Positions 1-64,000 of a DNA stretch of 64,000 bases are shown here, piece by piece. The stretch covers positions 1 through 64,000 of the forward strand of contig JADLHZ010000072.1 in assembly GCA_020848545.1 (NCBI GenBank). Reading direction: 5' to 3'. A program made the position numbers and the translations under genes. The stretch is from Deltaproteobacteria bacterium (GTDB taxonomy: Bacteria; Myxococcota; JADLHZ01). Every line of letters starts with the position of its first letter. The stretch's first letter is position 1. The notes below the pieces were generated by a model. The model made no database searches, was not told the origin of the DNA, and saw only the letters and a list, made by a program, of their open reading frames with translations.

Positions 1-80
1 TGCGATTTGTGCCAGCCAAAACGTTCTACCGCGCAGCCAACGGCGTCGAGCGAGTCCTGCTTTCCTGTCTTCAGCATCAT
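1..80 (-). CDS. possible truncated ORF running off the left edge
   Basis: On the minus strand an ATG at 80 directly follows the TGA of the next ORF and stays open to the window edge, giving about 26 codons. The peptide matches no family I recognise. The stop-then-ATG arrangement is typical of coupled small genes such as toxin-antitoxin pairs, but nothing in the visible residues confirms this. Base composition is lower in GC than in neighbouring genes. It may not be a gene at all. Confidence 0.22.
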   Translation of the reverse strand, partial: MMLKTGKQDSLDAVGCAVERFGWHKS

Positions 81-194
81 TCAAGACGCCCGCAGTTTGG
101 CGTCATGAATGATGCGAGCTAGAGCCCCGTCCATACGCCGTTTTTCCCACTCTTGACTTTCATCGGCAATATTAGACGAGCGCAAATCGTGCAC
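81..194 (-). CDS. possible very small protein, first member of a two-ORF pair
   Basis: A minus-strand ORF with a GTG start at 194 would encode 37 residues, mostly charged and probably helical (EWEKRRMDGALARIIHDAK near the end). The open frame extends further upstream to 299, but that part overlaps the start of the plus-strand gene and looks like shadow sequence. Its TGA at 81-83 abuts the ATG of the truncated ORF at the edge. The lower GC suggests origin outside the neighbouring gene set. A short antitoxin-like protein is one possibility; a chance ORF is another. Confidence 0.22.
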   Translation of the reverse strand: MHDLRSSNIADESQEWEKRRMDGALARIIHDAKLRAS

Positions 195-232
195 CTTTGG
201 CACGCTCTGAAGACGTTCATTCCCTTGGCTCG

Positions 233-667
233 ATGGCTTCGGAGGCACTGGTGGCGAAACGAGACCGAGAGACTGCAAGGGCCAAGACATCGTCGTCACT
301 TCACAAGATCACGCCCGGGTTCGCGCACCTGCTGACGCCGGAGCACAAGAAGAAAGTCGAAGACTTCGTCAGCGATCGCATGACCACGCTGGTGCCCGGG
401 GCCAAGCCGTCGATCGAGATGCGCCGCCTCGCCCGTGAGATCCTGCACCGCAGCCACGGCGTCGTCGTCTCGTCGCAGATGGCGCTGTCGACCGCGATCA
501 TCGCGATGCGCGCCAACGGCGACTTCGACGAGGAGTCGGCGGAGCTCTCGCTGATGCAGGCGGTGCTCCGCTACAGCGAGCAGAACCAGGTCCCGCCGAG
601 CTTCGTGATGCAGCTCATCGCCGACGAAGAGATCGGGCCCGTGGACGAGGCGACGAAGCCGGACTAG
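233..667 (+). CDS. hypothetical protein, 144 aa
   Basis: I do not recognise the family. The product is about 144 residues from ATG 233; a TTG at 197 would add 12. It has no signal peptide or membrane segment. The first 25 residues are basic and rich in Ala, Lys and Arg, and the remainder is predicted helical (for example LMQAVLRYSEQNQVPPSF). The tail is acidic. Codon use is high-GC with G or C at third positions, which supports a real gene. Its stop overlaps the stop of the large FG-GAP gene by 4 nt on the opposite strand. No clear Shine-Dalgarno decides between the two starts. Confidence 0.65.
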   Translation: MASEALVAKRDRETARAKTSSSLHKITPGFAHLLTPEHKKKVEDFVSDRMTTLVPGAKPSIEMRRLAREILHRSHGVVVSSQMALSTAIIAMRANGDFDEESAELSLMQAVLRYSEQNQVPPSFVMQLIADEEIGPVDEATKPD

Positions 668-3600
668 CGGCCGCGCCAGACGAACAGATCGCCACCGTCC
701 ATCACGCTGACGACATCGATCTTGCCGTCGCGATCGACGTCACCGAACGCGACGCCGCGCATGAACGTCGCCAGCGAATACGAGAGCGGGGCCTGAAACG
801 TGCCGTTGCCGTTGCCGAGCGCCACCGTCAAGGGGTACGTCATCACGTCGGCCTTGCCGTCGTCGTCGAAGTCCACGGCCGGGTGAAATGGCCCGACGCC
901 GGCCGCGACCGCCGCCTGAAACGTCCCGTCCCCGTTGCCGACAAAGAGCTGCCCGGTGCTCACGAGCAGATCGACCTTGTTGTCGCTCGTGAAATCGGCG
1001 GCCGTCGCATAGCCGGCGTAGTTGCCGAGCCCGGTCGAGCAGCCGGCCGCGGCGCTGAACGTGCCGTCGCCATTTCCGAGCAAGACTGAGAGCGAATAGC
1101 CGCCGTAGTTCGACGTAAAAAGGTCGAGCTTTCCGTCACGGTTGAAGTCGACGGCGCCGAGCGCGCGCGGAAGGTTGCCGACGGCGAACGGCGTCGCCGC
1201 CCCGAAGCCGCCGCTGCCGGTGCCGAGCAGCACCGACACCGTCGCGCTGCCGAACTGATCGTTGGCGACGGCGATGTCGTCCTTGCCGTCGCGGTTGAAG
1301 TCGGCGATCACCAGCGACTGCGGGGTCAAGCCGGCGGCGAAGAAGCTCGCCCCTTGCAGCCCACCAAGGCCGTCGCCGAGCAGGACCGCGACGTCGTTGC
1401 TGCCATAGTTGGAGACGACGACGTCCGCCCAGCCGTCGGCGTTGAGGTCGGAGAAGGCGGCGCGCTGGGGTTGCGTGCCCACGGCATAGCCTTGGCCATT
1501 TTGGAAGCTCCCGTCGCCGTTACCGCGAAAGAGCGTCATCGTCGCGCCGGTGCCGGGGACGGCGGCGTCGAGGCGCCCGTCGCGGTCGACGTCGCCGAGC
1601 GCGACCGACCACGGCAGCGCGGGAGCGCTTTGCCGCGGCATCGTGCGCAGCGTGCCGTCGCCGCGGCCAAAGAGCACCGACACGTCGCCGCTCGTGCGGT
1701 TCGCGGCGATGGCATCGAGGCGGCCGTCGGCATCGACGTCGGCCAGCGCGATCGCCATCGGTTCTGTGCGCGTAGAGACGTTCGCAGGCGGATCGAACAT
1801 CGCAGCACCGTTGTTGCCGAGCACGCTCACTGCCCCGGCGGTGCCGCGGGCGACGACGATCTCCGGCAAGAGATCGCCGTCGAGATCGCCGAGCGCGAGC
1901 GCCTCGGGCGTGGCACCCACCGTGACTGTCGCCGCGGGCGCGAAGGTGCCGTCGCCACCCCCAACGAGGATCGTCGCGGTACCCGCATCTTTGTTCGCCG
2001 TAACGATGTCGGGACGATTGTCGGCCGTGACGTCGATGACCCACACTGCGCTCGGTCCGAGGCCGACGCTCTTGGTCATGGCCGTGTCGAACGTGCCGTT
2101 CGCGTTTCCGAGCAAGATCGACACCGTCCCGGCGTTGCTGTTCGCCGTGGCCAGATCGAGCACGCCATCGCCGTCGAGGTCGCGTGCGGCGATGCCGCTC
2201 GGCCCGTCGCCTACGGCGTAGGGGAATGGCGCCTGAAAGGTGCCGTTGCCGTTTCCCATGAGGACGGAGACGGCATCGGCGGTGCGTCCGGCGACCGCGA
2301 GATCGATCTTCCCGTCGCGATCGAAATCGCCGGCGGCGATGGCGCTCGGCCCGACGACAACGGCGTAGACGTTCGCCGACCCGAATGTGCCGTCGCCGTT
2401 GCTCACGCGGACCGAGATGGTGTCGGCAGCGCCGTTGGCGATGACGAGGTCGGAGCGCCAATCACCGTTGACATCGTGCGCAAGTAGCGCGCTCGGCGCG
2501 AGGCCGGCGGCGATGCCCGTCCCGGCGACGAAGCGACCGTCGCCCCGCCCGAGCAGGAGCGACACGTCGTTGCTCCCGGCGTTGGCGACGGCGATGTCGA
2601 TCTTTCCGTCGCCACTGAAATCAGAAACCGCGACCGCGCTCGGCTGTGTTCCCGCGCGAAGCAGGCCCGCCGCGAGCGCCGGCGAGCAGCGGTGCGGTAC
2701 CCGGCTGACAAGCGTGCCGATCTGACTGCCGGTGCCGCCGACGTTGCTGGCGATAACGAGGTCCGCCTTCTCGTCGCGGTTGACATCGCCCACGGCGATC
2801 TCGGTCGCCACCATCCCGAGCGGCCACGTCTGCGGGGAATCGAAGGTGCCGTCGCCTTTGCCCGGCAGGACCGAGGCCGAGTTGCTCGAGTGATTGGCGG
2901 TGACGATGTCGGCGATCCCGTCGTCATCGACGTCGGCGATCGCGACGGAAAAAGCATTCGCCACCGCCGCATACGCCGTCGCCGGCGCGAAGGTGCCGTT
3001 GCCGTTGTTCAGAAGCACGGCCACCGAGGCCGCGGAGAAGCTCGGCGCCGCGATGTCGACGTCGCCGTCGCGATCGAGGTCCCCGAGCGCCAGGCGGTAA
3101 GGGCCGTTGCCGGCCGCGTACGGCACCGGCGCATCGAAGTTTGAGCCGATCGTCCCGCGCAGCACGGACACTGTGTTCGTGCCCCCCTGCGCGACGACGG
3201 CGTCGATCCTGCCATCGCGATCGACATCCGCGAGCGCGATGGCCTGCGGCGCCGGCACCGCCGTCGGTGAATTGGCGTCGAAGACGCCATTGCCGGCGCC
3301 GACGAAGGCCACGATGCTGCCGGAGGAGGCGGCGGCGGTGACGATATCGAGCTTGCCGTCGCGGTTGACATCGCCGACGGCGAGCGCGCTCGCACTGTGG
3401 CTGGCGCGGCTGAACGGCACCGCCGCGGCCAAGGTGCCGTCACCGTTGCCGAGCAACACCGTGAAGTTGCCGGCGCCACTGTTGGCCGTGACGACGTCGA
3501 TCTTGCCGTCGCGGTTCAGATCCGCCGCGGCTACGCTGACGGCGCCGGCGCCCGCCGCGTATGGCACCGCCGTTTGAAAAGTGCCGTCGGCGTTGCCGAG

Positions 3601-3700
3601 CAGCACCGACACGCTGCCCGCGCCGTTGGCCGTGACGACGTCACCTTTTCCGTCGCGGTTCAGATCGGCGATGACCGCGTGGTAAGGCCACGTGCCGTTG
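664..3700 (-). repeat. DNA-level tandem repeats encoding 21 FG-GAP units
   Basis: About 3 kb of the giant gene consists of imperfect units of roughly 130-150 bp. On the plus strand each unit shows a motif close to AAGGTGCCGTCGCCGTT (NGDGTF) and one close to TTGCCGTCGCGGTT (the NRDGK calcium loop). Units are diverged from one another, so recent expansion is not evident. Confidence 0.85.
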
Positions 3701-5478
3701 CCCGTCGCCGTCGGGATCGCGGCGCTGAAGCCGCCGTTCGCCAGCGTCAGTCCGGTGACGGGCGACACCGCGGCCCCGAACACGCCAAAGCGCGCCGCGC
3801 GCACTCGCAGCGCCACGTTGTTCGTCGTCGCGCGCGGCAAGTCGGCCGTGCTGTCCCAGAGAAAGGTGTGCGTCGTGCCGCCCGGCGCGGCACTGACGCC
3901 TTGGACGCCATTCGGCTCCCCGGGCGGCCCTGACCCCGCTTGCGTGCATCGCTTGGCCGGAATGAACGTCGCAAAGCCGCCGCCGTCGTACTCGACGCTG
4001 ACGTCGACGGGCAGGTTCTGTGCTTGCGCCACGGTATAAGTGACGCTGACGCAGCCGGAGATCGTCGCTGCCGGTGCGGGCGTGCTGATCATCGTCATCT
4101 GCGGGAGCGCTTGCAGCGAAAACCCCGGCAGCATGGCCGTGCCGCCGATCGTCGTCACCGAGATGTTGCCGCTCGCCGCGCCGCTCGGAACGAGCGCGAC
4201 GATCGCGCCTGGCGTGCTCGAAACGACGTTCGCGCTCACACCGCTGCCGAAGGTGACCGCCGTCGGATCGGCGAGGTTGCTCCCGCGGATCGTGACCGAG
4301 CCGCCTGGCCCTTGCGCCAGCGGTTCGGCCGCGATGATGATCGGCGGCGCGACGAACTCGAAGCCGGCGAGCTTGGCTGATCCGCGCGGCGTGGTCACCG
4401 CGATCTCGCCGCTCGCCGATCCCGCCGGCACGGTGACCGAGATCGACCCGGCCGTATTGGTCAGGATGGGTGCGAGCGGGCCGCCGCCGAAGGTGACGGA
4501 GGTCGCGTTTTGCAGCTGCGTGCCGGCGATGACCACCGAGCCGCCGGCGCCACGCTTCAGCGGCGCCGCGCTCGCGATCGCCGGCGGCTCGAGCGGAGTT
4601 GTGGCGAGCGGAAACTCCACGAACGAAGAGGTGGCGCCGGGGTTACTGAGCGCGAGGCGATAGCGGTACGACGTCGCCTCGACGAGGCCGAGGTCCAGGT
4701 GCATCGTCGCGTCGCCGACGACATCGGCCACCGGCGAGTAGAGACCGCCGCTGCTGCGCTCGAGATGAGCCCCTGTCACATGCGAGTTCGGCTGCGTCCA
4801 CACGAGCGCGACGCGATCAAAGGCGGTGGCCGTGGCGGCGAGCCCTTCGGCCGACAGCGGTGCCGTCCACGCCGACAGCTGCGCGGCCGAAGAACGCGCG
4901 CCGCTCGCGTGCAACGCAAAGATGCGTACGGTGTACTCGGTGTCGGCCAGCAGGCCGTCGATGAGCGTCGTCGCGGCGTCTGCCGCCAGCGTCCTCGTCG
5001 TCACGACGCTTCCGCCGAGCACGACCTCGATCGCGTAGCCCGCTTCGAAGGCGTTGTTGTCTTGCCATGCGACCATGAACGACGTTGTAGTCGGTGCCGA
5101 AGCGCTCGCCGATGCCGGCGCCTTTGGCCCGCTCGTTACGTCGAGATCGACCGCCGCCGCGTCGCATTCGGCGCCGCGCAGGCGATAGACATAGCGCGCG
5201 TCGCCTGCCGGCCCCACATCGCGAAAGCTCGTGACGTTGGCCTCGGCCAAGCCGATCTCGGTCCAATCTCCGCCGCTCGCAGACCGCCGCTCGACGATCA
5301 ACGAAAACGGGCTGGCGCTCGACCAGGAGAGGAGCACCGAACCTTCATCGATCACAACCCACGTCGAGCCGAGCGCGAGGGTGCAGCGGTTCTTGTAGCT
5401 GAAGCCGGAGAGCACGCAGGCGCTCGACGCGGCGCAAGCCATGACCGCAAAGAGGGTACTCGGACGCGTGAGCGGCAT
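664..5478 (-). CDS. giant FG-GAP/VCBS-repeat secreted protein with FN3 and IPT/TIG domains
   Basis: Predicted 1604-residue exported surface protein. ATG 5478 is chosen because it places a short basic, hydrophobic leader at the N-terminus; an upstream frame lacks a signal. The leader contains cysteines (VMAC, SSAC) that could act as a weak lipobox. Fibronectin-III-like sequence occupies roughly residues 60-290. Two IPT/TIG domains follow at about 296-450, each with GGSV and VTFG-type strands. From about 590 to the end I count 21 FG-GAP/VCBS repeats with calcium-binding DxNxDGxxD loops (for example DLNRDGKGDVV) and a conserved NGDGTF turn, which should fold into beta-propellers. Such proteins bind ligands or matrix at the cell surface; the ligand here is unknown. 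It is divergent from the protease gene at 5699. The C-terminus is the last repeat, with no sorting signal seen. Confidence 0.9.
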   Translation of the reverse strand: MPLTRPSTLFAVMACAASSACVLSGFSYKNRCTLALGSTWVVIDEGSVLLSWSSASPFSLIVERRSASGGDWTEIGLAEANVTSFRDVGPAGDARYVYRLRGAECDAAAVDLDVTSGPKAPASASASAPTTTSFMVAWQDNNAFEAGYAIEVVLGGSVVTTRTLAADAATTLIDGLLADTEYTVRIFALHASGARSSAAQLSAWTAPLSAEGLAATATAFDRVALVWTQPNSHVTGAHLERSSGGLYSPVADVVGDATMHLDLGLVEATSYRYRLALSNPGATSSFVEFPLATTPLEPPAIASAAPLKRGAGGSVVIAGTQLQNATSVTFGGGPLAPILTNTAGSISVTVPAGSASGEIAVTTPRGSAKLAGFEFVAPPIIIAAEPLAQGPGGSVTIRGSNLADPTAVTFGSGVSANVVSSTPGAIVALVPSGAASGNISVTTIGGTAMLPGFSLQALPQMTMISTPAPAATISGCVSVTYTVAQAQNLPVDVSVEYDGGGFATFIPAKRCTQAGSGPPGEPNGVQGVSAAPGGTTHTFLWDSTADLPRATTNNVALRVRAARFGVFGAAVSPVTGLTLANGGFSAAIPTATGNGTWPYHAVIADLNRDGKGDVVTANGAGSVSVLLGNADGTFQTAVPYAAGAGAVSVAAADLNRDGKIDVVTANSGAGNFTVLLGNGDGTLAAAVPFSRASHSASALAVGDVNRDGKLDIVTAAASSGSIVAFVGAGNGVFDANSPTAVPAPQAIALADVDRDGRIDAVVAQGGTNTVSVLRGTIGSNFDAPVPYAAGNGPYRLALGDLDRDGDVDIAAPSFSAASVAVLLNNGNGTFAPATAYAAVANAFSVAIADVDDDGIADIVTANHSSNSASVLPGKGDGTFDSPQTWPLGMVATEIAVGDVNRDEKADLVIASNVGGTGSQIGTLVSRVPHRCSPALAAGLLRAGTQPSAVAVSDFSGDGKIDIAVANAGSNDVSLLLGRGDGRFVAGTGIAAGLAPSALLAHDVNGDWRSDLVIANGAADTISVRVSNGDGTFGSANVYAVVVGPSAIAAGDFDRDGKIDLAVAGRTADAVSVLMGNGNGTFQAPFPYAVGDGPSGIAARDLDGDGVLDLATANSNAGTVSILLGNANGTFDTAMTKSVGLGPSAVWVIDVTADNRPDIVTANKDAGTATILVGGGDGTFAPAATVTVGATPEALALGDLDGDLLPEIVVARGTAGAVSVLGNNGAAMFDPPANVSTRTEPMAIALADVDADGRLDAIAANRTSGDVSVLFGRGDGTLRTMPRQSAPALPWSVALGDVDRDGRLDAAVPGTGATMTLFRGNGDGSFQNGQGYAVGTQPQRAAFSDLNADGWADVVVSNYGSNDVAVLLGDGLGGLQGASFFAAGLTPQSLVIADFNRDGKDDIAVANDQFGSATVSVLLGTGSGGFGAATPFAVGNLPRALGAVDFNRDGKLDLFTSNYGGYSLSVLLGNGDGTFSAAAGCSTGLGNYAGYATAADFTSDNKVDLLVSTGQLFVGNGDGTFQAAVAAGVGPFHPAVDFDDDGKADVMTYPLTVALGNGNGTFQAPLSYSLATFMRGVAFGDVDRDGKIDVVSVMDGGDLFVWRGR

Positions 5479-5698
5479 CGCGCGACGATACCCGGGTCGC
5501 GGCCACGACGGCAACCGGCAGATGGGCGAAGCGGCCTCGTCCGGCACGAAGGGCCTGAGAACCTCAGGCGGCTCACCGCCGTCAACTGGCGGAACGACAG
5601 GCACATAGCCGCTGGGCGATCACGGCGAGTTGACGGCCTGCCCTGCCCCGCGTTCTGCCCGCGCTGCACGCACGCTCTCCGTGCGGCAGGGGGTTTCC

Positions 5699-6520
5699 AT
5701 GCGCCACGTCTGTCTCTTGTCTCTGTTCTTGCTCAACGAATCAGTCATCGCGTGCCGCGCGACCACCGTCGATGCCGAGCCCGGGCCCGACGACGCGCGC
5801 GCCGACGCGATCTACGGCGGCGTCGCCGACAAGAGCGCGCATGCCGCGGTCGTGATGATCGCGCATCCGGACGGCGACGGGCTCGCGCTGTGCACCGCCT
5901 CGCTCATTGCGCCGCGCGTGCTGCTCACCGCCGCGCATTGCGTGGTCGTTGATTCCCCGACTTACGTGAGCTGCGGCGGCTCGACCTCGGATCGCGAGCT
6001 CTCGGCGATTGCGGCGGCGACGCTCACGGTGCACACCGGCTATCGGCCAAAGCTGGAATCGGCGCCGGCGGCACGCGGACGCCGGATCTTCGTGCCAAAG
6101 CTGAGCTCGCTCTGCGATCGTGACATCGCCGTCGTCGTGCTCGACCGCGCCCTCGCCTTCGCGCCGCAGCCGCTCGCCGGCGCGCTGCCCGACGACGACA
6201 CCAGCCTCACTGCCGTCGGCTACGGCCTCACCGAGCACGGCACGTCCGGCGAGCGGCGCCGGCGCGAAGGCATGCGCATCCTCACCGTCGGCCCGAGCTG
6301 GGACGGCGGCCTCTGGCTCGGCGCGCGCGAGCTCGAGACCAGCGGCGGCCCGTGCTCTGGCGATTCCGGCGGACCGCTCCTCGATGAAGACGACGCGATC
6401 GTCGGCGTCGTCAGCCGCGGCGGGAGTTGCCGGCGCGACGACGGCAACATTTACTCGAGCGCGATCGGGCACAGCACGTTCATCGCGGATGCGCTGGCGT
6501 GGGCCGAGGACAATCCTTAG
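5699..6520 (+). CDS. trypsin-like serine protease, putative lipoprotein (S1 family)
   Basis: A 273-residue chymotrypsin-fold endopeptidase. ATG 5699 is preferred over the longer frame because a purine-rich GGCAGGGGG lies just upstream and the peptide then begins with a signal ending in the lipobox VIAC. Family motifs are in order: the N-terminal activation-like IYGG, TAAHC with the catalytic His, DRDIAVV with the Asp, and GDSGGP with the Ser. It is therefore probably active, lipid-anchored and periplasmic or surface-exposed. Cysteines near the catalytic motifs could form the usual S1 disulphides. It is divergent from the FG-GAP giant, which could be a partner or substrate, but this is only positional. 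The stop lies one base from the stop of the convergent response-regulator gene. Confidence 0.9.
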   Translation: MRHVCLLSLFLLNESVIACRATTVDAEPGPDDARADAIYGGVADKSAHAAVVMIAHPDGDGLALCTASLIAPRVLLTAAHCVVVDSPTYVSCGGSTSDRELSAIAAATLTVHTGYRPKLESAPAARGRRIFVPKLSSLCDRDIAVVVLDRALAFAPQPLAGALPDDDTSLTAVGYGLTEHGTSGERRRREGMRILTVGPSWDGGLWLGARELETSGGPCSGDSGGPLLDEDDAIVGVVSRGGSCRRDDGNIYSSAIGHSTFIADALAWAEDNP

Positions 6521-6521
6521 C

Positions 6522-7982
<1,461 letters not shown>

Positions 7983-8015
7983 CTCAGCCCACCCTACACG
8001 CTGCGCGAGCGGGGG

Positions 8016-10082
8016 TCACGCTGCGCCACCAACAGACGAGACGAGCGGGACTGGGAAGCGCAAGATGAACGTGGCCCCGCCGCCCGGGCGCGACAGCACG
8101 TCGATGCGGCCGCCGTGGCCGGTCATGATGCGGTGGCAAATCGCGAGGCCGAGGCCGGTGCCGTGCTGCTTCGTCGTGAAGAAGGGCACGAAGATGCGCT
8201 TCAGGTTCTCGGCGTCGATGCCAGGGCCGTTGTCGCGCACGCGCAGCTCGACGAGATCGGCCGTGCGCCGCGCCGTCTGCACCACGCGCGTCGTCAGATC
8301 GATCTTGCCGGGCTCACCCGCGAAGGCGTCGACGGCGTTCAAGAGGAGGTTGAGCAGCACCTGGCGCAGCTGGTCGGCGTCGGCCATCACGCGCGGCAGC
8401 CGATCGTCCAAGTGCACCTTCACCTCCACCTTCTCGACGCGCTTCTCTTCGCTGAGCAACGTTAGGGTGCGCTGGACGACGGAGTTCAAGTCGGTCGCGA
8501 CGAGCGCCGGCTTCATCGGCCGCGCATACTCGAGAAACTGCGAGACGACGCCGTTCAAGCGCTCGACCTCTTCGACGATGACGCTCAGCAGCTCCCGCGT
8601 CTCCTCCGGGAAGCGCTGCGGCTCGAGCACCTGCGCCGCGCCCTTGATCGCCCCGAGAGGGTTCCTGATCTCGTGCGCGAGGCCGGCCGACATCTCGCCG
8701 AGGGCAGCCAGACGATCGCGCTCTCTGATGCGCTCGCTCTCCTCCGAGTTCTCGACGCCGATCGCGATCTGGTCGGCCACTTCATAGAGCAACGCGATCT
8801 CGTCGGCCGGAAAGCCGAGCGCGAAGCGGGCGTCGCCGAGGCTCATGAGGCCGAGCACTTGCTCGCCGGAGACCAGCGGCAAGACGACGCTCGACCCTAG
8901 CTCACCGAAGGTCTTCAGCACCTCATTCGATCGCGCGCGCTCGGACTCGCTGACGAGCTGCGCGCTCTCCGGATCCGGCGCCAACTTTCGCTCGTAGTTC
9001 TCTTTGAGCAGCGGCCGCTTGTGCCGGGTGATCTCGCCGTAGAAGGCGCCGTGCGACTCGGCGTCGATCACCTGCGGCGGCTTCGGACCACGATACGCCA
9101 CGAGCGCGAAGCCCGGCTCGTTCTCGCGCAAGAGATGCACGGAGGCGTGCGTCAGCTTGCGCGAGTCGTGCAGCGCATCCAAGGCGGCGTTGATGATCGT
9201 TGGCACGTCGATTGTGCCGCGCATCTTCGGCAACAGCTGGTTCACCGTCTCGCGCAGCTCGAAGCGCTCGCGGAACAACAGCCGGATCGTGCGCTCCTCG
9301 ATCCAGGATCGCGCCTGGTCGTAGAGGATCAAGATGACGAAGGAGGTGATCAGCGTGCTGAAGATGAACGGCCCGGTGCCGGTGCCGATCCACATCACCA
9401 TCAGCTGGTAGATCGCGCCGAGCAACAACGTGAGCGCGCCGAGGACGGCCGCTTTGGCGATGAGCTCGGCGAGATCGATCAGCCGGTAGGTGATGATCGT
9501 CTGATAGAGAAAGTACATGTAGACGGCGATCGTGACGTTGCCGATCGTCGGCAGATAGACGTTCGCTTGAAACGCTTCGCCGGCGCCCGAGATGGCCGCG
9601 AGGCTGCCGCCAAGCGCGATCGATCGCAGCCGGACTTGATCCTCACGCTGCGCAGCGAGGCGCGCGCGCTGCCACACGAGCTGGAAGGTGACGAACATCG
9701 CCGCGGTCGCGTAGGTGGCGGCGAGCGCGTCGGCCCACGGGTTCGAGAAGTACGGCGTCAAAGCCAGCGCCGCGATGAGCAGGCCGGCGATGATCACCGT
9801 GCGCTTCAGCGGATTGACGATCGCGCCGCGCACGTTCGCCAACGCCGAGAAGAGCCCGAGGATCGACGACGGAATGAGCACGCCGGACGCGAAGCGGAGC
9901 TGATGCCACGGCGTGTCGCCGAAGTAGCGGAAGAAGAAACAGGACGCGTGCCAGGCGCAGAGGTTCAGCGCGAGGAGCGCGAAGCGCACGTAGACCCGGC
10001 GCCGATCACGCAGAAGGATCGAGATCGCCACAGCGAGCGTGACGAACGCCGCGAGGAGCGCGGATGACTGGCGAAGATCCAA
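8016..10082 (-). CDS. membrane-bound sensor histidine kinase with GAF domain
   Basis: A 688-residue sensor. The first roughly 280 residues form about seven or eight hydrophobic helices, resembling the N-terminal module of PrsK-type kinases. A GAF-like region (about 310-450) follows, then HisKA with the phosphoacceptor His near residue 470 (LAHEIRNPLGAIKGA), and HATPase_c with an N box (LLNLLLNAVDAF), G1 (DNGPGID), F box (FVPFFTTK) and G2 (GTGLGLA). All catalytic motifs are intact. The start is TTG 10082, giving the first membrane helix immediately; no strong Shine-Dalgarno is seen. It precedes and should phosphorylate the NtrC-type regulator. The signal sensed is unknown; multi-helix plus GAF sensing suggests a membrane-soluble or intracellular ligand. 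Confidence 0.94.
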   Translation of the reverse strand: MDLRQSSALLAAFVTLAVAISILLRDRRRVYVRFALLALNLCAWHASCFFFRYFGDTPWHQLRFASGVLIPSSILGLFSALANVRGAIVNPLKRTVIIAGLLIAALALTPYFSNPWADALAATYATAAMFVTFQLVWQRARLAAQREDQVRLRSIALGGSLAAISGAGEAFQANVYLPTIGNVTIAVYMYFLYQTIITYRLIDLAELIAKAAVLGALTLLLGAIYQLMVMWIGTGTGPFIFSTLITSFVILILYDQARSWIEERTIRLLFRERFELRETVNQLLPKMRGTIDVPTIINAALDALHDSRKLTHASVHLLRENEPGFALVAYRGPKPPQVIDAESHGAFYGEITRHKRPLLKENYERKLAPDPESAQLVSESERARSNEVLKTFGELGSSVVLPLVSGEQVLGLMSLGDARFALGFPADEIALLYEVADQIAIGVENSEESERIRERDRLAALGEMSAGLAHEIRNPLGAIKGAAQVLEPQRFPEETRELLSVIVEEVERLNGVVSQFLEYARPMKPALVATDLNSVVQRTLTLLSEEKRVEKVEVKVHLDDRLPRVMADADQLRQVLLNLLLNAVDAFAGEPGKIDLTTRVVQTARRTADLVELRVRDNGPGIDAENLKRIFVPFFTTKQHGTGLGLAICHRIMTGHGGRIDVLSRPGGGATFILRFPVPLVSSVGGAA

Positions 10083-10093
10083 AGTGTCTCACA

Positions 10094-10116
10094 GCCTGTC
10101 CCGGTCAGGGACGGGC
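10094..10116 (-). other. GC-rich hairpin between two minus-strand genes
   Basis: GCCTGTCCC and GGGACGGGC form a 9-bp stem with one wobble or mismatch around a 5-nt loop. It lies between the stop of the small CxxC protein and the start of the sensor kinase. No T-run follows in the direction of transcription, so a classical intrinsic terminator is not shown. It might be an attenuating or RNA-stabilising structure. Confidence 0.35.
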
Positions 10117-10178
10117 CTGAACAATACTAGGCCGTTCGCCGTGCGATTTTGCATGGCGACGGAGCGAAGCGACGAGGC

Positions 10179-10451
10179 CTAGTCACAATTGAACTTCATT
10201 TTCTTCACGGCGGCGGCGATCTCCGCCTCTTTCACCTTGGCGTCGTCGTAGGTGACGGTGAGCTCTTTCTTGTCGAGATCGGCCGCGACCTCTTTGACGC
10301 CTTCGATCTGCTTGAGCGCTTTCGTGCTCTTCTTCGCGCAGCCTTCGCAGCTCCACTCTTTGACCGTGTAGGTCGCCTTTTGATCCTTGGCGAAGGCCGT
10401 CGCCGACGTGAACGAGATCCCTGCGAGAACGAGAAACAACGCTGATTTCAT
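10179..10451 (-). CDS. exported heavy-metal-associated (HMA) domain protein
   Basis: A 90-residue periplasmic protein. ATG 10451 is chosen because it gives a clean signal peptide (MKSALFLVLAG through AFA); the longer frame upstream is basic and unlike a leader. The mature part is a single HMA fold with the metal-binding CxxC in WSCEGCAKKS and the expected pattern of hydrophobic strands. It should bind a soft metal such as Cu(I), Zn(II) or Hg(II), as in MerP or CopZ. An extra Cys lies two residues from the C-terminus (KFNCD). No metal ATPase or mer/cop gene is nearby. It lies between an outer-membrane protein gene and the sensor kinase on the same strand; that the kinase senses metals is only speculation. 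Confidence 0.88.
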   Translation of the reverse strand: MKSALFLVLAGISFTSATAFAKDQKATYTVKEWSCEGCAKKSTKALKQIEGVKEVAADLDKKELTVTYDDAKVKEAEIAAAVKKMKFNCD

Positions 10452-10493
10452 GGGCGCGAACGCTAGCCCACGCGCGCGCGGCTGAAAAGCCCC

Positions 10494-10509
10494 GAAAAGG
10501 GACCGGGAG
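10494..10509 (-). repeat. single copy of the dispersed CTCCCGGTCCCTTTTC repeat
   Basis: Read on the minus strand this is CTCCCGGTCCCTTTTC, one base shorter than the unit in the array at 45867-46011 and the pair at 57728-57773. It lies between the small CxxC gene and the outer-membrane protein gene. A short direct repeat, GGGAGCGTTTTCGT, follows it twice (10505-10532). Confidence 0.65.
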
Positions 10510-10536
10510 CGTTTTCGTCGGGAGCGTTTTCGTGGG

Positions 10537-12018
10537 CTAGTAGGTGATGCCGGCGGAGACCTGGAAGCCGCCGCTCGTGTCACGCATGGCGACGTCGATG
10601 AAGCGGCTGGTGCCGGCGCCGGCGTATTCCTGCCAGTAGTTCGTCACGAAGCCGATGACCTCGAGATAGAGCAGGTCGTTCCAGATCGTCGAGTGCACGC
10701 CGAGCGAGCCGGTGATGCCGAACGCGAACTTGCGCAGTCCGAACGCGTCGACCTGCGACTTGTGCAAGCCCGACACCGGCAAGATCCCGGCGCGCACAGT
10801 CAACACCGCGAGCTTTCGATACAACGGCGCCTCGAGCTCCGCGGCGACCACGGGCGAGATGTACATCGTCGTCGGGAACGGCTGCCCGTCCGTCATCGTC
10901 ACTTGGTCCCACTGGATGCCGACCTGCGCGCCGAACGCGATGCTCTTCTCCTGGTTGCCGAAGACGTGGCGGAACATGGCGCCGCCGTCGATGTGGTACA
11001 TGTGGTCGGTGTAGTTGAGCGCCTGCGTCGCGCGCGCCGGCGTGAACTCGCTCGGCATGAAGGTGAACGAGCCGCGCACGTAGCCGCCGAAGTCGCGTGC
11101 GATGCCGCCGGACTCTTTGAAGCGGCGAGGAAAGAGCTGCAACTGGAACGCAACGCCGGGCGACATGATGCCCCCGTATTGCGGCGGCGTGCCGTTCGAC
11201 GCGTTCGTCTGCGTGTTGCGAAGCAGCATCGCCAGCCCCGCCGTGATCACCAGGCCGCTGCGACCGTCCGGCGCGACATAGCGCGGCTCTTCATCCTTCT
11301 CGCTGAGCTCGTCGGTCGGCTCGTAGAACTCGTCGTCGTTTTCGTACTCGGCCGCGAGCGCGTTGGCGTCGTTCTCCGAGGCGTCAGCGTTCTCGCCGGT
11401 CTTTAACGCCTTGGGCGCGACCTTCAGTGCGACTTCGCCCGAGCTGTCGGACATGTCGAACGACATTCCGGAGTCGGCGGGCTTCGACGCCGGCGTCTCG
11501 GACGGCGCCGCGTCGAGCGAGAAGTCCATGCTGCCGCCCGGGTCCGCGGGCTTCGCCGCCGCGTCACCGCCGCCGGCGTCTGCTTGGCGAATCGTGCGCG
11601 AGATCTCGGTGGCGGTCGCGCGGTCGAGCTTGGCTTTTTCGGTCTGAAACTGCTGGTTCAAGATGGCGCCGCGGCCGTCGGTCGCTTGCACTTGCACGCT
11701 GACCGCCCAGCCGGCCGCCGCGCGCGACGCGTAGGTCAGGACCACGAGATCGGCGCCCAACGCTTTGGCGACGGCGACGATTTGGTCGGGCTTGGCGCCG
11801 GCTGAAACACCACGCTTCTTCGCTTCCTTGATGAACTCCGCGTCTTTGATCGTGTCGTAGTTGTGGTTCTGCTTCAGCGTGACACGCAAGCCGCGCGCGA
11901 GCTCTTTGAAGCCCGAGCTCTTCGTCTCCAAGATGAGCGCTTTCTTGTCTGAGGCGCCTGCGACGGCCGCGGAAAACAGCACGCAGAGGACGAGCGCTGG
12001 GCGGAGAAACGTCAGCAT
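10537..12018 (-). CDS. outer-membrane barrel protein with N-terminal periplasmic domain
   Basis: A 493-residue exported protein of no named family I recognise. Signal peptide 1-22 ends at AGASD. Residues about 25-140 look like a small alpha/beta domain (KALILETKSSG, ALGADLVVLTY), similar in pattern to domains that track FlgT or TolB-like proteins. An acidic, Ser/Pro-rich linker spans about 145-250. From about 255 to the end alternating hydrophobic strands with aromatic girdle residues suggest a 10-12 strand barrel, and the C-terminus is an aromatic Tyr, as in Bam substrates. It belongs to a minus-strand run; a 47-nt gap separates it from the helical-protein gene upstream. Confidence 0.75.
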   Translation of the reverse strand: MLTFLRPALVLCVLFSAAVAGASDKKALILETKSSGFKELARGLRVTLKQNHNYDTIKDAEFIKEAKKRGVSAGAKPDQIVAVAKALGADLVVLTYASRAAAGWAVSVQVQATDGRGAILNQQFQTEKAKLDRATATEISRTIRQADAGGGDAAAKPADPGGSMDFSLDAAPSETPASKPADSGMSFDMSDSSGEVALKVAPKALKTGENADASENDANALAAEYENDDEFYEPTDELSEKDEEPRYVAPDGRSGLVITAGLAMLLRNTQTNASNGTPPQYGGIMSPGVAFQLQLFPRRFKESGGIARDFGGYVRGSFTFMPSEFTPARATQALNYTDHMYHIDGGAMFRHVFGNQEKSIAFGAQVGIQWDQVTMTDGQPFPTTMYISPVVAAELEAPLYRKLAVLTVRAGILPVSGLHKSQVDAFGLRKFAFGITGSLGVHSTIWNDLLYLEVIGFVTNYWQEYAGAGTSRFIDVAMRDTSGGFQVSAGITY

Positions 12019-12065
12019 CCGAGGCAGTATACGAGAGCTGAGAAAGGCCCGCGAGTTTCCTTTTG

Positions 12066-13253
12066 TCAGGACGGGAAGCGCCCGAACAAGACCCGCAGCT
12101 CGTCGATCAAATCCGCGAGCTGCTGCGGCGTCGTCAGCTTGTTCTCGATGTCCGGCAGGTTCTGGTACGAGCGGTCGACGTCGGCGTCGACGCCGTAGAG
12201 CTGGCTCAAGCGGCGCACGCCGTGCATCACCTGAAACACGGCCTGATCGAAGTCGGTGCGCAAGTAGCCGATCGCCCGCTCCAAGAACTCGCGGCCTTCC
12301 TTCGCCGACTCCTTGTCGTGATCGATCAAGACTTCCTGTAGCGAGATCGTGCGCATCGACTCCAAGAACTTCGCGAAGCCTTCGACCGTCTGGCGCGACA
12401 CCGCCGCGTTGAACTTCGTCGCCGCGGCCAAGTTGCCGAGCTGCGCCGCCGTCTCACGCACGGTGTTGCGCTGCTGCGGGCGCAAGAATTGGTACGCCGG
12501 GTGCGCGAGGAACTCGATGACCTTGCCCTGCAGCATCTCGAGCAGCGTGGGCAGCTCGTCGTTCTCGGCCTTGTTGATCGTGCGGTTGTAAAAATCGATG
12601 TCGAGCTCGAGGTCGGCCAAAGCGCGGCGCAGCGCCACGAGCCGTTCCAAGGTGTCGCGCGCGTCCGGAAAGAGATCCTCGGCGCGCACTTGCCGGAACA
12701 CACTGCACACCGCGGCGACCATGGAGTGCAAGGCGCCGATCGAGCGATCGCGGAACTCGACGAGCTCGTTCAAGAGCGTCCACTGCTCGGCGCGCACGTT
12801 CGGGTTCTTCAGCCGGTCGACCTGCTTCTCGAGCTCCTGGGCCAGCATCGGGACGTACGAGACCACGAGGTCGAAGACTTGGTCCGACGCGCTCTTCTTC
12901 GGGCGCTCTTTCTTCGGCGCATCGGCCTTCGCCGCGGCGCCTTCGATGTCGAACTCGAGATCGTCGAAGTTGCCGCCGTCGTCTTCCGGCGCCGCCGATT
13001 CGGGAAAGAGCTCGCGCAAGAGGCCGAGGAACTGCTGCATCTGCGTGAGCACGGTGGTGATCAGCGGCTCGAGCTCGTTCCACAGCTCCGGCGAGTTGCG
13101 CTCGAAGGTCTTCTCTTCGAAGCGGCGAAAGTCGAGGCTACGCAACGATTCGGCGGTGGCGCTGGCATTTTGAAAGGTGAAGGACACGCGCTCCAAGAGC
13201 CCGGCGTCTTGGATCTCTTGCAGGACCTGGTTGATCGCTGGACTGAGCTGCAT
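12066..13253 (-). CDS. conserved helical cytoplasmic protein of unknown function, 395 aa
   Basis: I do not recognise a named family. The product has no signal or membrane segment, is mostly amphipathic helix, and has an acidic-then-basic low-complexity linker around residues 90-125 (APKKERPKK). The C-terminal half keeps a regular helical heptad character. Its ATG lies 2 nt after the stop of the diguanylate cyclase, so translation is coupled and a c-di-GMP-related role is possible, though no PilZ or other binding motif is visible. A structural or scaffolding role is equally plausible. Confidence 0.75.
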   Translation of the reverse strand: MQLSPAINQVLQEIQDAGLLERVSFTFQNASATAESLRSLDFRRFEEKTFERNSPELWNELEPLITTVLTQMQQFLGLLRELFPESAAPEDDGGNFDDLEFDIEGAAAKADAPKKERPKKSASDQVFDLVVSYVPMLAQELEKQVDRLKNPNVRAEQWTLLNELVEFRDRSIGALHSMVAAVCSVFRQVRAEDLFPDARDTLERLVALRRALADLELDIDFYNRTINKAENDELPTLLEMLQGKVIEFLAHPAYQFLRPQQRNTVRETAAQLGNLAAATKFNAAVSRQTVEGFAKFLESMRTISLQEVLIDHDKESAKEGREFLERAIGYLRTDFDQAVFQVMHGVRRLSQLYGVDADVDRSYQNLPDIENKLTTPQQLADLIDELRVLFGRFPS

Positions 13254-13255
13254 CC

Positions 13256-14176
13256 TCAGCCGTGTTTACGAATGGTCGCGGGTCCGCGCAAGAGCTCTGT
13301 CGTGTGATCGCCGTCGATCACCACCTGCCGAACGCCGTTCTTCGCGCCGCGCTTGATCTCGTACATCATCTGATCGGCCGCCGCGATGAGCTGCGCCGCG
13401 TCGGTCGCCGCCTGCATGAACGTGGCGATGCCGACGCTGCAGGTGACGCCCAGCCAGCGCGGATGCGCGCCGAGCACCTGGGTGAGCTTGTCGCGCAAGC
13501 GATCGACCATCACGCGGGCCGCGGCCGGGCTGGTGTCGGGCAAGAGCAGCACGAACTCGTCGCCGCCGACGCGCGCTGCGACGTCGGTCAAGCGGCCCGA
13601 ACCGAGCACGTCGGCCACGGCGACGAGCAAGCGATCGCCTTCTGCGTGGCCGTGCGTGTCGTTCAGGCGCTTGAAGTTGTCGAGATCCAAGTGGACGACG
13701 CTGAGCGGCTGCATCGAGCGGCTTTGGCGGCGAAGCTCGACCTCCGACGCGTGCATCAAGGCGCGGCGGTTGGCGATGCCAGTCAGCGGATCGGTCGACG
13801 CGATCGCTTGCAAGCGTCCTTCGCTCCGCTGCAAGCGTCCGAGCACGAGCGCCACGGCGAACAAGAAGATGCCGACGACGGCGGCGTTCCAAAGGATCGG
13901 CAAGCGCGCGCCGTCCGGGTGCTGCCAGAGCTCTTCCAAGAGCAGCATCAGGCTGGCGAGGGTGGCGGTGCTGCAACCAATCTCGACGCCCAAGCGGTGC
14001 GTGGCGAAGAGCACCGGGGCCAGCATCAACACGCCGAACGAGAGCCCGAGACGGCCGCCGACTTCCAGGTTGAAGAAAAGGATGAAGCCGAGGCTCGCGC
14101 CGACCAGGAGCGCGTCCCACAGGTAATGCCTGTCGCGGCGCTTCAGCGCTCGTTCTACAGTGCGCTCTGCAGTCAT
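13256..14176 (-). CDS. membrane-associated diguanylate cyclase (GGDEF)
   Basis: About 306 residues from ATG 14176; the frame stays open to 14308, but the extra N-terminus looks non-coding. Residues about 25-125 contain four or five hydrophobic helices. The GGDEF domain (about 135-290) has the intact active-site loop ARVGGDEFVLLLPD. An RLTD motif sits five residues before GGDEF, in the position of the RxxD inhibitory site, so product inhibition by c-di-GMP is expected. It makes c-di-GMP from two GTP. The gene is coupled to the helical protein that follows (2-nt gap). The sensing input is unknown. Confidence 0.9.
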   Translation of the reverse strand: MTAERTVERALKRRDRHYLWDALLVGASLGFILFFNLEVGGRLGLSFGVLMLAPVLFATHRLGVEIGCSTATLASLMLLLEELWQHPDGARLPILWNAAVVGIFLFAVALVLGRLQRSEGRLQAIASTDPLTGIANRRALMHASEVELRRQSRSMQPLSVVHLDLDNFKRLNDTHGHAEGDRLLVAVADVLGSGRLTDVAARVGGDEFVLLLPDTSPAAARVMVDRLRDKLTQVLGAHPRWLGVTCSVGIATFMQAATDAAQLIAAADQMMYEIKRGAKNGVRQVVIDGDHTTELLRGPATIRKHG

Positions 14177-14314
14177 CAGCTCATCATTCAATCGTGATCC
14201 CCCAACCCGGCGGTGCCCCTCGCACCAGCGGATCAGGGAGTCAATAGAAACGTTATTGCGGCCGAGAATTCCGAGGTAGCTCACTCGGAGAGAACGGCCG
14301 AAAGGCACAGAAAT

Positions 14315-14524
14315 TCAGGCGTTTGGATCCTTCGGCTTCGACCCCGGCGGCACCTGCGCTGGCGGCGGCTGCGGCGTCACGTCGATCTCGTTCGACGTCG
14401 CGGCCTTCTTGAACTGGTTGAGCGCTTTTCCGAGCGATTGACCGAGTTGTGGCAAGCGGCCGGCCCCGAAGACCAGCAGCACCACGAACAAGATCAACAG
14501 CATTTCACCGACACCGAGTCCCAT
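14315..14524 (-). CDS. tatA: Sec-independent protein translocase subunit TatA/E
   Basis: A 69-residue TatA-type subunit. It begins with a short periplasmic stretch and one transmembrane helix (EMLLILFVVLLVFG), followed by the conserved FGAGRLPQLGQSLGKAL hinge and amphipathic helix, and ends in a Pro-rich tail. TatA oligomers form the size-variable conduit for folded twin-arginine substrates. tatB and tatC are not in the window, so tatA stands alone here, as is common in Myxococcota. ATG 14524 is the only sensible start. Confidence 0.95.
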   Translation of the reverse strand: MGLGVGEMLLILFVVLLVFGAGRLPQLGQSLGKALNQFKKAATSNEIDVTPQPPPAQVPPGSKPKDPNA

Positions 14525-14608
14525 GGCTTACTCCAGTCCCTATGACTACGCGGCGGGCGCCGATTTGTCGAGCGCTACCTTCCACCCACGCGCCGCGTCA
14601 AGGTGGTG

Positions 14609-15502
14609 TCAGAAGCGCAGGCCGAGCCGGATCGTGTTCTGAAAGAGCGGGCGGCCGCCGGTGATGAGCCCCACGTCGAATTGATAGAGGAACACGAAGA
14701 TGAAGGTCTGCAGCTCGATGCCGGCGTAGACGCGGTGGTGAAAGTTCCGCGCGAGCGGCGACTCCGGCAAGGTGTAGAGCGAGCCGTTCGGTTGCTCGAG
14801 CGCAATGTTGTCGGTCGTGTTGTCGGGTGTGGCGTCGAGCACCGCCGAGTTCGCGTTCATGAACAAAATTCCGTAGCCGACCATCGGCGTCAGCCGCACC
14901 ATGCCGCCGAGCGCGAAGGTCTTGCTCACCGTCATGTCGAGGTTGACCGTCGTCAGATCGATCTCTTGCGCGTTCAGCAAGCGACCGACGCCGGCCCGCA
15001 CCGCGAAGTTCGGCAAGTACTTGTAGCCCTCGAGGAACACGTAGCGGATGTCGCCGCCGATCATGAACATCGTCGAGTTGAGCAGCCAGTTGATGTGCGC
15101 TTCGAGCTCGAGGCCGAAGGGCAAGCCCTTGCGCACGTGCATGCCGGTGACGGCTTGCGTGCTGCCCGGGAGCGTTCCCAAGCGGCGCTCCTGCTCGGTG
15201 ACGCCGTTCTGCCAATACTCGCTGCCGATGTTCAGGCTGACGAGCGCGACGTCGAAGCTCACGTCGAAGCCGCTCATGCCGAGACCTTGCGCGGGAGCCG
15301 CCGTGCGGGGGCTCAGCGCGAAGCCGATCTCGGCGGTCAACAGGCGAAAACGCTCGCGCGGCGCTTGGTCGCCGTTACGGGTGTAGGCGCCGAGGCCGCG
15401 CAGCTGCACGTCTAGCGGATTGGCGGCTGCGGGGGCAACGAAGGACGCGGTGACGAGCGCCGATGCGAGGACGAGCGGGAAAAATCGGCGAAAAAGCGTC
15501 AC
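14609..15502 (-). CDS. outer-membrane beta-barrel protein
   Basis: A 297-residue exported protein starting at GTG 15502. The signal peptide (FRRFFPLVLASALVTASF) ends near APAAANP. The mature part has alternating hydrophobic strands (for example FDVSFDVALVSLNIG, VRLTPMVGYGILF) and ends LGLRF; the terminal Phe is the classical BAM recognition residue. I recognise no specific family. The gap to tatA downstream is 85 nt and nothing suggests a shared function. Confidence 0.8.
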   Translation of the reverse strand: MTLFRRFFPLVLASALVTASFVAPAAANPLDVQLRGLGAYTRNGDQAPRERFRLLTAEIGFALSPRTAAPAQGLGMSGFDVSFDVALVSLNIGSEYWQNGVTEQERRLGTLPGSTQAVTGMHVRKGLPFGLELEAHINWLLNSTMFMIGGDIRYVFLEGYKYLPNFAVRAGVGRLLNAQEIDLTTVNLDMTVSKTFALGGMVRLTPMVGYGILFMNANSAVLDATPDNTTDNIALEQPNGSLYTLPESPLARNFHHRVYAGIELQTFIFVFLYQFDVGLITGGRPLFQNTIRLGLRF

Positions 15503-15600
15503 AACCTGCGAGGGTATGAGCGCGCTTTCAGGGTGTCAATTTTATCGTGGCCCACTACACGGATGAGCGAGGGAAACCTTACAGGGCCTCGTCTGTATTT

Positions 15601-15713
15601 GGAAAAATATCGGCTGCCGGTGAAATTTTTCGGATTTTTCGGAAAATTTTCGGGTCGGAGGCAAAATTTTTCGAGTTTTGGCGAAATTTTTCGGGTTTTG
15701 GCGAAATTTTTCG
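15601..15713. repeat. six imperfect 20-bp units with phased A/T tracts
   Basis: Units begin at 15601, 15621, 15641, 15661, 15681 and 15701, each a variant of GCGAAATTTTTCGGGTTTTG. The last two share a perfect 19-bp stretch (15675-15693 and 15695-15713). The 20-bp period is close to two helical turns, so the A and T tracts lie on one face and the DNA should be intrinsically curved. This is striking in a genome of otherwise very high GC. Confidence 0.85.
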
Positions 15714-15788
15714 ATCCTTGCTGAAGTCTTTTGCGATTCTCGTGTGCGCCCGCGCGGCGCGAGCGAAGACAGCGCAGCGCGCAGCTGG

Positions 15789-15794
15789 TATGAT
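15789..15794 (+). promoter_or_regulatory. possible -10 box for a leaderless Uma2 transcript
   Basis: TATGAT lies six bases before the proposed GTG start at 15801, so transcription could begin at or next to the start codon, and no Shine-Dalgarno is visible. A convincing -35 element is not evident. This is a positional inference only. Confidence 0.3.
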
Positions 15795-15800
15795 CCGCAC

Positions 15801-16370
15801 GTGCGAGCTCAACGTGCACCGGCGCCCGTCGATTGGAAGCAGTTTCTCCTGCTCGACGAGGACGATCCGCGCGAGCTCATCGACGGCCGCTTGGAGGAGA
15901 CCGAGGTGCCAACGAAGCTACACGAGTGGGTCGTCGGATGCCTCGTCGCCGCGCTCTTCGCCTGGGCCCGCGCGAACAAGGCGGGCACCGTTCTCCCCTC
16001 CGGCTACAAGCTCCGCATCTCTCGCACCCGCGGCGTCATGGCCGACGTCGTCTTCATTCGCCGCGGCCGCGGGCATCTGGCGAAAAACGAAGGCATGGAG
16101 GACGCTGCGCCGGACCTCGTGATCGAGGTGATCTCGCCGAGCTCGCGGCGCCATGATCGCGTGCGCAAGCTTCGCTGGTACGGCGAGCTCGGCGTCCGCG
16201 AGTATTGGATCGTCGATCCGGAGGAGCGGACGCTCGAGCGCCTCATGCTCGACAAGCGCGGCCGTTACGTCGTGAGCGAAGCGCTGAGCGAAGACGACGT
16301 GTTCACGCCGAAGGGGTATGACGGGCTGGTCATTCGCCTCGACGAGCTGTGGGCGATGCCGGAAGAATAG
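15801..16370 (+). CDS. Uma2-family (DUF820) endonuclease-like protein
   Basis: About 189 residues from GTG 15801; an ATG at 15678 would start inside the repeat block and adds an unrelated N-terminus. The protein has the PD-(D/E)XK-like core of Uma2 proteins: RELIDGRLEE near the N-terminus, VMADVVFI, then PDLVIEVISPSS with the conserved Asp and Glu, and the YGELGVREYWIVDP motif. Family members are restriction-like nucleases of unclear biological target, often associated with mobile DNA. Composition matches the host. The preceding A/T-rich block is unusual and may mark an insertion. Confidence 0.85.
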   Translation: MRAQRAPAPVDWKQFLLLDEDDPRELIDGRLEETEVPTKLHEWVVGCLVAALFAWARANKAGTVLPSGYKLRISRTRGVMADVVFIRRGRGHLAKNEGMEDAAPDLVIEVISPSSRRHDRVRKLRWYGELGVREYWIVDPEERTLERLMLDKRGRYVVSEALSEDDVFTPKGYDGLVIRLDELWAMPEE

Positions 16371-16419
16371 CGACGCGCCGTACGCTCGTCACGACTTCGC
16401 CGCCTCCGATGAACGTGCG

Positions 16420-17607
16420 CTAGCGATCGTCCCGCAGGAAGATCTGCTCGCCCATCGCGAAGAGCCCCTGCAGCGAGTGCACGTCCTCGTCGAGCTCGTA
16501 GACGCCGCAGACCGGCGCATGCACCTCGACTTCGCCCTTCAAGCGCCGCAGCTCCACTTGCTCCGCGGTCACGAGCGCGTTGTGATCAGCGCCGGCTTGC
16601 ATCGCGGCGGCGGCGAGCGCCGGATCGCCGAGCAAAGTCTGCAGCGCCGTCGTGGCGCTCGCATCGACGGCGTCTTCGGGCAGCGCGCGGTGCAAGCGGT
16701 TGACGAGGACGGACAGCGCGCGCAGCCCTTCGTGCAAGAGCTTTCTGTGAAAGAACAGCGCCTCGTCGATCTGCGGCTGCGTCGGCGCGCTGACGACGAC
16801 GAAGCCGAGATCGCGCGACACGAGCAACTGCGCGATCTTGTCCGAGCGATCCTTGAAGCCGAGAAACAAAGGGTAGAACGAGGAGACGAACTCGCCGATC
16901 TCGCGCAGGATATCGACGCCGGACAGGCGGCCGATGGTCTTCATCATGTACGACGAGCCGACGTCGAGCAGGCGGAAGCTGAGCTTGCCGGCGGTGGCGG
17001 TCGACTTCAGCAGCCACTGCAGCGCGTCGTGATCGAGAAAGTCGACGAAGCGGCGCGGCGCGTCGAGGAAGTCGAGCGCGTGGCTCGTCGGCGGCGTGTC
17101 GAGCACGATGAGATCATACGCGTTCGTCTGCAGCACCGTGTAGAGCTTGGCGACCGCCATGTATTCTTGGATGCCAGCGAGCGCCTGCGACATCGATCGG
17201 TAGAGCCGGTTCTGGCGGATGCGCTCGAGATCGCCCGGGTGCGCGGCGTAGTCGGCGACCATGTCGTCGAAGGTCTGCTTCATGTCGAGCATCATGGCGC
17301 TGAGCGATCCGCCGGGCTGGGGCTCGAAGCCGAGCTCCGCGAGCGACACGGCCCGCGCGCTGTTGCCGAACTCTTCGAGCCCGAGCGCGTTGGCGAGGCG
17401 CCGCGCCGGATCGATGGTCAAGACGAGCACGCGCTTTCCGGCGAGCGCCGCGAACAGCCCGAGCGCCGCCGACGTCGTCGTCTTGCCGACCCCGCCCGAG
17501 CCGCACGCGACGACGACGCGCTTGTCGCGCAGGATACGCTTGAACAAGTCGCTCGGCGGCTTGCCAGCGACGAGCGGCGGGACGGTGAACGCCGGGGTGG
17601 TGCTCAC
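16420..17607 (-). CDS. ArsA/Get3-like ATPase, larger subunit (BagB-like)
   Basis: A 395-residue SIMIBI-class ATPase. The P-loop reads CGSGGVGKTTT, so the signature lysine of deviant Walker A proteins (KGGVGKT) is replaced by Ser. Switch I (LTIDPARRLANALG) keeps the hydrolytic Asp, and LIVLDTPPTSHALDFL is the switch II/ATPase motif. Get3/ArsA proteins are dimers that move hydrophobic or anionic cargo; no arsenite-binding Cys set or ars genes are present here, so arsenite export is unlikely. Its ATG overlaps the stop of the smaller paralogue by 4 nt. Shorter-then-longer overlapping genes match the order of the mycobacterial Rv3679/Rv3680 (BagA/BagB) heterodimer. Confidence 0.88.
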   Translation of the reverse strand: MSTTPAFTVPPLVAGKPPSDLFKRILRDKRVVVACGSGGVGKTTTSAALGLFAALAGKRVLVLTIDPARRLANALGLEEFGNSARAVSLAELGFEPQPGGSLSAMMLDMKQTFDDMVADYAAHPGDLERIRQNRLYRSMSQALAGIQEYMAVAKLYTVLQTNAYDLIVLDTPPTSHALDFLDAPRRFVDFLDHDALQWLLKSTATAGKLSFRLLDVGSSYMMKTIGRLSGVDILREIGEFVSSFYPLFLGFKDRSDKIAQLLVSRDLGFVVVSAPTQPQIDEALFFHRKLLHEGLRALSVLVNRLHRALPEDAVDASATTALQTLLGDPALAAAAMQAGADHNALVTAEQVELRRLKGEVEVHAPVCGVYELDEDVHSLQGLFAMGEQIFLRDDR

Positions 17608-18536
17608 AGCTGCGCCTCGAGCTCGGCCGCGAGCGCCATGACGGCCGCCTCGTCGGCGATCGGAACCGCACGCTTGGCGAGCCGGATCGCGCGCTTCAGA
17701 TCCGCGGCTGGGAGGCGCTGCAGGTACTCCTCGCCGAGCTGCCGCCAGTGCTCGCGCGTGGCCACGGTCCTCTCCAAGGCGGCGAAGCGTTTTTGCGTCG
17801 CGCCGTCCGCGCCAGCCAGGCCCGCGTGCAAGGTGGCGACGAGCGCGTCGGGCAGCGGCGGCAAGATGCGATTGATGAAGGTGAGCCCGCGCGTGGCGAG
17901 CCGATGCTGCATCGCCGCGTGCGCGATCTCGATCGCCTCGTTCACCGGCATCTCCTCGGGCACCGTCACGATGTCGAGCTTCGTGCGCTTCGGATCGAGC
18001 AGCATGTCGAGCATGTCACGCGCGCTCTTCTTCAACGGGCCGGTCGGCATCATCTCGTCGAAGACGTGCGGCACGCGCAGCCAGCTGATCAAGTGCCCGG
18101 TGGCCGGCGCATCGACGACGATGAGATCGTACTTCGGCGCGTCGCCTGAGCGCTCGCCCTCATGGAACCACAGCTTGCCGAGCAGCACGAACTCCGAGAG
18201 CGACGGCACCGCGCGCAGAAAGTAGCGGACGATGCGGTTCTCGAACACGGCATTGTAGAGCGCCTTGAACTTGAGCGTCATCAGCGCGTATTCGCGAATG
18301 GCCTCGCTCGGGATCAGCCCGGCCATCCACAGATTTTCGTAGACGAGGCGCGGCTCACCGTCGAGCTTGGGCTTGCCGAGAAAGCGCGTGACGCTCTCCG
18401 GCGGGTTCGTCTCGAGGAAGAGCACGCGCTTGCCACGGCGAGCGGCGACGATCGCGAGGCTCAGCGCGACCAGGCTCTTACCGACGCCGCCCTTGCCGGT
18501 CACGATGCGCACGCGCGTGTCGAATAGCCGCTCCAC
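17604..18536 (-). CDS. ArsA/Get3-like ATPase, smaller subunit (BagA-like)
   Basis: A 310-residue SIMIBI ATPase starting at GTG 18536. The P-loop is canonical for the class, TGKGGVGKSLVALSL, with the signature lysine. The switch I position occupied by Asp in the partner (TIDPARR) is Asn here (ETNPPESV); the equivalent Asp-to-Asn change in Get3 blocks hydrolysis. LIVVDAPATGHLISWL is the switch II-like motif. It therefore has what the larger paralogue lacks and lacks what it has, which suggests an obligate asymmetric heterodimer. It overlaps the partner by 4 nt and lies 13 nt after the DUF1795 gene. Confidence 0.88.
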   Translation of the reverse strand: MERLFDTRVRIVTGKGGVGKSLVALSLAIVAARRGKRVLFLETNPPESVTRFLGKPKLDGEPRLVYENLWMAGLIPSEAIREYALMTLKFKALYNAVFENRIVRYFLRAVPSLSEFVLLGKLWFHEGERSGDAPKYDLIVVDAPATGHLISWLRVPHVFDEMMPTGPLKKSARDMLDMLLDPKRTKLDIVTVPEEMPVNEAIEIAHAAMQHRLATRGLTFINRILPPLPDALVATLHAGLAGADGATQKRFAALERTVATREHWRQLGEEYLQRLPAADLKRAIRLAKRAVPIADEAAVMALAAELEAQL

Positions 18537-18549
18537 GACAACCTGCTCG

Positions 18550-19014
18550 TCAAACGAAGCTGAGGCTCTCGACGACCGCGACGAAGATCTTCTTGTGCGC
18601 GTCGAAGCGCGAGTCGTTCGTGGCGGTGCCGCAGATCACGTAGAACGCGTCGCCGGCGTAGAGGTACGCTTGCCACTGGCGGAGCGCACGCGGCGGCGCG
18701 GTGAAGGCGAACTCCCTCGTCTGCGCGTCTTGGCCGGCGATCTTCACCGTCTCTTTGGCGAGCGTCTTCGTGTCGGGCGCCATCGAGCGCATCACTTCTT
18801 CCTGCGCCGCCGCGAACTCGTCGAGCGACACTTCGCGGGACGTGACCTCAACGCGCTTCATGATCAGGCTCGGCCGCTCCGGCGCTTCGCTCGCGCCTTT
18901 GTGGCGCATGAGATCGAGCGCTTTTTGCTCGGGCCCGAGCAGCGTGACGAGCGTGCCGTCTTCCCAGCCGTCGGGGATGTCCAAGGTGATGTGGTGGAAG
19001 GTCGCGCGGGTCAT
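18550..19014 (-). CDS. DUF1795/DcrB-like protein (possible Eag-type chaperone)
   Basis: A 154-residue soluble protein without a signal peptide. The start ITLDIPDGWEDGT, central SLIMKRVEVTS and SLDEFAAAQEEVM, and C-terminal ending YVICGTATNDSRFDAHKKIF fit the DcrB/DUF1795 fold. Cytoplasmic members called Eag proteins shield hydrophobic segments of type VI secretion effectors; lipoprotein members (DcrB) do other jobs. Lack of a leader and the position directly after a 416-residue protein with a hydrophobic C-terminal segment favour a chaperone role. No type VI genes are in the window. ATG 19014 is the only good start. Confidence 0.7.
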   Translation of the reverse strand: MTRATFHHITLDIPDGWEDGTLVTLLGPEQKALDLMRHKGASEAPERPSLIMKRVEVTSREVSLDEFAAAQEEVMRSMAPDTKTLAKETVKIAGQDAQTREFAFTAPPRALRQWQAYLYAGDAFYVICGTATNDSRFDAHKKIFVAVVESLSFV

Positions 19015-19051
19015 GGGCTGATCACTTAGCAGCGCGCCCGGGGGCCGTCTA

Positions 19052-20302
19052 TCAGTGCGCCGCCTCGCGATTGACGGCGACGCCAGCGCGGTTCAGCACG
19101 GCGAGATCGCTCTTGTCGGTCGCCGCCATCGCCACGAGGCTCGCGCCGGTCGAGACGGTGAAGGCGCCGACGGCGACGATCGCCGCCGCGGGAAGATTGA
19201 TCGTGGCCACGCCCATGCTCGCGACCGCGCTGCCAGCGAGCAACATGGCGCGGAAGTTCTCGCCCTTCGTCAACGAGCCTTCCTGCTTGTCGGCGACGTC
19301 TCTAATCGCCTTGCCGGTCTCGTCGTTGGTCAGGCGGCCCTTGATGCCGTCGACCAGCCTCTTGGCGAGCTTGCTCCAGAAGCCGAAGATCGCTTCGCTG
19401 ACCGAGTTGTCGACGTCGACCGCGCGCAGCACTTCGCCCGAGTCCTTGTACTCGCCGTCGTCCTTGAACTGCGCGCGAAAACCCTTCTTCACGCGCGAGA
19501 TGCCGCCGCTCTCGTTGAGCGCGACGAAGAGCTCGCCCTTGTCGTTCTTCAAGTAGACGCGATCGTAGCCCGTGTCCTTGAAGTCGTCCTCGAGGCCGTC
19601 GAGCAGCGCCTTCGTCTTTTCGGCGTCGCTGAAGTCGAAACCTTCGGGCAGCGGCATCTTGTACACGCCGTGAAAGGGCTTACCGCTGATGTAGACCGGC
19701 CCGTGCTGCACGAGCCCGCCCTTGCCGGTGAACATGAAGAGCTCGATGTTGCGAAACGCCTTCAGATCGAAGTCGCCGGAGACGATCGCGGCCTCGACCT
19801 TCGCGAGGATCGCGGCCTGCGCCGGCGTTGGCGGACCGCCGTGCTCGCGCACGTCGAGCGCGCCGCGCACTTCGTCGACTTCGTGGAGGTTCAGCTGCGC
19901 CTTGCCGCCGCCGATGTTCGCGGCGAGAAACTTCGCCGTCTTCATCGCGCCTTGGTCGTGGATCGTGTCGACGCGCAGCGAGGTGCAGTAAACGCGGTTG
20001 CCGACCTTGGGCTTCGGGCCGTGCAGCGCGGCTTCCAAGTGGTCGAGCGAGGCGCGCACCGTGGCGATCTCTTTGAGCATCAGCGCCGCGAGCGGGCTCT
20101 TTTCGTTCTTGCCGGCTTTGACGAAGGCGTCGTGCTTCTTCAGCAGCTCGCGCGTCTTGTCGAGATCCGCCTTGGTGACGACGCCGTCCTTCTTCTTGCC
20201 CACGTGATCGTCGATGAGCTCGGCGCCGGCGCGCGCTTCGCCGTCCGCGATCTCGGTGGTCGCGACGAAGGGCTTGGGCTTGAAGAGGCCAAAAACAGAC
20301 AT
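19052..20302 (-). CDS. unknown 416-aa protein with hydrophobic C-terminal segment
   Basis: I recognise no family. There is no signal peptide. Residues about 33-56 include an acidic/basic stretch, KKKDGVVTKADLDK, that resembles a degenerate EF-hand loop. The middle (about 100-330) is mixed alpha/beta. Near the C-terminus, about residues 355-400, Ala/Gly/Val-rich sequence (LLAGSAVASMGVA, AAIVAVGAFTVSTGA) could form one or two membrane helices or a glycine-zipper hairpin, followed by about 20 polar residues. This is close to a tail-anchor layout. It is first of a tight set with the DUF1795 protein (37-nt gap) and two Get3-like ATPases (13 nt, then 4-nt overlap), so it is a candidate cargo. Confidence 0.75.
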   Translation of the reverse strand: MSVFGLFKPKPFVATTEIADGEARAGAELIDDHVGKKKDGVVTKADLDKTRELLKKHDAFVKAGKNEKSPLAALMLKEIATVRASLDHLEAALHGPKPKVGNRVYCTSLRVDTIHDQGAMKTAKFLAANIGGGKAQLNLHEVDEVRGALDVREHGGPPTPAQAAILAKVEAAIVSGDFDLKAFRNIELFMFTGKGGLVQHGPVYISGKPFHGVYKMPLPEGFDFSDAEKTKALLDGLEDDFKDTGYDRVYLKNDKGELFVALNESGGISRVKKGFRAQFKDDGEYKDSGEVLRAVDVDNSVSEAIFGFWSKLAKRLVDGIKGRLTNDETGKAIRDVADKQEGSLTKGENFRAMLLAGSAVASMGVATINLPAAAIVAVGAFTVSTGASLVAMAATDKSDLAVLNRAGVAVNREAAH

Positions 20303-20337
20303 TTGGTCGCGTTATCGGCGACCGGGCGTGCGGGTTG

Positions 20338-21195
20338 CTAGCCGGTCACCGCGCGGACGACGACGCTCGCGAGGACCATGCCGAAGACGCCGGTGACGAA
20401 GCTCGAGGTGCCATAAATGACGCGGCGTTCTTCGCACGAGTGCTGGTCGTTCTTGCCGCCGGGGCACACGCAGCGAAAGCCTTCGCCGTTGTCGTAGTGC
20501 AGCTCGATCGGCTCGCGTGGCGGTTCCATTGAATACACCGCCGGGATGTCCCAGCGCGTTTTGTACGGGAAATCGTACTTCTTATAGAGGATGCGGCGGA
20601 TGGCGTCGGCGAAGGGGTCGACCTTGGTCTCGCTGAGGTCGGCGATCTTCACCTGCAAGGGATCCATGCGGCCGGCGGCGCCCATGGCCGAGACGACGCG
20701 GATGCCGTGCGCGCGGGCGTTCGCCAGCAAGTGGCACTTGGCGGTGATGTTGTCGATGCAGTCGACGATGAAGTCCGGCTTCGACGCGAGCAGCGCCTCG
20801 CTCGTGTCCTTGTCGTAGAACTTCGCGATCGGCGTGACGTCGGCCTGCGGGTTGATGAGCTGCGCGCGGTCGGCCAGGATCTGCGCCTTCTGCTTGCCGA
20901 TGGTGCCCTTCATCGCTTGCAGCTGGCGGTTCGTGTTCGTCACGCAGACCTTGTCGAAGTCGACGAGGTCGAGCTTGCCGATGCCGCTGCGCACAAGCGC
21001 TTCGGTCGCGAAGCTGCCGACGCCGCCGAGGCCGACGACCATCACGCGGGTGGCGAACAGGCGCTCCATGCTAGCGTCGCCGACGAGCCGCCCCATGCGA
21101 TCGAAGCGGCGGTGGAGCTTGTACGAGTCCTCGACGTCGGTCGCGATCGGGACCGGCGTGTCGAGCGCTTCAGCGGGGACGACCAAGGGAAACAT
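20338..21195 (-). CDS. tcdA: tRNA threonylcarbamoyladenosine dehydratase (ThiF/E1 family)
   Basis: A 285-residue E1-like enzyme that uses ATP to cyclise t6A37 to ct6A37 in ANN-decoding tRNAs. The nucleotide site MVVGLGGVGSFATEALVRSGIG and the DFDKVCVTNTNRQ strand are intact, as are LINPQ and VDCIDN. The C-terminal part contains Cys residues (RCVCPGG, HSCEERR). The length matches Escherichia coli TcdA. It lies 10 nt upstream of nothing shared except strand; the TatD gene precedes it and the 416-aa gene follows after 36 nt. Confidence 0.92.
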   Translation of the reverse strand: MFPLVVPAEALDTPVPIATDVEDSYKLHRRFDRMGRLVGDASMERLFATRVMVVGLGGVGSFATEALVRSGIGKLDLVDFDKVCVTNTNRQLQAMKGTIGKQKAQILADRAQLINPQADVTPIAKFYDKDTSEALLASKPDFIVDCIDNITAKCHLLANARAHGIRVVSAMGAAGRMDPLQVKIADLSETKVDPFADAIRRILYKKYDFPYKTRWDIPAVYSMEPPREPIELHYDNGEGFRCVCPGGKNDQHSCEERRVIYGTSSFVTGVFGMVLASVVVRAVTG

Positions 21196-21205
21196 CGCTT
21201 TGGCG

Positions 21206-22006
21206 CTATGACTTTGCGGGTACGGTCGTCAATCCAAACAAGCGGAGCGCATTCACGGTCGTGTCGTGGGCGAGCGCTTCTGGCGTGGTGCCGCGGATCT
21301 CGGCGATCGCTTCGACGATCGTCTTCAGGTGGCGCGGTTCATTGCGGCCCGGGCGATGCGGCTCCGGCGTCTGATCCGGCGCGTCGGTCTCGACGAGGAG
21401 GCGATCGATCGGCACTTTGCGAGCGACGGCCGGCGCCTTCACCGCCGTCTTGAAGGTGACGCTGCCGGCGAGCGAGATGTGCAGGCCGAGCGGCAAGTAC
21501 GCGTCGAGCAGCGCTTCACTGCCGCTGTAGCTGTGCACGACGCCGCCGGCTTTCGGCAGGCCGTCTCGGCGCAAGATCTTCAGCGCCTCTTCGTGGGCTT
21601 TCAAGATGTGGAGGATCACCGGGAGATCGTATTCGCGCGCGAGGGCAAGCTGCGCGCGAAAGATGCCCTCCTGCGTGGCGAGCACCGCGCGGCGCTCTTT
21701 CGTGTAGGCGTCGAGGCCGATCTCGCCGATCGCGACGGGCATCGTCAGCGTCGGGTGCGCGAGCTCGGCTGCGAGCGCCGCGACCATCGCTTGGGTGTCG
21801 GTCTCGGCGACGAGCTGTGGGTGCACGCCGTACGAGACGCAGACGTCGGGGTTCTTCTTCGCGATCGCGTCTTCATCGCGCCAGCCGTCGGGCGACACGC
21901 CGGCGAGGAGAAAGCCGGTGACGCCGGCGGCGCGCGCCTGTTCGAGCACGGCCTCGTGATCGCCGATCATTCGGTGATCGTGGAGGTGGCAGTGGCTATC
22001 GAACAT
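21206..22006 (-). CDS. tatD: TatD-family metal-dependent hydrolase/DNase
   Basis: A 266-residue TIM-barrel hydrolase with all metal ligands: DSHCHLH at the N-terminus, GEIGLD, VILH and HSYSGS, and ETDAP. Family members are Mg-dependent 3'-5' DNases/RNases used in DNA repair or nucleic acid turnover. The gene overlaps the preceding small membrane-protein gene by 11 nt and is followed 10 nt later by tcdA, so these are probably co-transcribed. A broader assignment than TatD (for example YcfH or YjjV) cannot be excluded. Confidence 0.92.
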   Translation of the reverse strand: MFDSHCHLHDHRMIGDHEAVLEQARAAGVTGFLLAGVSPDGWRDEDAIAKKNPDVCVSYGVHPQLVAETDTQAMVAALAAELAHPTLTMPVAIGEIGLDAYTKERRAVLATQEGIFRAQLALAREYDLPVILHILKAHEEALKILRRDGLPKAGGVVHSYSGSEALLDAYLPLGLHISLAGSVTFKTAVKAPAVARKVPIDRLLVETDAPDQTPEPHRPGRNEPRHLKTIVEAIAEIRGTTPEALAHDTTVNALRLFGLTTVPAKS

Positions 22007-22211
22007 CGTCGAAGCGCCTGGCCTCTTTCTTCTTGTGAAACCAGTACGCGACGCCGAAGCCCGTGACGAGCAACGCGAAGACGCCGAACACGATCGTGAA
22101 GGCCGTGCCGAACGCCTCCGCCAGCGGCTCGGTCTGTTCGTCGTGGCGCATGATGATCACGATCACCGTGGCGACGGCGAGGACCAAGAACGCGATGCGC
22201 GGTTTCGTCAT
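21996..22211 (-). CDS. small two-helix membrane protein
   Basis: About 71 residues from ATG 22211 (a TTG two codons earlier is possible). Two hydrophobic helices (AFLVLAVATVIVII and AFTIVFGVFALLVTGFG) flank a short acidic loop, and the tail is basic then acidic (HKKKEARRFDDVR), placing both ends in the cytoplasm. No family recognised. The 3' end overlaps the tatD start by 11 nt, implying coupling. Confidence 0.7.
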   Translation of the reverse strand: MTKPRIAFLVLAVATVIVIIMRHDEQTEPLAEAFGTAFTIVFGVFALLVTGFGVAYWFHKKKEARRFDDVR

Positions 22212-22256
22212 GGCCAATTGTCACTTTTCGCTGGCCAAAGGACAAGCGCCAAGCGG

Positions 22257-23096
22257 TTACTTGCGCCAGTCGACGATGCTCGTCTTGCGCGTCTCGGGCT
22301 GGCACTCGGGGCAGAAGAAGGTGTCGTGGCCATGCACGCCGGCCTTTCTGATCTTCGTGCCGCAGCGCGGGCATGGCTCGCCGTGGCGGTTGCGCACCTT
22401 CAGGAAGTCGCGGAGCTTCTCATCGAGCGGCGGCTTTCTCTGCGCGATGGTGCCGATCGCTTCCTTCGTCACCGAGACGATCGCTTCGTGCAACGCGCGG
22501 CGTTCACCTTCGCCGAGCTTCTTCACCATCGTCTTCGGGTGGATCTTCGCCGCCCACAGCACTTCGTCGGCGTAGGCGTTGCCGAAGGCGTCGAGCGCGC
22601 TCTTGTCCATCAGAAACACGCGTACCTGGTCGCGCCGCTTGCTGCAGAGCTTCTCGAAGTGAGCGAAGGTGAACGCCGGCGACAACACATCGATCCCGAT
22701 CGTCTTCAGCCCGGGCACGACGTCCCACGCGCCTTTCGTGACGATGTAGACTTTCCCCATCTGCACGTCGTCGCGGTAGCAGAGCCGCGTGCGGTCGCTC
22801 AGCGTCCACAGCATCGCCGTGTCGGCCGGCGCCTTTTGCTTCTCCTCGAGAAAGAGAAAGCGCCCCGCGAGCATCGGCGCGACGATCATCTGCACGTCGC
22901 CGAGCTCGAAGATCGCAAAGTGGCCGCGGCGCGACACGCCGGCGAAGGTGCGGCCTTCGAGCAGCGCCTGCGGCGTGCCTTCGATCGCCAAGCGCAGGAC
23001 GATCGGCTTCTCGACAAGGACCGCGACGATGCGCTTTCCCTCGAGCGCGCGATCGAGCAGCGGCAGCTGATATTCGAGGTCGGGGCGCTCGGCCAT
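22257..23096 (-). CDS. Fpg/Nei-like DNA glycosylase lacking the N-terminal proline
   Basis: A 279-residue protein of the Fpg/Nei fold. The helix-two-turn-helix motif (FGNAYADEVLWAAKIHP) and the C-terminal zinc finger (CPRCGT and FFCPECQ) are intact, so DNA binding is expected. However, the start reads M-A-E-R-P: Glu3 is kept but the catalytic Pro2 is Ala. The beta-hairpin Lys of Fpg/Nei (RRGK) is His (RRGHFAIFEL). ATG 23096 is well supported by GAAGGGCGG upstream, and no alternative start restores a proline. It may be a monofunctional enzyme or a damage-binding protein. Confidence 0.85.
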   Translation of the reverse strand: MAERPDLEYQLPLLDRALEGKRIVAVLVEKPIVLRLAIEGTPQALLEGRTFAGVSRRGHFAIFELGDVQMIVAPMLAGRFLFLEEKQKAPADTAMLWTLSDRTRLCYRDDVQMGKVYIVTKGAWDVVPGLKTIGIDVLSPAFTFAHFEKLCSKRRDQVRVFLMDKSALDAFGNAYADEVLWAAKIHPKTMVKKLGEGERRALHEAIVSVTKEAIGTIAQRKPPLDEKLRDFLKVRNRHGEPCPRCGTKIRKAGVHGHDTFFCPECQPETRKTSIVDWRK

Positions 23097-23142
23097 GCCG
23101 CCCTTCTTGCTGCGAATTCGTCTCGCGCGCTAGGAGGCGCGC

Positions 23143-24798
23143 ATGCACCTCCAAACCCGCGCTGAAGCGACCGACTACGCGGAGACGTCGCGTCACTCGG
23201 ACGTCCTTGCGTTCTGCGATGCGTTGGCGAAGAGAAGCCCGCTCGTGCACCGGACGTCGATCGGCCAAAGCGGCGAAGGGCAAGACATCGTCGCGCTCGT
23301 GATCAGCGACAAGAAGTGCTTCACGCCGGCGCTCGCGAAGAAGCAGAAGAAGCCGATCGTGATGATCGAAGCCAATATCCACGCCGGTGAAGTCGAGGGC
23401 AAAGAAGCGTCGCTCGCCCTCGCCCGCGATCTCGCGCTGACGCCGCTCGGCAAGGGCATCGTCGACAAGGTCTGCGTCGTGCTGATCCCGAACTTCAACC
23501 CCGACGGCAACGATCGCATCAGCCCGAAGAACCGCGCGCTGAATCTGCAAGAGCTCGAAGGGCAAGTGAACCCGCCGGGCGGCGTCGGCATGCGCTACAC
23601 GGGCGAAGGCTGGAACCTGAACCGCGACAACATGAAGCAAGAAGCGCCGGAGACGCGCCACCTCGCGGCCTTCCTGCAGCACTTCTGGCCGCACCTGTTC
23701 ATCGATTGCCACACGACCGACGGCAGCCTGCACCGCTTCGATCTCACGCATGATTGCCCGCGCGGAAACGACGCGCTCTTTCAGCCGGTGCGCGCGTTCA
23801 ACCGCACGATGCTCGAGACCGTCGCGAAGACGATCGAGAAGAAGCACGGCTACAGCGCCACGTGGTACGGCAACTTCGTCAAAGAGCCGGATCCCGAGAG
23901 CGGCTGGCACACGTATCCGGCGCTCCCCCGCTTCGGCAGCCACTACCGCGGGTTGATCGGCCGCCTCGACGTGCTGCTCGAGACCTACAGCTATATCTCG
24001 TACGAGCGCCGCTGCGCCGTCACCCGCGCGTGGCTGCTCGAGCTGCTGCGCTACGCCGCGAAGAACTCCGTCAAGCTGCGCGCGGTGGTCGAGACGCAAG
24101 AAGCGACGACGATCGCGCGCGGCAAGACGATCGACCCGCGTACCACAGTGGCGATCGCGCACGGCGTGGCGCGCCGCGACGACAAGGGCGCGCTCTTGTT
24201 CGACTACCCGGCACACGCGCTCGACGGCGACGCTCTGAAGATCCGCTCCTTCGATCGCGAGAGCCTGAAGAAGCGCGTGTATCCCGGCAAGAAGCGCGTC
24301 GACTACAACACGCCGCACATGCGCTCGTTCATTCCGACGGCGAGCGTGCGCATGCCGGCAGGCTACCTCGCGCCGCCGTCGCTCGCGGAGAGGCTGCGCG
24401 GTCACGGCATTACCTTCGACACACTCGCCAAGGACACTTCGTTCGACGTCGAGAGCTACCTCGTCGCGAAGAAAGAGGAGACCTTCAGCCCCGACGTCGC
24501 CGCCGCGGTGCCGCCGCCCGGACAATCGGAGGTGCCGCTGAGCCAACGGCCGCCGCCGACCCGCTTCGAGACAGTGCTGACGGTGCGGGCCGAAGCGCGC
24601 ACGATCGTGGCGCCGGCAGGGACGCTCGTCGTCTCGACCGCACAGCGCGCCGGCGTGCTCGCGGTGTACTTGCTCGAACCGTGCTCGGACGACGGCCTCA
24701 CACGTTGGCAGTTCTTGGATCGTGAGATCGAGGTCGGCGCGCTCTTTCCGGTGCATCGCCTGCTCACGCACACGCGCCCGCGCCAGAAGCCGGAATGA
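23143..24798 (+). CDS. M14-family zinc carboxypeptidase-like protein
   Basis: A 551-residue cytoplasmic protein without a signal peptide. The M14 zinc site is present: HAGEVEGKE supplies the HxxE pair, DCHTTDG the third His, and LLETYSYISYERR a candidate catalytic Glu. NFNPDGNDR and NLNRD are also family motifs. The roughly 200 residues after the catalytic domain are of unknown function. Family members remove C-terminal residues or cleave amide-linked peptidoglycan or other substrates. Its stop overlaps the ATG of the MFS gene by 4 nt, so the two are coupled. Confidence 0.88.
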   Translation: MHLQTRAEATDYAETSRHSDVLAFCDALAKRSPLVHRTSIGQSGEGQDIVALVISDKKCFTPALAKKQKKPIVMIEANIHAGEVEGKEASLALARDLALTPLGKGIVDKVCVVLIPNFNPDGNDRISPKNRALNLQELEGQVNPPGGVGMRYTGEGWNLNRDNMKQEAPETRHLAAFLQHFWPHLFIDCHTTDGSLHRFDLTHDCPRGNDALFQPVRAFNRTMLETVAKTIEKKHGYSATWYGNFVKEPDPESGWHTYPALPRFGSHYRGLIGRLDVLLETYSYISYERRCAVTRAWLLELLRYAAKNSVKLRAVVETQEATTIARGKTIDPRTTVAIAHGVARRDDKGALLFDYPAHALDGDALKIRSFDRESLKKRVYPGKKRVDYNTPHMRSFIPTASVRMPAGYLAPPSLAERLRGHGITFDTLAKDTSFDVESYLVAKKEETFSPDVAAAVPPPGQSEVPLSQRPPPTRFETVLTVRAEARTIVAPAGTLVVSTAQRAGVLAVYLLEPCSDDGLTRWQFLDREIEVGALFPVHRLLTHTRPRQKPE

Positions 24799-26021
24799 GA
24801 GCGCTGTGGATCTACCTGCTCGGCCGCATGTTCGCGGTGCTCGGGCGGCAGATCTTCTCGGTGGCGGTCGGCTGGGACCTCTATGAGCGAACGAATTCGG
24901 TGATCGCGCTCGGGCTCGTCGGGCTCGTGCAAGTCGTGCCGGTGCTCTTGCTCTCCGTGCTCGCCGGCAACGTGGTCGATCGTTTGGACGCGCGGCGTGT
25001 GGCGTTCGTGTCGGTGCTCGGAGCGGCAGTGTGTGCGATGTGCTTCGCGGCGGCGTCGGCGCTGCTGCTGCCGGTGTGGGTCGCGTATGTCCTGCTCGCG
25101 CTGCACGCCGTCTGCATCGCCTTCGTGTCGCCGTCGATCGCGACGATCGTTCCGCGCCTCGTCGGCCCCGAGCATCGCGCGCGTGCCAACACGTACAGCG
25201 CCACGACCTTCGAGATCGCATCGATCGTCGGGCCTGCGGCGGCCGGCGCTTTGATCGCGCTCACGCGCACCGCGACGATCGCCTATGCCACGCACGCGGT
25301 TGGCACCGTGCTCTTCGCCGGCGTTCTGCAATGGCTCATCCTCCGCGGCCACGCGCAGAAGGAAGGCGCCCCACAACGCGCACGCACCTTCGCCGACATG
25401 ACCGTCGGGTTCTCGTACGTCTTTCGCTCGAAGCTCTTGCTGCCGGCGATGACGCTCGACCTCTTCGCGATGTTACTTGGCGGCGCCACGGCGCTCCTGC
25501 CGGTCTTCGCCAAGGACGTTCTGCGCGTCGGCCCCGAGGGGCTCGGGCTCTTACGCGCGGCGCCATCCATCGGCGCGCTGCTGATGGCGATCATCTCGAC
25601 GCGCTTGCGCCCGTGGCGGCGGCCGGGTGTCGCGCTCCTCTACTCGGTGGCGGGCTTCGGGCTCGCGACGATCGGCTTCGCGCTGAGCCCAAACATGGCG
25701 GCGGCGCTCGTCTTCTTGGCGCTCAGCGGCGCGTGCGACAACATCAGCGTCGTCATCCGCCTCACGCTCGAACAGATGCTCACGCCAGATGCACTGCGCG
25801 GCCGCGTGTCGGCGGTGCACTACGTGTTCATAGGCATGTCGAACGAGCTCGGCGAGCTCGAGAGCGGGCTCACGGCGGCGCTCCTCGGTCCGATCGGCTC
25901 CGTGCTCTTCGGCGGCGTCGGCACGCTCTTCATCGTCGCTTGGATCCGCACGCAGTGGCCCGAGCTCTGGCGTATCAAGCCGCTCAAAGAGCTGACGCCC
26001 GACGGCTCAAACTCGACCTGA
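24795..26021 (+). CDS. MFS transporter, EntS/MFS_3-like
   Basis: A 408-residue transporter with about 12 membrane helices. The loop 2-3 motif is GNVVDRLDARRV and helix 4-5 carries IVPRLVGPEHRARANTY. This resembles the enterobactin-exporter-like MFS_3 group. Substrates for this group range from siderophores to drugs, so none is assigned. It is translationally coupled to the M14 peptidase (ATGA overlap), hinting that the transporter handles a peptide-like compound processed by that enzyme. Its 3' end overlaps the convergent esterase gene by 15 bp. Confidence 0.88.
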   Translation: MRALWIYLLGRMFAVLGRQIFSVAVGWDLYERTNSVIALGLVGLVQVVPVLLLSVLAGNVVDRLDARRVAFVSVLGAAVCAMCFAAASALLLPVWVAYVLLALHAVCIAFVSPSIATIVPRLVGPEHRARANTYSATTFEIASIVGPAAAGALIALTRTATIAYATHAVGTVLFAGVLQWLILRGHAQKEGAPQRARTFADMTVGFSYVFRSKLLLPAMTLDLFAMLLGGATALLPVFAKDVLRVGPEGLGLLRAAPSIGALLMAIISTRLRPWRRPGVALLYSVAGFGLATIGFALSPNMAAALVFLALSGACDNISVVIRLTLEQMLTPDALRGRVSAVHYVFIGMSNELGELESGLTAALLGPIGSVLFGGVGTLFIVAWIRTQWPELWRIKPLKELTPDGSNST

Positions 26022-27017
26022 CGCGGCGGCGGCGCGCTGGGCGCCGACGTTCGCGCGCAAGAACTCGAACTGCCGCCGCCAACAATCGCGCGACGCCTTG
26101 CGCCACGTCATCGCGTAGAACGCGTGGATCTCGCCGGGATAGTAGACGACCTCGTGGTGCACGCCGCGGCGTTGCAGAGCCGCGGCGAGGCGGCGCGTGT
26201 CATCGAGCAGGGGATCGCGGGTGCCGACGGCTGCGAACATCGGCGGCAGCGGGCGCTCTGGCTCAGCGGCGCTCTCGATGAGGCACAGCGGGTCGGCGAG
26301 CTCGAGACCGCCAGCCATCGTCTCCGCGATCACACCGCCGAGGTAGCCAAGCTGCGTTTCCCCGAGCCGATCGGCGACCAGGCGCTGCATGCGTGGCTTG
26401 CGCCTGACGAAGCGCTCGGCGTCGCTCACTTGCAGGATGCCGCACATCGGCAGGGTGCACACTGGGGCCACCCCCGTCGCGAAGACCTTCTGCGAAAATG
26501 GCTCCGGCCGGCGAAAGCACGCCGCCAGCGTCATCGCGAGGCTGAGGTTTGCGCCGGCCGATTCACCCACGATGATCAAGCGCGACGCATCGGCGCCGTA
26601 GCGATGCGCGTTATCGACGACCCACGCGTAAGCATCGGCCGCATCTTCGAGCGCAGCAGGGTACTTGAAGCGCGGCGCCAAGCGGTAGCTCGCGTTGAAC
26701 ACCGCGTAGCCTTGGCGCGCATACGGCCCGGCCATCAGCCAGTGCGTGTCCTTCGACAAGATGCGAAACGCGCCGCCGTGCAGGTAGAGGAGCGCCGGCA
26801 AGGTGCCGCTCGCGTGCTTCGGACGATAGACGTCGAGCTGGTGCTCCCGCCGCTCACTCGACACGTAGCGCACGTCCTTGGTCACCTCGACGTCGCGCAA
26901 CATGCGCATCGCGCTCGGGTGCAGCTTCGCCACCTGCGAGAGCGACTCGAGCGTCGACTGGATCAAAAAGCCGCCGGCGCGCTTTCTCAGACGATTGAGC
27001 GATCGAGCCGTCACCAT
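26007..27017 (-). CDS. alpha/beta hydrolase, HSL-type esterase/lipase
   Basis: A 336-residue carboxylesterase of the hormone-sensitive-lipase family. The oxyanion motif LHGGAFR, nucleophile elbow GESAGANLS, catalytic Asp in GTRDPLLDD and His in GEIHAFY are all present and correctly spaced. The N-terminus (RKRAGGFLIQSTLESLSQV) is amphipathic but not a clear signal. It should hydrolyse short- to medium-chain esters. It runs opposite the MFS gene, with overlapping 3' ends, and its ATG lies about 50 nt from the ATG of the divergent SRPBCC-like locus. Confidence 0.9.
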   Translation of the reverse strand: MVTARSLNRLRKRAGGFLIQSTLESLSQVAKLHPSAMRMLRDVEVTKDVRYVSSERREHQLDVYRPKHASGTLPALLYLHGGAFRILSKDTHWLMAGPYARQGYAVFNASYRLAPRFKYPAALEDAADAYAWVVDNAHRYGADASRLIIVGESAGANLSLAMTLAACFRRPEPFSQKVFATGVAPVCTLPMCGILQVSDAERFVRRKPRMQRLVADRLGETQLGYLGGVIAETMAGGLELADPLCLIESAAEPERPLPPMFAAVGTRDPLLDDTRRLAAALQRRGVHHEVVYYPGEIHAFYAMTWRKASRDCWRRQFEFLRANVGAQRAAAASGRV

Positions 27018-27066
27018 GCGCGCCCGAGCATTTCACGAAGGTCCACTCCGCGCTAGGAGCACGGGC

Positions 27067-27180
27067 ATGAGCGTGATCATCCCGCCCGCGCGCAACCCTG
27101 TCATCGAGCTCTTCTGAGGAACGAACGGCATCGCCAGCGGCGCCCGTGCGTTCGCCCGCATCCAGGCGCCACAGAGCCAG
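27067..27180 (+). pseudogene. 5' part of the SRPBCC gene, separated by an in-frame TGA
   Basis: AGGAG at 27055-27059 sits 7 nt before ATG 27067, the best ribosome site in this area. The frame reads 16 codons and meets TGA at 27115-27117. It then continues in the same frame through RAFARIQAP, which looks like the first strand of the SRPBCC fold, into the called gene at 27181. The simplest reading is a nonsense mutation in a formerly longer gene; a short leader peptide is an alternative. Confidence 0.5.
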
Positions 27181-27597
27181 GTGCGCGTCGCCTTCGACCG
27201 TATCGAGAACGAAGGCAGCTTCGCCGAGTTCGTGCGGCACATCCCGATGGTCAAGGAGCTCAAGAAGGTGCGCGATCACTTCGTCATCGCGCTGCAGTTT
27301 CGCGTCGCGATCCTGTCCGTCGGTTTCGGCGCCGAGATGCGCCTCGTGCGCGAAGGGCCGGACGACGTCCGCTTCGAGTACGTCAAAGGCGAGCCGCGGG
27401 GCCTCACGCTCCGCTTTGCCTCACACCCGCTCGACGATGGCTCGCTCATGCAGATCGACGTCGGCTTCGACATCGACTCGCTCGGGTGGTTGGCGAAGCA
27501 TTTTCTGAAGAACCATCCGGAGATCCGCGACGGCGCCCATACTGGGACGGCCGTGGCGATCGTCGAGGCGCTGCGGACGGCGGTGGAGCGGATGTAG
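27181..27597 (+). CDS. SRPBCC-like protein, possibly N-terminally truncated
   Basis: About 138 residues if translation starts at GTG 27181. The pattern (FAEFVRHIPMVKELKKV early, DVGFDIDSLGWLAKHFL late) fits the START/SRPBCC superfamily of hydrophobic-ligand-binding proteins, which includes coenzyme Q-binding COQ10 and polyketide-cyclase folds. The expected first strand lies upstream of this start, beyond the last in-frame TGA at 27115. No good ribosome site precedes 27181, so expression from here is uncertain and the locus may be a pseudogene. Confidence 0.55.
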   Translation: MRVAFDRIENEGSFAEFVRHIPMVKELKKVRDHFVIALQFRVAILSVGFGAEMRLVREGPDDVRFEYVKGEPRGLTLRFASHPLDDGSLMQIDVGFDIDSLGWLAKHFLKNHPEIRDGAHTGTAVAIVEALRTAVERM

Positions 27598-27599
27598 CG

Positions 27600-27622
27600 A
27601 GAGCGCTTCTGAGATGCGCTCT
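27600..27622. terminator. 23-bp palindrome between convergent genes
   Basis: AGAGCGCTTCT and AGATGCGCTCT form a near-perfect palindrome with a single mismatch, followed on the plus strand by TAGTTTT. It lies 3 nt after the SRPBCC stop and touches the stop of the convergent 61-residue gene, so it can serve as a terminator. The half-site AGAGCGCATCT is the same as the tips of the long inverted repeat at 33896-34076. Confidence 0.55.
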
Positions 27623-27807
27623 TAGTTTTGGCGGTTCTTCGTCAGGCGCGCGAGGTACTGCTCGAGCTTCGCCGTCGTGATGGCGACTGCGGTGCCATCG
27701 GCGCCTTGGCGCATCATGAAGAGATCGACGCCGACCCTCCGCACCTGCACGCTCTCGTCGATCGTCTTCCAACCTTCGCTCTCGGACTCTGGGAGATCTT
27801 TCAGCAC
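27622..27807 (-). CDS. small protein, 61 aa, with strong ribosome site
   Basis: The start is GTG 27807, preceded by AGAAGGAG at a 6-nt spacing, which is what decides this call; longer frames upstream are shadow sequence. The product is charged with no membrane helix (LPESESEGWKTIDES then VRRVGVDLFMMRQ), and the C-terminal part looks like a short helix ending LARLTKNRQN. I recognise no family. It stands alone between the MFS gene upstream (165-bp gap) and the convergent SRPBCC locus. Confidence 0.6.
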   Translation of the reverse strand: MLKDLPESESEGWKTIDESVQVRRVGVDLFMMRQGADGTAVAITTAKLEQYLARLTKNRQN

Positions 27808-27971
27808 GCTTGGCTCCTTCTCGGGGGCATACACAGCACACGACCGACCCGGTTGTGATGCCACGAGACGGCCGCACTGGTGTGTGAAGCGCGTCACACG
27901 AGCGCTTTTCCCTAAACGCTCGCGGAGCACGTCACGATACGACTGAGGAGCCGGGCGCGGCGGTGCGGCAA

Positions 27972-29333
27972 TCAACCGGCCGTATCGATCCGGTGATCCT
28001 TCGTCTCGCGAATCATCAGCGCGCCAACGACGCAGGTCACGATGCAAACGGCGATCGGATACGCGAGCCCGCCGTAAATCGCCGAGTCGCCGAGCGTCTC
28101 CTTCGCCCACTCGGACGCCGTCACCGCGGTCGCGATCAACGGCAAGAAGCCGCCGAACCAGCCGTTGCCCAAGTGATACGGCAGCGACATCGAGGTGTAG
28201 CGGATCGCCGTTGGAAACAGCTCGACGAGGAACGCCGCGATCGGACCGTAGACCATCGTCACGTAGAGCATCTGCACGAAGAGCAGCGCGACCACGCCAG
28301 CGCTCGCGCCGATCGAGAGCTCCGTCACCGCGGCGAGCCCGCTCGGATTCACGAGCGCCTTCAACGCGACGAAGATCGGCAGGTAGGTGAGGGCCGCGAG
28401 CGCGCAGCCCGTGAGCATGATCTTCTTGCGCCCGATGCGATCCGAGAGCCGGCCGAAGTAAACGAAGAACGGGGTCCCCAACGCGAGCGCGATGGCGACG
28501 AGCACGTACGCCGTACGCCAGTCGAGGTTCAGCGGCTTCTGCAGGAAGGTGAGCGCGTAGAACTGCCCGGTGTACCAGACGACGCCCTGCCCCGCCGTGG
28601 CGCCGAAGAGCGCGATGAGCACGTAGCGGCGGTTCCGCGGCTGCATGAACGAGTCGCGCAGCGGATGCTTCGACACGCGGCCTTCGCTCTTCAGCTTCGC
28701 AAAGAGCGGCGACTCGCGCATCTGCAGACGCATATATATAGACACGCCGAGCAAGAGGAACGACGCAAAGAACGGCGCGCGCCAGCCGTAAGCGCGGAAA
28801 TCTTCGGCGCCGAACCAATAGCGGCACACGCCGATCACGCCGAGCGAGAGGAAGAAGCCGAGCGTCGCCGTCGTCTGAATGAAGCTCGTGTAGTAGCCGC
28901 GGCGATCGTCGGGCACGTGCTCGGCGACATAGGTCGCGGCGCCGCCGTACTCACCACCGAGCGCGAGGCCCTGGAGCAAGCGCAACGACACGAGCAGCAC
29001 CGGCGCCCACACGCCGATCGAAGCGTACGTCGGCAGAAAGCCGATGAGCGCGGTCGACAGGCCCATGATCAGGATCGTGACGAGGAAGGTGTACTTCCTG
29101 CCGACGAGATCGCCGAGGCGGCCGAACACCACGGCGCCGAGCGGCCGCACGCCGAAGCCGGCGCCGAAGGTGGCGAGGCTCGCGAGCAGCGCCGCCGTCT
29201 CGTTGCCCGGCGGAAAGAACAGCGCGCCGAAGAACACCGCGAGCGAGCCGTAGAGATAGAAGTCGTACCACTCGAAGAGCGTACCGACGCTCGACGCGAT
29301 GAGCACGCGCCGCAAGGAGCCTGTGTCAGCCAC
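27972..29333 (-). CDS. MHS-family MFS transporter (metabolite:H+ symporter)
   Basis: A 453-residue, 12-helix transporter starting at GTG 29333. The N-terminus (GTLFEWYDFYLYGSL), GRLGDLVGRKYTF in loop 2-3, GGEYGGAATYVAEH in helix 5 and the second-half GRLSDRIGRKK loop are typical of the metabolite:H+ symporter group that includes ShiA, ProP and KgtP. Substrates are small carboxylates or zwitterions; the exact one cannot be read. The start lies one base after the stop of the M1 aminopeptidase, so they are coupled. Uptake linked to peptide breakdown is a reasonable guess. Confidence 0.92.
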   Translation of the reverse strand: MADTGSLRRVLIASSVGTLFEWYDFYLYGSLAVFFGALFFPPGNETAALLASLATFGAGFGVRPLGAVVFGRLGDLVGRKYTFLVTILIMGLSTALIGFLPTYASIGVWAPVLLVSLRLLQGLALGGEYGGAATYVAEHVPDDRRGYYTSFIQTTATLGFFLSLGVIGVCRYWFGAEDFRAYGWRAPFFASFLLLGVSIYMRLQMRESPLFAKLKSEGRVSKHPLRDSFMQPRNRRYVLIALFGATAGQGVVWYTGQFYALTFLQKPLNLDWRTAYVLVAIALALGTPFFVYFGRLSDRIGRKKIMLTGCALAALTYLPIFVALKALVNPSGLAAVTELSIGASAGVVALLFVQMLYVTMVYGPIAAFLVELFPTAIRYTSMSLPYHLGNGWFGGFLPLIATAVTASEWAKETLGDSAIYGGLAYPIAVCIVTCVVGALMIRETKDHRIDTAG

Positions 29334-29334
29334 G

Positions 29335-31911
29335 CTACTTGCGCGCGCTCAGGAACTTCGCGACGACCGGCGCCTGCGCTTGCTTGTACACGGCGCAGAG
29401 CTGCATCTGCTCGAGCGCTTGATCGAGCTGGCGCGGGCCGCCGGTGAACTGCTTGCTCCGCTCGCCGAAGAACGCCTTCACCTTCGGCACGAGCGCGGCG
29501 TCGCACAAGCCGGTCGCGGTGAACGGAAGGTAGGCGCCGTTGTCGCGCGGCAGCTTCTTCACGAGCGCGTCGAAGTTGCCTTGCACCCAGTCCCACACGA
29601 TCGGCCGCGTCTCCGGCGAACCGGTCGGGCCCCAGAGCAAGCTCATCGCCTCGCGCACTTCGAAGGCGTCGGTGAGCAGGATCGGCAGCGTCGACTTGAC
29701 GATCGCCGGATCGCGGAAGCTCGCGACGGCGCGCAACAGGCGGCGGCGTTGCTCCCGATCCTTCTCCGCCTTCGCGGCGTTGAGCCACTTCTCGTAGAGC
29801 GCCTTGTCGCCGTTCTCCGCGGCGATCGACAGCACGTGGTCGAGGACGTTCGGCGCGACGGCTTTCGGATCCGTGAGCCACGCCGCCGCGAGCTTCTGCG
29901 CTTCGGCGATCAGCGTCTTGTCCATGCCGGAGTGCGCGACGAGCGGCACGATCTCGACGCGCAAGAGTCGGGTGTCTTCGTCCTCGCTCGGCTGCTCCTT
30001 CCACGTCAGCTTGCGCGCGCGTTCGCCGAAGACGTCTTGGATGTACTTCACGTACGCCGGACGCTGCGCGTCGCTGACGAGGTTCGACTCGCGCAACCAA
30101 CCGACCGAGCCGGCGATCGACTCGACGACGAAGCGGTTCTTGTCTTGGCTGAGCGTCGGCGCGAGCTCGAGCAACGCCGACAGATCGAGCTTGCCGGCAC
30201 GAACGAGCGCGTTGAAGTCCGAGATGACGCCGAGCTTCTCGGGTGCGCTCAGGCTCGGCAGCGCCACGGTGCGCAATTGTTTGGCGAGGTCCGTGCTCGG
30301 CAGCGCGCGGTAGTACGCGTTGCCGCCGTCGTTCGGCGCGACCCACGTCGGGCACTTGTCGCCGAGCGCGATCTCGCCTTCGCGCTTGTCGAGCAGCGTG
30401 CAGGCGTTGCCGTTGCTCGTGCGCACACAGACCGGGATGCTCCACACTTGATCTTCGCCGCCGCCCGGGGATCCGAGCGGGAGGTAGCGCTGCTGCTTGA
30501 GCTTCAGCTTTGCCGTCTTGTCGCACGCGAGGTCGAGCGCCACGATCGGCACGCCGGGCTGATCGAGGAAGGTCGAAAACGCCGGCGCGATGTCACGCTT
30601 CGCCTCGGCCGAGATCGCACCGAGGAAGTCTGCCGCGGTCGCGTTTCCGTGCGCGTGCTTCTTCATGTACGCCTGCACGCCCTTCCTGAACGCGTCGGCG
30701 CCGACGAAGCGCTCGAAGGTGGCGATGACGGTCGCGCCCTTCGAGTAGGTGATGCCGTCGAACGCGTTCTTCATGTCGTCGTTGGAAGTGATCGGCTGGC
30801 GGATCTTGCGCGCGCTGATCAACGAGTCCGAGCTCATGGCGCGGCCGCGGGTGAACATGCGTTCCTCGGCGGCGCCCCACGTCGGCTGCCAGGTCTCGAT
30901 GATCTTCGGCGTCATCCAGGTGGCGAACGCTTCGTTGAGCCAGAGGTCGTCCCACCACGCCATGGTCACGAGGTCGCCAAACCACTGGTGCGCGAACTCG
31001 TGTGTCGCCACTTCGGCGTAGGCGCGCTTGCGATCGATCGTCTCTTCGTCGGGCTTCTGCAGGATGAGCTGGCTCGAGAAGGTGACGAGGCCCGGGTTCT
31101 CCATGGCGCCGCCGAAGAGCGGCACGGCGATGCAGTCGAGCTTCTCGTAGGGATAGTTCGAGCCGAAGTATTCTTCGAGCGCGTCGAGCGACTCGCGCGA
31201 GCTCGCGGCCGCCCAGCGTGCGCGATCGCCCTGCCCTTTCGGCGTCAGGATGCGGATCGCCGTACCGCTCTTCTTCGCCTTGCCGCCGTCGACGATGTCG
31301 AACGGGCCGACCGCGAACGCGAGCAGGTAGCTCGGCAGCGGCTTCGTCTCGGCGAAGCTCACGCGCTTCCACTCGCCTTCCGTCTTCTCGGCCAGCTGCG
31401 GCGTGTTCGAGAACGCCTTGTCGCGCGGGCGCACCCGCAGCGTCACTTGCCATGGCACCTTGTAGCCGGGCTCGTCGAAGCACGGAAACACACGGCGCGC
31501 GTCGATCGGCTCGAAGTGCGTGAAGACGTACCAGTCGTCGCCCTCTTTCTGCTTCGACGCGCCGTCAGAGTCCTTGGTCGACAGCAGCGCGGTGTACTCG
31601 ATGTGCACCTTGTGCGCTCCGACCGCGAGCGGCTTCTTGAACTCGAGGCCGACGAAGTCCTTGCCGCCGGCGATGACCTTGTCCGCGGACGACTTCGTGA
31701 TCGTCAGCTCGTTCGCGTTCAGCCAGAGCACGCTCGTCGGCTTCTTGACGTCGAGCTCGATGTCGATGGCGCCGCTCAGCTTGTCCGCCGTCGGATCGAC
31801 GCTCAGCTCGACTTTGTACTTCACGGGCTGCGCGTTGTCTGGCAGGCGCAACGTCGGCGGGGTCGGGTCGTTTGCGGCGAGGAGAGCGGCCGTCAGGAGG
31901 AGCGCGTGCAT
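29335..31911 (-). CDS. M1-family zinc aminopeptidase, exported
   Basis: An 858-residue gluzincin aminopeptidase. The N-terminus (MHALLLTAALLAAND) is a short signal peptide, so the enzyme acts in the periplasm or outside. The exopeptidase motif is GGAMENPGLV and the zinc site is HEFAHQWFGD with the third ligand Glu in WLNEAFATWM. A C-terminal ERAP1-like helical domain follows from about 520. It releases N-terminal residues from peptides. It precedes, and is coupled to, the MHS transporter and follows the PEGA gene after 18 nt. Confidence 0.95.
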   Translation of the reverse strand: MHALLLTAALLAANDPTPPTLRLPDNAQPVKYKVELSVDPTADKLSGAIDIELDVKKPTSVLWLNANELTITKSSADKVIAGGKDFVGLEFKKPLAVGAHKVHIEYTALLSTKDSDGASKQKEGDDWYVFTHFEPIDARRVFPCFDEPGYKVPWQVTLRVRPRDKAFSNTPQLAEKTEGEWKRVSFAETKPLPSYLLAFAVGPFDIVDGGKAKKSGTAIRILTPKGQGDRARWAAASSRESLDALEEYFGSNYPYEKLDCIAVPLFGGAMENPGLVTFSSQLILQKPDEETIDRKRAYAEVATHEFAHQWFGDLVTMAWWDDLWLNEAFATWMTPKIIETWQPTWGAAEERMFTRGRAMSSDSLISARKIRQPITSNDDMKNAFDGITYSKGATVIATFERFVGADAFRKGVQAYMKKHAHGNATAADFLGAISAEAKRDIAPAFSTFLDQPGVPIVALDLACDKTAKLKLKQQRYLPLGSPGGGEDQVWSIPVCVRTSNGNACTLLDKREGEIALGDKCPTWVAPNDGGNAYYRALPSTDLAKQLRTVALPSLSAPEKLGVISDFNALVRAGKLDLSALLELAPTLSQDKNRFVVESIAGSVGWLRESNLVSDAQRPAYVKYIQDVFGERARKLTWKEQPSEDEDTRLLRVEIVPLVAHSGMDKTLIAEAQKLAAAWLTDPKAVAPNVLDHVLSIAAENGDKALYEKWLNAAKAEKDREQRRRLLRAVASFRDPAIVKSTLPILLTDAFEVREAMSLLWGPTGSPETRPIVWDWVQGNFDALVKKLPRDNGAYLPFTATGLCDAALVPKVKAFFGERSKQFTGGPRQLDQALEQMQLCAVYKQAQAPVVAKFLSARK

Positions 31912-31929
31912 GGCGCGGCGGGTAGCGCG

Positions 31930-32562
31930 TCAGTGGTGAAGCGTCAACGAGGCGAAACCGCCGCCAGGGCCTGGGGCTGCGGCCAGCGAGACCGTCGCTT
32001 TTCCCTTGGGCGATGGCGCGAAAACAAACAGCGCGACTGAGCTTAGCGCCGCAGCGCCCGCGATCGCCCAGCTCGCGATGGCGGCGCGGTCGATCGCGCT
32101 CAGCCGCTCGATGCGAGCATTGATCGCGTTGGCGTTCGCGGACGTCTGGTCCCACGGCGCAGCGTTGTAAGCGGCGATGTCTCGCTGCAGCGCCGCCGTC
32201 AGCGGGTCGCCGACGCCGAAGCGCAGCACGAAGCCGCTGATCGTCAAAGCGGCGGCGCCCGAGAGCAAGGTCCACGCCGCGACGCGCGAGCGCCACGCTG
32301 TCCTTTCGCGCGCCTCGTCGATCGTCGGCGCCGCGAACATGAGCACACGCACCGTCTGCTGCTGGCCGCCTTCGACTTCGACCGTCAGGCGCCGCTGCTC
32401 GAAGCCCACGTGGCGCACGATCACTTCGTGCAAACCGGGCACGACGTCGCGCTCGCAGGGGCTCCCGGGACAAAGCGTCCCGTCGATGAGCACCTCCGCC
32501 CCGGGTTGACTGGGTTCGACGACGATGGGGGCAGCGATGATCCACGCGAGCGCGACGAGCAT
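31930..32562 (-). CDS. PEGA-domain membrane protein
   Basis: A 210-residue protein. After a short hydrophobic leader (ALAWIIAAPIVV) a PEGA-type beta domain spans about 15-80 (QPGAEVLIDGTLCPGSPC, VPGLHEVIVRHVGF). The rest has two hydrophobic helices around 95-115 and 160-180 separated by an Ala/Asn-rich loop. PEGA domains bind cell-wall or surface polymers and are common in Myxococcota. It stands 18 nt upstream of the M1 aminopeptidase and is probably in the same transcript. Confidence 0.8.
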   Translation of the reverse strand: MLVALAWIIAAPIVVEPSQPGAEVLIDGTLCPGSPCERDVVPGLHEVIVRHVGFEQRRLTVEVEGGQQQTVRVLMFAAPTIDEARERTAWRSRVAAWTLLSGAAALTISGFVLRFGVGDPLTAALQRDIAAYNAAPWDQTSANANAINARIERLSAIDRAAIASWAIAGAAALSSVALFVFAPSPKGKATVSLAAAPGPGGGFASLTLHH

Positions 32563-32724
32563 GCGGGCTGTCTAGAAGACGATCGACTTCGCCGATGTGC
32601 GCGCGATCACCCTGGCGCCAAAAGTGCGAACGGATGGCGCCGCACAGAGAGAGCCAGGCCGGAAACCACGCGACCGTCGCCATCACCATCGCCGCGATGC
32701 CGAGGCAGGCGACGAGAAGCGACG

Positions 32725-33192
32725 TCAGACGCCGAAAGCGGCGAGGAGCGCGCGGCCGGTCATGAAGTAGAGGATCAACGAGCCGATCGTCCACAACGTC
32801 GCTCGCGTGTCGTGCGTGCGTGCGGTCAGATAGGCCGCGAAGTGCAGGAAGCGCGACGCCGCGTAGCCGTAAAACAGGCACTGCGCGAGCAGCAGCGACG
32901 GATCCGTCAGAACGAAGAGCAGCCCGGCGAAGAGAAAGTACGGCACGTTCTCGAGATCGTTGGCGTGGATGCGGCGGATGCGCTCGACCGTCTCGTTCGG
33001 CAACAGCTGCTCTGGGCTCGGGTTCGGGTTCATCGCCGTTTTCTTCGCGTCTTCAGGCGAACGGAAGCCGCCCTTGACGGTCATCATGCGCAGCACGGTG
33101 AGCCACGCCATCGACAGCGTCTTCAGGATCATCAGCGAAGCGGCGATCACATAGGCGACAAAAACGGGGTTCTGCAGGTTGAGCTTGTCCAT
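32725..33192 (-). CDS. MAPEG-family membrane protein (microsomal glutathione transferase-like)
   Basis: A 155-residue protein with four membrane helices. The ERIRRIHANDLENVPYF motif after helix 1 is the MGST1/MAPEG signature. These trimeric enzymes conjugate glutathione to lipophilic electrophiles or reduce lipid hydroperoxides. Its ATG directly follows the TetR stop with no spacer, so the repressor and the enzyme are one transcript, consistent with a detoxification module induced by a lipophilic ligand. Confidence 0.92.
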   Translation of the reverse strand: MDKLNLQNPVFVAYVIAASLMILKTLSMAWLTVLRMMTVKGGFRSPEDAKKTAMNPNPSPEQLLPNETVERIRRIHANDLENVPYFLFAGLLFVLTDPSLLLAQCLFYGYAASRFLHFAAYLTARTHDTRATLWTIGSLILYFMTGRALLAAFGV

Positions 33193-33822
33193 CTATCCCT
33201 CCTTGCCAGCGGCGGCGGAAAACACACGGCACATCTCGCTGACGAGCTCGTCGTTCCCATAGAGCAAGGGATCATCGAAGCGTTCGACGAGCGCCTTCAT
33301 GCCGAGGATACCCATCGCCGCCAGGTGCGCGCTGAACGCGAGGCGGCGCGGCGAGAGGCCCTTCTTCAGCCGCTTCTTGCCGCCGGCGAGCCGAGCCTCC
33401 GCGCCGCCGTACAGGCGATCGTTGATCGGCCGCAACCGAAGGAAGCGCTCCCGCGTCATCGCCTTTGGGTCGTAGCGCTGCACCTCTTGGGTGATCAGTC
33501 GGAAGAGCTCCATCGCCGGCGCGAAGTGCGCGACGAAGCTCGTGATCATCGCCGCGAGCGCCCCGGCGCCGTCCTTCGTCTCCTCGACGGCGGCCGCGAC
33601 CACGTTTGCAGCGCGCTCCCACTCGCTCATGAACACCTCGAAGACGAGCTCGTCCTTCGACGCGAAGTGGTAGAGCAGTCCCTGCTTCGTCACGCCGCAC
33701 TCTTTGGCGACGGCGTCGAGCGTGAAGCCGTCCATCCCTTTTCTCAGCGCGACCTGCTTGGCCGCGACGACCAGCTCATCACGGCTGCTCTGCCGGCGCC
33801 GCGCGATACGAGTTTTCACCAT
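33193..33822 (-). CDS. TetR-family transcriptional regulator
   Basis: A 209-residue repressor. The N-terminal helix-turn-helix (about 25-60: FTLDAVAKECGVTKQGLLYHFASKDEL) is canonical; the C-terminal half is helical ligand-binding sequence. It heads the MAPEG operon and probably controls it. Candidate operators, GGTAAAGTT direct repeats and a GTAAA/TTTAC palindrome, overlap its start region. Ligands of such TetR-MAPEG pairs are usually hydrophobic electrophiles. Confidence 0.93.
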   Translation of the reverse strand: MVKTRIARRRQSSRDELVVAAKQVALRKGMDGFTLDAVAKECGVTKQGLLYHFASKDELVFEVFMSEWERAANVVAAAVEETKDGAGALAAMITSFVAHFAPAMELFRLITQEVQRYDPKAMTRERFLRLRPINDRLYGGAEARLAGGKKRLKKGLSPRRLAFSAHLAAMGILGMKALVERFDDPLLYGNDELVSEMCRVFSAAAGKEG

Positions 33823-33823
33823 T

Positions 33824-33853
33824 GGTAAAGTTTACTGTACTCACGGTAAAGTT
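33824..33853 (-). promoter_or_regulatory. candidate TetR operator
   Basis: GGTAAAGTT occurs at 33824-33832 and again at 33845-33853, 21 bp apart (two helical turns). GTAAA-G-TTTAC at 33825-33835 is a perfect palindrome, and TTTAC...GTAAA (33831-33850) gives a second overlapping inverted repeat. The cluster lies immediately upstream of the tetR start codon, the expected place for autoregulation. Confidence 0.6.
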
Positions 33854-33895
33854 GTCCAGCGAAAGAACCTGGTGCTAGCGGGCGTCGCCATGGCC

Positions 33896-34076
33896 AGAGC
33901 GCATCTCATAACCTCTTTTCGAAGCGAAAACGCCGAATTCGAGCCTGAGGCGTCCGCCCGTAGCGACGAGCGCGGAGGCGTGGCGCCAGCCACGTCGCAC
34001 AAGCGAGGAGCGAGGACGGGTGGATCAGGCCGAAAGCGGCGTTTGCAGCCGAAAACGAGGTTGTGAGATGCGCTCT
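33896..34076. repeat. 181-bp imperfect inverted repeat (foldback element)
   Basis: The outer arms 33896-33941 and 34031-34076 match at about 37 of 46 positions when one is reverse-complemented, including 13 identical terminal bases (AGAGCGCATCTCA). Complementarity weakens inward but a CGTGGC/GCCACG hairpin lies near the middle. The right tip contains the ATG of the DUF1697 gene. There is no internal ORF of note. It looks like a MITE- or REP-like remnant; no flanking target duplication is obvious. Confidence 0.7.
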
Positions 34077-34577
34077 AGACACATCGTGCTCCTGCGCGCC
34101 GTCAATGTGGGCGGCACCGGCAGGCTGAAGATGAGCGAGCTCAGTGCGCTCTGCGAACGGGCGGGCTTCACCGAAGTGACGACCTACATCCAGAGCGGCA
34201 ACGTCGTCCTCTCGAGCGACGGCAACGAAGACGCCGTGAAAGCAGCGCTCGAAAAGGCGCTGGCGAAGAAGCTCGGCAAGCCCGCCGGCGTCCTCGTTCG
34301 CTCGGCGCAGGAGATCCGCGACGTCTTGGCGAAGAGCCCGTTCGCCGCGATGCCGCCGAACCGCGTGATCGTGTTCTTCGTCGACGAGACGCCGGCCCAG
34401 AGCATGCTCGCCGAGATCACGGGCCAGGCCGGCGAAGAGGTCGCGCTCGGGCGCCGCGAGATCTACGTCTACTATCCGAACGGCCAAGGCGTCTCGAAGC
34501 TGAAGCTGCCATGGGCGAAGACCGGCACCGGCCGCAACGTCAACACGATCACGAAGCTTGCGGAGATGGCAGGCTAG
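34068..34577 (+). CDS. DUF1697 domain protein
   Basis: A 169-residue soluble protein. ATG 34068 is chosen because the family begins at RHIVLLRAVNVGG; the longer frame upstream lies inside the inverted repeat. Typical motifs are LCERAGFTEVTTYIQSGNVV and the C-terminal TGRNVNTITKLAEMA. DUF1697 proteins are widespread, monomeric alpha/beta proteins of unknown function. The start codon sits in the tip of the inverted repeat, so the repeat supplies its 5' untranslated region. Confidence 0.92.
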   Translation: MRSRHIVLLRAVNVGGTGRLKMSELSALCERAGFTEVTTYIQSGNVVLSSDGNEDAVKAALEKALAKKLGKPAGVLVRSAQEIRDVLAKSPFAAMPPNRVIVFFVDETPAQSMLAEITGQAGEEVALGRREIYVYYPNGQGVSKLKLPWAKTGTGRNVNTITKLAEMAG

Positions 34578-34598
34578 CGATTGAGTGAGTCGCTGGTT

Positions 34599-35549
34599 TC
34601 ATCGCGCGGAGAGATAGGTCTCGAGCTTGTCGAACGATCCGGTCCAGCCCTGCGTCATACCGCCGCGCTCCTTGACGAACGCCGCGATCTCTTCGGCACT
34701 TGCGTTGCCGTGGGGCTCCCAGGTCACGGTCACGCGCGTTTCATCGGGGCTCTCGGCGATGAGCTCGACGACGGTGAGCATCGTCTCCGGCCACGTCGGC
34801 GCGCCCGGGTGCCGTGACACGCCGCCTTCCTTGTCGCTGAACTGCTGTGTGTAGACGATACGCGACGGCTTCACGAGCTCCACGTAACGGATCTTGCCGT
34901 ACATCGTGAAGGCGCCGTCCATGCGATAGAAGCCTTCGCCGCCGGGTTTGATGTCGACCTCGATGAACTGCATCGTGAAGCCCGTCGGTGGCATCCACTG
35001 CGCCACGTGCTCGGGCGACGTCCACATCGCGAACATCGTCTCCAACGGCGCGTCGAAGGTGCGGTTGATGATGAAGCGCTTTTTGCCGTGCAGCTGCTCG
35101 TCCAGGAATTCACCCAAGCGATCCCACGTCGCGTTGCCGCCCGCCTTCTTGACGAAGCTCCTGGTCTCGCGCGCGGCCTCCGGCGTCGCGAGGATCATGC
35201 GCATGTGCATCTCGGTCTTCTGGCCGAGCTTCTTGAACTGCACCTTCACGCGGAAGAGCGGCGGGCGATCGTCGTTGCCGCCGTGGTCATAGACGAGCAG
35301 CGCGTGCTTCTCGACCTCGTAAAAGACGGTCTTGTTCTCGTAGTTCGTGCCGTCCGGACCGTGCATCGTATACGTCCACGTGCCGCCGGGGCGAACGTCC
35401 TTTTGATAAGTGGTCAACGTGAAGCCACGCGGGCCCCACCACTGCGCCACTTGTTTCGGGTCGATCCAGGCGTCCCACACGAGGTGCACCGGCGCGTCGT
35501 AGATGCGCGTGATGGAGATTTCGTTCGACTCACTTTTTTTGGCGGCCAT
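34599..35549 (-). CDS. tandem AHSA1/SRPBCC-domain protein
   Basis: A 316-residue fusion of two AHSA1 domains: about 8-160 (RIYDAPVHLVWDAWIDPKQV, WWGPRGF) and 162-316 (RTFDAPLETMFAMWTSPEHV, WMPPTGF). Each half normally occurs as a separate protein. AHSA1-like proteins in bacteria bind hydrophobic ligands or act in stress responses, and are often controlled by the ArsR-type gene beside them. Here the gene overlaps that regulator by 20 nt, so both are translated from one message. The ligand is unknown. Confidence 0.92.
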   Translation of the reverse strand: MAAKKSESNEISITRIYDAPVHLVWDAWIDPKQVAQWWGPRGFTLTTYQKDVRPGGTWTYTMHGPDGTNYENKTVFYEVEKHALLVYDHGGNDDRPPLFRVKVQFKKLGQKTEMHMRMILATPEAARETRSFVKKAGGNATWDRLGEFLDEQLHGKKRFIINRTFDAPLETMFAMWTSPEHVAQWMPPTGFTMQFIEVDIKPGGEGFYRMDGAFTMYGKIRYVELVKPSRIVYTQQFSDKEGGVSRHPGAPTWPETMLTVVELIAESPDETRVTVTWEPHGNASAEEIAAFVKERGGMTQGWTGSFDKLETYLSAR

Positions 35550-35892
35550 GCTTCTTCCCTTTCTTCACTGATTGAACCTTCTTCAAGTACGCGTCGAGCC
35601 GATCGAAGCTCTCCTCCCAGAAAGCGCGATAAGCGTTGATCCAGTCGGCGGCGCCCCGCAGCGTGGGGCCGTTCAGCTCACACGGCCGCCACTGCGCGTC
35701 GCGCGTCTTCGTGATGAGCCCCGCGCGCTCGAGCACCTGCAGGTGCTTCGTCACCGCCGGCAGGCTCATCGTGCCGAGGAAAGGTGCGGCGAGCTCAGAC
35801 ACCGTGGCCCTCCCCTGCGACAAACGTGCGAGCATCGCCCGTCGCGTGGGGTCGGCCAGAGCGGCGAAGGTATCACTGAGCGCGTCTCGCAT
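35530..35892 (-). CDS. ArsR-family winged-helix regulator
   Basis: A 120-residue repressor with the core DALSDTFAALADPTRRAML, the recognition helix region LPAVTKHLQVLERAGLI and the wing DAQWRPCEL. It has no metal-binding CVC motif, in line with the subgroup paired with SRPBCC proteins. The tail is very basic (KKGKKHGRQKK). It is the first gene of the pair and probably autoregulated through the palindrome just upstream. Confidence 0.93.
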   Translation of the reverse strand: MRDALSDTFAALADPTRRAMLARLSQGRATVSELAAPFLGTMSLPAVTKHLQVLERAGLITKTRDAQWRPCELNGPTLRGAADWINAYRAFWEESFDRLDAYLKKVQSVKKGKKHGRQKK

Positions 35893-35902
35893 ATTCCTAT
35901 TT

Positions 35903-35914
35903 GGTTAATTAACC
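35903..35914 (-). promoter_or_regulatory. candidate ArsR operator palindrome
   Basis: GGTTAATTAACC is a perfect 12-bp palindrome 11 bp upstream of the arsR ATG. Its A/T-rich core stands out and would also overlap a -10 region. This is the expected position for an ArsR-type operator. Confidence 0.6.
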
Positions 35915-35987
35915 GGTCAGTTTATTTTGCGCAAGCCACACGCGTGCGGGAACGAAATTGGCCGGTGCGCCGGGCTCGGGCAGAATC

Positions 35988-36491
35988 ATGGGCATGGGCG
36001 AACGGTGGGCTGTGCTCGAGCAAGGCTCGGACTGGCTGCTCACGGAGTGGCGTGGGCACCTGCTCGGTTACTGGACCGGCGCCGTCAACCATCACGGCAT
36101 GCGCGCAACATCGTTGCACCTGGCGCAGTGGTCACAGAAGCAACCGTCCAAGCGCTGCGCGTACCTTTGCTTTTTGCTCGACGGTTTCCACCTCCCCGAC
36201 GGCGAGTCGCGCGGCGAGATGATCAAACTGGCGCCGAAGCTCGAAGGGAAGCTGCACGGCTTCGGCATCGTCGTCGCCGGAAAAGGCTTCAAGGGCGCTG
36301 CCATCCGCGGCTTCATCACCAGCGTCGCGCAGCTCTCGCGCGTCGAATTCCCGTTGCCGACCTTCGAGAACCTCGCGCAAGCCGAGGCGTGGTTTCGGCC
36401 GCGCGTTGCAGCGGCGCAAGGGTCCTGGGGACCGCCAGGCGAGCTCGACGCCGTCGACGCCGAGATCCGCGCCGCACACTTCGCGCGCTGA
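35988..36491 (+). CDS. hypothetical protein, STAS-like pattern, 167 aa
   Basis: No named family recognised. From ATG 35988 (another ATG two codons later is equally possible) the protein begins with short beta-rich sequence (ERWAVLEQGSDWLLTEWRGH) reminiscent of the compact STAS/SpoIIAA-like proteins common in myxobacteria, with alternating strands and helices (FHLPDGESRGEMIKLAPKL, GFGIVVAGKGFKGAAIRGF). The last 40 residues are helical. No signal peptide. It is divergent from the ArsR pair. Confidence 0.6.
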   Translation: MGMGERWAVLEQGSDWLLTEWRGHLLGYWTGAVNHHGMRATSLHLAQWSQKQPSKRCAYLCFLLDGFHLPDGESRGEMIKLAPKLEGKLHGFGIVVAGKGFKGAAIRGFITSVAQLSRVEFPLPTFENLAQAEAWFRPRVAAAQGSWGPPGELDAVDAEIRAAHFAR

Positions 36492-36505
36492 GCGTGCGGC
36501 CTGTA

Positions 36506-36673
36506 TCAGAACGCGTGCCCGGCGTTGAAGGAGAAGGCGACCGGCGTGCGCAGGCGGAGGCCCGAGCGCGCCTTGTCCTCGCTGAGCAACGCAAGCGACG
36601 CGCCACCACCGCGCACGCGAACGCCCGCACGAAAATTGAAAACGCTCCCAATCCGCGCCACCGTCGAGCATGC
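36506..36673 (-). pseudogene. remnant of an outer-membrane barrel gene (C-terminal end only)
   Basis: A 55-codon minus-strand frame, closed upstream by TGA, reads like the last strands of a barrel: VFNFRAGVRV, then ASLALLSEDKARSGLRL and TPVAFSFNAGHAF followed by a stop. The alternating pattern, turn and terminal Phe are typical of Bam substrates. No start codon or signal peptide precedes it, and the neighbouring gene begins within its 5' end, so this looks like a gene fragment left by deletion. Confidence 0.5.
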
Positions 36674-37071
36674 TCAAACGCGCGTTCTACGTGACCGCAG
36701 TCGCCAACATCATCGCGTGCGTTCAAAACGTGGCGATGCCCGACATGTCGCGGACGATGTTCTTTGGCGCCGCGCCACCCTTTGATGAAGCCACCCGTAC
36801 GACGCACCTCTTGATGTGGCTCTTCGTCGGCGTCTTCGGCGTCGGCTACTGGAAAGCGGCGCGCGACGAAGCGTGGGTCGAGCCGCTGTTAGTGCTCGGC
36901 GGATGCGGGAAGGTCACGGCCGCGGCGGTGTGGCTGACGTCGATCATGAACGGCGTGCGCTCTCCGTTTCTGATGCTGGCGATCGCCTTCGACGGTGTGC
37001 TCGGCGCCTACTTCCTGGTGACGCTGTGGCGCCTCCGCGGGCGCCCTCACTCGAAAGCGCCGATCGAGTAA
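36670..37071 (+). CDS. small four-helix membrane protein
   Basis: A 133-residue protein with about four membrane helices (LLMWLFVGVFGVGYW, LVLGGCGKVTAAAVWL, FLMLAIAFDGVLGAYFLVTLW). Helix pattern and the GKV motif resemble the 148-residue protein encoded at 44336-44782, so the two may be distant paralogues. Function unknown. Its 3' end overlaps that of the convergent beta-helix lipoprotein gene by 25 bp. ATG 36670 has no clear ribosome site. Confidence 0.7.
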   Translation: MLKRAFYVTAVANIIACVQNVAMPDMSRTMFFGAAPPFDEATRTTHLLMWLFVGVFGVGYWKAARDEAWVEPLLVLGGCGKVTAAAVWLTSIMNGVRSPFLMLAIAFDGVLGAYFLVTLWRLRGRPHSKAPIE

Positions 37072-39188
37072 GGCAGCGAGCGAGCCGCACCCGTGAAGTC
37101 GGTGCTGACGGCCAGATCGAGCGCGGCACCGAAGGCCGGTGATGCGCTGGTAATCGAGAAGTCGTTGGCCGCGGTGAAGTGGACGTCGCTGAGGACGGCA
37201 GCGGCGAGGTTGCCGGACACCGGGATCGCTTGTCCGCTCACGTGCGACTCCATCGTCAACACGGTCGTGTAGCTTCCTGAGTCGCTGTAGAGCACGGAGA
37301 AGTTGGCGATGAGATTGTTGTACAACGCCACCGGTCGGCCCAAGACGCCGCCGTTGATGGCGATGCCGGCACCACTCGGCGTCGCGGCCAGGTTGGCGAT
37401 GAGGTTGTCGGCGATGCTCGCCGGCCCTTGGCACGCCAAGCCCTGCGCCGGCACGGGATTGCTCGCGGGGCTGAAGTCGTCTTCGACGATGATGGTGTTG
37501 TGAACGAAGAATGGCGCCTGCTGCGGCCCAGACGGACTGGTGACGCGCACGCCGCGCACCCACCAAGCGGCCCCAGCGCGGATCAAGTTGTTGACCAGGC
37601 GTTCGCCCGTCGCCTCCATCTCGACGCCTTCGGTTTGCAGCACGCTCTGATCGTCGAGCGTCAAGCCGCCGGGGCTGACGAAGATGGCGGTCGCGGTGAT
37701 GTCGCACTGCTCGACGACGGCGGCCGAGCGCCCCAAGAACAAGCCGCGACTGAGCGTGCGCTGCGGCGCCGGGCTCACGTCCATGCGAGCGTCGATGGCA
37801 CCGCTACGAAACACGCAGCGGCGAAACGTCGGCGAGACGTTTTCGGCCCAGCCGCCGGTGCTGCGCCCGGTGCGTCCGTCGACATCGCCGGCGACAAAGC
37901 GACTGTCTTCGACCAAGGGGCCAGAGACCGCGGTGGCGCCGAGGCCGAGCAGCATGAGCCCGACGCTCGATTCGTCGGCGCTACCGCTGGTGACGTCGAT
38001 ATGGCGCAGCACCAACGCGTCAGTCGCGTTGACGAGGTACACGCCCACCGTGTTCGGCTGGTTGATGCTGCTGCCCTCGATGGTGAAGTTCTCGAAGGTG
38101 GTCGGCGTGTCGATGCCGACGCCGGCGACGAGCGGCGAGCCTTGGCTGCTGACCTCGGTCGGCCGGCTTGGATCGGCGCCGGCCGCGAAGTCGGCTTCGA
38201 AGCCACCGCGAAGGTCGACGCCGGAGACCAAGTTGATGAACGAGTCGTACGCGACGCCGGCGCCGCGTCGCGCCACGTGCACGGTGTGCCGCCCGCGCGA
38301 ATGGGCCGCGCCGATGCCGCCGTTGAGGGTGCGGTGAGGCTTGCTGAGATTGCCCGCGGTGCCGGCGTCGTCGCACGCGCTGGCGGCGGCCGGGCAATGG
38401 ACGTACACGACGTCGCCGAGCGCATCGAACGAGCGCGCAGGATACGCGGCGCCGAAGGCGTCGCCGGTGACGTCGGCGCGTACCCGCCACCAATAGGTGA
38501 CAGCGCTTGCGCTGGTCGTGAAGTCGGTCGGGAAGCGCGCCAAGGTCTGCGTGACGTCGGCGCGCTTGGCGCTGTTGAAGCCGGCGTTGTCAGCCACTTC
38601 GACGGTGTAGCTGAGCGCACCAGGAACGGTCGCCCAAGTCAGCGTGACCTCGGGCAAGTCGCTGATCGCGCCATCGGCCGGCGCGAGCAAGAGGGGCGGC
38701 GTGGTTTGCACCTCGCCGTAGCCGACGAAGGGGGCCGCGCCATTGCTGTCGCCGCCGTTGCCCCAGCTGTCGAGCACTCCCGCCGCTTCGAGGACATAGT
38801 TCCTGCCCGCCAAGAGCGGCTCGCAGTGCAGCGCCACGACTTGCGGCGAGACCAACTCGACGGAGAGCACCGCCGGCGCGTTGCCGCCGCTGATCCGGTA
38901 GGCGTCGACGCGCCCGGCCGACGGGCCATCGATTTCTTCGTCGAAGCCGAGCGTGACGAGCGTCGGGCTCTCCGGCGACGCCAAGACCAGGAGCGGCGCT
39001 TGCCCATCGTTGCGTCCGCCTTGCACGCAGCGGTGCGCCGCGACGTTGCACTCCCAATCTTTGGGACACTCGCCTGATCGGTCGCAGGTGACGAGAGCTT
39101 CGCCGCCGACGACGAGGCGCGGACTGCAGGCCACGAGGAGGAGGAGGCAGTGGACGAGCACACGGCGCTCTCGGTTTCGCAGTGCCAT
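37047..39188 (-). CDS. parallel beta-helix lipoprotein
   Basis: A 713-residue exported protein. The leader ends in lipobox LVAC, so it is probably a lipoprotein. A Cys-rich motif follows (CDRSGECPKDWEC...HRCV) that is common at the N-terminus of myxobacterial surface proteins. Residues about 140-240 look fibronectin-like (TLTWATVPGALSYTVEVAD). From about 260 to the end, repeated short strands with Asn/Ser turns suggest a right-handed beta-helix of the DUF1565/pectate-lyase type. It may bind or cut polysaccharide, but no catalytic residues can be assigned. Confidence 0.8.
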   Translation of the reverse strand: MALRNRERRVLVHCLLLLVACSPRLVVGGEALVTCDRSGECPKDWECNVAAHRCVQGGRNDGQAPLLVLASPESPTLVTLGFDEEIDGPSAGRVDAYRISGGNAPAVLSVELVSPQVVALHCEPLLAGRNYVLEAAGVLDSWGNGGDSNGAAPFVGYGEVQTTPPLLLAPADGAISDLPEVTLTWATVPGALSYTVEVADNAGFNSAKRADVTQTLARFPTDFTTSASAVTYWWRVRADVTGDAFGAAYPARSFDALGDVVYVHCPAAASACDDAGTAGNLSKPHRTLNGGIGAAHSRGRHTVHVARRGAGVAYDSFINLVSGVDLRGGFEADFAAGADPSRPTEVSSQGSPLVAGVGIDTPTTFENFTIEGSSINQPNTVGVYLVNATDALVLRHIDVTSGSADESSVGLMLLGLGATAVSGPLVEDSRFVAGDVDGRTGRSTGGWAENVSPTFRRCVFRSGAIDARMDVSPAPQRTLSRGLFLGRSAAVVEQCDITATAIFVSPGGLTLDDQSVLQTEGVEMEATGERLVNNLIRAGAAWWVRGVRVTSPSGPQQAPFFVHNTIIVEDDFSPASNPVPAQGLACQGPASIADNLIANLAATPSGAGIAINGGVLGRPVALYNNLIANFSVLYSDSGSYTTVLTMESHVSGQAIPVSGNLAAAVLSDVHFTAANDFSITSASPAFGAALDLAVSTDFTGAARSLPYSIGAFE

Positions 39189-39385
39189 GTGTCATGAGTC
39201 TACCCGCGCCGACTCGCCGTCAACGGTGGTCATGACTATCCTCGGCCCGCATCTTCCAGGCAGAGCACTATCGCAGAAGCGTTGAGGCAGAACCCATACG
39301 TGCCGATGATGACGGTGCTTGCCAACACACACGTTACTGGCCGAGAAGACCGTTGTCTGTGATCCTACCTGAGAGGAGCGACTTC

Positions 39386-40180
39386 GTGAGATCACCATTC
39401 GACCCCCCTCGTCCACGCGGATTTCGTCAAGCCGTCGCCTTCGTCGAGACGGCCTTGAGAGAAACAGGGACTCGGATCATCCGCTCGGAGTCCGTGCCTG
39501 TGCGGGCCGGACCAATGGAGTCACTCGTGAAAGAAGATGCCGAGCAGGCGAAGCGCGCCATAGCGGCTCTTCTTCGCGGCGAAGAGCCTGAGGATGTGCC
39601 CACGCTCCTCCGCACCGACGACGAAGTCCTTGCGGATCTCGTTGCGCGCGTCGCGATCGCTGGCGAACTCGGTTCCATCTCCAACGAACAACGCGCAATG
39701 GCGGATCGAATCGACACGGTCTTCCGACGTGCCCGGCTCGAGGGTGACAAGAACGACCCGATTGGGGCGCTGACCTTGCTCACCGTTTTGAGAATCACAG
39801 GCGTGGTCGAAGCGCGTCGTGTGGACCAATACGATCTGGTCGCTCACCTCGAGAGCAGCGTTTGCGGAGCTGCCTCCGCCCATGAAAAGACTGCGCTGCA
39901 GCTGTGTGCGCTGCTGCTCGGGCACGCCGGCGTCGCACGGAGAGTTTTCCCGCTCGAATCGGCGCCTGCCGAGCTCGAGCCGCAGATCGCAACCTGTCTC
40001 CTACACGGCAGCGATCACGCAGACGCTCTTCGTCGGTACGTCGCATCTCTCGAGCCGGCAGTTCGCACTCGCGCGTTGCGATACGATCTCCTGCTGTTGT
40101 TCTATTGCGCACGCCTGCAGGCAAACGCAGCGTGTTGGCGACTGCCGACAACCAATGATCTTCTTTGCGCGCCCTGGTAG
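39386..40180 (+). CDS. hypothetical protein, 264 aa, in lower-GC block
   Basis: I recognise no family. GTG 39386 is preferred because GAGAGGAG lies 7 nt upstream; a TTG at 39353 would include the ribosome site itself. The protein is soluble and mostly helical (AVAFVETALRETGTRI, AKRAIAALLRGEEPED, LLTVLRITGVVEARR), suggesting a solenoid or tetratricopeptide-like fold without a clear repeat. GC and codon use are lower than in surrounding genes. It is convergent with the protein kinase gene, which may be functionally linked. Confidence 0.65.
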   Translation: MRSPFDPPRPRGFRQAVAFVETALRETGTRIIRSESVPVRAGPMESLVKEDAEQAKRAIAALLRGEEPEDVPTLLRTDDEVLADLVARVAIAGELGSISNEQRAMADRIDTVFRRARLEGDKNDPIGALTLLTVLRITGVVEARRVDQYDLVAHLESSVCGAASAHEKTALQLCALLLGHAGVARRVFPLESAPAELEPQIATCLLHGSDHADALRRYVASLEPAVRTRALRYDLLLLFYCARLQANAACWRLPTTNDLLCAPW

Positions 40181-40211
40181 GCGACGGGCGCGAACCAAAG
40201 CTAGACGTAAG

Positions 40212-41663
40212 CTAGACGCGCTCCTCGGCAACAACCTGCGCGGCGTCTCTCTCAGCGAGCAAGATCAGCTCTGCGGCGAACGCATCTCGGCCTGTATGAA
40301 CCTTCATGAAGTTGCCGACGAGGGCGTTCGCGATGTTCACGCCCATCTGCACGCTCGGCGACTTCTGGTCCATACCGATGTGCACCGATCGCCAACGCGA
40401 GCGATGACGCGCAGCAATCCGCATAAGTCGCCACCTGGCGGCGGTGTCGTATGCCGTCATTGCGAACCAATCGCAAAAAATCGAGGGCGCCTCATGCTTT
40501 TGCAAGAACTGCGTCGTGTACTCTTCGACCGCTTGAGACAGTTTGTTCGAGAAATAGCGCTCACTGCGGATCACGAACGAGTGCCCTACGCCCCAGAATC
40601 GAATTTCTCCTTTCGCGTCGCTTGCGGTGCCGAGAAGCACAATGTCTAGGCCTTCGTTGCTATCCTGGTTGCCTGTGAACCATTGAGACACTCGTACGTA
40701 GGAACCCCGCGGGTCCGACTCCACCCCGAGCACTGCCGTTTGACGATTGTTCTGTGTTACCCGCGCTTTGTTCACGCTCGAGCGCGCCGCCGAAAGCTCA
40801 CCCGACCGCAGGAGGTCCTCGAGCTCCTGATAGACGTCCAGTGCTTGGCGAGGTCTTTCATCCGCAGACTCAGCAAGCAGGCGTCCGATCAGGGTGAGCA
40901 GCCGCTCCGGCAAATCCGGGCGCCGTGATTTCGCGGGTACGATCGTGTGCGCTGCGGCACGCTTCTCCTCGGCGGTGATGCTGCCAGCACTCTTGCCTTG
41001 CTCGAACGGGACCCCTCGACAGAGCATTTGATAGAGAAGAATACCGGCGGCGTAAAGATCGGACTTCGCCGACCATTCGGGCTGCTCACCGTTCATCGCT
41101 GCCTTTATCAACTCGGGAGCGAGTCTCCCCGGAGTTCCGATCAGACGATCGCCAGTGATCCTTGCTGAATCTCGCAGAAGAGAGATCCCCCAGTCGATGA
41201 CCAGCACATGAGGGTCGTCGCCGGCGCCGCGGACAAGCACGTTGGACGATTTGATGTCCCGATGGATAACCCCGCGACGATGCGCATGCTCGAGTGCAGC
41301 GAACACTTTTGCAGCAACACGTACCGCGACGCGATCCGCGGCTCGCTGCCGCTCAAGCCATTCGAGGCATTCGCTCGTGCCTTCTTCGTAGGGCATGGTG
41401 AAATACGGGCCGCGGGTCGGCGCGTGTCGGAACTCAAAGACCTTGATGATGTTCGGGTGATCGAGCCGCCCCAGTATCCGCGCTTCCTTTTTCAATCGCT
41501 CCACATCATCACCGCCGCGTGCTTCGACGTGAGAGAAGAGAGTCTTGAGCGCTACGACCCGCGTCTGGTGGATGTCGAATACTTTGTAAACCTCGCCCAT
41601 GCCGCCTCGGCCGAGGCGCATTTCGACGCGGAATCTGCCGTCAAAAACTTCCCCGCGCTGCAT
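40212..41663 (-). CDS. Ser/Thr protein kinase with C-terminal STAS-like domain
   Basis: A 483-residue cytoplasmic kinase. The PknB-type catalytic domain spans about 10-275: glycine loop LGRGGMGEV, ATP-binding K40, HRDIKSSN catalytic loop, DWG in place of DFG, and GTPGRLAPE in the activation segment. No transmembrane helix follows. The C-terminal region (about 320-483) contains SVQMGVNIANALVGN and resembles the STAS-like modules seen in myxobacterial proteins. Kinase and partner-binding functions are therefore fused, as in regulatory switches. It lies in a lower-GC block and is convergent with the 264-residue hypothetical. Confidence 0.9.
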   Translation of the reverse strand: MQRGEVFDGRFRVEMRLGRGGMGEVYKVFDIHQTRVVALKTLFSHVEARGGDDVERLKKEARILGRLDHPNIIKVFEFRHAPTRGPYFTMPYEEGTSECLEWLERQRAADRVAVRVAAKVFAALEHAHRRGVIHRDIKSSNVLVRGAGDDPHVLVIDWGISLLRDSARITGDRLIGTPGRLAPELIKAAMNGEQPEWSAKSDLYAAGILLYQMLCRGVPFEQGKSAGSITAEEKRAAAHTIVPAKSRRPDLPERLLTLIGRLLAESADERPRQALDVYQELEDLLRSGELSAARSSVNKARVTQNNRQTAVLGVESDPRGSYVRVSQWFTGNQDSNEGLDIVLLGTASDAKGEIRFWGVGHSFVIRSERYFSNKLSQAVEEYTTQFLQKHEAPSIFCDWFAMTAYDTAARWRLMRIAARHRSRWRSVHIGMDQKSPSVQMGVNIANALVGNFMKVHTGRDAFAAELILLAERDAAQVVAEERV

Positions 41664-41843
41664 CCTATCAACTCCCTGCCGAGCCGATATTCATGCTTTC
41701 AGTCGCTCCGCGCTCTCCCCAAAAAAAGGACGTTACCACGCCACAAAAACGCGCGCACGATCACGCCATGACTTTGTCGTTTCGCGAGGTTGTCCTCGCG
41801 GCAGCGAAACAATGCATCAGCGAATAAACGTCCGTTGGCTCGC

Positions 41844-42500
41844 TCACCAGCGCGCGCGCCAACGGGCACGGGCGAGTGGCATCCCGGGCGACGTCACGTC
41901 GACGATCTCCACGGGGTCGAACTCTACGGAAAATGCGGGCAGGCCACTCATACGAAAAAGCGCAGCGATGTAGTACGCCGCTCCTCGTTGGAACCAGTCG
42001 GCTAGTGCATGAGCCAGACCGTCTGAGACAACCTCTATAACCTTGTCACCGAGCGGACGAGCTTCGCTTCGGCCGAAGCTGAAGTAATGGTGGCTAAAGG
42101 ACACCATGCGTTTGATAAATTGCAGCGGCATCAGTCTCACGGCTGGAGACGCCGCACGCAGTGCGAGCCGATACACACCACTTGCATCCAGTGACGCCTG
42201 CAGGTTTGCGCAGTCTTGGAGGAAAGAATCGACCCCTCGTTCGGTCAGCCCGATCGCCGTCGAATCCATTACGGCCATCGGAAACACGTCGTACCAATTT
42301 GAAGCGAAAAAATCCTGCATCGCGAACGCCGTCAACATGCCATTGGGCAACGCGTTCGCCACCGCGAGGTAACCTCCGGGAACGAGCGAATCGTACTGGC
42401 GCCGAGTTCCCAGATACGCGCCGCCCTTGATGCGAAACGGGCTCTTCCCGGGCTGAAAGTTGATGTTGCTAAGCTCCGGCCAAGGGCGTGCCACGGACAC
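41844..42500 (-). CDS. hypothetical protein resembling the myxobacterial DUF2378 paralogous family
   Basis: A 218-residue protein, GTG start at 42500, lying 3 nt after the UbiA-like gene stop. No signal or membrane segment. Sequence features (ANALPNGMLTAF, NWYDVFPMAVMDS, SFSHHYFSFGRSEAR, GLAHALADWFQRGAAYYI) resemble uncharacterised proteins of myxobacteria, possibly related to DUF2378/TIGR02265 and more distantly to heme-NO-binding-like folds. No heme-ligand His can be assigned confidently. Probably co-transcribed with the UbiA-like gene. Confidence 0.55.
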   Translation of the reverse strand: MSVARPWPELSNINFQPGKSPFRIKGGAYLGTRRQYDSLVPGGYLAVANALPNGMLTAFAMQDFFASNWYDVFPMAVMDSTAIGLTERGVDSFLQDCANLQASLDASGVYRLALRAASPAVRLMPLQFIKRMVSFSHHYFSFGRSEARPLGDKVIEVVSDGLAHALADWFQRGAAYYIAALFRMSGLPAFSVEFDPVEIVDVTSPGMPLARARWRARW

Positions 42501-42503
42501 AGC

Positions 42504-43376
42504 CTATCGGATCGCACCAGCAAATGCGAGAACCGGGATCAGCATATAAGACGCGTCGAGGGCTATTTCGCTGATGAGCCAACGCTGGCGATATGTTCGT
42601 CGGGAACGCATGAGCAGCAATAGCGACGCGACCACAATCCCGTGCGCGTCCGCCAACAACATCCACGGCGGCAGCACGTCGAACAACACGAACGTGCCCG
42701 TCAGCAAGACTCCAGCAATCGCCGCGACCGCTAGGCCGGTGAGTGTCGCTCCTGCGCCGAAGGCCACGGGAAACGAGCGAACACCGTCCATGCTATCGAA
42801 GCGAACGTCTTTGATATCCGAAGCGACAACTCCAATCGCCGTTTTTACGAAGACAAATATCGCCAATGCGCAGACAACCGCGGCCGCTGATCCGCGATCG
42901 GATATGGCCGCGGCGAACACCACCAGCAGCGCCCAGACGAACGCTGCGTAGAACGCTTTCGCGAAGGGCAGGTCTTTGATTCGCCGAAAGGCACGCGCCT
43001 TCGGCAGCAGTGGTAGTGAGTAGAGAAGAACAGATGCTGGGAAGATCGCTGCCGCAACCGCCGCGGCCCCGTGTCCCGAAACCCAGAGAAGCATCACGGC
43101 GACGACGAAGATCCCAGCGGCGCCACAACCTAGACGGGCGAGCTCCGCGCCACCTCGCCCGCGGCGAGCTTCGTCGAGAATGCGGTCGATGCCATAGCTT
43201 GAAGTGGCGAGCGCGCCGACAGCAACGAGTCTGACGATCGACAAGGATTCGCCAAACAACAGACTTGCGAGCATGACGAACGATACCGCCGTCGTGGCAA
43301 TGAAGACTCCGCTGCGAGCGAGTCCTCGCATGAACGCAGGCGCCGGGCTCGGAGCGGCGACGCTGCGGTCCATCAT
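42504..43376 (-). CDS. UbiA-like prenyltransferase
   Basis: About 290 residues from ATG 43376; the frame is open to 43511, but the extra residues are not hydrophobic and exceed the usual family length. Around eight or nine membrane helices. The first polyprenyl-diphosphate motif (usually NDxxD) appears as YGIDRILDEARRG, and the second as SDIKDVRFDSMDGVRSFP, both degenerate. UbiA enzymes attach isoprenoids to quinones, hemes or lipids; the acceptor here is unknown. Downstream, 3 nt away, is the DUF2378-like gene. It sits in the lower-GC block next to tRNA-Asn. Confidence 0.75.
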   Translation of the reverse strand: MMDRSVAAPSPAPAFMRGLARSGVFIATTAVSFVMLASLLFGESLSIVRLVAVGALATSSYGIDRILDEARRGRGGAELARLGCGAAGIFVVAVMLLWVSGHGAAAVAAAIFPASVLLYSLPLLPKARAFRRIKDLPFAKAFYAAFVWALLVVFAAAISDRGSAAAVVCALAIFVFVKTAIGVVASDIKDVRFDSMDGVRSFPVAFGAGATLTGLAVAAIAGVLLTGTFVLFDVLPPWMLLADAHGIVVASLLLLMRSRRTYRQRWLISEIALDASYMLIPVLAFAGAIR

Positions 43377-43658
43377 TTCATCGACGGCGAAGGTCACGGT
43401 CTGTTCTCGGTGCAGGGACAAGCAAGTTGCTAGAAGCCGCGGAGTTACACGACGTTGGGAAGCAATGTCCACACGAAAACTGCAGTAAGGCCCCGCTCGT
43501 TGGATGAACACTCGGCCTCGCAGCGTTTCTCAGCATCTCGATGGTAGCGCGGCGTTAGCGGCGGCATTGCGTTCTCGACTGAGAGGGAGGGCCGAACTGT
43601 CCGCTACGACTACAGAAAGCCGTATGCGGTGTTGTCGAAAATGAAGGGTAGGAAAGAT

Positions 43659-43734
43659 TGGCTCCGACACGTGGACTCGAACCACGGACCCGCGGATTAA
43701 CAGTCCGCTGCTCTACCAGCTGAGCTATGTCGGA
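43659..43734 (-). tRNA. tRNA-Asn (anticodon GTT)
   Basis: The minus strand folds into a full cloverleaf: acceptor TCCGACA paired with TGTCGGA, D-arm AGCTCAGCTGGTAGAGC, anticodon loop CTGTTAA with GTT, T-arm GGTTCGAGTCC, discriminator G and encoded CCA. It is complete and normal. It closes the lower-GC block at 39.2-43.5 kb; tRNA 3' ends are common integration sites, but no repeated 3' end or integrase is seen nearby. Confidence 0.97.
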
Positions 43735-43825
43735 ACCGAACTGGTACACCGTCACCACAGCAAAACTGCGGCTTCAGCGAGGCGGAGTAGCTACGCGCTT
43801 CACAGGAATGCGTCAAGAGCGCCAG

Positions 43826-44329
43826 TCACCAGCTGAAGCCGATGTTGGCGGCAAACTTCGGGGCCAAAAAGGGCGCGATGAATTCAGTGCCGCTCGCGGG
43901 GACGCCCGGCATCTTGGTGCCGTCCGGCGCGACGTGTGGAGGCACTGCGTCGCGCGTGCGGAAGCCCAAATATGCCGCCGGCCCAAGTGAAAGGCGCCAG
44001 GTGAAGCCGCATGGCGCGCGGTACTCCCAGCCGACGCTCAAGTCCGTGCCGAAGTACGTGCCGTCTCCGGCGAGCGCCACGATGCCGGGCGCCACGTTGA
44101 GGCCGGCGCCGATGATCAAGGAATTGCCGTGGTTCGGGCTGCGCAACGCGTGCCAGAAACCGTTGGCTGACGCCTGCAGCCCGAGCGGACCGAACCCGAT
44201 GGCGCCGCCGATGCTGAACGCGTCGGTGATCGATCGGGTGAGCTCGAAGCGGAAGACGTCGGGCGAGCCGAGGCCGCCGACGAATGTCATCGGGCGCGTC
44301 GTGCGAATCGTGGGGACACCGCCAGCCAT
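43826..44329 (-). CDS. putative barrel-like protein, 167 aa, no signal peptide
   Basis: The sequence alternates hydrophobic and polar residues with many Gly (SIGGAIGFGPLGLQ, LIIGAGLNVAPGIVALAG, GTDLSVGWEYRAP) and ends GFSW, as in small outer-membrane barrels. Yet the ATG at 44329 gives no signal peptide, and the preceding gene ends only 6 nt away, so there is no room for one. It may be an N-terminally decayed barrel gene or a non-exported protein. Function unknown. Confidence 0.55.
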   Translation of the reverse strand: MAGGVPTIRTTRPMTFVGGLGSPDVFRFELTRSITDAFSIGGAIGFGPLGLQASANGFWHALRSPNHGNSLIIGAGLNVAPGIVALAGDGTYFGTDLSVGWEYRAPCGFTWRLSLGPAAYLGFRTRDAVPPHVAPDGTKMPGVPASGTEFIAPFLAPKFAANIGFSW

Positions 44330-44335
44330 GCCCAG

Positions 44336-44782
44336 TTATCGCAGCCGCGGCTCCTCTGTTGCCCCGAGCGTCGCGCGAAAGAAGGGCCACGCGTCATAGA
44401 GGTAGAGGGCGAACGGTGCCCACCAGAGCAGGTCGTTCCCGGCGCACAGGACAGCGGACTTCAGCGGCCACTGTCCGCTGGCGATGAGGCCGATGATCCC
44501 CACAGGGCCGAGCACCTTGCCGAGCAAGCCGATCGCCGCCATCGCAAAACCGTGCTCGGGTCTGCGGGCGATTTCGATGTATAGAAGCCCATACACTCCG
44601 ACGATCATGCCGATGCACATGAACATGGCTGGGTGGTTCAAGAGCGGCATGCCTGAGAAGCGAAAGAGCCACTGTGGATCGATCGCGGCATAGAGGCCCC
44701 ACGCGATGTTGTAGATTCCTGCCGCGAGGAACACGCCCCGGTGCCAGCGACGGCGTGCGATCACGTGCGTGCCCATGGCCAA
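44336..44782 (-). CDS. small four-helix membrane protein, 148 aa
   Basis: Four hydrophobic helices (GVFLAAGIYNIAWGLY, FMCIGMIVGVYGLLYI, AAIGLLGKVLGPVGIIGLI, LLWWAPFALYLYDAWPFF). Pattern and the GKV motif resemble the protein at 36670-37071. No named family or catalytic residues. Its start overlaps the 3' end of the preceding 179-residue gene by 22 nt and its stop is 6 nt before the barrel-like gene, so this is a five-gene minus-strand cluster with DUF4166. Confidence 0.7.
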   Translation of the reverse strand: MAMGTHVIARRRWHRGVFLAAGIYNIAWGLYAAIDPQWLFRFSGMPLLNHPAMFMCIGMIVGVYGLLYIEIARRPEHGFAMAAIGLLGKVLGPVGIIGLIASGQWPLKSAVLCAGNDLLWWAPFALYLYDAWPFFRATLGATEEPRLR

Positions 44783-45300
44783 GCGCTGCGCGGCACTTTG
44801 AGGACGGCGAGCAAGTCGCGCACGCCGGAAGTGAAGACGCCGCCGGCCATCAGCAGCATCACGACGCGCAGCGGCTCAGGCACTGCCGGCGGCGCGTAGA
44901 CGAGCGCGGTCTCGGCGTGAAACCAACCCCACACTTCGGGCAACCAGTACGCGAGCGCGGCGCCATAGACGAGCGCCATCAGCGTGTGCGACGCGCGCTC
45001 GCCGGCATAGACGCCGCCACGCTCCTTGCGCGCCGTATCCTCGACGATGAAGTCGGCGATGGTGATACCGATCTCGGCGGTCACCATGGCGAAGAGCAAC
45101 AGCGCGAGCGCGCCTTTCCACGCATAGAACGGGAGCGTCGTGAAAATGAGCGCGTAGATGAAGTCGCGCCCGGCGTGTAGGGCGAGCTCCGTGCGCGCCG
45201 CCGGCAATGCGACGAGGCGCGCGCGGTACTCATGATAATAGAGCGTGTCGAACGCGCCGATCACGCCTTGGGCCGTAAGCAGCCAGAGGACGGTGCTCAT
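44761..45300 (-). CDS. membrane protein of unknown function, 179 aa
   Basis: ATG 45300 overlaps the TGA of the DUF4166 gene by 4 nt, which fixes the start; the frame extends far upstream only as shadow sequence. Five or so hydrophobic helices begin immediately (TVLWLLTAQGVIGAFDTLYY). A charged motif YYHEYRARL near the first helix and GRDFIYALIF later could be metal-binding or catalytic, but I recognise no family. It is coupled to DUF4166, with which it may form a unit. Confidence 0.75.
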   Translation of the reverse strand: MSTVLWLLTAQGVIGAFDTLYYHEYRARLVALPAARTELALHAGRDFIYALIFTTLPFYAWKGALALLLFAMVTAEIGITIADFIVEDTARKERGGVYAGERASHTLMALVYGAALAYWLPEVWGWFHAETALVYAPPAVPEPLRVVMLLMAGGVFTSGVRDLLAVLKVPRSAWPWART

Positions 45301-45854
45301 GTGACGACCTCGAGGCGGCCGCTGTAGCGCAGGATCAAGCCGAGCACGGGCGCCTCCATGCGGATGTCGCTCACCATTGCGCCGTGCTCTTCGTGGACGC
45401 GCGCCGAGACGCGCACCGCGAGGAAGCTGGGCAGCGGAAGCCGCAGCGGGCCGAGGCGAAGGGCGTGGCGGACTTGGCGAAACACGAGCGCGCCTTGCTC
45501 GTTGACGAGGGCGAAGCGGACTTCGGTCGTGCCTACGCGCTCGACGATGTGCCCGCCGTCCTGCCACTGCTCGCTGACCATCGCGACGCCGCCGAAAATC
45601 CGCGACCAGCGCTCGCCCCTCGCCGTCGCGCTGACTTCTAGGCGCACGTCGACGCCGTCGCCGGCCCGCGGCAAGCCCGCGAGGCGCACGAGCACCCGGC
45701 CGATCCAAAAGCGGCTGTGCTGTACCGCAAAGACGCCGCGCGCTCTCAGCGACCGCCCGCCCACGTGGAACGCGCGCACCACCGGCGAGAGTTCGTTGAA
45801 GCTTGCCCCGAGCACCGACGGATAGAGTCCCACAGCGACAGAAAGGTAGCACAC
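45297..45854 (-). CDS. DUF4166 domain protein
   Basis: A 185-residue soluble protein matching DUF4166: LYPSVLGASFNELSPVVRAFH at the N-terminus and beta-rich sequence thereafter (GERWSRIFGGVAMVS, LRLGPLRLPLPSFLA). The start may be GTG 45854 or the GTG at 45833; neither has a clear ribosome site. DUF4166 proteins are often near NAD-dependent oxidoreductases; none is here. The repeat array begins 13 bp upstream of the start, in the region that would carry the promoter. Confidence 0.8.
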   Translation of the reverse strand: MCYLSVAVGLYPSVLGASFNELSPVVRAFHVGGRSLRARGVFAVQHSRFWIGRVLVRLAGLPRAGDGVDVRLEVSATARGERWSRIFGGVAMVSEQWQDGGHIVERVGTTEVRFALVNEQGALVFRQVRHALRLGPLRLPLPSFLAVRVSARVHEEHGAMVSDIRMEAPVLGLILRYSGRLEVVT

Positions 45855-45866
45855 CCGCCGTCAAGC

Positions 45867-46011
45867 CTCCCCGGTCCCTTTTCCGCTGTCCCTTCTCCCC
45901 GGTCCCTTTTCGGCGCGGTCTCCCCGGTCCCTTTTCGGCGCGGTCTCCCCGGTCCCTTTTTCGCTGTCCCTTCTCCCCGGTCCCTTCTCGGGGCCTCCCC
46001 GGTCCCTTTTC
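45867..46011 (+). repeat. array of six CTCCCCGGTCCCTTTTC repeats
   Basis: Copies at 45867-45883, 45895-45911, 45920-45936, 45945-45962, 45973-45989 and 45995-46011, with a partial copy to about 46030. Spacers are short (5-11 bp) and themselves repetitive (GGCGCGGT or CGCTGTCCCTT). The array fills the gap between the divergent DUF4166 and EXPERA genes. The same unit occurs at 10494-10509 (inverted) and 57728-57773. It resembles a REP-like dispersed element, not CRISPR. Confidence 0.9.
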
Positions 46012-46066
46012 GGGGCCCTTTTCGGGGCGTAGTCGCGGGCGCCGGAGTTTGATACGAGGCGACGCC

Positions 46067-46570
46067 ATGCAAGCGCCTGCGCCATTGACGGTCCGACCGC
46101 TGCGAGAACGGCCGGTCGACCTGTTCTTCGTCGTCGCGTTCGCGACGTTTTGCTGCACGTCGATCTTCTTCGACTCGCTGAACGCGTTCGGCATTCCCAT
46201 CACGCCCGACGCCGACAACGCGATCGCGCGCATGACCTACGAGCTCTACGCCAAGGACACCGACCTCTTGCTCGCCGCAAACCCGTGGATGGTTCAGCTC
46301 GAGCTGTGGATCTCCACCTTCGTCTTCGCGCCGTTCTACGTCGCTGCGATCTACGCGCTAGTGAAGGGCCGCGACTGGATCCACATCCCGGCGATCGCGT
46401 TCGCAGCAGCGATGGTCTACAGCCTCGTCCTCTATCTCGGGCACCAGTTCGTCCCACCGTACGTGTCGCCGAACCCAGTGAAGGTCTTCGCTGCGAACGG
46501 CCCCTACGCGCTCATCGCCGTCGCGTTCGCGTACCGCATGCGCAAGCCGCGCCCCTTCTCGGAGACCTGA
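46067..46570 (+). CDS. EXPERA/TMEM97-like membrane protein
   Basis: About 167 residues from ATG 46067 (the longer frame upstream is translation of the repeat array). Four membrane helices, with RPVDLFFVVAF at the first and LLLAANPWMVQLELW, FVFAPFYVAAIYAL and an aromatic/Pro-rich third, match the EXPERA domain of TMEM97/sigma-2 receptor and EBP sterol isomerases. In eukaryotes these proteins act on or bind sterols; bacterial members are few and uncharacterised. Its TGA shares a base with the ATG of the M18 aminopeptidase, so the pair is coupled. Confidence 0.75.
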   Translation: MQAPAPLTVRPLRERPVDLFFVVAFATFCCTSIFFDSLNAFGIPITPDADNAIARMTYELYAKDTDLLLAANPWMVQLELWISTFVFAPFYVAAIYALVKGRDWIHIPAIAFAAAMVYSLVLYLGHQFVPPYVSPNPVKVFAANGPYALIAVAFAYRMRKPRPFSET

Positions 46571-47865
46571 TGCCCAAGAAGCACGCCCATGCTGCCGCCG
46601 AAGATCTGATCGCGTTCATCGACGCGTCGCCTTCGCCCTTTCACGCCGTCAAGGAGATCGCCCGCCGCCTCGAAGCCGACGGCTACCAAGCGCTCGACGA
46701 AAGCGCCGAGTGGAAGCTGCAGAAAGGCGACAAGCGCTACGTCGTCCGCCAAGACAGCTCGATCCTCGCCTTCACGGTGGGCCGCGCGCCGCTCGTCAAA
46801 GCCGGCTTCACCATCGTCGGCGCGCATACGGACTCGCCGTGCTTGAAGCTGAAGCCGCGGCCCGCGCTCGCGAAGAACGGCTTCGTGCAGCTCGCGTGCG
46901 AAGTGTACGGCGGCGCGCTCCATTCGACGTGGCTCGATCGCGATCTCGGCGTCGCCGGCCGCGTTACGCTGAAGAACGGTAGCCGCTTCGTCGAGCGCAC
47001 CCGCCCGCTCCTGCGCATCCCGAACGTGGCGATCCACTTGAACCGGAACGTGAACACCGACGGCTTGAAGCTGAATCCGCAAACGCAGCTCGTGCCGATC
47101 TTCGCGCTCGACGACAGCGAAAAAGCGAAGGAGCGTGCGTTGCCGAGCCTGCTCACGCTGCTCGGGGTGAGGAACGCGGCCGACGTCACCGACTTCGACC
47201 TTTGCCTCTTCGACACCCAAGGCGGCACGTTGTCGGGCCGCGACGACGAGCTCATCCACTCGGCCCGCCTCGACAACCTCGCGAGCTGCCACGCCGGGCT
47301 CTCAGCGCTGCTCGAAGCGGGCTCGAAGAACGCCGACGCGACGCGCGTGCTCGTATGCTTCGACCACGAAGAGGTCGGCAGCGAGTCGGCGCAAGGCGCG
47401 GCCGGGCCGTTCCTGAACCAGACGCTCGAACGACTCGTCGAAGTGCTCGCGGCCGGCGAAGCACAGGCGTTTCAACGCGCGATCGCGAGCTCGTTCTGCG
47501 TCTCGGCCGACATGGCGCACTCCGTTCATCCGAACTACGCCGACCTGCACGAGCCCGAGCACATGCCGAAGCTCGGCAAAGGCCCGGTGATCAAAGCGAA
47601 CGCAAGCCAGCGCTACGCGACGAGCGGCACGTCGGCGGCGCGCTTCTCGCTCGCTTGCAAGGACGCCGGCGTCACGCCGCAGCGCTTCGTCGTGCGGAGC
47701 GACATGGCCTGCGGCAGCACGATCGGGCCGATCACCGCCGCCGGCCTCGGCATCACGACGGTGGACGTGGGCAATCCGATGCTGTCGATGCACTCGATTC
47801 GAGAGATGGCAGCGGCGGCCGACGTCGAGCCGATGATTCGCGTGCTCGCGCGGCTGTACCGCTAA
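46570..47865 (+). CDS. M18-family aspartyl aminopeptidase
   Basis: A 431-residue cytosolic metallo-aminopeptidase (DNPEP/ApeB family) with the dinuclear-zinc ligands: GAHTDSPCL (His), SARLDNLAS (Asp), DHEEVGSES (Glu-Glu) and MAHSVHPNY (His). SDMACGSTIG near the C-terminus is typical of the active core. It removes N-terminal Asp or Glu. Translation is coupled to the EXPERA protein. Its last 113 bp overlap, on the other strand, the 3' end of the exosortase gene. Confidence 0.93.
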   Translation: MPKKHAHAAAEDLIAFIDASPSPFHAVKEIARRLEADGYQALDESAEWKLQKGDKRYVVRQDSSILAFTVGRAPLVKAGFTIVGAHTDSPCLKLKPRPALAKNGFVQLACEVYGGALHSTWLDRDLGVAGRVTLKNGSRFVERTRPLLRIPNVAIHLNRNVNTDGLKLNPQTQLVPIFALDDSEKAKERALPSLLTLLGVRNAADVTDFDLCLFDTQGGTLSGRDDELIHSARLDNLASCHAGLSALLEAGSKNADATRVLVCFDHEEVGSESAQGAAGPFLNQTLERLVEVLAAGEAQAFQRAIASSFCVSADMAHSVHPNYADLHEPEHMPKLGKGPVIKANASQRYATSGTSAARFSLACKDAGVTPQRFVVRSDMACGSTIGPITAAGLGITTVDVGNPMLSMHSIREMAAAADVEPMIRVLARLYR

Positions 47866-48460
47866 CGACACCGATAACCAGCGCGATCGCCGCGGCGACG
47901 AGACAGACGAGCGCGGCGTGCGCGAAGAAGCGCGGATCCTTCGCGGCGCCGTTGAGCCAGGGCACGACCACCGTGAGCCCGAGGTAGCACGCGAGCGGCA
48001 CGTACCAGCGCGCGCGGCGGACGACGCACACGTAGAGCACCGACAACCCGACGAAGTAGATCACGGTGCCTTCGAGCCGGTGCAGTGTATCCGCGTTGAT
48101 CCACTGCGGCGGCGCGCTCGCGTGCGAGACCGCGATGGCGATGCGCACGGCGTTCATCACCACGGCCGACAGGTAAGCGATCGCGGCGTTCGCGAAGATC
48201 CCGCGCCGCGAGACGCAGAGCAAGATGAACGCGGTGATCGCGTAGTTCACGCCGGCGCAGGGCTTGGCGATCGCAAACGCGAGCGGGCGGTGGACGAAGC
48301 CGAGCTCCGCTTCGTAATCGAAGGGTAGGCCGGTCAGCAGCTCGACGAGCGCGGTCGTGGGTCGCAAAATCCAGGCAAGATCGGCCACGGGCGCCGTCGA
48401 GTAGTGCTGCTTCAGCGCGAACGAGAGCAGGAGGACGACGGCGGCCCGCGCGGCGATCAC
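47753..48460 (-). CDS. xrtK: exosortase (XrtK-like)
   Basis: A 235-residue polytopic protein with about seven membrane helices, starting at GTG 48460. The exosortase/archaeosortase catalytic triad is present: Cys68 in AKPCAGVNY, Arg106 in VMNAVRIAI and His127 in TLHRLEGTV. These enzymes cleave a C-terminal sorting signal from surface proteins. Its start overlaps the stop of the VIT-vWA gene by 4 nt, and that protein ends in a matching signal, so it looks like a dedicated pair. The C-terminal 38 or so residues overlap the M18 gene and may be poorly conserved. The K class is assigned by length and motif pattern only. Confidence 0.75.
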   Translation of the reverse strand: MIAARAAVVLLLSFALKQHYSTAPVADLAWILRPTTALVELLTGLPFDYEAELGFVHRPLAFAIAKPCAGVNYAITAFILLCVSRRGIFANAAIAYLSAVVMNAVRIAIAVSHASAPPQWINADTLHRLEGTVIYFVGLSVLYVCVVRRARWYVPLACYLGLTVVVPWLNGAAKDPRFFAHAALVCLVAAAIALVIGVVSGTAARARESSARRRPPLPSLESSASTASDCPRPPS

Positions 48461-50424
48461 GCGACTCCCCGAGCGCGGCGGCGGCCGAGCACGAACGCGA
48501 TCGCGACGACCAAGAGCAAGATGACGAGCTCCGGCTCACTCCCGTTCGTCACGCCGACGGCGTGGTCGGACACGCCCTCGGGCATGGGCAGCGGCTGCGT
48601 CACGTCGGTGCCGGCCGCGTTCGTGCGCACGCGCTCGTGCACCGCGATGAACGACGTGTACTTCGTGAGCAAGCTGTAGCCGAGGCCGATGTTCACGATC
48701 TGCGCACGCGTATCTTGGTCGTCGTTGCCGCGGCCGAAGTCCGCAAGCGTCGTCAGTCGCGAGCGCGCCCAGAGCTGGCGCAGCGCGCGGTTCTTCGGCG
48801 ACGGCATGTCTTTGGTGATCGCGAAGTGTTGATCGTACGAGCCGCCGGCGGTGTAGCCGCGCAAGCTCAACGCGCCCTTGCCGTTGCCGCGGTACTTGCC
48901 GGTGACGACGACCGGCCGCGACGCGAACACATCCGGGATCGTCTTCGGCTCCATGTCGTAGAGCTCGACGCCGTCGCCTTGCAGCGTGAGGCCCGTCAGC
49001 ACGGGCGACGCGATGTATTCGCGAAAACGCTCGGCCGAGGCGTTGGCCTCCTCCGGCTTCGTGATCACGAACGGCTCGCCCATGCCGGCGCGCGCGACGC
49101 CTTCGATCAAGTGCCGGTTCACGGCCGAGCCGATGCCGAACGAAAAGACGTTGGTCGCGTTCAAGTGATCGCGGATGAAGTCGAAGGCTTCGCTCTCTTC
49201 GGCGATGTAGCCGTCCGTGACGACGATCATGCTGCGCGCGACGCCGTCGGTCTTTGGCAGCGCAAACGCGGTCTGCAACGCGGCGCAGAGCTCGGTGCCG
49301 CCGCCGCCGCGTTGGTTGTCGATGATGCGCATCGCGGCCTGCAGGTTCTCGTCGGTCGCCGGCATAGACGTCTCGGACAGCGTCGCGGCGCGGCCGGAGA
49401 AGAGCACGACGTTGAAGCGCTCGTACGGGCGCAGGTCGGCGAAGAGCCGGCGCATCAACGTCTTGGCGGTGTCGAGCGGGAAGCCGTACATCGAGCCCGA
49501 CACGTCGAGCACGAAGATGTACTCGCGCGGCGTCACCATATCCTGAACGGTGCGCTTCGGCGGCTCGGCCATCAGCAAAAAGTACTTCTCGTCGCCGTGC
49601 TCATAGAGCATCACGCCGCTCGCGACTTTGTCCTGCGCCAGCGCGTACTCGAGGATGAAGTCGCGATTCGCAGGGTTCTTCTCGAAGTGCGAGTCAAACT
49701 CGAGGGCCATCTCCGAGCCAGGAAGAAAACGGATGCGGTGCGACGGCGAGCCCGCGCGCTGAATCGGCAGACCAGCGGCGATCGTCGCCTGCAGCGTGAA
49801 CGCCATCGGGCTCGGCTGATTCTCGTGCAGGTACGGTGTGACGATGAACTGATCGACCGGCGTCGCGTCGGCGAGGAGCGTATGTGAGTAGCGCGGACCG
49901 ACCACGGTTGGAAACACGAAGGAGTATACGCCGTCGGTCGGCACGAGCAGCTCGGTGTACGAGAGCTCGACGCGAATGGTGTCTCCCGGGAGCACGTTCG
50001 ACACGTTCATGGTGAAGACGTTCGGGCGCTCTTGCGTGAGCAGCGACGCGCTCTTTCCCGCCTCTTTGGCGGCCTTGAACTCCTTCTCGGCCTGCGCGCG
50101 TTCTTTGATCTTCGCCGTGATGACCTGCTCGCCGACGATCATGCGCATCGCGTGCACGGCGGCGCGGGTCGACGCTGGGAAGACGTAGCGCGCGTGAATC
50201 GGCGTCGCGCCTTCGTTGGCGTACGTCTGCGTGATCATCACCTCGGCGACCACGCCAGTGACCGCGACGTCGACGTGCGTGCTCTTCAGCGGCAGCGGAT
50301 CGACGCCTTCCGCCGCGCCCTCGACGACGAAGTACGGCGCCAGTGTCTTTTCGAGCGGCGCGTCAGGATCGGCAAAAACGGCGATGGGAACCAAGAGAAG
50401 GACGACGAAGGCGATGGTGCGCAT
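48457..50424 (-). CDS. VIT-vWA protein with C-terminal exosortase sorting signal
   Basis: A 655-residue exported protein; ATG 50424 gives a signal peptide (RTIAFVVLLLVPIAVFA). The VIT domain spans about 35-170 (HARYVFPASTRAAVHAM, TLLTQERPNVFTMNVSN-type core), and the vWA domain about 300-480 with MIDAS motif DVSGSM, Thr in GGGGTEL and Asp in VTDGY. The C-terminus is a three-part sorting signal: SEPEL, then the helix VILLLVVAIAFVL, then RRRARG. It overlaps the exosortase gene by 4 nt. VIT-vWA proteins paired with sortases or exosortases are known from other phyla; a structural or adhesive role is likely. Confidence 0.85.
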   Translation of the reverse strand: MRTIAFVVLLLVPIAVFADPDAPLEKTLAPYFVVEGAAEGVDPLPLKSTHVDVAVTGVVAEVMITQTYANEGATPIHARYVFPASTRAAVHAMRMIVGEQVITAKIKERAQAEKEFKAAKEAGKSASLLTQERPNVFTMNVSNVLPGDTIRVELSYTELLVPTDGVYSFVFPTVVGPRYSHTLLADATPVDQFIVTPYLHENQPSPMAFTLQATIAAGLPIQRAGSPSHRIRFLPGSEMALEFDSHFEKNPANRDFILEYALAQDKVASGVMLYEHGDEKYFLLMAEPPKRTVQDMVTPREYIFVLDVSGSMYGFPLDTAKTLMRRLFADLRPYERFNVVLFSGRAATLSETSMPATDENLQAAMRIIDNQRGGGGTELCAALQTAFALPKTDGVARSMIVVTDGYIAEESEAFDFIRDHLNATNVFSFGIGSAVNRHLIEGVARAGMGEPFVITKPEEANASAERFREYIASPVLTGLTLQGDGVELYDMEPKTIPDVFASRPVVVTGKYRGNGKGALSLRGYTAGGSYDQHFAITKDMPSPKNRALRQLWARSRLTTLADFGRGNDDQDTRAQIVNIGLGYSLLTKYTSFIAVHERVRTNAAGTDVTQPLPMPEGVSDHAVGVTNGSEPELVILLLVVAIAFVLGRRRARGVA

Positions 50425-50507
50425 GCCCGAAGAAACCACGGGCGCCGCGGGGTCTCAGTGCGCCTCAGCCCCAATCTTCGTGCAAAGACAGTGCAGTAGC
50501 GGGACCT

Positions 50508-51410
50508 TTATCCCACTTTTTTCTTGGCGACGGCGACGTCGTTGAGCTTCGCCAGCACCTCACCGACGAAGGTCTCGTAGGCAACGGCGACTTTACTGGC
50601 CTTGTCGAAGTCGTAGATCGTCTTCCCCTCGAGCTGCGCCCGCGGGGCGGCGGTACCGACCGGGATCTCGGTGTCGAAGACCAGGCTGCCGAACATGTCG
50701 TGCAGCGACTGCTCCATCGTCGTGTTCAGCGACTTGTTCCGCCGGTCGACGCGCGTCGGCAAGACGCCGAGCACGTTCAGGCGGTGGCCGAGGCGCGCCG
50801 CGATGGTCTCGACGGTCTGCAAGATGTCGCCCACCCCTTCGAGCGAGAGCACGGTGAGGTCGCTCGGCACGATCAAGTGATCGGCGGCGAGCAGCGCGTT
50901 CAGCGTGAGGTTGCCGAGGTTCGGCGGGCAATCGAAGACGATGTAGTCGTAGTGCGTGCGCGTGATCTCGATGGCGCTGCGCAGGATGAACTCTTTGCCG
51001 ATCTTCGTCGCGAGCAGGCTCTCGGTATCGTTCAGCGTCTTGTCGGAAGGCGTCAGGTGCAAGTCGTCGACGCTCGTCGCGTAGGCGGCCTCCATCAGCT
51101 CGCGCGCCCTCGTGCGATCGCCGAGGAGGAGCTGCGAGATCGTCGGCAGGTCGGTCGGGACGACGGAGCGAAATGCGGTGGCGATGTGCGCCTGCGAGTC
51201 GAGGTCGACGAGCAGCACGCGCTTGCCGGCGAGCTTCGCGAGGCCTGCGGCGAGGCTGACGGCCGTCGTCGTCTTGCCAACGCCGCCCTTCGACGCCGCG
51301 ATCGCGAGCACGCGCGCGCGCCGGTGTCCGCGCTCCAAAGTAGAACCGCCGGCACCAGGGACGAAGCGCTTCAACCTCTCGGTCAACATCGATCGTAGAT
51401 CACTCGCCAT
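50508..51410 (-). CDS. ParA/MinD-like ATPase
   Basis: A 300-residue ATPase. ATG 51410 is preceded by GGAGGG, which decides the start over the longer frame. The deviant Walker A ASKGGVGKTTTAVSL has the signature lysine; LLVDLDSQAHIA is the switch I/Walker A' region and YIVFDCPPNLGNLTLNALL the Walker B. The protein should bind DNA non-specifically and form dynamic gradients for chromosome, plasmid or protein positioning. No ParB gene or parS-like palindrome is nearby, so it may be an orphan that positions another cargo such as a chemosensory array or polysaccharide machine. It lies downstream of ompA with opposite-strand neighbours on both sides. Confidence 0.9.
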   Translation of the reverse strand: MASDLRSMLTERLKRFVPGAGGSTLERGHRRARVLAIAASKGGVGKTTTAVSLAAGLAKLAGKRVLLVDLDSQAHIATAFRSVVPTDLPTISQLLLGDRTRARELMEAAYATSVDDLHLTPSDKTLNDTESLLATKIGKEFILRSAIEITRTHYDYIVFDCPPNLGNLTLNALLAADHLIVPSDLTVLSLEGVGDILQTVETIAARLGHRLNVLGVLPTRVDRRNKSLNTTMEQSLHDMFGSLVFDTEIPVGTAAPRAQLEGKTIYDFDKASKVAVAYETFVGEVLAKLNDVAVAKKKVG

Positions 51411-51520
51411 GCGTCGTATCCCTCCGACACGCACGCTAAGGGAGAAGCGCCCGGCGATCAATCACAATGTGTAAAGTTTATGACGTCGAGATTTCGCTAC
51501 GTCGGGACGCGCTGCGACGA

Positions 51521-52996
51521 CTACGGAGGAGATTCGCGCACGGCCGCGTCTTCGTCGAACGACGGCTTCTCCGGCACCATCTCGTCCGGGTCGAGCTCCT
51601 GCAGCTCGATGATGAACTCGACGCGGCGGTTGATCGCGCGGCCACGCGGCGTGCTGTTCGAGGTCTTCGGCTTGCGGAAGCCGTAGCCTTCGGACTTCAA
51701 GCGCGAGCCGGCGACACCATGTGACGTGAGGTAGCGCAGCACGCTGAACGCGCGGCGCGTGGACAAGTCGATGTTATAGCTATCGGTGCCGACGTTGTCG
51801 GTGTGGCCGTCGATGCGGATCAAGCGCAGGCGCGGGTTCTTCTTGATGATCTCGACCACCTTGTCGAGCAGCGGGAACGAGAGCGCGTTGATCTTGTCCG
51901 AGTCGAACTCGAAGTAGACCTTGTCGTTGATCGCGATCTTCTCGCGCGTGATCTCGACCTTCGGCTCGATCGGCGGCGGCGGGGGCGGCGGCGGTGCGGG
52001 CGCCGGTACCGGCTCGATGATCACGGGCTCGGGCTCGGGCTGCGACGCCGGCTCGGGCTTCTTCTTCTTTTGCGGCGAGAACGCGAGGCCGGCGAGCACG
52101 CGAAACTGCGGCGCGCCGTAGCCCGTCGTGATGCCGGTGCCGGCGCCGACGTTGATCAGGAACCAGCCGGCGCGAATCTTGAGGCCGGCGAGCGCGTCGA
52201 TCGGCGCTTCGTCGAGCGAGATGCGGCTCACACCATCGGCACGCGCTTTGGGAAAGCCCATGGCGCCATAGATCTCGACGCCGGCCGTCAGCAGGTTCTT
52301 CACGATCTCGTAGGACAGGTGCGCGCCCCACACGAGCTCGTGGCCAAAGACGATGTTGTCGAGCGTCGCCGGCGCGCGCAGGCGGATGCCGACATCGATG
52401 CCCGTGTTGAAGCGATCTTCGACCGCACGAAAGTTCGCCATCAAGCGCGGCACGCCGGTGACGGTCTGCTCGCCGGTGAAGTTCGCCTTGCTGCCGGTGG
52501 GAAACGTGAGCATCACCGCGGCGCCCAAGTGCACGTGCTCGGTGTTCAGAAACTGCACCTTCGGTTGCAAACGCAGATCGCCGAAGGTGACGTTCGCGAG
52601 CGCCTGCGCCGGCTCGGTCGGTGTCGCGGGCAGGCCGGCGCCGCTCTGAAACGGCGTGAACGGGATGCCGACGCCGATCTCGAGGATCTCGAACAACGCG
52701 AGCGCGCCGACGACGTCGACCGCGAGCTGATGCGAGACGACCTCGCGATCGAAGGTGGTGGTGCCGTCCGCGTTCAGGCGGAAGCGAACGAGCGGCGCGC
52801 GGGCGTAGTTGAGCCACAGCGCGGCGTAGGGCTCCAAGTGGTAGCCGACCTCGCCGTACTCGCGGCTGAAGAAGCCCTTGGGACCAGGCGTCGGGTTGAA
52901 GAGCTGAATGTTGTTTCCGCGCGCGGCGGTCTGCGCCATGGCCGGCGAGGTGACGCCGATCACGAGGAGCAGGCTGCAGGCACAGGCGCGAAGCAT
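51521..52996 (-). CDS. OmpA-family outer-membrane protein
   Basis: A 491-residue protein. ATG 52996 gives a good signal peptide (LRACACSLLLVIG...AMAQ) and has GAGAAAG upstream; an ATG at 53029 would add a non-leader stretch. Residues 25-290 form a barrel-like region. A Pro-rich linker (PEPVIIEPVPAPAP) leads to the OmpA peptidoglycan-binding domain (about 370-480) with FDSDKINALSFPLLD and the DxR-type motif IDGHTDNVGTDSYNIDLSTRRAF. It should anchor the envelope to peptidoglycan. It diverges from the 808-aa unknown across a 150-bp promoter region. Confidence 0.92.
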   Translation of the reverse strand: MLRACACSLLLVIGVTSPAMAQTAARGNNIQLFNPTPGPKGFFSREYGEVGYHLEPYAALWLNYARAPLVRFRLNADGTTTFDREVVSHQLAVDVVGALALFEILEIGVGIPFTPFQSGAGLPATPTEPAQALANVTFGDLRLQPKVQFLNTEHVHLGAAVMLTFPTGSKANFTGEQTVTGVPRLMANFRAVEDRFNTGIDVGIRLRAPATLDNIVFGHELVWGAHLSYEIVKNLLTAGVEIYGAMGFPKARADGVSRISLDEAPIDALAGLKIRAGWFLINVGAGTGITTGYGAPQFRVLAGLAFSPQKKKKPEPASQPEPEPVIIEPVPAPAPPPPPPPPIEPKVEITREKIAINDKVYFEFDSDKINALSFPLLDKVVEIIKKNPRLRLIRIDGHTDNVGTDSYNIDLSTRRAFSVLRYLTSHGVAGSRLKSEGYGFRKPKTSNSTPRGRAINRRVEFIIELQELDPDEMVPEKPSFDEDAAVRESPP

Positions 52997-53147
52997 CTTC
53001 TTACACTTTCTCAGGATGAGTATCGGCAAGAAGCCCGAATGTTTGCGGGGATTTGCCTCTTCGCGTGAAAGCGCACCCTCGGTTGCGCCTGCGAAGAATG
53101 GCGTCGACGAGCGTCTTCTGGGACAACGAACCCAGGAGATCGATCAT

Positions 53148-55574
53148 ATGGTGGGCGACGCAGGGCGGGCAGCACCGAAGGTTCAGCCGTTTCAGCTGAA
53201 TTTCGATCAGGTCAAAGAGCTCGATAAGAAGGACGGCAAAGACGGCCGCGTCACCATCGATGGCGACAAGGGCGTCACGATCAAGCCGAAGAACGATCAA
53301 GTCGGCGACGAGAAGTTCTTCGCGTTCGTGAAGGATCTCTACCCGAAGCTGACCGACAAGCAGATTCGCGAGTCGGAGGTGCTCAAGCAGAAGAAGTCGG
53401 ACTGGAACAACCAGCGGCCCACCTACTTCCCCGCCGCGCTCGATCTCGATCCGCCGAAGCGGACGAACAAGGAGGAAGCGAAGCCCGCCGACAAGCCGAA
53501 GCCGGCGGACAAGAAGCCGGCGGGCAAGGATGCGATCGCTGCGAAAAACGTGGACGACTTCGGCAAGCACGTCGGCGAGTACGCCGCGAAGAACAAGCCT
53601 CCCGCGGACAAGAAGAGCCCCGAGTACGAGAAGTGGCGCCACGGCGCGGCCAAGGATGAAGGCGCGTGGCTGGCAGGACGTCTCGGTGAGAAGAACGGCG
53701 CCCCAGATGAGACCGTCGCGCTGATCAAGAAGCGCAAAGACTATTCGCCGCAGTTCTTCCCGACGCTGATCAAGGACAGCGACGATCCGAAGGTGCGCTC
53801 GACGATCGTCGACAGCAGCTGGAAGTGTCTCAGTGACAACGAGAAGCTCGGTGTCATCGCCGAGATGGCGAAGAAAGCGATCGATCCCAACCTCGCCGTC
53901 AACAGCGATCTGCTGACCATCCAGGCGATGTTCGGTCGGTCCTCGGTTGCGGAGCTCGGGCCGCTCGTCGAGGAGGCGATCAAGAACGGCCTCCCGATCG
54001 ACAGCCTCCTCGCCGGCGCCGACGCGACGACACAAGACAAGATCTGCGAAGCGTACGCGAGACGCATCGCGAACAAAGATCCGACTGGCACCGTAACGAA
54101 GCTCCTCGACGCCTACGACAAGGACCCCGACTTTCAGAAGCTGTGCAAAGAGGCGACGCCGCCGATCACGAAGGAGGACATCTATCGCCTCGTCGCCGGC
54201 AACGACGTGCACCGAGGCCGCGATGGAAAACCTTCGCCGATCGAAGCCTTCATGAAGAAAGCGGACAGGTCGCCGGCAGACAAGGCGATGAACCGCGCGG
54301 CGGCGCTGATTTGTGCCGGCGAGGCGGAAGGGGCGCGCTTCAACTCCCAGGTCGCCGACGCCTACGCCAAAGGCGGCACCGCGAAGGATTCGAAGGAGAC
54401 GAAGGGGAATCGCGAGGCCTTCGCGATGCAGGCGAAAAAGTACGCAGACATCGCCGCGCTCGACGACCGGGGTGCGACCGCCTTCGCGAAGCGCGGCGGG
54501 CAGGCGCCGAAGCAAGCCGACGCGCCGAAGCAAGCCGACGCGCCGAAAGACCAAGCGCCGGCGAAGCCCACCGCGGCGTCGCTCTGGGAGACGGCGCTCG
54601 CCAACCCGACGACCGACGCCGGCAAAGCCGCGCTGAAGGATCTTCGCGACTCCGGAAAGCTCGATGACTTCGTCTCGAAGGGCTTGAAGACCAAGCCCGA
54701 CGCCACGGCGAAGCTGCTCGCGAGCTCGCCCGAGATGGTCGACTGGACAGTGAAGCAGCTGGGCAAGGATCGCACCTTCGCCGACAACATGGTGCGCGGC
54801 TTCGAGGAGAAGGGCGTCAGCCGCGATCATCCGTCATTCGAGGCGCTGTTCACCGCCGCGATGGGCGACGCCGCGGCGCGCGAAGAGCTGCTCGACTTCG
54901 CGCAGAACGGCGGGCCGAAGACCGAGAAGGCGCTCGGTGTGTTGACGCAGATCTTCCTCGAACAAGATCCGGCGGCGAAGGGCGCGCTCACCCACGCGAA
55001 GACCGCCAAAGACTTCGCGGTGAAGTACGGGCCGGAGGTGACGAAGACTGGGCTCGTCGTCAGCCAAGAAGGATCGCCGGCGGCCCTGCTCGCTGGGCAA
55101 TCACCGGCGGTGACGAAGCCAGACCTCGACAGCTGGTTCGCGACGGGCGTGATGCCGGACTCCGTGCGCAGGTTCCTCGCGAAGGTCGAGAAGGGCCCGC
55201 GCACGGACGCCGAGCTGGCGCTCGCCAAAGAGATGGTCGATGTCGCCGGCAAGCTGTTCGCCGAGCGCGGCGAGCAGCTGAAGAAGTCGCCGAAAGCGGT
55301 CGACCACGACCTCGCGCAGTGGGGCTCGATGAAGGACCACGCGAAGTACAAGAAGGGCTCACCGAGCTCGGGCGTACGCAACTATCCGGATCAGGTGAAG
55401 GACCACGCCGACAAGCTCGCGAAGATCCAGCCGAAGAGGGCAGACGCGCCGAAAGCCGACGCAGCACCGGTCGATCCGAAGGCGAAGAAAAACGATGCCG
55501 GCGCGCCGCAAGTGCTCCCGCCACCGATGGACGATGGCATCGGCAAGAGCGGGAAGCCCACGGTCGAGGCCTGA
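53148..55574 (+). CDS. unknown 808-aa charged protein
   Basis: I do not recognise a family. ATG 53148 is chosen for its AGGAG at 53134-53138; ATGs at 53016 or 52908 would add a Met/Arg-rich tail. No signal peptide or membrane segment. Residues about 15-45 carry an acidic loop (LDKKDGKDGRVTIDGD) that resembles a degenerate calcium-binding motif. A Pro/Lys-rich linker lies near 110-150 (KPADKPKPADKKPAGK), and a second low-complexity linker near 460. The remainder is helical with short repeats of moderate similarity. It is divergent from ompA and convergent with the FTCD gene; no function can be assigned. Confidence 0.7.
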   Translation: MVGDAGRAAPKVQPFQLNFDQVKELDKKDGKDGRVTIDGDKGVTIKPKNDQVGDEKFFAFVKDLYPKLTDKQIRESEVLKQKKSDWNNQRPTYFPAALDLDPPKRTNKEEAKPADKPKPADKKPAGKDAIAAKNVDDFGKHVGEYAAKNKPPADKKSPEYEKWRHGAAKDEGAWLAGRLGEKNGAPDETVALIKKRKDYSPQFFPTLIKDSDDPKVRSTIVDSSWKCLSDNEKLGVIAEMAKKAIDPNLAVNSDLLTIQAMFGRSSVAELGPLVEEAIKNGLPIDSLLAGADATTQDKICEAYARRIANKDPTGTVTKLLDAYDKDPDFQKLCKEATPPITKEDIYRLVAGNDVHRGRDGKPSPIEAFMKKADRSPADKAMNRAAALICAGEAEGARFNSQVADAYAKGGTAKDSKETKGNREAFAMQAKKYADIAALDDRGATAFAKRGGQAPKQADAPKQADAPKDQAPAKPTAASLWETALANPTTDAGKAALKDLRDSGKLDDFVSKGLKTKPDATAKLLASSPEMVDWTVKQLGKDRTFADNMVRGFEEKGVSRDHPSFEALFTAAMGDAAAREELLDFAQNGGPKTEKALGVLTQIFLEQDPAAKGALTHAKTAKDFAVKYGPEVTKTGLVVSQEGSPAALLAGQSPAVTKPDLDSWFATGVMPDSVRRFLAKVEKGPRTDAELALAKEMVDVAGKLFAERGEQLKKSPKAVDHDLAQWGSMKDHAKYKKGSPSSGVRNYPDQVKDHADKLAKIQPKRADAPKADAAPVDPKAKKNDAGAPQVLPPPMDDGIGKSGKPTVEA

Positions 55575-55577
55575 TCC

Positions 55578-57257
55578 TCAGCCGAGCTGCGCATCCAACG
55601 CTTGGCGCGCCTTCTGAACGTGCGTCTTCGCCTCTTCGAACAACCCGGCCGCGTCCTTCGTCACGCGCTTCTTGAACGCGTCGTCGGTCACCGACGGCAG
55701 GTTGATCCGCACGTTGTAGTACGCGCCTTCGAGCGCCGTCATCGCCGCGAGCGCGCCGACGCCCGCGTCGCTTTGAGACGCCTTGAAGCCCTTCTCGGCG
55801 AGCACCGCGTTCAGCTTCAGCGCCGCGAGCGACAGCCGCATCACCTCGAGCGGCACGAGCGTCGCGCCTTGGTTCGCTTTCTCCATCGCCTGCGTGCGCG
55901 TCGCTTGCTCGTCGGCGTGCGCCTTCGGCAAGCGCATCGCGTCGAGCACGGCGTTGAACGCGTCGGTGTCGTCGTCGATCGCGAAGAGCAGCTTCTGCTT
56001 CAACGCCTGCGCGTCGGCGCCGAGCTTCGCTGCCTCGTCACGCACATTCGCGTAGTCCTTCTTCTGCGCCGTGATCGCCGCGACCATGCTGCCGAGCGCG
56101 GCGGCCAACGAGCCCATCAGCGCCGCCACGCTGCCGCCGCCGGGCGCAGGCGAGTCGGTCGACAACTGATCCGCAAATTGCGCGACGCTCATCGCCGCGA
56201 GCCGCCGCGGCTTTTGGATCCGGAGCTCGATCACCTTCTTGTCGATGTCGAAGGGCGCGATCTCGTTGAGGCCGAGGCTGCGTACGGCGATCTCCATCGC
56301 CTCGCGCTCCGGCACGAACGTGGGCTTGCCCATCTTCTGCAGGAAGTGCTTGCCGGCGGAGACGAGCTCGTCCTTCGGAATGAGGCCGACGAGCTCGCTG
56401 CCGGTGACGCGCGCGCCGATCATCTGCGCCTGCCGCTCGCACTCGTCGAACGCTTTGGCGACGCCGCACGCGCCGAGGTCGGTGAGGTTCATCGACACCT
56501 GCGCGCAGCCGTAGGTGTCGATCACCCAGCCGGTCGCCTTCACCGACCTGAGCGTGCCGGCGACCATCACCTTGGCGCCCTTGTCGTCGAGCACGAACGC
56601 GCCGCTCGCGTCTTTCTTCGCGCGGCCGCTCTCGCGAATGTTGAACGCGATCTCGTTCGCGAGCTTCTTGTCGCGGGTGTTCAGGTTTACGTTGTAGGCG
56701 ACGAGGAAGGGCCGCGCTCCGATGACGCTCGCGCCGGAACGCTGCTGCGCTTCGCCGAAGGAGGCCGGACCGTAGTCCGGACGCCACGCAGGATCGGCCA
56801 GCTTCGCGGCGAGGCCCTCGTACTCGCCCTTCCTGATGTCGGCGAGGTTCCTGCGCTCGGGCTTCGTCGCCGCGGCCTCATATAAATAGACGGGGATCAG
56901 AAGCTCCTTGCCGACCCGCTCGCCGAGCTTCTTCGCGAGCAGAACGCAGTCTTCCATCGACATGCCGGCGATCGGGATGAAGGGCGTGACGTCAGTGGCG
57001 CCGATCCGCGAATGCGCGCCTTTGTGCTGTCGCATGTCGATCAGCTCTTTGGCGCGCTTCATGAGCTGAAACGCCGCTTCGCTGACCACGTCCGGCGCGC
57101 CGACGAAGGTGAAGACGGTACGGTTCGTGTCGGCGCCGGGATCGACGTCGAGCAACGACACGCCGCTCACCGCTTCCACCACCTTGGCGAGCTCGGCGAG
57201 GACGGCTTTGTCACGACCTTCGCTGACGTTCGGGACGCATTCGACGAGGGCACTCAT
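55578..57257 (-). CDS. ftcD: bifunctional formimidoyltransferase-cyclodeaminase
   Basis: A 559-residue enzyme starting at ATG 57257 after GGAG. The N-terminal two-thirds are glutamate formimidoyltransferase (VECVPNVSEGRDK, DVDPGADTNRTV, HKGAHSRIGATD, GARPFLVAYNVNLNT), which transfers the formimino group of formimino-glutamate to tetrahydrofolate. The C-terminal part, from about 350, is formimidoyltetrahydrofolate cyclodeaminase (FADQLSTDSPAPGGGSVAALMG). Together they finish histidine degradation to glutamate and 5,10-methenyl-THF. Fusion is as in animals and some bacteria. hut genes are not in the window. Confidence 0.94.
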   Translation of the reverse strand: MSALVECVPNVSEGRDKAVLAELAKVVEAVSGVSLLDVDPGADTNRTVFTFVGAPDVVSEAAFQLMKRAKELIDMRQHKGAHSRIGATDVTPFIPIAGMSMEDCVLLAKKLGERVGKELLIPVYLYEAAATKPERRNLADIRKGEYEGLAAKLADPAWRPDYGPASFGEAQQRSGASVIGARPFLVAYNVNLNTRDKKLANEIAFNIRESGRAKKDASGAFVLDDKGAKVMVAGTLRSVKATGWVIDTYGCAQVSMNLTDLGACGVAKAFDECERQAQMIGARVTGSELVGLIPKDELVSAGKHFLQKMGKPTFVPEREAMEIAVRSLGLNEIAPFDIDKKVIELRIQKPRRLAAMSVAQFADQLSTDSPAPGGGSVAALMGSLAAALGSMVAAITAQKKDYANVRDEAAKLGADAQALKQKLLFAIDDDTDAFNAVLDAMRLPKAHADEQATRTQAMEKANQGATLVPLEVMRLSLAALKLNAVLAEKGFKASQSDAGVGALAAMTALEGAYYNVRINLPSVTDDAFKKRVTKDAAGLFEEAKTHVQKARQALDAQLG

Positions 57258-57331
57258 GAGTCGGGTCTCCTTTGCCGGGGCGCGAGCTATGACTTTTCTT
57301 CTGACCAAGGCTAGGGCAAACTGGAAAAACT

Positions 57332-57724
57332 GTGGGTGCGGTGACTTACGACGAAGGGAAGTGGCCGCTCCTGCGCGTGGTGATGCCCGGCGCCATCAAC
57401 GACGCCGAGCTCGACGCCCACCACTCGAAGCTCTCGCAGTACATCCATCGCGGACAGATGATGGGCATGGTCGTCGACTCTCGGCAGATGCCACCGCTCA
57501 CGCCAGAAGCCAGGAAGCGCACGAGTGAGTTCATCAAGACGCACTCGAACGTCGCCAAAGACAACGTCGCCGCGATCGGGCTCGTTCACGCGTCGGCGAT
57601 CCAGACGCACGTGCTCACGGCGATCCTGTGGATCGTGAAACCGCCGGTGCTGATCAAGGTGTTCAACAACGTCGACAGCGCCGAAGAGTGGGTCAACGAG
57701 AAGCTGTCGGCGCGCAAGGTCTAG
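57332..57724 (+). CDS. small STAS/SpoIIAA-like protein
   Basis: A 130-residue soluble protein from GTG 57332. The alternating strand-helix order (WPLLRVVMPGAINDAELDAH, MGMVVDSRQMPPLTPEARKR, NVAAIGLVHASAIQTHVLTA, VLIKVFNNVDSAEEWV) matches the SpoIIAA-like STAS fold common as single-domain proteins in myxobacteria. No phosphorylatable Ser in the anti-sigma style can be assigned. A partner is not obvious; it is transcribed towards the repeat pair at 57728. Confidence 0.65.
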   Translation: MGAVTYDEGKWPLLRVVMPGAINDAELDAHHSKLSQYIHRGQMMGMVVDSRQMPPLTPEARKRTSEFIKTHSNVAKDNVAAIGLVHASAIQTHVLTAILWIVKPPVLIKVFNNVDSAEEWVNEKLSARKV

Positions 57725-57727
57725 CGG

Positions 57728-57773
57728 CTCCCCGGTCCCTTTTCGAACGAAGAACGCTCCCCGGTCCCTTTTC
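57728..57773 (+). repeat. two copies of the CTCCCCGGTCCCTTTTC repeat
   Basis: Perfect copies at 57728-57744 and 57757-57773, separated by 12 bp. A degenerate inverted copy (GAAAGGGGCCAGGGACCGGG) lies at 57844-57863, so the locus could fold into a stem-loop over about 70 bp. They sit between the STAS-like gene and the fatty-acid operon, just upstream of its first gene. Confidence 0.85.
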
Positions 57774-57876
57774 GATGTTGACCGATCGGTCAGGACTGTG
57801 GCAACGAATCGACTCCCGAGTAGACGCTCTTGCAATGGCTCGCGAAAGGGGCCAGGGACCGGGCACGGAGTGACGC

Positions 57877-59325
57877 ATGGACAAGATGACCGAGCTGCAA
57901 CAGAACCCGACCGTTCGTAAGATCGTCTCGAAGCTGCCGCTGCCGATCAAGCTGCCAACGCTCGTCCGCAGAAACGCCGAAACCGACGCATTGCGCCCGC
58001 TCCTCGGCCGCCGCGTCTTGCTCACGCTCGCGGGTGCAGAGTCGGCGCCGATCGTGCGCAGCCTCTCGGACCTCGGCGCCGGCTTCATCCTCGTCGGCCC
58101 AGAGTCGCACGTGCACGGCGCCGCCGACATCGCGCGCAGCGCCGGCCGCCCGACCGCGCTGGCGAGCGGCACCGACGCCGCCGCCGTCACCCAGGCGTTG
58201 CAGGCGAGCGATCCGGTCGACGCGTTGATCCTCGAGGTCAACGCGTTCGGCGGCCCGAAGCAGCTGTTCCAGCTCCTGCAACCGAACCTGCAAAAGCTCG
58301 CCAAGCACTGCCGCGTCCTGCTCGTCAGCCGCCTGTCGAAGAAGCCGAGCGTGGAAGAAGAGGCAAACGCCGAGGCCGTCATCGGCTTCGTGAAGTCCTT
58401 CGCGCGCGAAGTCGGCACCCGCGCGATCACCGCGAACGCGATCGAGATCCACCACGGCTGCAAGCCCGAGGCGATCGCGTCGGCGCTGTCGTTCTTCGCG
58501 AGCGACCGGGCGCGCTACGTGACGTCACAGCGCGTGAAGCTCACCGCGACCGAGAGCGAAGTGGGCGGTCTCTCCTTGCAAGGCGAGCACGCCGTCGTCA
58601 CCGGCGGCGCCCGCGGCATCGGCGCCGCGATCGCCCAGGTCCTCGCCCGCCAAGGCGCCGCGATCACCATCGTCGATCTCCCGAACGCGCGCGACGCCGG
58701 CAGCGAGGTCGCCGCGAAGATCGTGAAGGGCGGCGGCAAAGCCCACTTCCTGCCGGCCGACGTCACCAACGCAGCCGAGATCAGCGAGATGCTGAAGCAC
58801 GCGTCGGCGCTGCTCGGCGAAGCCACCGTGCTCGTAAACAACGCCGGCATCACCCGCGACAAGACCTTCGCGAAGATGGCAGTCGAGAAGTGGAACCAAG
58901 TCATCGAGGTGAACTACGAAGCCGCGGTCAAGACGACCGAAGCGTTCCTCGCGCTGCGCGGCGCTTCGCAGCGGCCGGCGTCCGTCGTCTACCTGAGCTC
59001 GGTCGTCGGCATCGCGGGAAATTTCGGCCAGACGAACTACACTTTGTCGAAGGCCGCAGTCATTGGCCACGTGCGCGCGCTCGCTCGGGAGCTGAAGAAC
59101 AAGGGCGTCCGCGTCAACGCGATCGCGCCGGGCTTCATCGACACCGTGCTGACCCGCGAAGTGCCGCTCTTGAACCGCGAGATGGGCAAACAGTTGATCA
59201 CGCTCTTGCAAGCCGGCGAGCCGGAAGACATCGCGGAGATCGTCGCATTCTTCGCGTCGCGAGCGGCGGCGGCGGTGAGCGGAGAGACCTTGCGCGTCGA
59301 CGGCGGCATGTTCATCGGCGCCTAG
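57877..59325 (+). CDS. large 3-oxoacyl-ACP/CoA reductase (HMwFabG type)
   Basis: A 482-residue SDR with the two-domain layout of high-molecular-weight FabG proteins. The N-terminal part (about 40-200) is a degenerate Rossmann-like domain without a glycine motif. The C-terminal part (about 225-482) has TGGARGIGAAIA for the nucleotide, LVNNAGITRDK, and the Ser-Tyr-Lys active site (VYLSSVVGIAG then YTLSKAAVIG). It should reduce 3-ketoacyl-CoA or -ACP, probably with NADPH or NADH. It leads a three-gene operon with an acyl-CoA dehydrogenase (16-nt gap) and a thiolase. The repeat pair lies just upstream of its ribosome site. Confidence 0.88.
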   Translation: MDKMTELQQNPTVRKIVSKLPLPIKLPTLVRRNAETDALRPLLGRRVLLTLAGAESAPIVRSLSDLGAGFILVGPESHVHGAADIARSAGRPTALASGTDAAAVTQALQASDPVDALILEVNAFGGPKQLFQLLQPNLQKLAKHCRVLLVSRLSKKPSVEEEANAEAVIGFVKSFAREVGTRAITANAIEIHHGCKPEAIASALSFFASDRARYVTSQRVKLTATESEVGGLSLQGEHAVVTGGARGIGAAIAQVLARQGAAITIVDLPNARDAGSEVAAKIVKGGGKAHFLPADVTNAAEISEMLKHASALLGEATVLVNNAGITRDKTFAKMAVEKWNQVIEVNYEAAVKTTEAFLALRGASQRPASVVYLSSVVGIAGNFGQTNYTLSKAAVIGHVRALARELKNKGVRVNAIAPGFIDTVLTREVPLLNREMGKQLITLLQAGEPEDIAEIVAFFASRAAAAVSGETLRVDGGMFIGA

Positions 59326-59341
59326 TCATCAGGAGACCACC

Positions 59342-61318
59342 ATGGCGAACTACTTCACGGACAACGACGACCTCCAATGGCAATACCAACACGGCCTGCA
59401 GTGGGACGAGCTCGCGCGCACGAGTGAGCTCGACTACACGCTCCCCGGCGGCCACAAGAACCTGAAGGAAGCGCGCGCGTTCTACGACGAAGTCATGAAC
59501 CTCGTCGGCGACATCGCCGCCAATGAGCTCGCGCCGCGCGCGGCCGCGATCGATCGCAAGGGCACGCACCTCGAGAACGGCAAGGTCGTCATGCCCAAAG
59601 AGAGCGACGAGGTGCTGCAGAAGTTCAAGGAGGCCGGCTTGCTCGGCATGACCTTGCCGCGCGAGCTCGGCGGCTCGAACTGCCCGCTCGGCCTCTCGTT
59701 CGTCGCCAACGAAGTGCTCTCGCGCGCCGACGTCAGCACGATGAGCCACATCGGCTTTCACAACGGCAGCGGCATGGCGCTCCTCGCCTACTCCGCTTTG
59801 GAGGGCTCGGTCGTCCGCGATCCGCAGAACCCGTTCCTCGGCAAGACGCGCTGGGACAAAGAGATCCAGGAGATCGCCGAAGGCAAAGCTTGGGGCTGCA
59901 TGGTGCTCACCGAGCCCGACTGCGGCAGCGATCTCGGCGCCATGCGCACGACCGGGACGCTCAAGGACGGCAAGTGGTACCTGAACGGCAACAAGATCTT
60001 CATCACGAGCGGCCACGGGCAGTATCAGATCGTCATCGCCCGCACGGAAGAGAAGAAGGGCGACGGCGCTTTGGACGGCCTCAAGGGCCTGAGTCTCTTC
60101 ATGTGCCGCCGCGAGATCGAGCGCGACGGCAAGAAGATCCAGAACGTGAAGATCGACAAGGTCGAGCACAAGATGGGCCACAACGGCTCGCCCACGTGCT
60201 CGCTCGTCTACGAAGACAGCGAAGCGGAGCTCATCGGCAAGCGCGGCCAAGGCTTCGAGCTGATGCTGTTCATGATGAACGGCGCGCGCGTGGCCGTCGG
60301 CTTCGAAGGCGTCGGCGTGTGCGAAGCCGCGTACCGGCAGGCGACCGAGTACGCGAAGATCAGAAAGACGATGGGCAAGGCGATCATCGAGCACGAGATG
60401 GTCGCCGAGATGCTGATGGACATGGACCTCGACATCCGCGGCATGCGCGCGATGGCGTTCCAATGCATCAACTACTCGGAGCTCTCGACGAAGTACGATC
60501 TGATCCTCCGCTACGCGCCGCCGAAAGACCCCGCCGAAGCCGAGCGCATCCGCGGGCTCGTCGCCAAGTACAAGAAGCGCGCGCGCGACCTGACGCCCTT
60601 GCTCAAGTATGTCGCCGCCGAAAAGGCCGTCGAGCACGCGCGCAAGAACATGCAGATCCACGGCGGCGCCGGCTACATGCAGGAGTTCGGCGCCGAAAAG
60701 ATCATGCGCGACGCGCTGGTGATCCCGGTTTACGAAGGCACGTCTCAGATCCAGGCGCTGATGGTGCTGAAGGATCGACTGATGAGCGTGCTGAAGGCGC
60801 CGACGAAGTTCGCCAAGCAAATGAGCCTCGCGAGCATCGGCGCCACCACCGCGAAGACCGAGCTCGAGCGCAACGTGCACCAAGGCCGCGTCGAAGTGTC
60901 GAAGGTGATCACGCACCTCATCGGCCGCGTCGCCGGCAACAAGGTGCGTAAAGAGATCGGCCAAGCGCTGCGCGACATGCCGGCGCACGAGTGGCCGCGC
61001 TACCTCACGCAGGACTTCATGCGCGATTGGGACCTGAAGGCCGACTTCTCGTACGGCCTCCTGCACGCCGAGCGCCTGACGAAGATGCTCGTCGACGTCG
61101 AGATCGCGACGATCTTGGCGAAGCAGGCGGCGATGTACCCCGAGCGGAAGAAGCTCGCCGAACGCTACGCGCGCCGCATGATGCCGCGGATTCGCCACAT
61201 GGCGGACGAGATCCGCACCGGCGACACCAGCGTGCTCGAGTGGATCGACGAGCTGGCGGCGAGAGAAGTGAGCGCCGATGCCGAAACGAAAGTGCAACGC
61301 GAGAAGCGCGTGGCGTAG
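59342..61318 (+). CDS. acyl-CoA dehydrogenase with C-terminal extension
   Basis: A 658-residue flavoenzyme, longer than the usual 380-400. The core is complete: LTEPDCGSDLGAM (FAD/substrate), the middle beta domain, MQIHGGAGYMQEFGAEK, and the catalytic base Glu near residue 464 in VYEGTSQIQ. From about 490 to 658 a helical C-terminal domain follows, as in very-long-chain or FadE5-type enzymes. It introduces the alpha,beta double bond in acyl-CoA. It is second in the operon, with the reductase 16 nt upstream and the thiolase about 50 nt downstream, so it likely acts in fatty-acid breakdown. Confidence 0.93.
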   Translation: MANYFTDNDDLQWQYQHGLQWDELARTSELDYTLPGGHKNLKEARAFYDEVMNLVGDIAANELAPRAAAIDRKGTHLENGKVVMPKESDEVLQKFKEAGLLGMTLPRELGGSNCPLGLSFVANEVLSRADVSTMSHIGFHNGSGMALLAYSALEGSVVRDPQNPFLGKTRWDKEIQEIAEGKAWGCMVLTEPDCGSDLGAMRTTGTLKDGKWYLNGNKIFITSGHGQYQIVIARTEEKKGDGALDGLKGLSLFMCRREIERDGKKIQNVKIDKVEHKMGHNGSPTCSLVYEDSEAELIGKRGQGFELMLFMMNGARVAVGFEGVGVCEAAYRQATEYAKIRKTMGKAIIEHEMVAEMLMDMDLDIRGMRAMAFQCINYSELSTKYDLILRYAPPKDPAEAERIRGLVAKYKKRARDLTPLLKYVAAEKAVEHARKNMQIHGGAGYMQEFGAEKIMRDALVIPVYEGTSQIQALMVLKDRLMSVLKAPTKFAKQMSLASIGATTAKTELERNVHQGRVEVSKVITHLIGRVAGNKVRKEIGQALRDMPAHEWPRYLTQDFMRDWDLKADFSYGLLHAERLTKMLVDVEIATILAKQAAMYPERKKLAERYARRMMPRIRHMADEIRTGDTSVLEWIDELAAREVSADAETKVQREKRVA

Positions 61319-61368
61319 ACCGTGGAAATCCAAGATCCACAGGCTTTTCCCCTCGATCGGAGCTCTTT

Positions 61369-62682
61369 GTGGCCAAAGTAAACGCCTCTTCCGACAAGCC
61401 CCGCCGCGCCGTCATCATCGCCGGCGTTCGCACACCCTTCGTCAAAGCCTGGACCGATCTCATGGAGCACTCGACGCTCGATCTGTCGTGCGCCGCGGTG
61501 ACCGGCCTGTTGCAGAAGACCGGCCTCGATCCGAAGCGCATCGACAGCGTCGTGTGGGGCAGCGTCATCCTGCCGGTGCGCGCGCCGAACACCGCGCGTG
61601 AATTGGTGCTCGAGCTCGGCCTGCCGCGGCACATCCCTGGCATGACCGTGACGCGTGCGTGCGCCACCGGGCTGCAGGCGATCACGACCGCCATCGAAGA
61701 GGTCGAGCGCGGATATTCGGACGTCGTGCTCGCGGGCGGATCCGACTCGACGTCGAACGCCGAGATGCCGATGCCGCAGAAGCTCGTGCACTTCGGCGCG
61801 CGGCTGACGTACGGCGGTAAGAAGACGCCGGCGCAGACGCTCGAGCTCGCCAAAGAATTGCTGCCTTTGAGCGACCTCATCCCGGAAGTGCCAAAGCTCA
61901 CCGAGCGCTACACGAAGAAGACGATGGGCGAGCACTGCGAAGAGATGGCGCAAATCCACGGCATTCCACGCGACCAGCAAGACAAGTTCGCGGCGGTCTC
62001 GCACCAGCGCGCGGCCAAAGCGATCGCGTCGGACCGCTTCGTCAGAGAAGTCGTCCCCGTCAAGCGCGCAAACGGCCAGCTCGTGCGCGAAGGCAACATC
62101 GTGCGCGCAGACACGACAGCGGAGAAGCTCGGCAAACTGCGTCCCGTGTTCAGCCGCGAAGGCACAATCACCGCCGGCAACGCGAGCCCGTTGACCGACG
62201 GCGCCGCGGCCGTGCTCGTCGTCGAAGAGAGCGTGGCGAAGCAGCTGAACATCGGCCTGCCGATGGCGCGCGTGCGCTCGTGGGCCTACGCCGCGCTCGA
62301 TCCGAACGACGGTCTGCTGCTCGGGCCGGCGTACGCGTCGCCGGTGGCGTTGAAGCGCGCGGGCATGACGATGAAGAACCTCGACCTCATGGACATGCAC
62401 GAGGCGTTCGCGGCGCAGTGCTTGTGCAACTTGAAGATGATGAGCTCGGACACCTTCGCCAGAGAGCGCCTGCAGATGGACAAGGCGATGGGCGAGATGG
62501 ATCCGTCGCGCCTGAATGTGCATGGCGGATCGATCGCGCTCGGGCATCCCTTCGGCGCGACCGGCGTGCGCCAAGCGACGACGATGATCAACGAGCTCGC
62601 GGAGCGCGATCTGCAGACCGCCATGATCACGATTTGCGCGGCCGGCGGCATGGGCGTCAGCGCTGTCCTGGAACGAATCTAA
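61369..62682 (+). CDS. acetyl-CoA acyltransferase (thiolase, FadI/FadA type)
   Basis: A 437-residue thiolase starting at GTG 61369, with CGGAG 7 nt upstream; the longer frame upstream is a shadow of the dehydrogenase. The acyl-carrying Cys is in TRACATGLQA (near residue 99), the catalytic His in LGHPFGATGVRQ and the second Cys in TICAAGGMG. MDMHEAFAAQ is the family loop. It cleaves 3-ketoacyl-CoA with CoA to give acetyl-CoA. Length and TRACATG context suit the FadI subgroup. The reductase, dehydrogenase and thiolase cover three of the four beta-oxidation steps; enoyl-CoA hydratase is not here. Confidence 0.94.
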   Translation: MAKVNASSDKPRRAVIIAGVRTPFVKAWTDLMEHSTLDLSCAAVTGLLQKTGLDPKRIDSVVWGSVILPVRAPNTARELVLELGLPRHIPGMTVTRACATGLQAITTAIEEVERGYSDVVLAGGSDSTSNAEMPMPQKLVHFGARLTYGGKKTPAQTLELAKELLPLSDLIPEVPKLTERYTKKTMGEHCEEMAQIHGIPRDQQDKFAAVSHQRAAKAIASDRFVREVVPVKRANGQLVREGNIVRADTTAEKLGKLRPVFSREGTITAGNASPLTDGAAAVLVVEESVAKQLNIGLPMARVRSWAYAALDPNDGLLLGPAYASPVALKRAGMTMKNLDLMDMHEAFAAQCLCNLKMMSSDTFARERLQMDKAMGEMDPSRLNVHGGSIALGHPFGATGVRQATTMINELAERDLQTAMITICAAGGMGVSAVLERI

Positions 62683-62717
62683 GAGCGACGATTTCACCGG
62701 CAGACGCTCGTCGTGCA

Positions 62718-64000
62718 CTACGGCGCGAAGGTCGGGCACACGTTCGGCGTCGTCGCGCCGGCCGCGGTCAACGACCATGCCGTCATGCTCGTGCGCAAGA
62801 ACGATCGATTCGACGCGCTGTCCGGCGTGAAGACGAGGACCGGCGAGTCTTGGCCGTTCGAACCCATGAAGCCCGACGCCATGGGAGTGCCCGGGTTGGT
62901 CGCGTCGATGTAGGTCACGACGTCGACCGGAATGTCGGTCACGGAAGCTTTGAAGATCGCGACGGCGTCGACACCGGTACTTGCGGCGTTCTGCAAGCCG
63001 GCGCTCGTACCGCCGAAGTTACGGAGCAGCGGCGAGATGAAACCGGCAGGCGCCGTCGTCACCGAAGGATTGCCGTTGTTCGCGCTCGATTGGCCTTCGT
63101 GCACCAAGACGCACTTCTTCGCGCCGAGCGTGCCCGTCAGCGTGACCTTGCCGGTCGAGTAGTCGGTCTCCCCGCCCCACCGGATCTCGTACTGCGAGAG
63201 ATCGGCGTCGACGGTCGACGGGTTGTAGATCTTCACCCACTCGAAGCCTTCGTCGGTGCTGCCCGGATTCGTCAGGATCTCGGCGATGACCAAGGGCGTT
63301 CCGCTGCCCGGCGGCGGCGGCGGCGGCGGTCCGCCCGAGACCATGTCGGCCGCCGTGCGGATCGAGATCTCCATCGTCTGATCGAACGCGCGCAAGATGC
63401 CGGTGGCCGAGGTGTACGCTTGGCCGACCGAGGGCGTGGGCGACAGAGTGTAGAGCTGCGTGCCGATGCCGAGCGACTTACCGCTCGCCGTGACGACGAA
63501 GCGCGTGCCGTTGACGCTGGCCACGCTCAACGCGCCGGTCAACGCCACGAGCGTCCCTTCGAGCTTCACCTTGCTGCCGCCGGGCGCGACTTCCGTCGTC
63601 GAGACCACCGTCGCCGCCGGCAACGGATTGCCGCTCGTCGCCTTGGCGAAGTTCTGCACGTTCTTCAGCTGGTACTGCTCGTGGAACTTGTCGACGGTGC
63701 CGTCGAAGCTCACGCGATCGCCCGCGACCGTCGCCTGCGTCGAGAAGATGAAGAGGCCGGAGTCGTTGACGCTGGTGTACGCCGCGTCGCCGCTGACGTG
63801 CGCGACGTAGAAGCCGCCGGTGCCCTTCGCCGTCACGAGCACGTTGTTCAAGCGCACGGCCTGGCCTTGCAGCGCCGGCGTCGACTTGATCGCGTAGATC
63901 GTCGCCGGGCAACCTTGCGCGCCTGGGTTCGCGGCGTCCGGACAAGCGTCGCAGGCGTCGCCCTTCTTGTCGCCGTCTTGATCGGCTTGATCGGTGTTCT
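62718..64000 (-). CDS. secreted lamin-tail-domain protein with TSP3 repeats (truncated at edge)
   Basis: The gene runs off the right edge; only the C-terminal part is here and the frame is open to the last base. Near the edge are acidic Cys-containing repeats (DQDGDKKGDACDACPD) of the thrombospondin type 3 kind, which bind calcium. A beta-rich region follows that resembles an OB-fold or DUF5689-type domain, then a Pro-rich linker (GPPPPPPPGSG). A lamin-tail domain (VIAEILTNPGSTDEGFEWVKI...) completes the protein. Such proteins are surface-exposed or secreted and often accompany extracellular nucleases in bacteria; no nuclease motif is visible here. Confidence 0.85.
   Translation of the reverse strand, partial: NTDQADQDGDKKGDACDACPDAANPGAQGCPATIYAIKSTPALQGQAVRLNNVLVTAKGTGGFYVAHVSGDAAYTSVNDSGLFIFSTQATVAGDRVSFDGTVDKFHEQYQLKNVQNFAKATSGNPLPAATVVSTTEVAPGGSKVKLEGTLVALTGALSVASVNGTRFVVTASGKSLGIGTQLYTLSPTPSVGQAYTSATGILRAFDQTMEISIRTAADMVSGGPPPPPPPGSGTPLVIAEILTNPGSTDEGFEWVKIYNPSTVDADLSQYEIRWGGETDYSTGKVTLTGTLGAKKCVLVHEGQSSANNGNPSVTTAPAGFISPLLRNFGGTSAGLQNAASTGVDAVAIFKASVTDIPVDVVTYIDATNPGTPMASGFMGSNGQDSPVLVFTPDSASNRSFLRTSMTAWSLTAAGATTPNVCPTFAP

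Follow-up and report, generated by a model that had tools for sequence, protein, structure and literature searches.

A BagA/BagB-like ATPase pair with complementary residue changes beside a candidate chaperone module in a deltaproteobacterium of the Myxococcota

The window analysed here is a stretch of 64,000 nucleotides (positions 1 to 64,000 of contig JADLHZ010000072.1, assembly GCA_020848545.1, Deltaproteobacteria bacterium), in which four genes lie close together on the minus strand. In the direction of transcription they encode a 416-aa protein of a rare family (19052..20302), a 154-aa DUF1795/DcrB-family protein with a predicted Eag-like fold (18550..19014; Pfam DcrB, E 5.4e-8), a small ATPase of 310 aa (17604..18536; Pfam ArsA_ATPase, 8.5e-25) and a large ATPase of 395 aa (16420..17607; Pfam ArsA_ATPase, 1.9e-26), the last two of the ArsA/Get3 fold. 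The sequence-only reading had placed these frames with spacings of 37 nt and 13 nt and a 4-nt overlap, and both positions and spacings were reproduced. The four genes could be co-transcribed; however, the tight same-strand run extends past them, with a TcdA-like gene of the ThiF family (20338-21195) 35 nt upstream of the 416-aa gene and a TatD-family gene (21206-22006) 10 nt beyond the TcdA-like gene, and thus spacing by itself does not set the four apart.

The motifs first reported for the two ATPases held when they were re-read from the sequence. On the minus strand, the small ATPase carries the P-loop GKGGVGKS with the signature Lys (18474..18497) and an Asn codon at the position of the switch I Asp (ETNPP; 18405..18407), and the large ATPase carries the P-loop GSGGVGKT, in which Ser replaces the signature Lys and the Walker Lys is kept (17479..17502), together with the switch I Asp codon (TIDPA; 17410..17412). 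The best NCBIfam match was BagB for the large subunit (6.3e-95, 318.4 bits; below the cut-off of 521) and BagA for the small one (1.4e-29, 103.6 bits; a weak match, below the cut-off of 400). Because these equivalog cut-offs were set for mycobacterial proteins and neither subunit reaches its own, we name the pair BagAB-like rather than BagAB itself. The closest solved structure is PDB 6bs3, with the large subunit matching chain B (6.2e-68) and the small subunit chain A (8.1e-20). Like BagA/BagB (Rv3679/Rv3680; PDB 6bs3, 6bs4 and 6bs5), the window holds adjacent genes for ArsA/Get3-fold ATPases, in which the A subunit has the signature Lys without the switch I Asp and the B subunit the reverse. 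In 6bs3, the A chain retains GKGG, with Glu standing where the small ATPase has the switch I Asn, and chain B reads GAGGVGKT and TIDPA against GSGGVGKT and TIDPA in the large ATPase; the gene neighbours, in contrast, differ from those of the mycobacterial pair. By these sequence features, the ATPases are a BagA/BagB-like pair. They also share with Get3/TRC40 and ArsA the P-loop family, the intradimeric Walker A motif and the ArsA_ATPase domain. Those proteins, however, are homodimers or fused halves, and Get3/TRC40 holds Lys and Asp within one subunit, whereas the window pair comprises unlike subunits from separate genes and has lost one Lys and one Asp, the small subunit being without the Asp and the large without the signature Lys. 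Neither window ATPase has the CxxC zinc motif of the Get3/TRC40 interface, and among the frames surveyed across the phylum this motif occurs in two of the 83 small and two of the 81 large ones.

In this survey, the small subunit was matched in 184 of 195 genomes, a few weak matches included (G010, 2.5e-6; G028, 3.6e-4; G087, 9.3e-5); both ATPases were found in all 35 stretches fetched around small-subunit matches, and a scan of a further set, genome_contigs, with the small ATPase gave a single locus (L010). Counted by P-loop position, the small gene lies upstream of the large gene on the same strand in 81 of 81 adjacent pairs, from 77 genomes, with 857-1098 nt between the P-loops. At two loci, L109 (at a contig end) and L118, no partner was detected for the small subunit. 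The 83 small subunits, which are the best matches to the window's small ATPase and come in many cases from one family (f8), all retain the signature Lys, and 78 are without the switch I Asp, a residue located by its constant offset from the P-loop; in four, Arg replaces the Walker Lys. All 81 large subunits have S, P, A or T in place of the signature Lys and keep both the switch I Asp and the Walker Lys, a count that excludes two loci: L115, in which a frame shift mixes small and large, and L119, where a single ArsA-like gene (40 bits) has both Lys and Asp intact. The switch I and P-loop positions, whose comparison across homologues had been proposed from the window alone, show the complementary pattern in all 81 adjacent pairs, so that it is not due to chance; together with the same pattern in the 6bs3 heterodimer, this indicates a known and conserved kind of pair. 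Homologues that have both residues intact and form homodimers only had been named as evidence against such a pair. Small subunits with both residues do occur (5/83), but the partner of each of the five is without the signature Lys.

The first description of the locus proposed an obligate heterodimer, each subunit being without one element that the other keeps. The complementary residue changes do support an obligate-looking heterodimer; the retained elements converge on one composite site, however, so that the subunits do not rescue each other's sites. According to a passage in PMC10248533, the intradimeric Lys works across the interface, and D57 primes the water. The active site would then combine the large subunit's P-loop and switch I Asp with the signature Lys of the small subunit, supplied in trans. 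At the second site, which lies on the small subunit, the partner Lys is gone in 81 of 81 pairs and the small subunit's own Asp in 78 of 83, and nucleotide may be bound there structurally or in a regulatory role. Since the one composite site is kept in every pair and the other decays, the heterodimer should run on a single hydrolytic site, a proposal that we infer from these residues and from the solved relative. Such a BagA/BagB-type, Get3-like dimer would hydrolyse ATP at one of its two sites, presumably closing over a hydrophobic client and opening after one ATP is hydrolysed, whereas Get3 uses two sites.

Client handling has to be weighed against a metabolic or inclusion-linked role for the ATPases. 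On that reading, their partners across much of the phylum would be proteins that resemble phasin, ParA and PhaR, all three from polymer or lipid inclusions. A phasin-like gene adjoins the small subunit at 51 of 83 loci and in 11 of 27 families, as counted with a profile built from 14 of the same loci; ParA-like genes lie within 3.5 kb upstream at 44 of 83 loci, and PhaR-like genes at 43 of 83. Passages in PMC10597346 also tie mycobacterial bagAB to glycerol and nitric oxide tolerance. The window, however, has no phasin-like, ParA-like or PhaR-like neighbour, and no PhaR match was found in its genome; 16 of 27 families are without the phasin-like neighbour; and the profiles derive in part from the loci in which they were counted, adjacency not being function. 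We consider a metabolic or inclusion-linked role unlikely, and regard a dimer that handles hydrophobic clients at a single hydrolytic site as the better account.

The DUF1795 protein is related by predicted structure to chaperones of transmembrane segments. Its sequence alone gave no match among PDB sequences at E values up to 1, but the DcrB family profile matched EagT6 (2.1e-15), and the structure model (pLDDT 86) had EagT6 as its best PDB match (E 9e-11, TM 0.73), followed by DcrB (E 2.9e-7) and SciW (E 4e-7). EagT6 and SciW are the chaperones in question, and the modelled DUF1795/DcrB domain, which appears to have their fold, is nearest to both.

The adjacent 416-aa protein belongs to a family of five members in 4 of 195 genomes, the window's own included. 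The hydrophobic C-terminal segment first described is present, but hydropathy resolves it into two segments (residues 352-370 and 372-394; 19121..19249, minus strand) followed by 22 residues. The protein is therefore better read as having a possible C-terminal hairpin than as the membrane-tail protein of the sequence-only reading, since a tail-anchored protein has a single C-terminal transmembrane segment. The window member has no Pfam or NCBIfam match, and the best Pfam match in the family is DUF4621, in one member, at E 0.039. The model has a pLDDT of 65.7, falling below 50 at residues 299-398, which include the hairpin region; Foldseek found nothing at an E value of 0.001 or below, and a second structural search gave a top Z of 5.5 across 45 residues and EF-Tu rows at Z about 4, results that we do not trust. 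The protein may nonetheless have a known fold. Relatives were absent from the plasmids and viral contigs searched. Homology to a NolX-like family that accompanies certain ATPase pairs (cluster 10, in which L047 matches Pfam NolX at 4.2e-7) was considered and rejected (hhalign probability 0.8%).

The resemblance of the DUF1795 model to EagT6 and SciW, both chaperones of type VI secretion, raises the alternative that the two genes encode a chaperone and effector of a type VI or phage-tail-like system. The window protein also has three of the four polar contact residues of EagT6, compared with none to two in eight other DcrB proteins; however, the module counterparts at L073 and L074 each have one of four, which makes these residues weak evidence. 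Eag systems pair with a prePAAR/PAAR partner in type VI secretion, whereas neither a VipB sheath match nor a Phage_sheath_1 match was found in any of the four genomes with the 416-aa family, the window's own among them. PAAR in that genome amounts to a 39-residue match within a 49-aa frame, and Pfam PAAR was matched in none of the five 416-aa members. The hydrophobic part is moreover C-terminal, in contrast to the N-terminal transmembrane domains described for prePAAR effectors in PMC7773334. A type VI or phage-tail-like role is accordingly highly improbable, and these data suggest instead that the DUF1795 protein, as modelled, may be an Eag-like chaperone that would contact and shield the hydrophobic hairpin of the 416-aa protein outside type VI secretion.

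Whether the four genes form one system was judged largely from their distribution. The sequence-only reading had coupled the ATPases to the DUF1795 and 416-aa genes, and named failure of the four to stay together in related genomes as grounds for giving this up. Neither a DcrB nor a 416-aa match lies near the ATPase pair at any of 82 other loci in the phylum, and we rejected a conserved four-gene operon. The 416-aa and DcrB genes, in turn, are adjacent in three of the four genomes that carry the family, with a 4-nt overlap in G054, about 130 nt apart in G050, and in the window; G037 has two 416-aa copies, neither with a DcrB neighbour. The 416-aa genes of G054 and G037 are on contigs other than those with the BagA matches, and G050 carries the 416-aa/DcrB pair with no BagA match and no ArsA-type match over the Pfam cut-off. 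A single targeting system, in which the DUF1795 protein takes the 416-aa hairpin and passes it to the ATPase heterodimer for membrane insertion, would fit the common strand and short intergenic distances of the four genes in the window, the suitability of an Eag-like predicted fold for hairpin shielding, and the handling of hairpin proteins by yeast Get3 described in PMC9123286. The lack of linkage at the other loci, the separate contigs, the module in G050 and the equally tight TcdA-like and TatD genes make it improbable. A more specific version, in which a type-VI-independent Eag-like chaperone hands the hairpin to an asymmetric, one-site Get3-like heterodimer, as a bacterial counterpart of the Sgt2-to-Get3 handover and with one stroke per client, is very improbable. 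The literature searched, which did not extend to the original BagAB studies (Hu 2019; Whitaker 2020), showed no link between BagAB and DUF1795. We therefore consider it likely that the locus combines a BagA/BagB-type heterodimer having one hydrolysing site with a separate two-gene module, Eag-like chaperone and shielded hairpin protein, that would lie upstream by happenstance.

This reading turns an oddity of two residues into a testable rule for the family of BagAB-like pairs, and the phasin-like genes provide an unexpected neighbourhood for these ATPases. The module points to an Eag-like chaperone that may act without type VI secretion. Finally, a pair that would work at a single site lets the role of the second ATP in Get3-type machines be asked.

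The four minus-strand genes at 16420-20302 lie exactly where the sequence-only reading had placed them, with gaps of 37 nt and 13 nt followed by a 4-nt overlap. Two of them encode proteins of the ArsA/Get3 fold, a small (310 aa, 17604-18536) and a large (395 aa, 16420-17607) ATPase; one encodes a DcrB/DUF1795 protein (154 aa, 18550-19014), and the product of the last, a 416-aa protein (19052-20302), had no match in Pfam or NCBIfam. Because TcdA-like and TatD-family genes upstream belong to the same tightly spaced run, picking out just four genes is arbitrary. On the other side of the ATPases are a plus-strand gene for a putative Uma2-family endonuclease (15678-16370; Pfam 2.1e-32) and, beyond it, a gene for an outer-membrane-like protein (14609-15502), which has no Pfam match and whose family recurs near the ATPase pair in 15 of 36 neighbourhoods, counting the window.

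The ATPase pair belongs to the already known BagA/BagB type. BagB is the closest match of the large ATPase (NCBIfam 6.3e-95; PDB 6bs3 chain B 6.2e-68), and BagA that of the small ATPase (NCBIfam 1.4e-29; 6bs3 chain A 8.1e-20); since both NCBIfam scores fall below the curated cut-offs, we call the pair BagAB-like. In our alignments, the solved mycobacterial chains complement each other in the way the window pair does: BagA has GKGGTGKS with Glu in place of the switch I Asp, and BagB has GAGGVGKT and TIDPA. The same genome holds a second BagAB-like pair (locus L040, G000:C114:3532-6576) with GKGGVGKT/CELGSD and GAGGVGKT/TIDPA, and genomes G022, G043 and G052 also yielded two small subunits each.

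Small-subunit matches (E 0.001 or better, a few of them weak) occur in 184 of 195 genomes of the phylum, and all 35 stretches fetched around such matches contain the large subunit. Residues were compared in 83 different small subunits from 79 genomes and 81 large partners from 77 genomes, a sample biased towards the best matches to the window, with 31 of the 83 from one family. All 81 pairs lie on one strand, small before large, with P-loops 857-1098 nt apart. Every small subunit has the signature Lys; four carry Arg instead of the Walker Lys, which the other 79 keep, and the switch I Asp is missing from 78. Every large subunit retains the Walker Lys and switch I Asp and has S, P, A or T in place of the signature Lys, including the partners of the five small subunits that keep the Asp. 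In Get3 the intradimeric Lys crosses to the partner subunit, while water for each subunit's ATP is primed by that subunit's own switch I Asp (PMC10248533). On this scheme, the large-subunit site would be complete, with its own P-loop and Asp and the small subunit's Lys in trans; the small-subunit site would have no partner Lys in any pair, would usually have lost its own Asp and would sometimes have lost the Walker Lys. Since one site would have all the elements and the other loses them, we infer from these residues that one ATP site of the pair is kept and the other decays.

The proposal that the four genes form a targeting system gains no support from comparison: profiles for DcrB and the 416-aa family found no match near the ATPase pair in any of 82 other loci, the short loci being searched with 1.5 kb flanks. 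In addition, genome G050 (93% complete) has the 416-aa/DcrB module and no BagA match, its ArsA match covering just 35 residues, under the cut-off. The 416-aa and DcrB genes therefore form a separate module that does not depend on BagAB, although a four-gene system may still hold in the window's own genome. The 416-aa family is rare (five copies in 4 of 195 genomes), and a DcrB-type gene directly follows three copies, those of the window, G054 and G050, and neither of the two copies in G037. The two genes overlap by 4 nt in G054 (Pfam DcrB 2.3e-10) and lie about 130 nt apart in G050, where Pfam missed the DcrB-type gene; a profile built without it found it at 8.4e-7, as the sole match among 1059 frames.

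The DUF1795 protein model (pLDDT 86) is closest to EagT6, then to DcrB and SciW. As a lone query the protein had no PDB sequence match; a nine-member DUF1795/DcrB profile reached EagT6 at 2.1e-15. The window's protein retains three of the four polar residues with which EagT6 grips the TM helices of effectors. All five proteins of the 416-aa family have C-terminal hydrophobic stretches, weakest in the one at locus L074. We suggest that the DUF1795 protein may shield the C-terminal hairpin of the 416-aa protein, and offer this as a hypothesis because the hairpin region is modelled with low confidence and the two module counterparts keep one of the four contact residues each. Neither type VI nor phage-tail-type sheath genes were found in the four genomes with the 416-aa family. 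The window's genome, where no sheath gene was found, carries an isolated PAAR fragment, 39 residues long, inside an open frame of 49 aa (G000:C13:16378-16494).

The window's small subunit clusters (support 99/95) with those of loci L011, L012, L013, L043 and L110, four of which have a LexA-like gene upstream; at least three share the outer-membrane-like gene with the window. Elsewhere, seven loci (L047:1128-2591 and six others) carry, a few kb from the pair, members of a family that combines EF-hand-like repeats with a hydrophobic stretch at the N terminus and weakly matches NolX (4.2e-7). A phasin-like gene, nearly always divergent, adjoins the small-subunit gene in 51 of 83 loci and 11 of 27 families (L014-L039, L051-L079 and others; for example L047:8057-9914, whose product matches Pfam Phasin at 2e-5, under the cut-off), often accompanied by ParA-like and PhaR-like genes. 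PhaR had no match in the window's own genome, whereas all nine other genomes tested had one. The phasin-like neighbours hint at a possible link between BagAB-like ATPases and polymer or lipid inclusions.

What the first reader, a model, noticed from the sequence alone, without database searches (positions are those of the whole stretch)
47753..50424. Dedicated exosortase and VIT-vWA substrate pair
A VIT-vWA protein ends in a three-part signal (SEPEL, hydrophobic helix, RRRARG) and overlaps by 4 nt a polytopic protein with the exosortase Cys68, Arg106 and His127. No other protein in the window carries the signal. Exosortase pairs with one VIT-vWA target are described in some other phyla, but the SEPEL motif and this operon in a myxobacterium-like genome look distinct. 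It may be a single-client sorting system for a surface adhesin or structural protein.
Basis: partly seen in the sequence, partly recalled or inferred. Interest (0 to 1): 0.68.

Follow-up and report, generated by a model that had tools for sequence, protein, structure and literature searches.

The report
Exosortase K with one VIT-vWA client
Two overlapping genes in a myxobacterium-like genome encode a protein-sorting enzyme of a known family (exosortase K) and the single surface protein it probably processes; the same pair is found in several bacterial phyla, so this is a new member of a known kind of system.

Summary
A 655-aa VIT-vWA protein (50424..48457, -) has a signal peptide-like N-terminus and ends in GSEPEL, a hydrophobic helix and RRRARG. 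Its stop overlaps by 4 nt (GTGA) a 235-aa polytopic protein (48460..47753, -) with invariant Cys68, Arg106 and His127.

The enzyme is exosortase K (TIGR04287, 85.4 bits, cut-off 55). In a motif scan of the 8-Mb genome, only this protein has the [G/V]xEP[E/D/G][L/F]-helix-Arg tail, so 'single client' is well supported.

The 'distinct' part fails. SEPEL is the known MSEP-CTERM/XrtK motif: a Bacteroidota XrtK gene sits beside a 1239-bit MSEP-CTERM protein ending MSEPELWWLL. Of 40 XrtK loci in a species-wide scan, 38 carry the same VIT-vWA gene immediately upstream, always with an invariant Glu-Pro; one Acidobacteriota copy reads GSEPEL. These clients form one clade (100/100).

That this VIT-vWA family swaps sorting tails (GlyGly, LPXTG, PEP) was published in 2011.

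Two extras I did not find described: 28 of 38 loci also hold CreB/CreC two-component genes, which the window's clade lacks; and this genome has a second exosortase-VIT pair (XrtO-like plus TIGR02921).

The parts
48457..50424 (-). VIT-vWA client protein, 655 aa, signal-peptide-like N-terminus, VIT (46-156), VWA (about 301-455)
   Evidence: Pfam VIT 116.3 bits, VWA_3 69.3 bits; TIGR03788 404.8 bits, below its cut-off 551.65
48460..48543 (-). C-terminal tripartite sorting signal GSEPEL / VILLLVVAIAFVLG / RRRARGVA of the client
   Evidence: matches the profile of 31 XrtK-client tails (its own tail is one of them), 27.2 bits, the only genome match that covers the EP motif
47753..48460 (-). Exosortase K (XrtK), 235 aa, GTG start; Cys68, Arg106, His127
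   Evidence: TIGR04287 85.4 bits (cut-off 55), TIGR04178 27.2 bits (cut-off 23); 38-row alignment; AF2 model pLDDT 93.3, pTM 0.86
48457..48460 (-). 4-nt stop/start overlap GTGA (translational coupling likely)

Best explanation
This is a dedicated (one enzyme, one client) exosortase K system. The VIT-vWA protein is exported by Sec and held in the inner membrane by its C-terminal helix. XrtK, a polytopic cysteine transpeptidase-like enzyme, recognises the GSEPEL motif, cuts near it with Cys68 helped by Arg106 and His127, and probably transfers the new C-terminus to an acceptor that leaves the VIT-vWA domain displayed on the cell envelope. Shown here: gene order, family membership, conserved catalytic residues, the invariant Glu-Pro of the tail, uniqueness of the client in the genome, and the shared history of the two genes. 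Inferred from other exosortases and archaeosortases: cleavage, the acceptor and the final location. Only a guess: an adhesion or protein-binding role for the vWA domain.
For: XrtK model hit over cut-off, as in all 7 phylum genomes with a match. VIT-vWA partner immediately upstream in 38 of 40 XrtK loci, in five of the six other XrtK genomes of the phylum, and an MSEP-CTERM partner in the Bacteroidota locus L057. Glu-Pro invariant in all client tails, consensus [VG][PSAD]EP[EG]L. Clients form one clade 100/100, and client and enzyme distances correlate, r = 0.83, 0 of 5000 permutations as high. Genome-wide, none of 94 [GV]xEP[EDG][LF] sites except the window's is followed by a helix, basic residues and a stop. 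The genome's two VIT-vWA paralogues (C24, C25) have no such tail.
Against: No biochemical data on any XrtK were found in the library. The exosortase fold has no solved structure to compare with, and the geometry of the triad was not measured. The motif scan covers only [GV] at the first position and L/F at the last, so a client with a variant motif could be missed; the profile search scored 150 of 316 candidates.
Confidence: 0.87

Rival explanations
1. A new exosortase class with its own SEPEL code, distinct from known systems.
For: The client scores below every curated client model: TIGR03788 405 of 551.65 bits; TIGR04286 only 10 bits, at its tail. The clade carrying it has only two genes.
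Against: The enzyme passes TIGR04287. SEPEL occurs in the MSEP-CTERM family and in L055, and grades into VPEPEL in the others.
Confidence: 0.05
2. XrtK is a general exosortase that processes many proteins, and the neighbouring client is only one of them.
For: Many PEP-CTERM systems have 20 or more targets per genome (PMC3237569).
Against: No Pfam PEP-CTERM match over cut-off in the genome; the tail profile finds no second motif-bearing match; the motif scan finds one. The bulk sorting signal of this genome is MYXO-CTERM.
Confidence: 0.05
3. The exosortase only cleaves the protein, releasing the VIT-vWA domain into the periplasm or medium, with no anchoring.
For: No acceptor for bacterial exosortases was established in the sources read; the tail alone does not say what follows cleavage.
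Against: [quoted passage not shown]
Confidence: 0.2

Closest known systems
Exosortase K / MSEP-CTERM pair (TIGR04287 / TIGR04286)
   Same: Enzyme passes the XrtK model; client tail has the same SEPEL motif; genes adjacent; the MSEP-CTERM client is also VIT-related
   Different: The MSEP-CTERM protein is a 920-960 aa polytopic protein in Bacteroidota; the window's client is a 655-aa protein with a signal peptide and soluble VIT-vWA body, and only its tail resembles MSEP (10 bits)
Class GN (marine) sortase with its VIT-vWA target (TIGR03784 / TIGR03788)
   Same: Homologous client body (405 bits), one client next to its enzyme, tripartite tail; found in the same phylum at L137 (sortase 195.5 bits, tail LPRGGTG)
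   Different: Unrelated enzyme (sortase instead of exosortase) and LPXTG-like motif
Rhombosortase / GlyGly-CTERM vault-type proteins (PMC3237569, Fig. 3C)
   Same: Homologous VIT-vWA body with an interchangeable C-terminal tail; the paper also reports LPXTG and PEP-CTERM versions
   Different: Serine intramembrane protease and a GlyGly motif
XrtO-like / TIGR02921 PEP-CTERM integral protein pair in the same genome (C25)
   Same: Exosortase next to one VIT-containing client with an EP-helix-Arg tail (TPEPEEW...RDRGR)
   Different: Different exosortase class (XrtO 222 of 250 bits) and client family (TIGR02921 494 bits, cut-off 200)

Membership tests
Exosortase K (TIGR04287) | Curated profile score over cut-off 55 | tested here: met
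   85.4 bits
Exosortase K (TIGR04287) | Conserved Cys, Arg, His of exosortases | tested here: met
   C68, R106, H127 invariant in 38 rows
Exosortase K (TIGR04287) | Adjacent client with a tripartite tail | tested here: met
   Window and 38 of 40 loci
Exosortase K (TIGR04287) | Enzymatic cleavage of the client | not testable with these tools
MSEP-CTERM protein (TIGR04286) | Full-length profile over cut-off 150 | tested here: not met
   10.3 bits, C-terminal stretch only: shares the tail motif, not the family
Marine sortase target (TIGR03788) | Profile over cut-off 551.65 | tested here: not met
   404.8 bits; homologous body, other tail
Marine sortase target (TIGR03788) | Adjacent class GN sortase | tested here: not met
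   Adjacent gene is XrtK, not a sortase
PEP-CTERM (PF07589) | Profile over cut-off 20.7 | tested here: not met
   No genome match over cut-off; the window tail is not listed

The most novel reading that the evidence does not exclude
The XrtK/VIT-vWA pair is the core of an undescribed four-gene cassette in which a CreB/CreC envelope-sensing two-component system controls, or is controlled by, an exosortase-sorted VIT-vWA surface protein. The myxobacterial-Acidobacteriota clade of the window has the two-gene core only.
Probability: 0.35. Interest if true: 0.55.

Novelty: new member of a known kind. Interest (0 to 1): 0.36.

Why it matters
It adds a clean single-client exosortase, small (235 aa) and translationally coupled to its substrate, which would make a convenient minimal system for finding what exosortases attach to their substrates, a long-open question. 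The repeated pairing of one VIT-vWA body with unrelated sorting enzymes (sortase, rhombosortase, exosortase) suggests that surface display of this domain is what selection keeps. The CreBC link, mostly in Desulfobacterota, offers a testable lead on what the cassette responds to.

Tried and rejected
Neighbouring ParA (50508-51461) and OmpA-family (51521-53029) genes as cassette members: rejected, because neither appears as a recurring neighbour of other XrtK pairs (the ParA ORF itself was masked there by an opposite-strand ORF, but no ParA cluster was seen in the other loci) and the OmpA protein scores 61 of 152 bits for PdsO. A CreBC pair elsewhere in this genome: no CreB over cut-off, best 225.6 of 273 bits. 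First genome-contig scan with the single window protein: no relatives; alignment A1 had no stretch conserved enough to scan with. Fold comparison with PDB: no match with E <= 0.001. Haft et al. 2012 (PMID 22037399 / PMC3256604) is not held, so the original XrtK description could not be read. Literature searches for XrtK, exosortase with VIT, and CreBC with exosortase found nothing on this pair beyond PMC3237569.

Full report
What is there. Two - strand genes overlap by the four bases GTGA at 48457-48460. The upstream gene, 50424..48457, encodes 655 aa with a hydrophobic, signal-peptide-like start, a VIT domain, a VWA domain with DVSGS...T...D metal-site residues, and the tail GSEPELVILLLVVAIAFVLGRRRARGVA. 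The downstream gene, 48460..47753, encodes 235 aa that score 85.4 bits against exosortase K (TIGR04287, cut-off 55) and 27.2 against the general exosortase/archaeosortase signature (cut-off 23). Its 3' end overlaps, on the other strand, the end of an M18 aminopeptidase gene (46570-47865).

The enzyme. Among 38 XrtK sequences from several phyla, C68, R106 and H127 are invariant, with K17, P34, A69, G70, N103, G131 and L139. AlphaFold2 gives a confident, mostly helical model (pLDDT 93.3, pTM 0.86) with no match in the PDB at E <= 0.001, so the exosortase fold appears to have no solved relative there.

The pair elsewhere. In the window's phylum 7 of 195 genomes have XrtK. Five of the other six keep the VIT-vWA gene beside it at 48-54% identity; the sixth, G153, has XrtK on a short contig with only a VIT-vWA fragment match. 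A scan of the collection of 84,980 species found 40 loci, mostly Desulfobacterota with some Myxococcota, Acidobacteriota, Pseudomonadota and a Bacteroidota; 38 have the VIT-vWA gene directly upstream on the same strand. Some of these loci are the same genomes as (L026 equals L010; L062 matches L011). In all client tails the Glu-Pro is invariant, with consensus [VG][PSAD]EP[EG]L; SEPEL is a variant, also present as GSEPEL in L055 (there the automatic parse of L032 and L049 picked an upstream EP, and their true motifs, VPEPEV and VPEPEL, are seen). The clients form one clade, 100/100, apart from other VIT-vWA proteins of the phylum, and enzyme and client distances correlate at r = 0.83, as expected of a pair inherited or moved together.

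The motif is known. In the Bacteroidota locus L057 XrtK (183 bits) is followed by an MSEP-CTERM protein (TIGR04286, 1239 bits) whose tail reads MSEPELWWLLGILGVFFGWKQWQRK. SEPEL is therefore a motif already tied to XrtK, not a new one.

One client. A profile of 31 client tails finds only the window's own tail with the EP motif in the genome; the remaining matches start at profile position 6 or later, that is, they cover the helix and Arg part alone (150 of 316 candidates were scored). As a second test, all 94 genome sites encoding [G/V]xEP[E/D/G][L/F] were fetched and translated. Nineteen reach a stop within 50 codons, and only the window's has a hydrophobic helix and Arg cluster before it. No PF07589 PEP-CTERM match passes its cut-off. 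The genome's bulk signal is MYXO-CTERM, with 15 matches over cut-off. The two VIT-vWA paralogues of the same genome (C24, 36%; C25, 32%) end without any such tail, one of them in a TonB_C-like domain.

A second pair. On contig C25 an XrtO-like exosortase (222 of 250 bits) is followed by a TIGR02921 VIT-containing integral protein (494 bits, cut-off 200) ending TPEPEEWMLLFAVLALIAYMRSPWRDRGRTLSS. This genome thus has two independent exosortase-VIT pairs beside its MYXO-CTERM system.

Two-component genes. In 28 of the 38 paired loci a CreB-like regulator and a CreC-like kinase lie next to XrtK (in L028 only part of the regulator is on the contig). Examples pass the CreB (L027: 321.7 bits, cut-off 273) and CreC (L031: 606.8, cut-off 356) models. 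In L039 the two genes are convergent with the pair, and two of the ten negatives (L054, L063) end too close to tell. Members of the window's clade (10 rows, 100/96 in the client tree) lack them, although L013 and L015 have little sequence downstream. The window's genome has no CreB over cut-off. The enzyme tree does not resolve this clade. CreBC is known as a conserved two-component system of several gram-negative bacteria (PMC4689548, PMC5402928); I found no paper linking it to exosortases.

Comparison with the literature. PMC3237569 (2011), section 12 and Fig. 3C, already showed that this VIT-vWA (vault-like) family carries GlyGly-CTERM, LPXTG or PEP-CTERM tails depending on the cognate enzyme, and defined a 'dedicated system' as one enzyme with a single target in a genome. 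A sortase version exists in the window's own phylum (L137). The finding is therefore a new member of a known kind. What may be new is that this XrtK/VIT-vWA branch has no curated client model of its own (best is TIGR03788, below cut-off) and its CreBC link.

Mechanism. Shown: gene coupling, conserved residues, invariant motif, single client, shared history. Inferred from exosortase and archaeosortase work: cleavage near EP by Cys68, transfer to an acceptor, surface display. Unknown: acceptor, final location, and what the vWA domain binds.

Noticed in passing
G000 contig C25:9201-13566 (locus L016 9201-13566): Second exosortase-VIT pair of the same genome: XrtO-like exosortase (222 bits, cut-off 250) followed by a TIGR02921 PEP-CTERM integral protein (494 bits) ending TPEPEEW-helix-RDRGR.
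   Followed up: partly
L027 2299-4403; L031 10810-12914 and 26 other loci: CreB/CreC two-component genes adjoin the XrtK/VIT-vWA pair in 28 of 38 loci but not in the window's clade.
   Followed up: partly
L137 5196-7969 (G183, same phylum): VIT-vWA protein with tail LPRGGTG next to a class GN sortase (195.5 bits): sortase version of the same client in the same phylum.
   Followed up: partly
G000:C72:68940-69020 and 14 other places: Fifteen MYXO-CTERM tails over cut-off, marking the genome as Myxococcota with its own bulk sorting system.
   Followed up: no
window 52908-55574: 888-aa ORF without any Pfam or NCBIfam match (E up to 0.001 and 0.01), opposite in strand to the OmpA-family gene 51521-53029.
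   Followed up: no
window 47753-47865: The exosortase ORF overlaps the convergent M18 aminopeptidase gene by 113 nt at its 3' end; the last roughly 25 residues encoded there are the low-confidence part of the model.
   Followed up: no
L053 7906-10732: An XrtK/VIT-vWA pair on a contig labelled Lachnospiraceae (Bacillota), with a divergent AEPGR tail; possibly a mis-binned contig.
   Followed up: no
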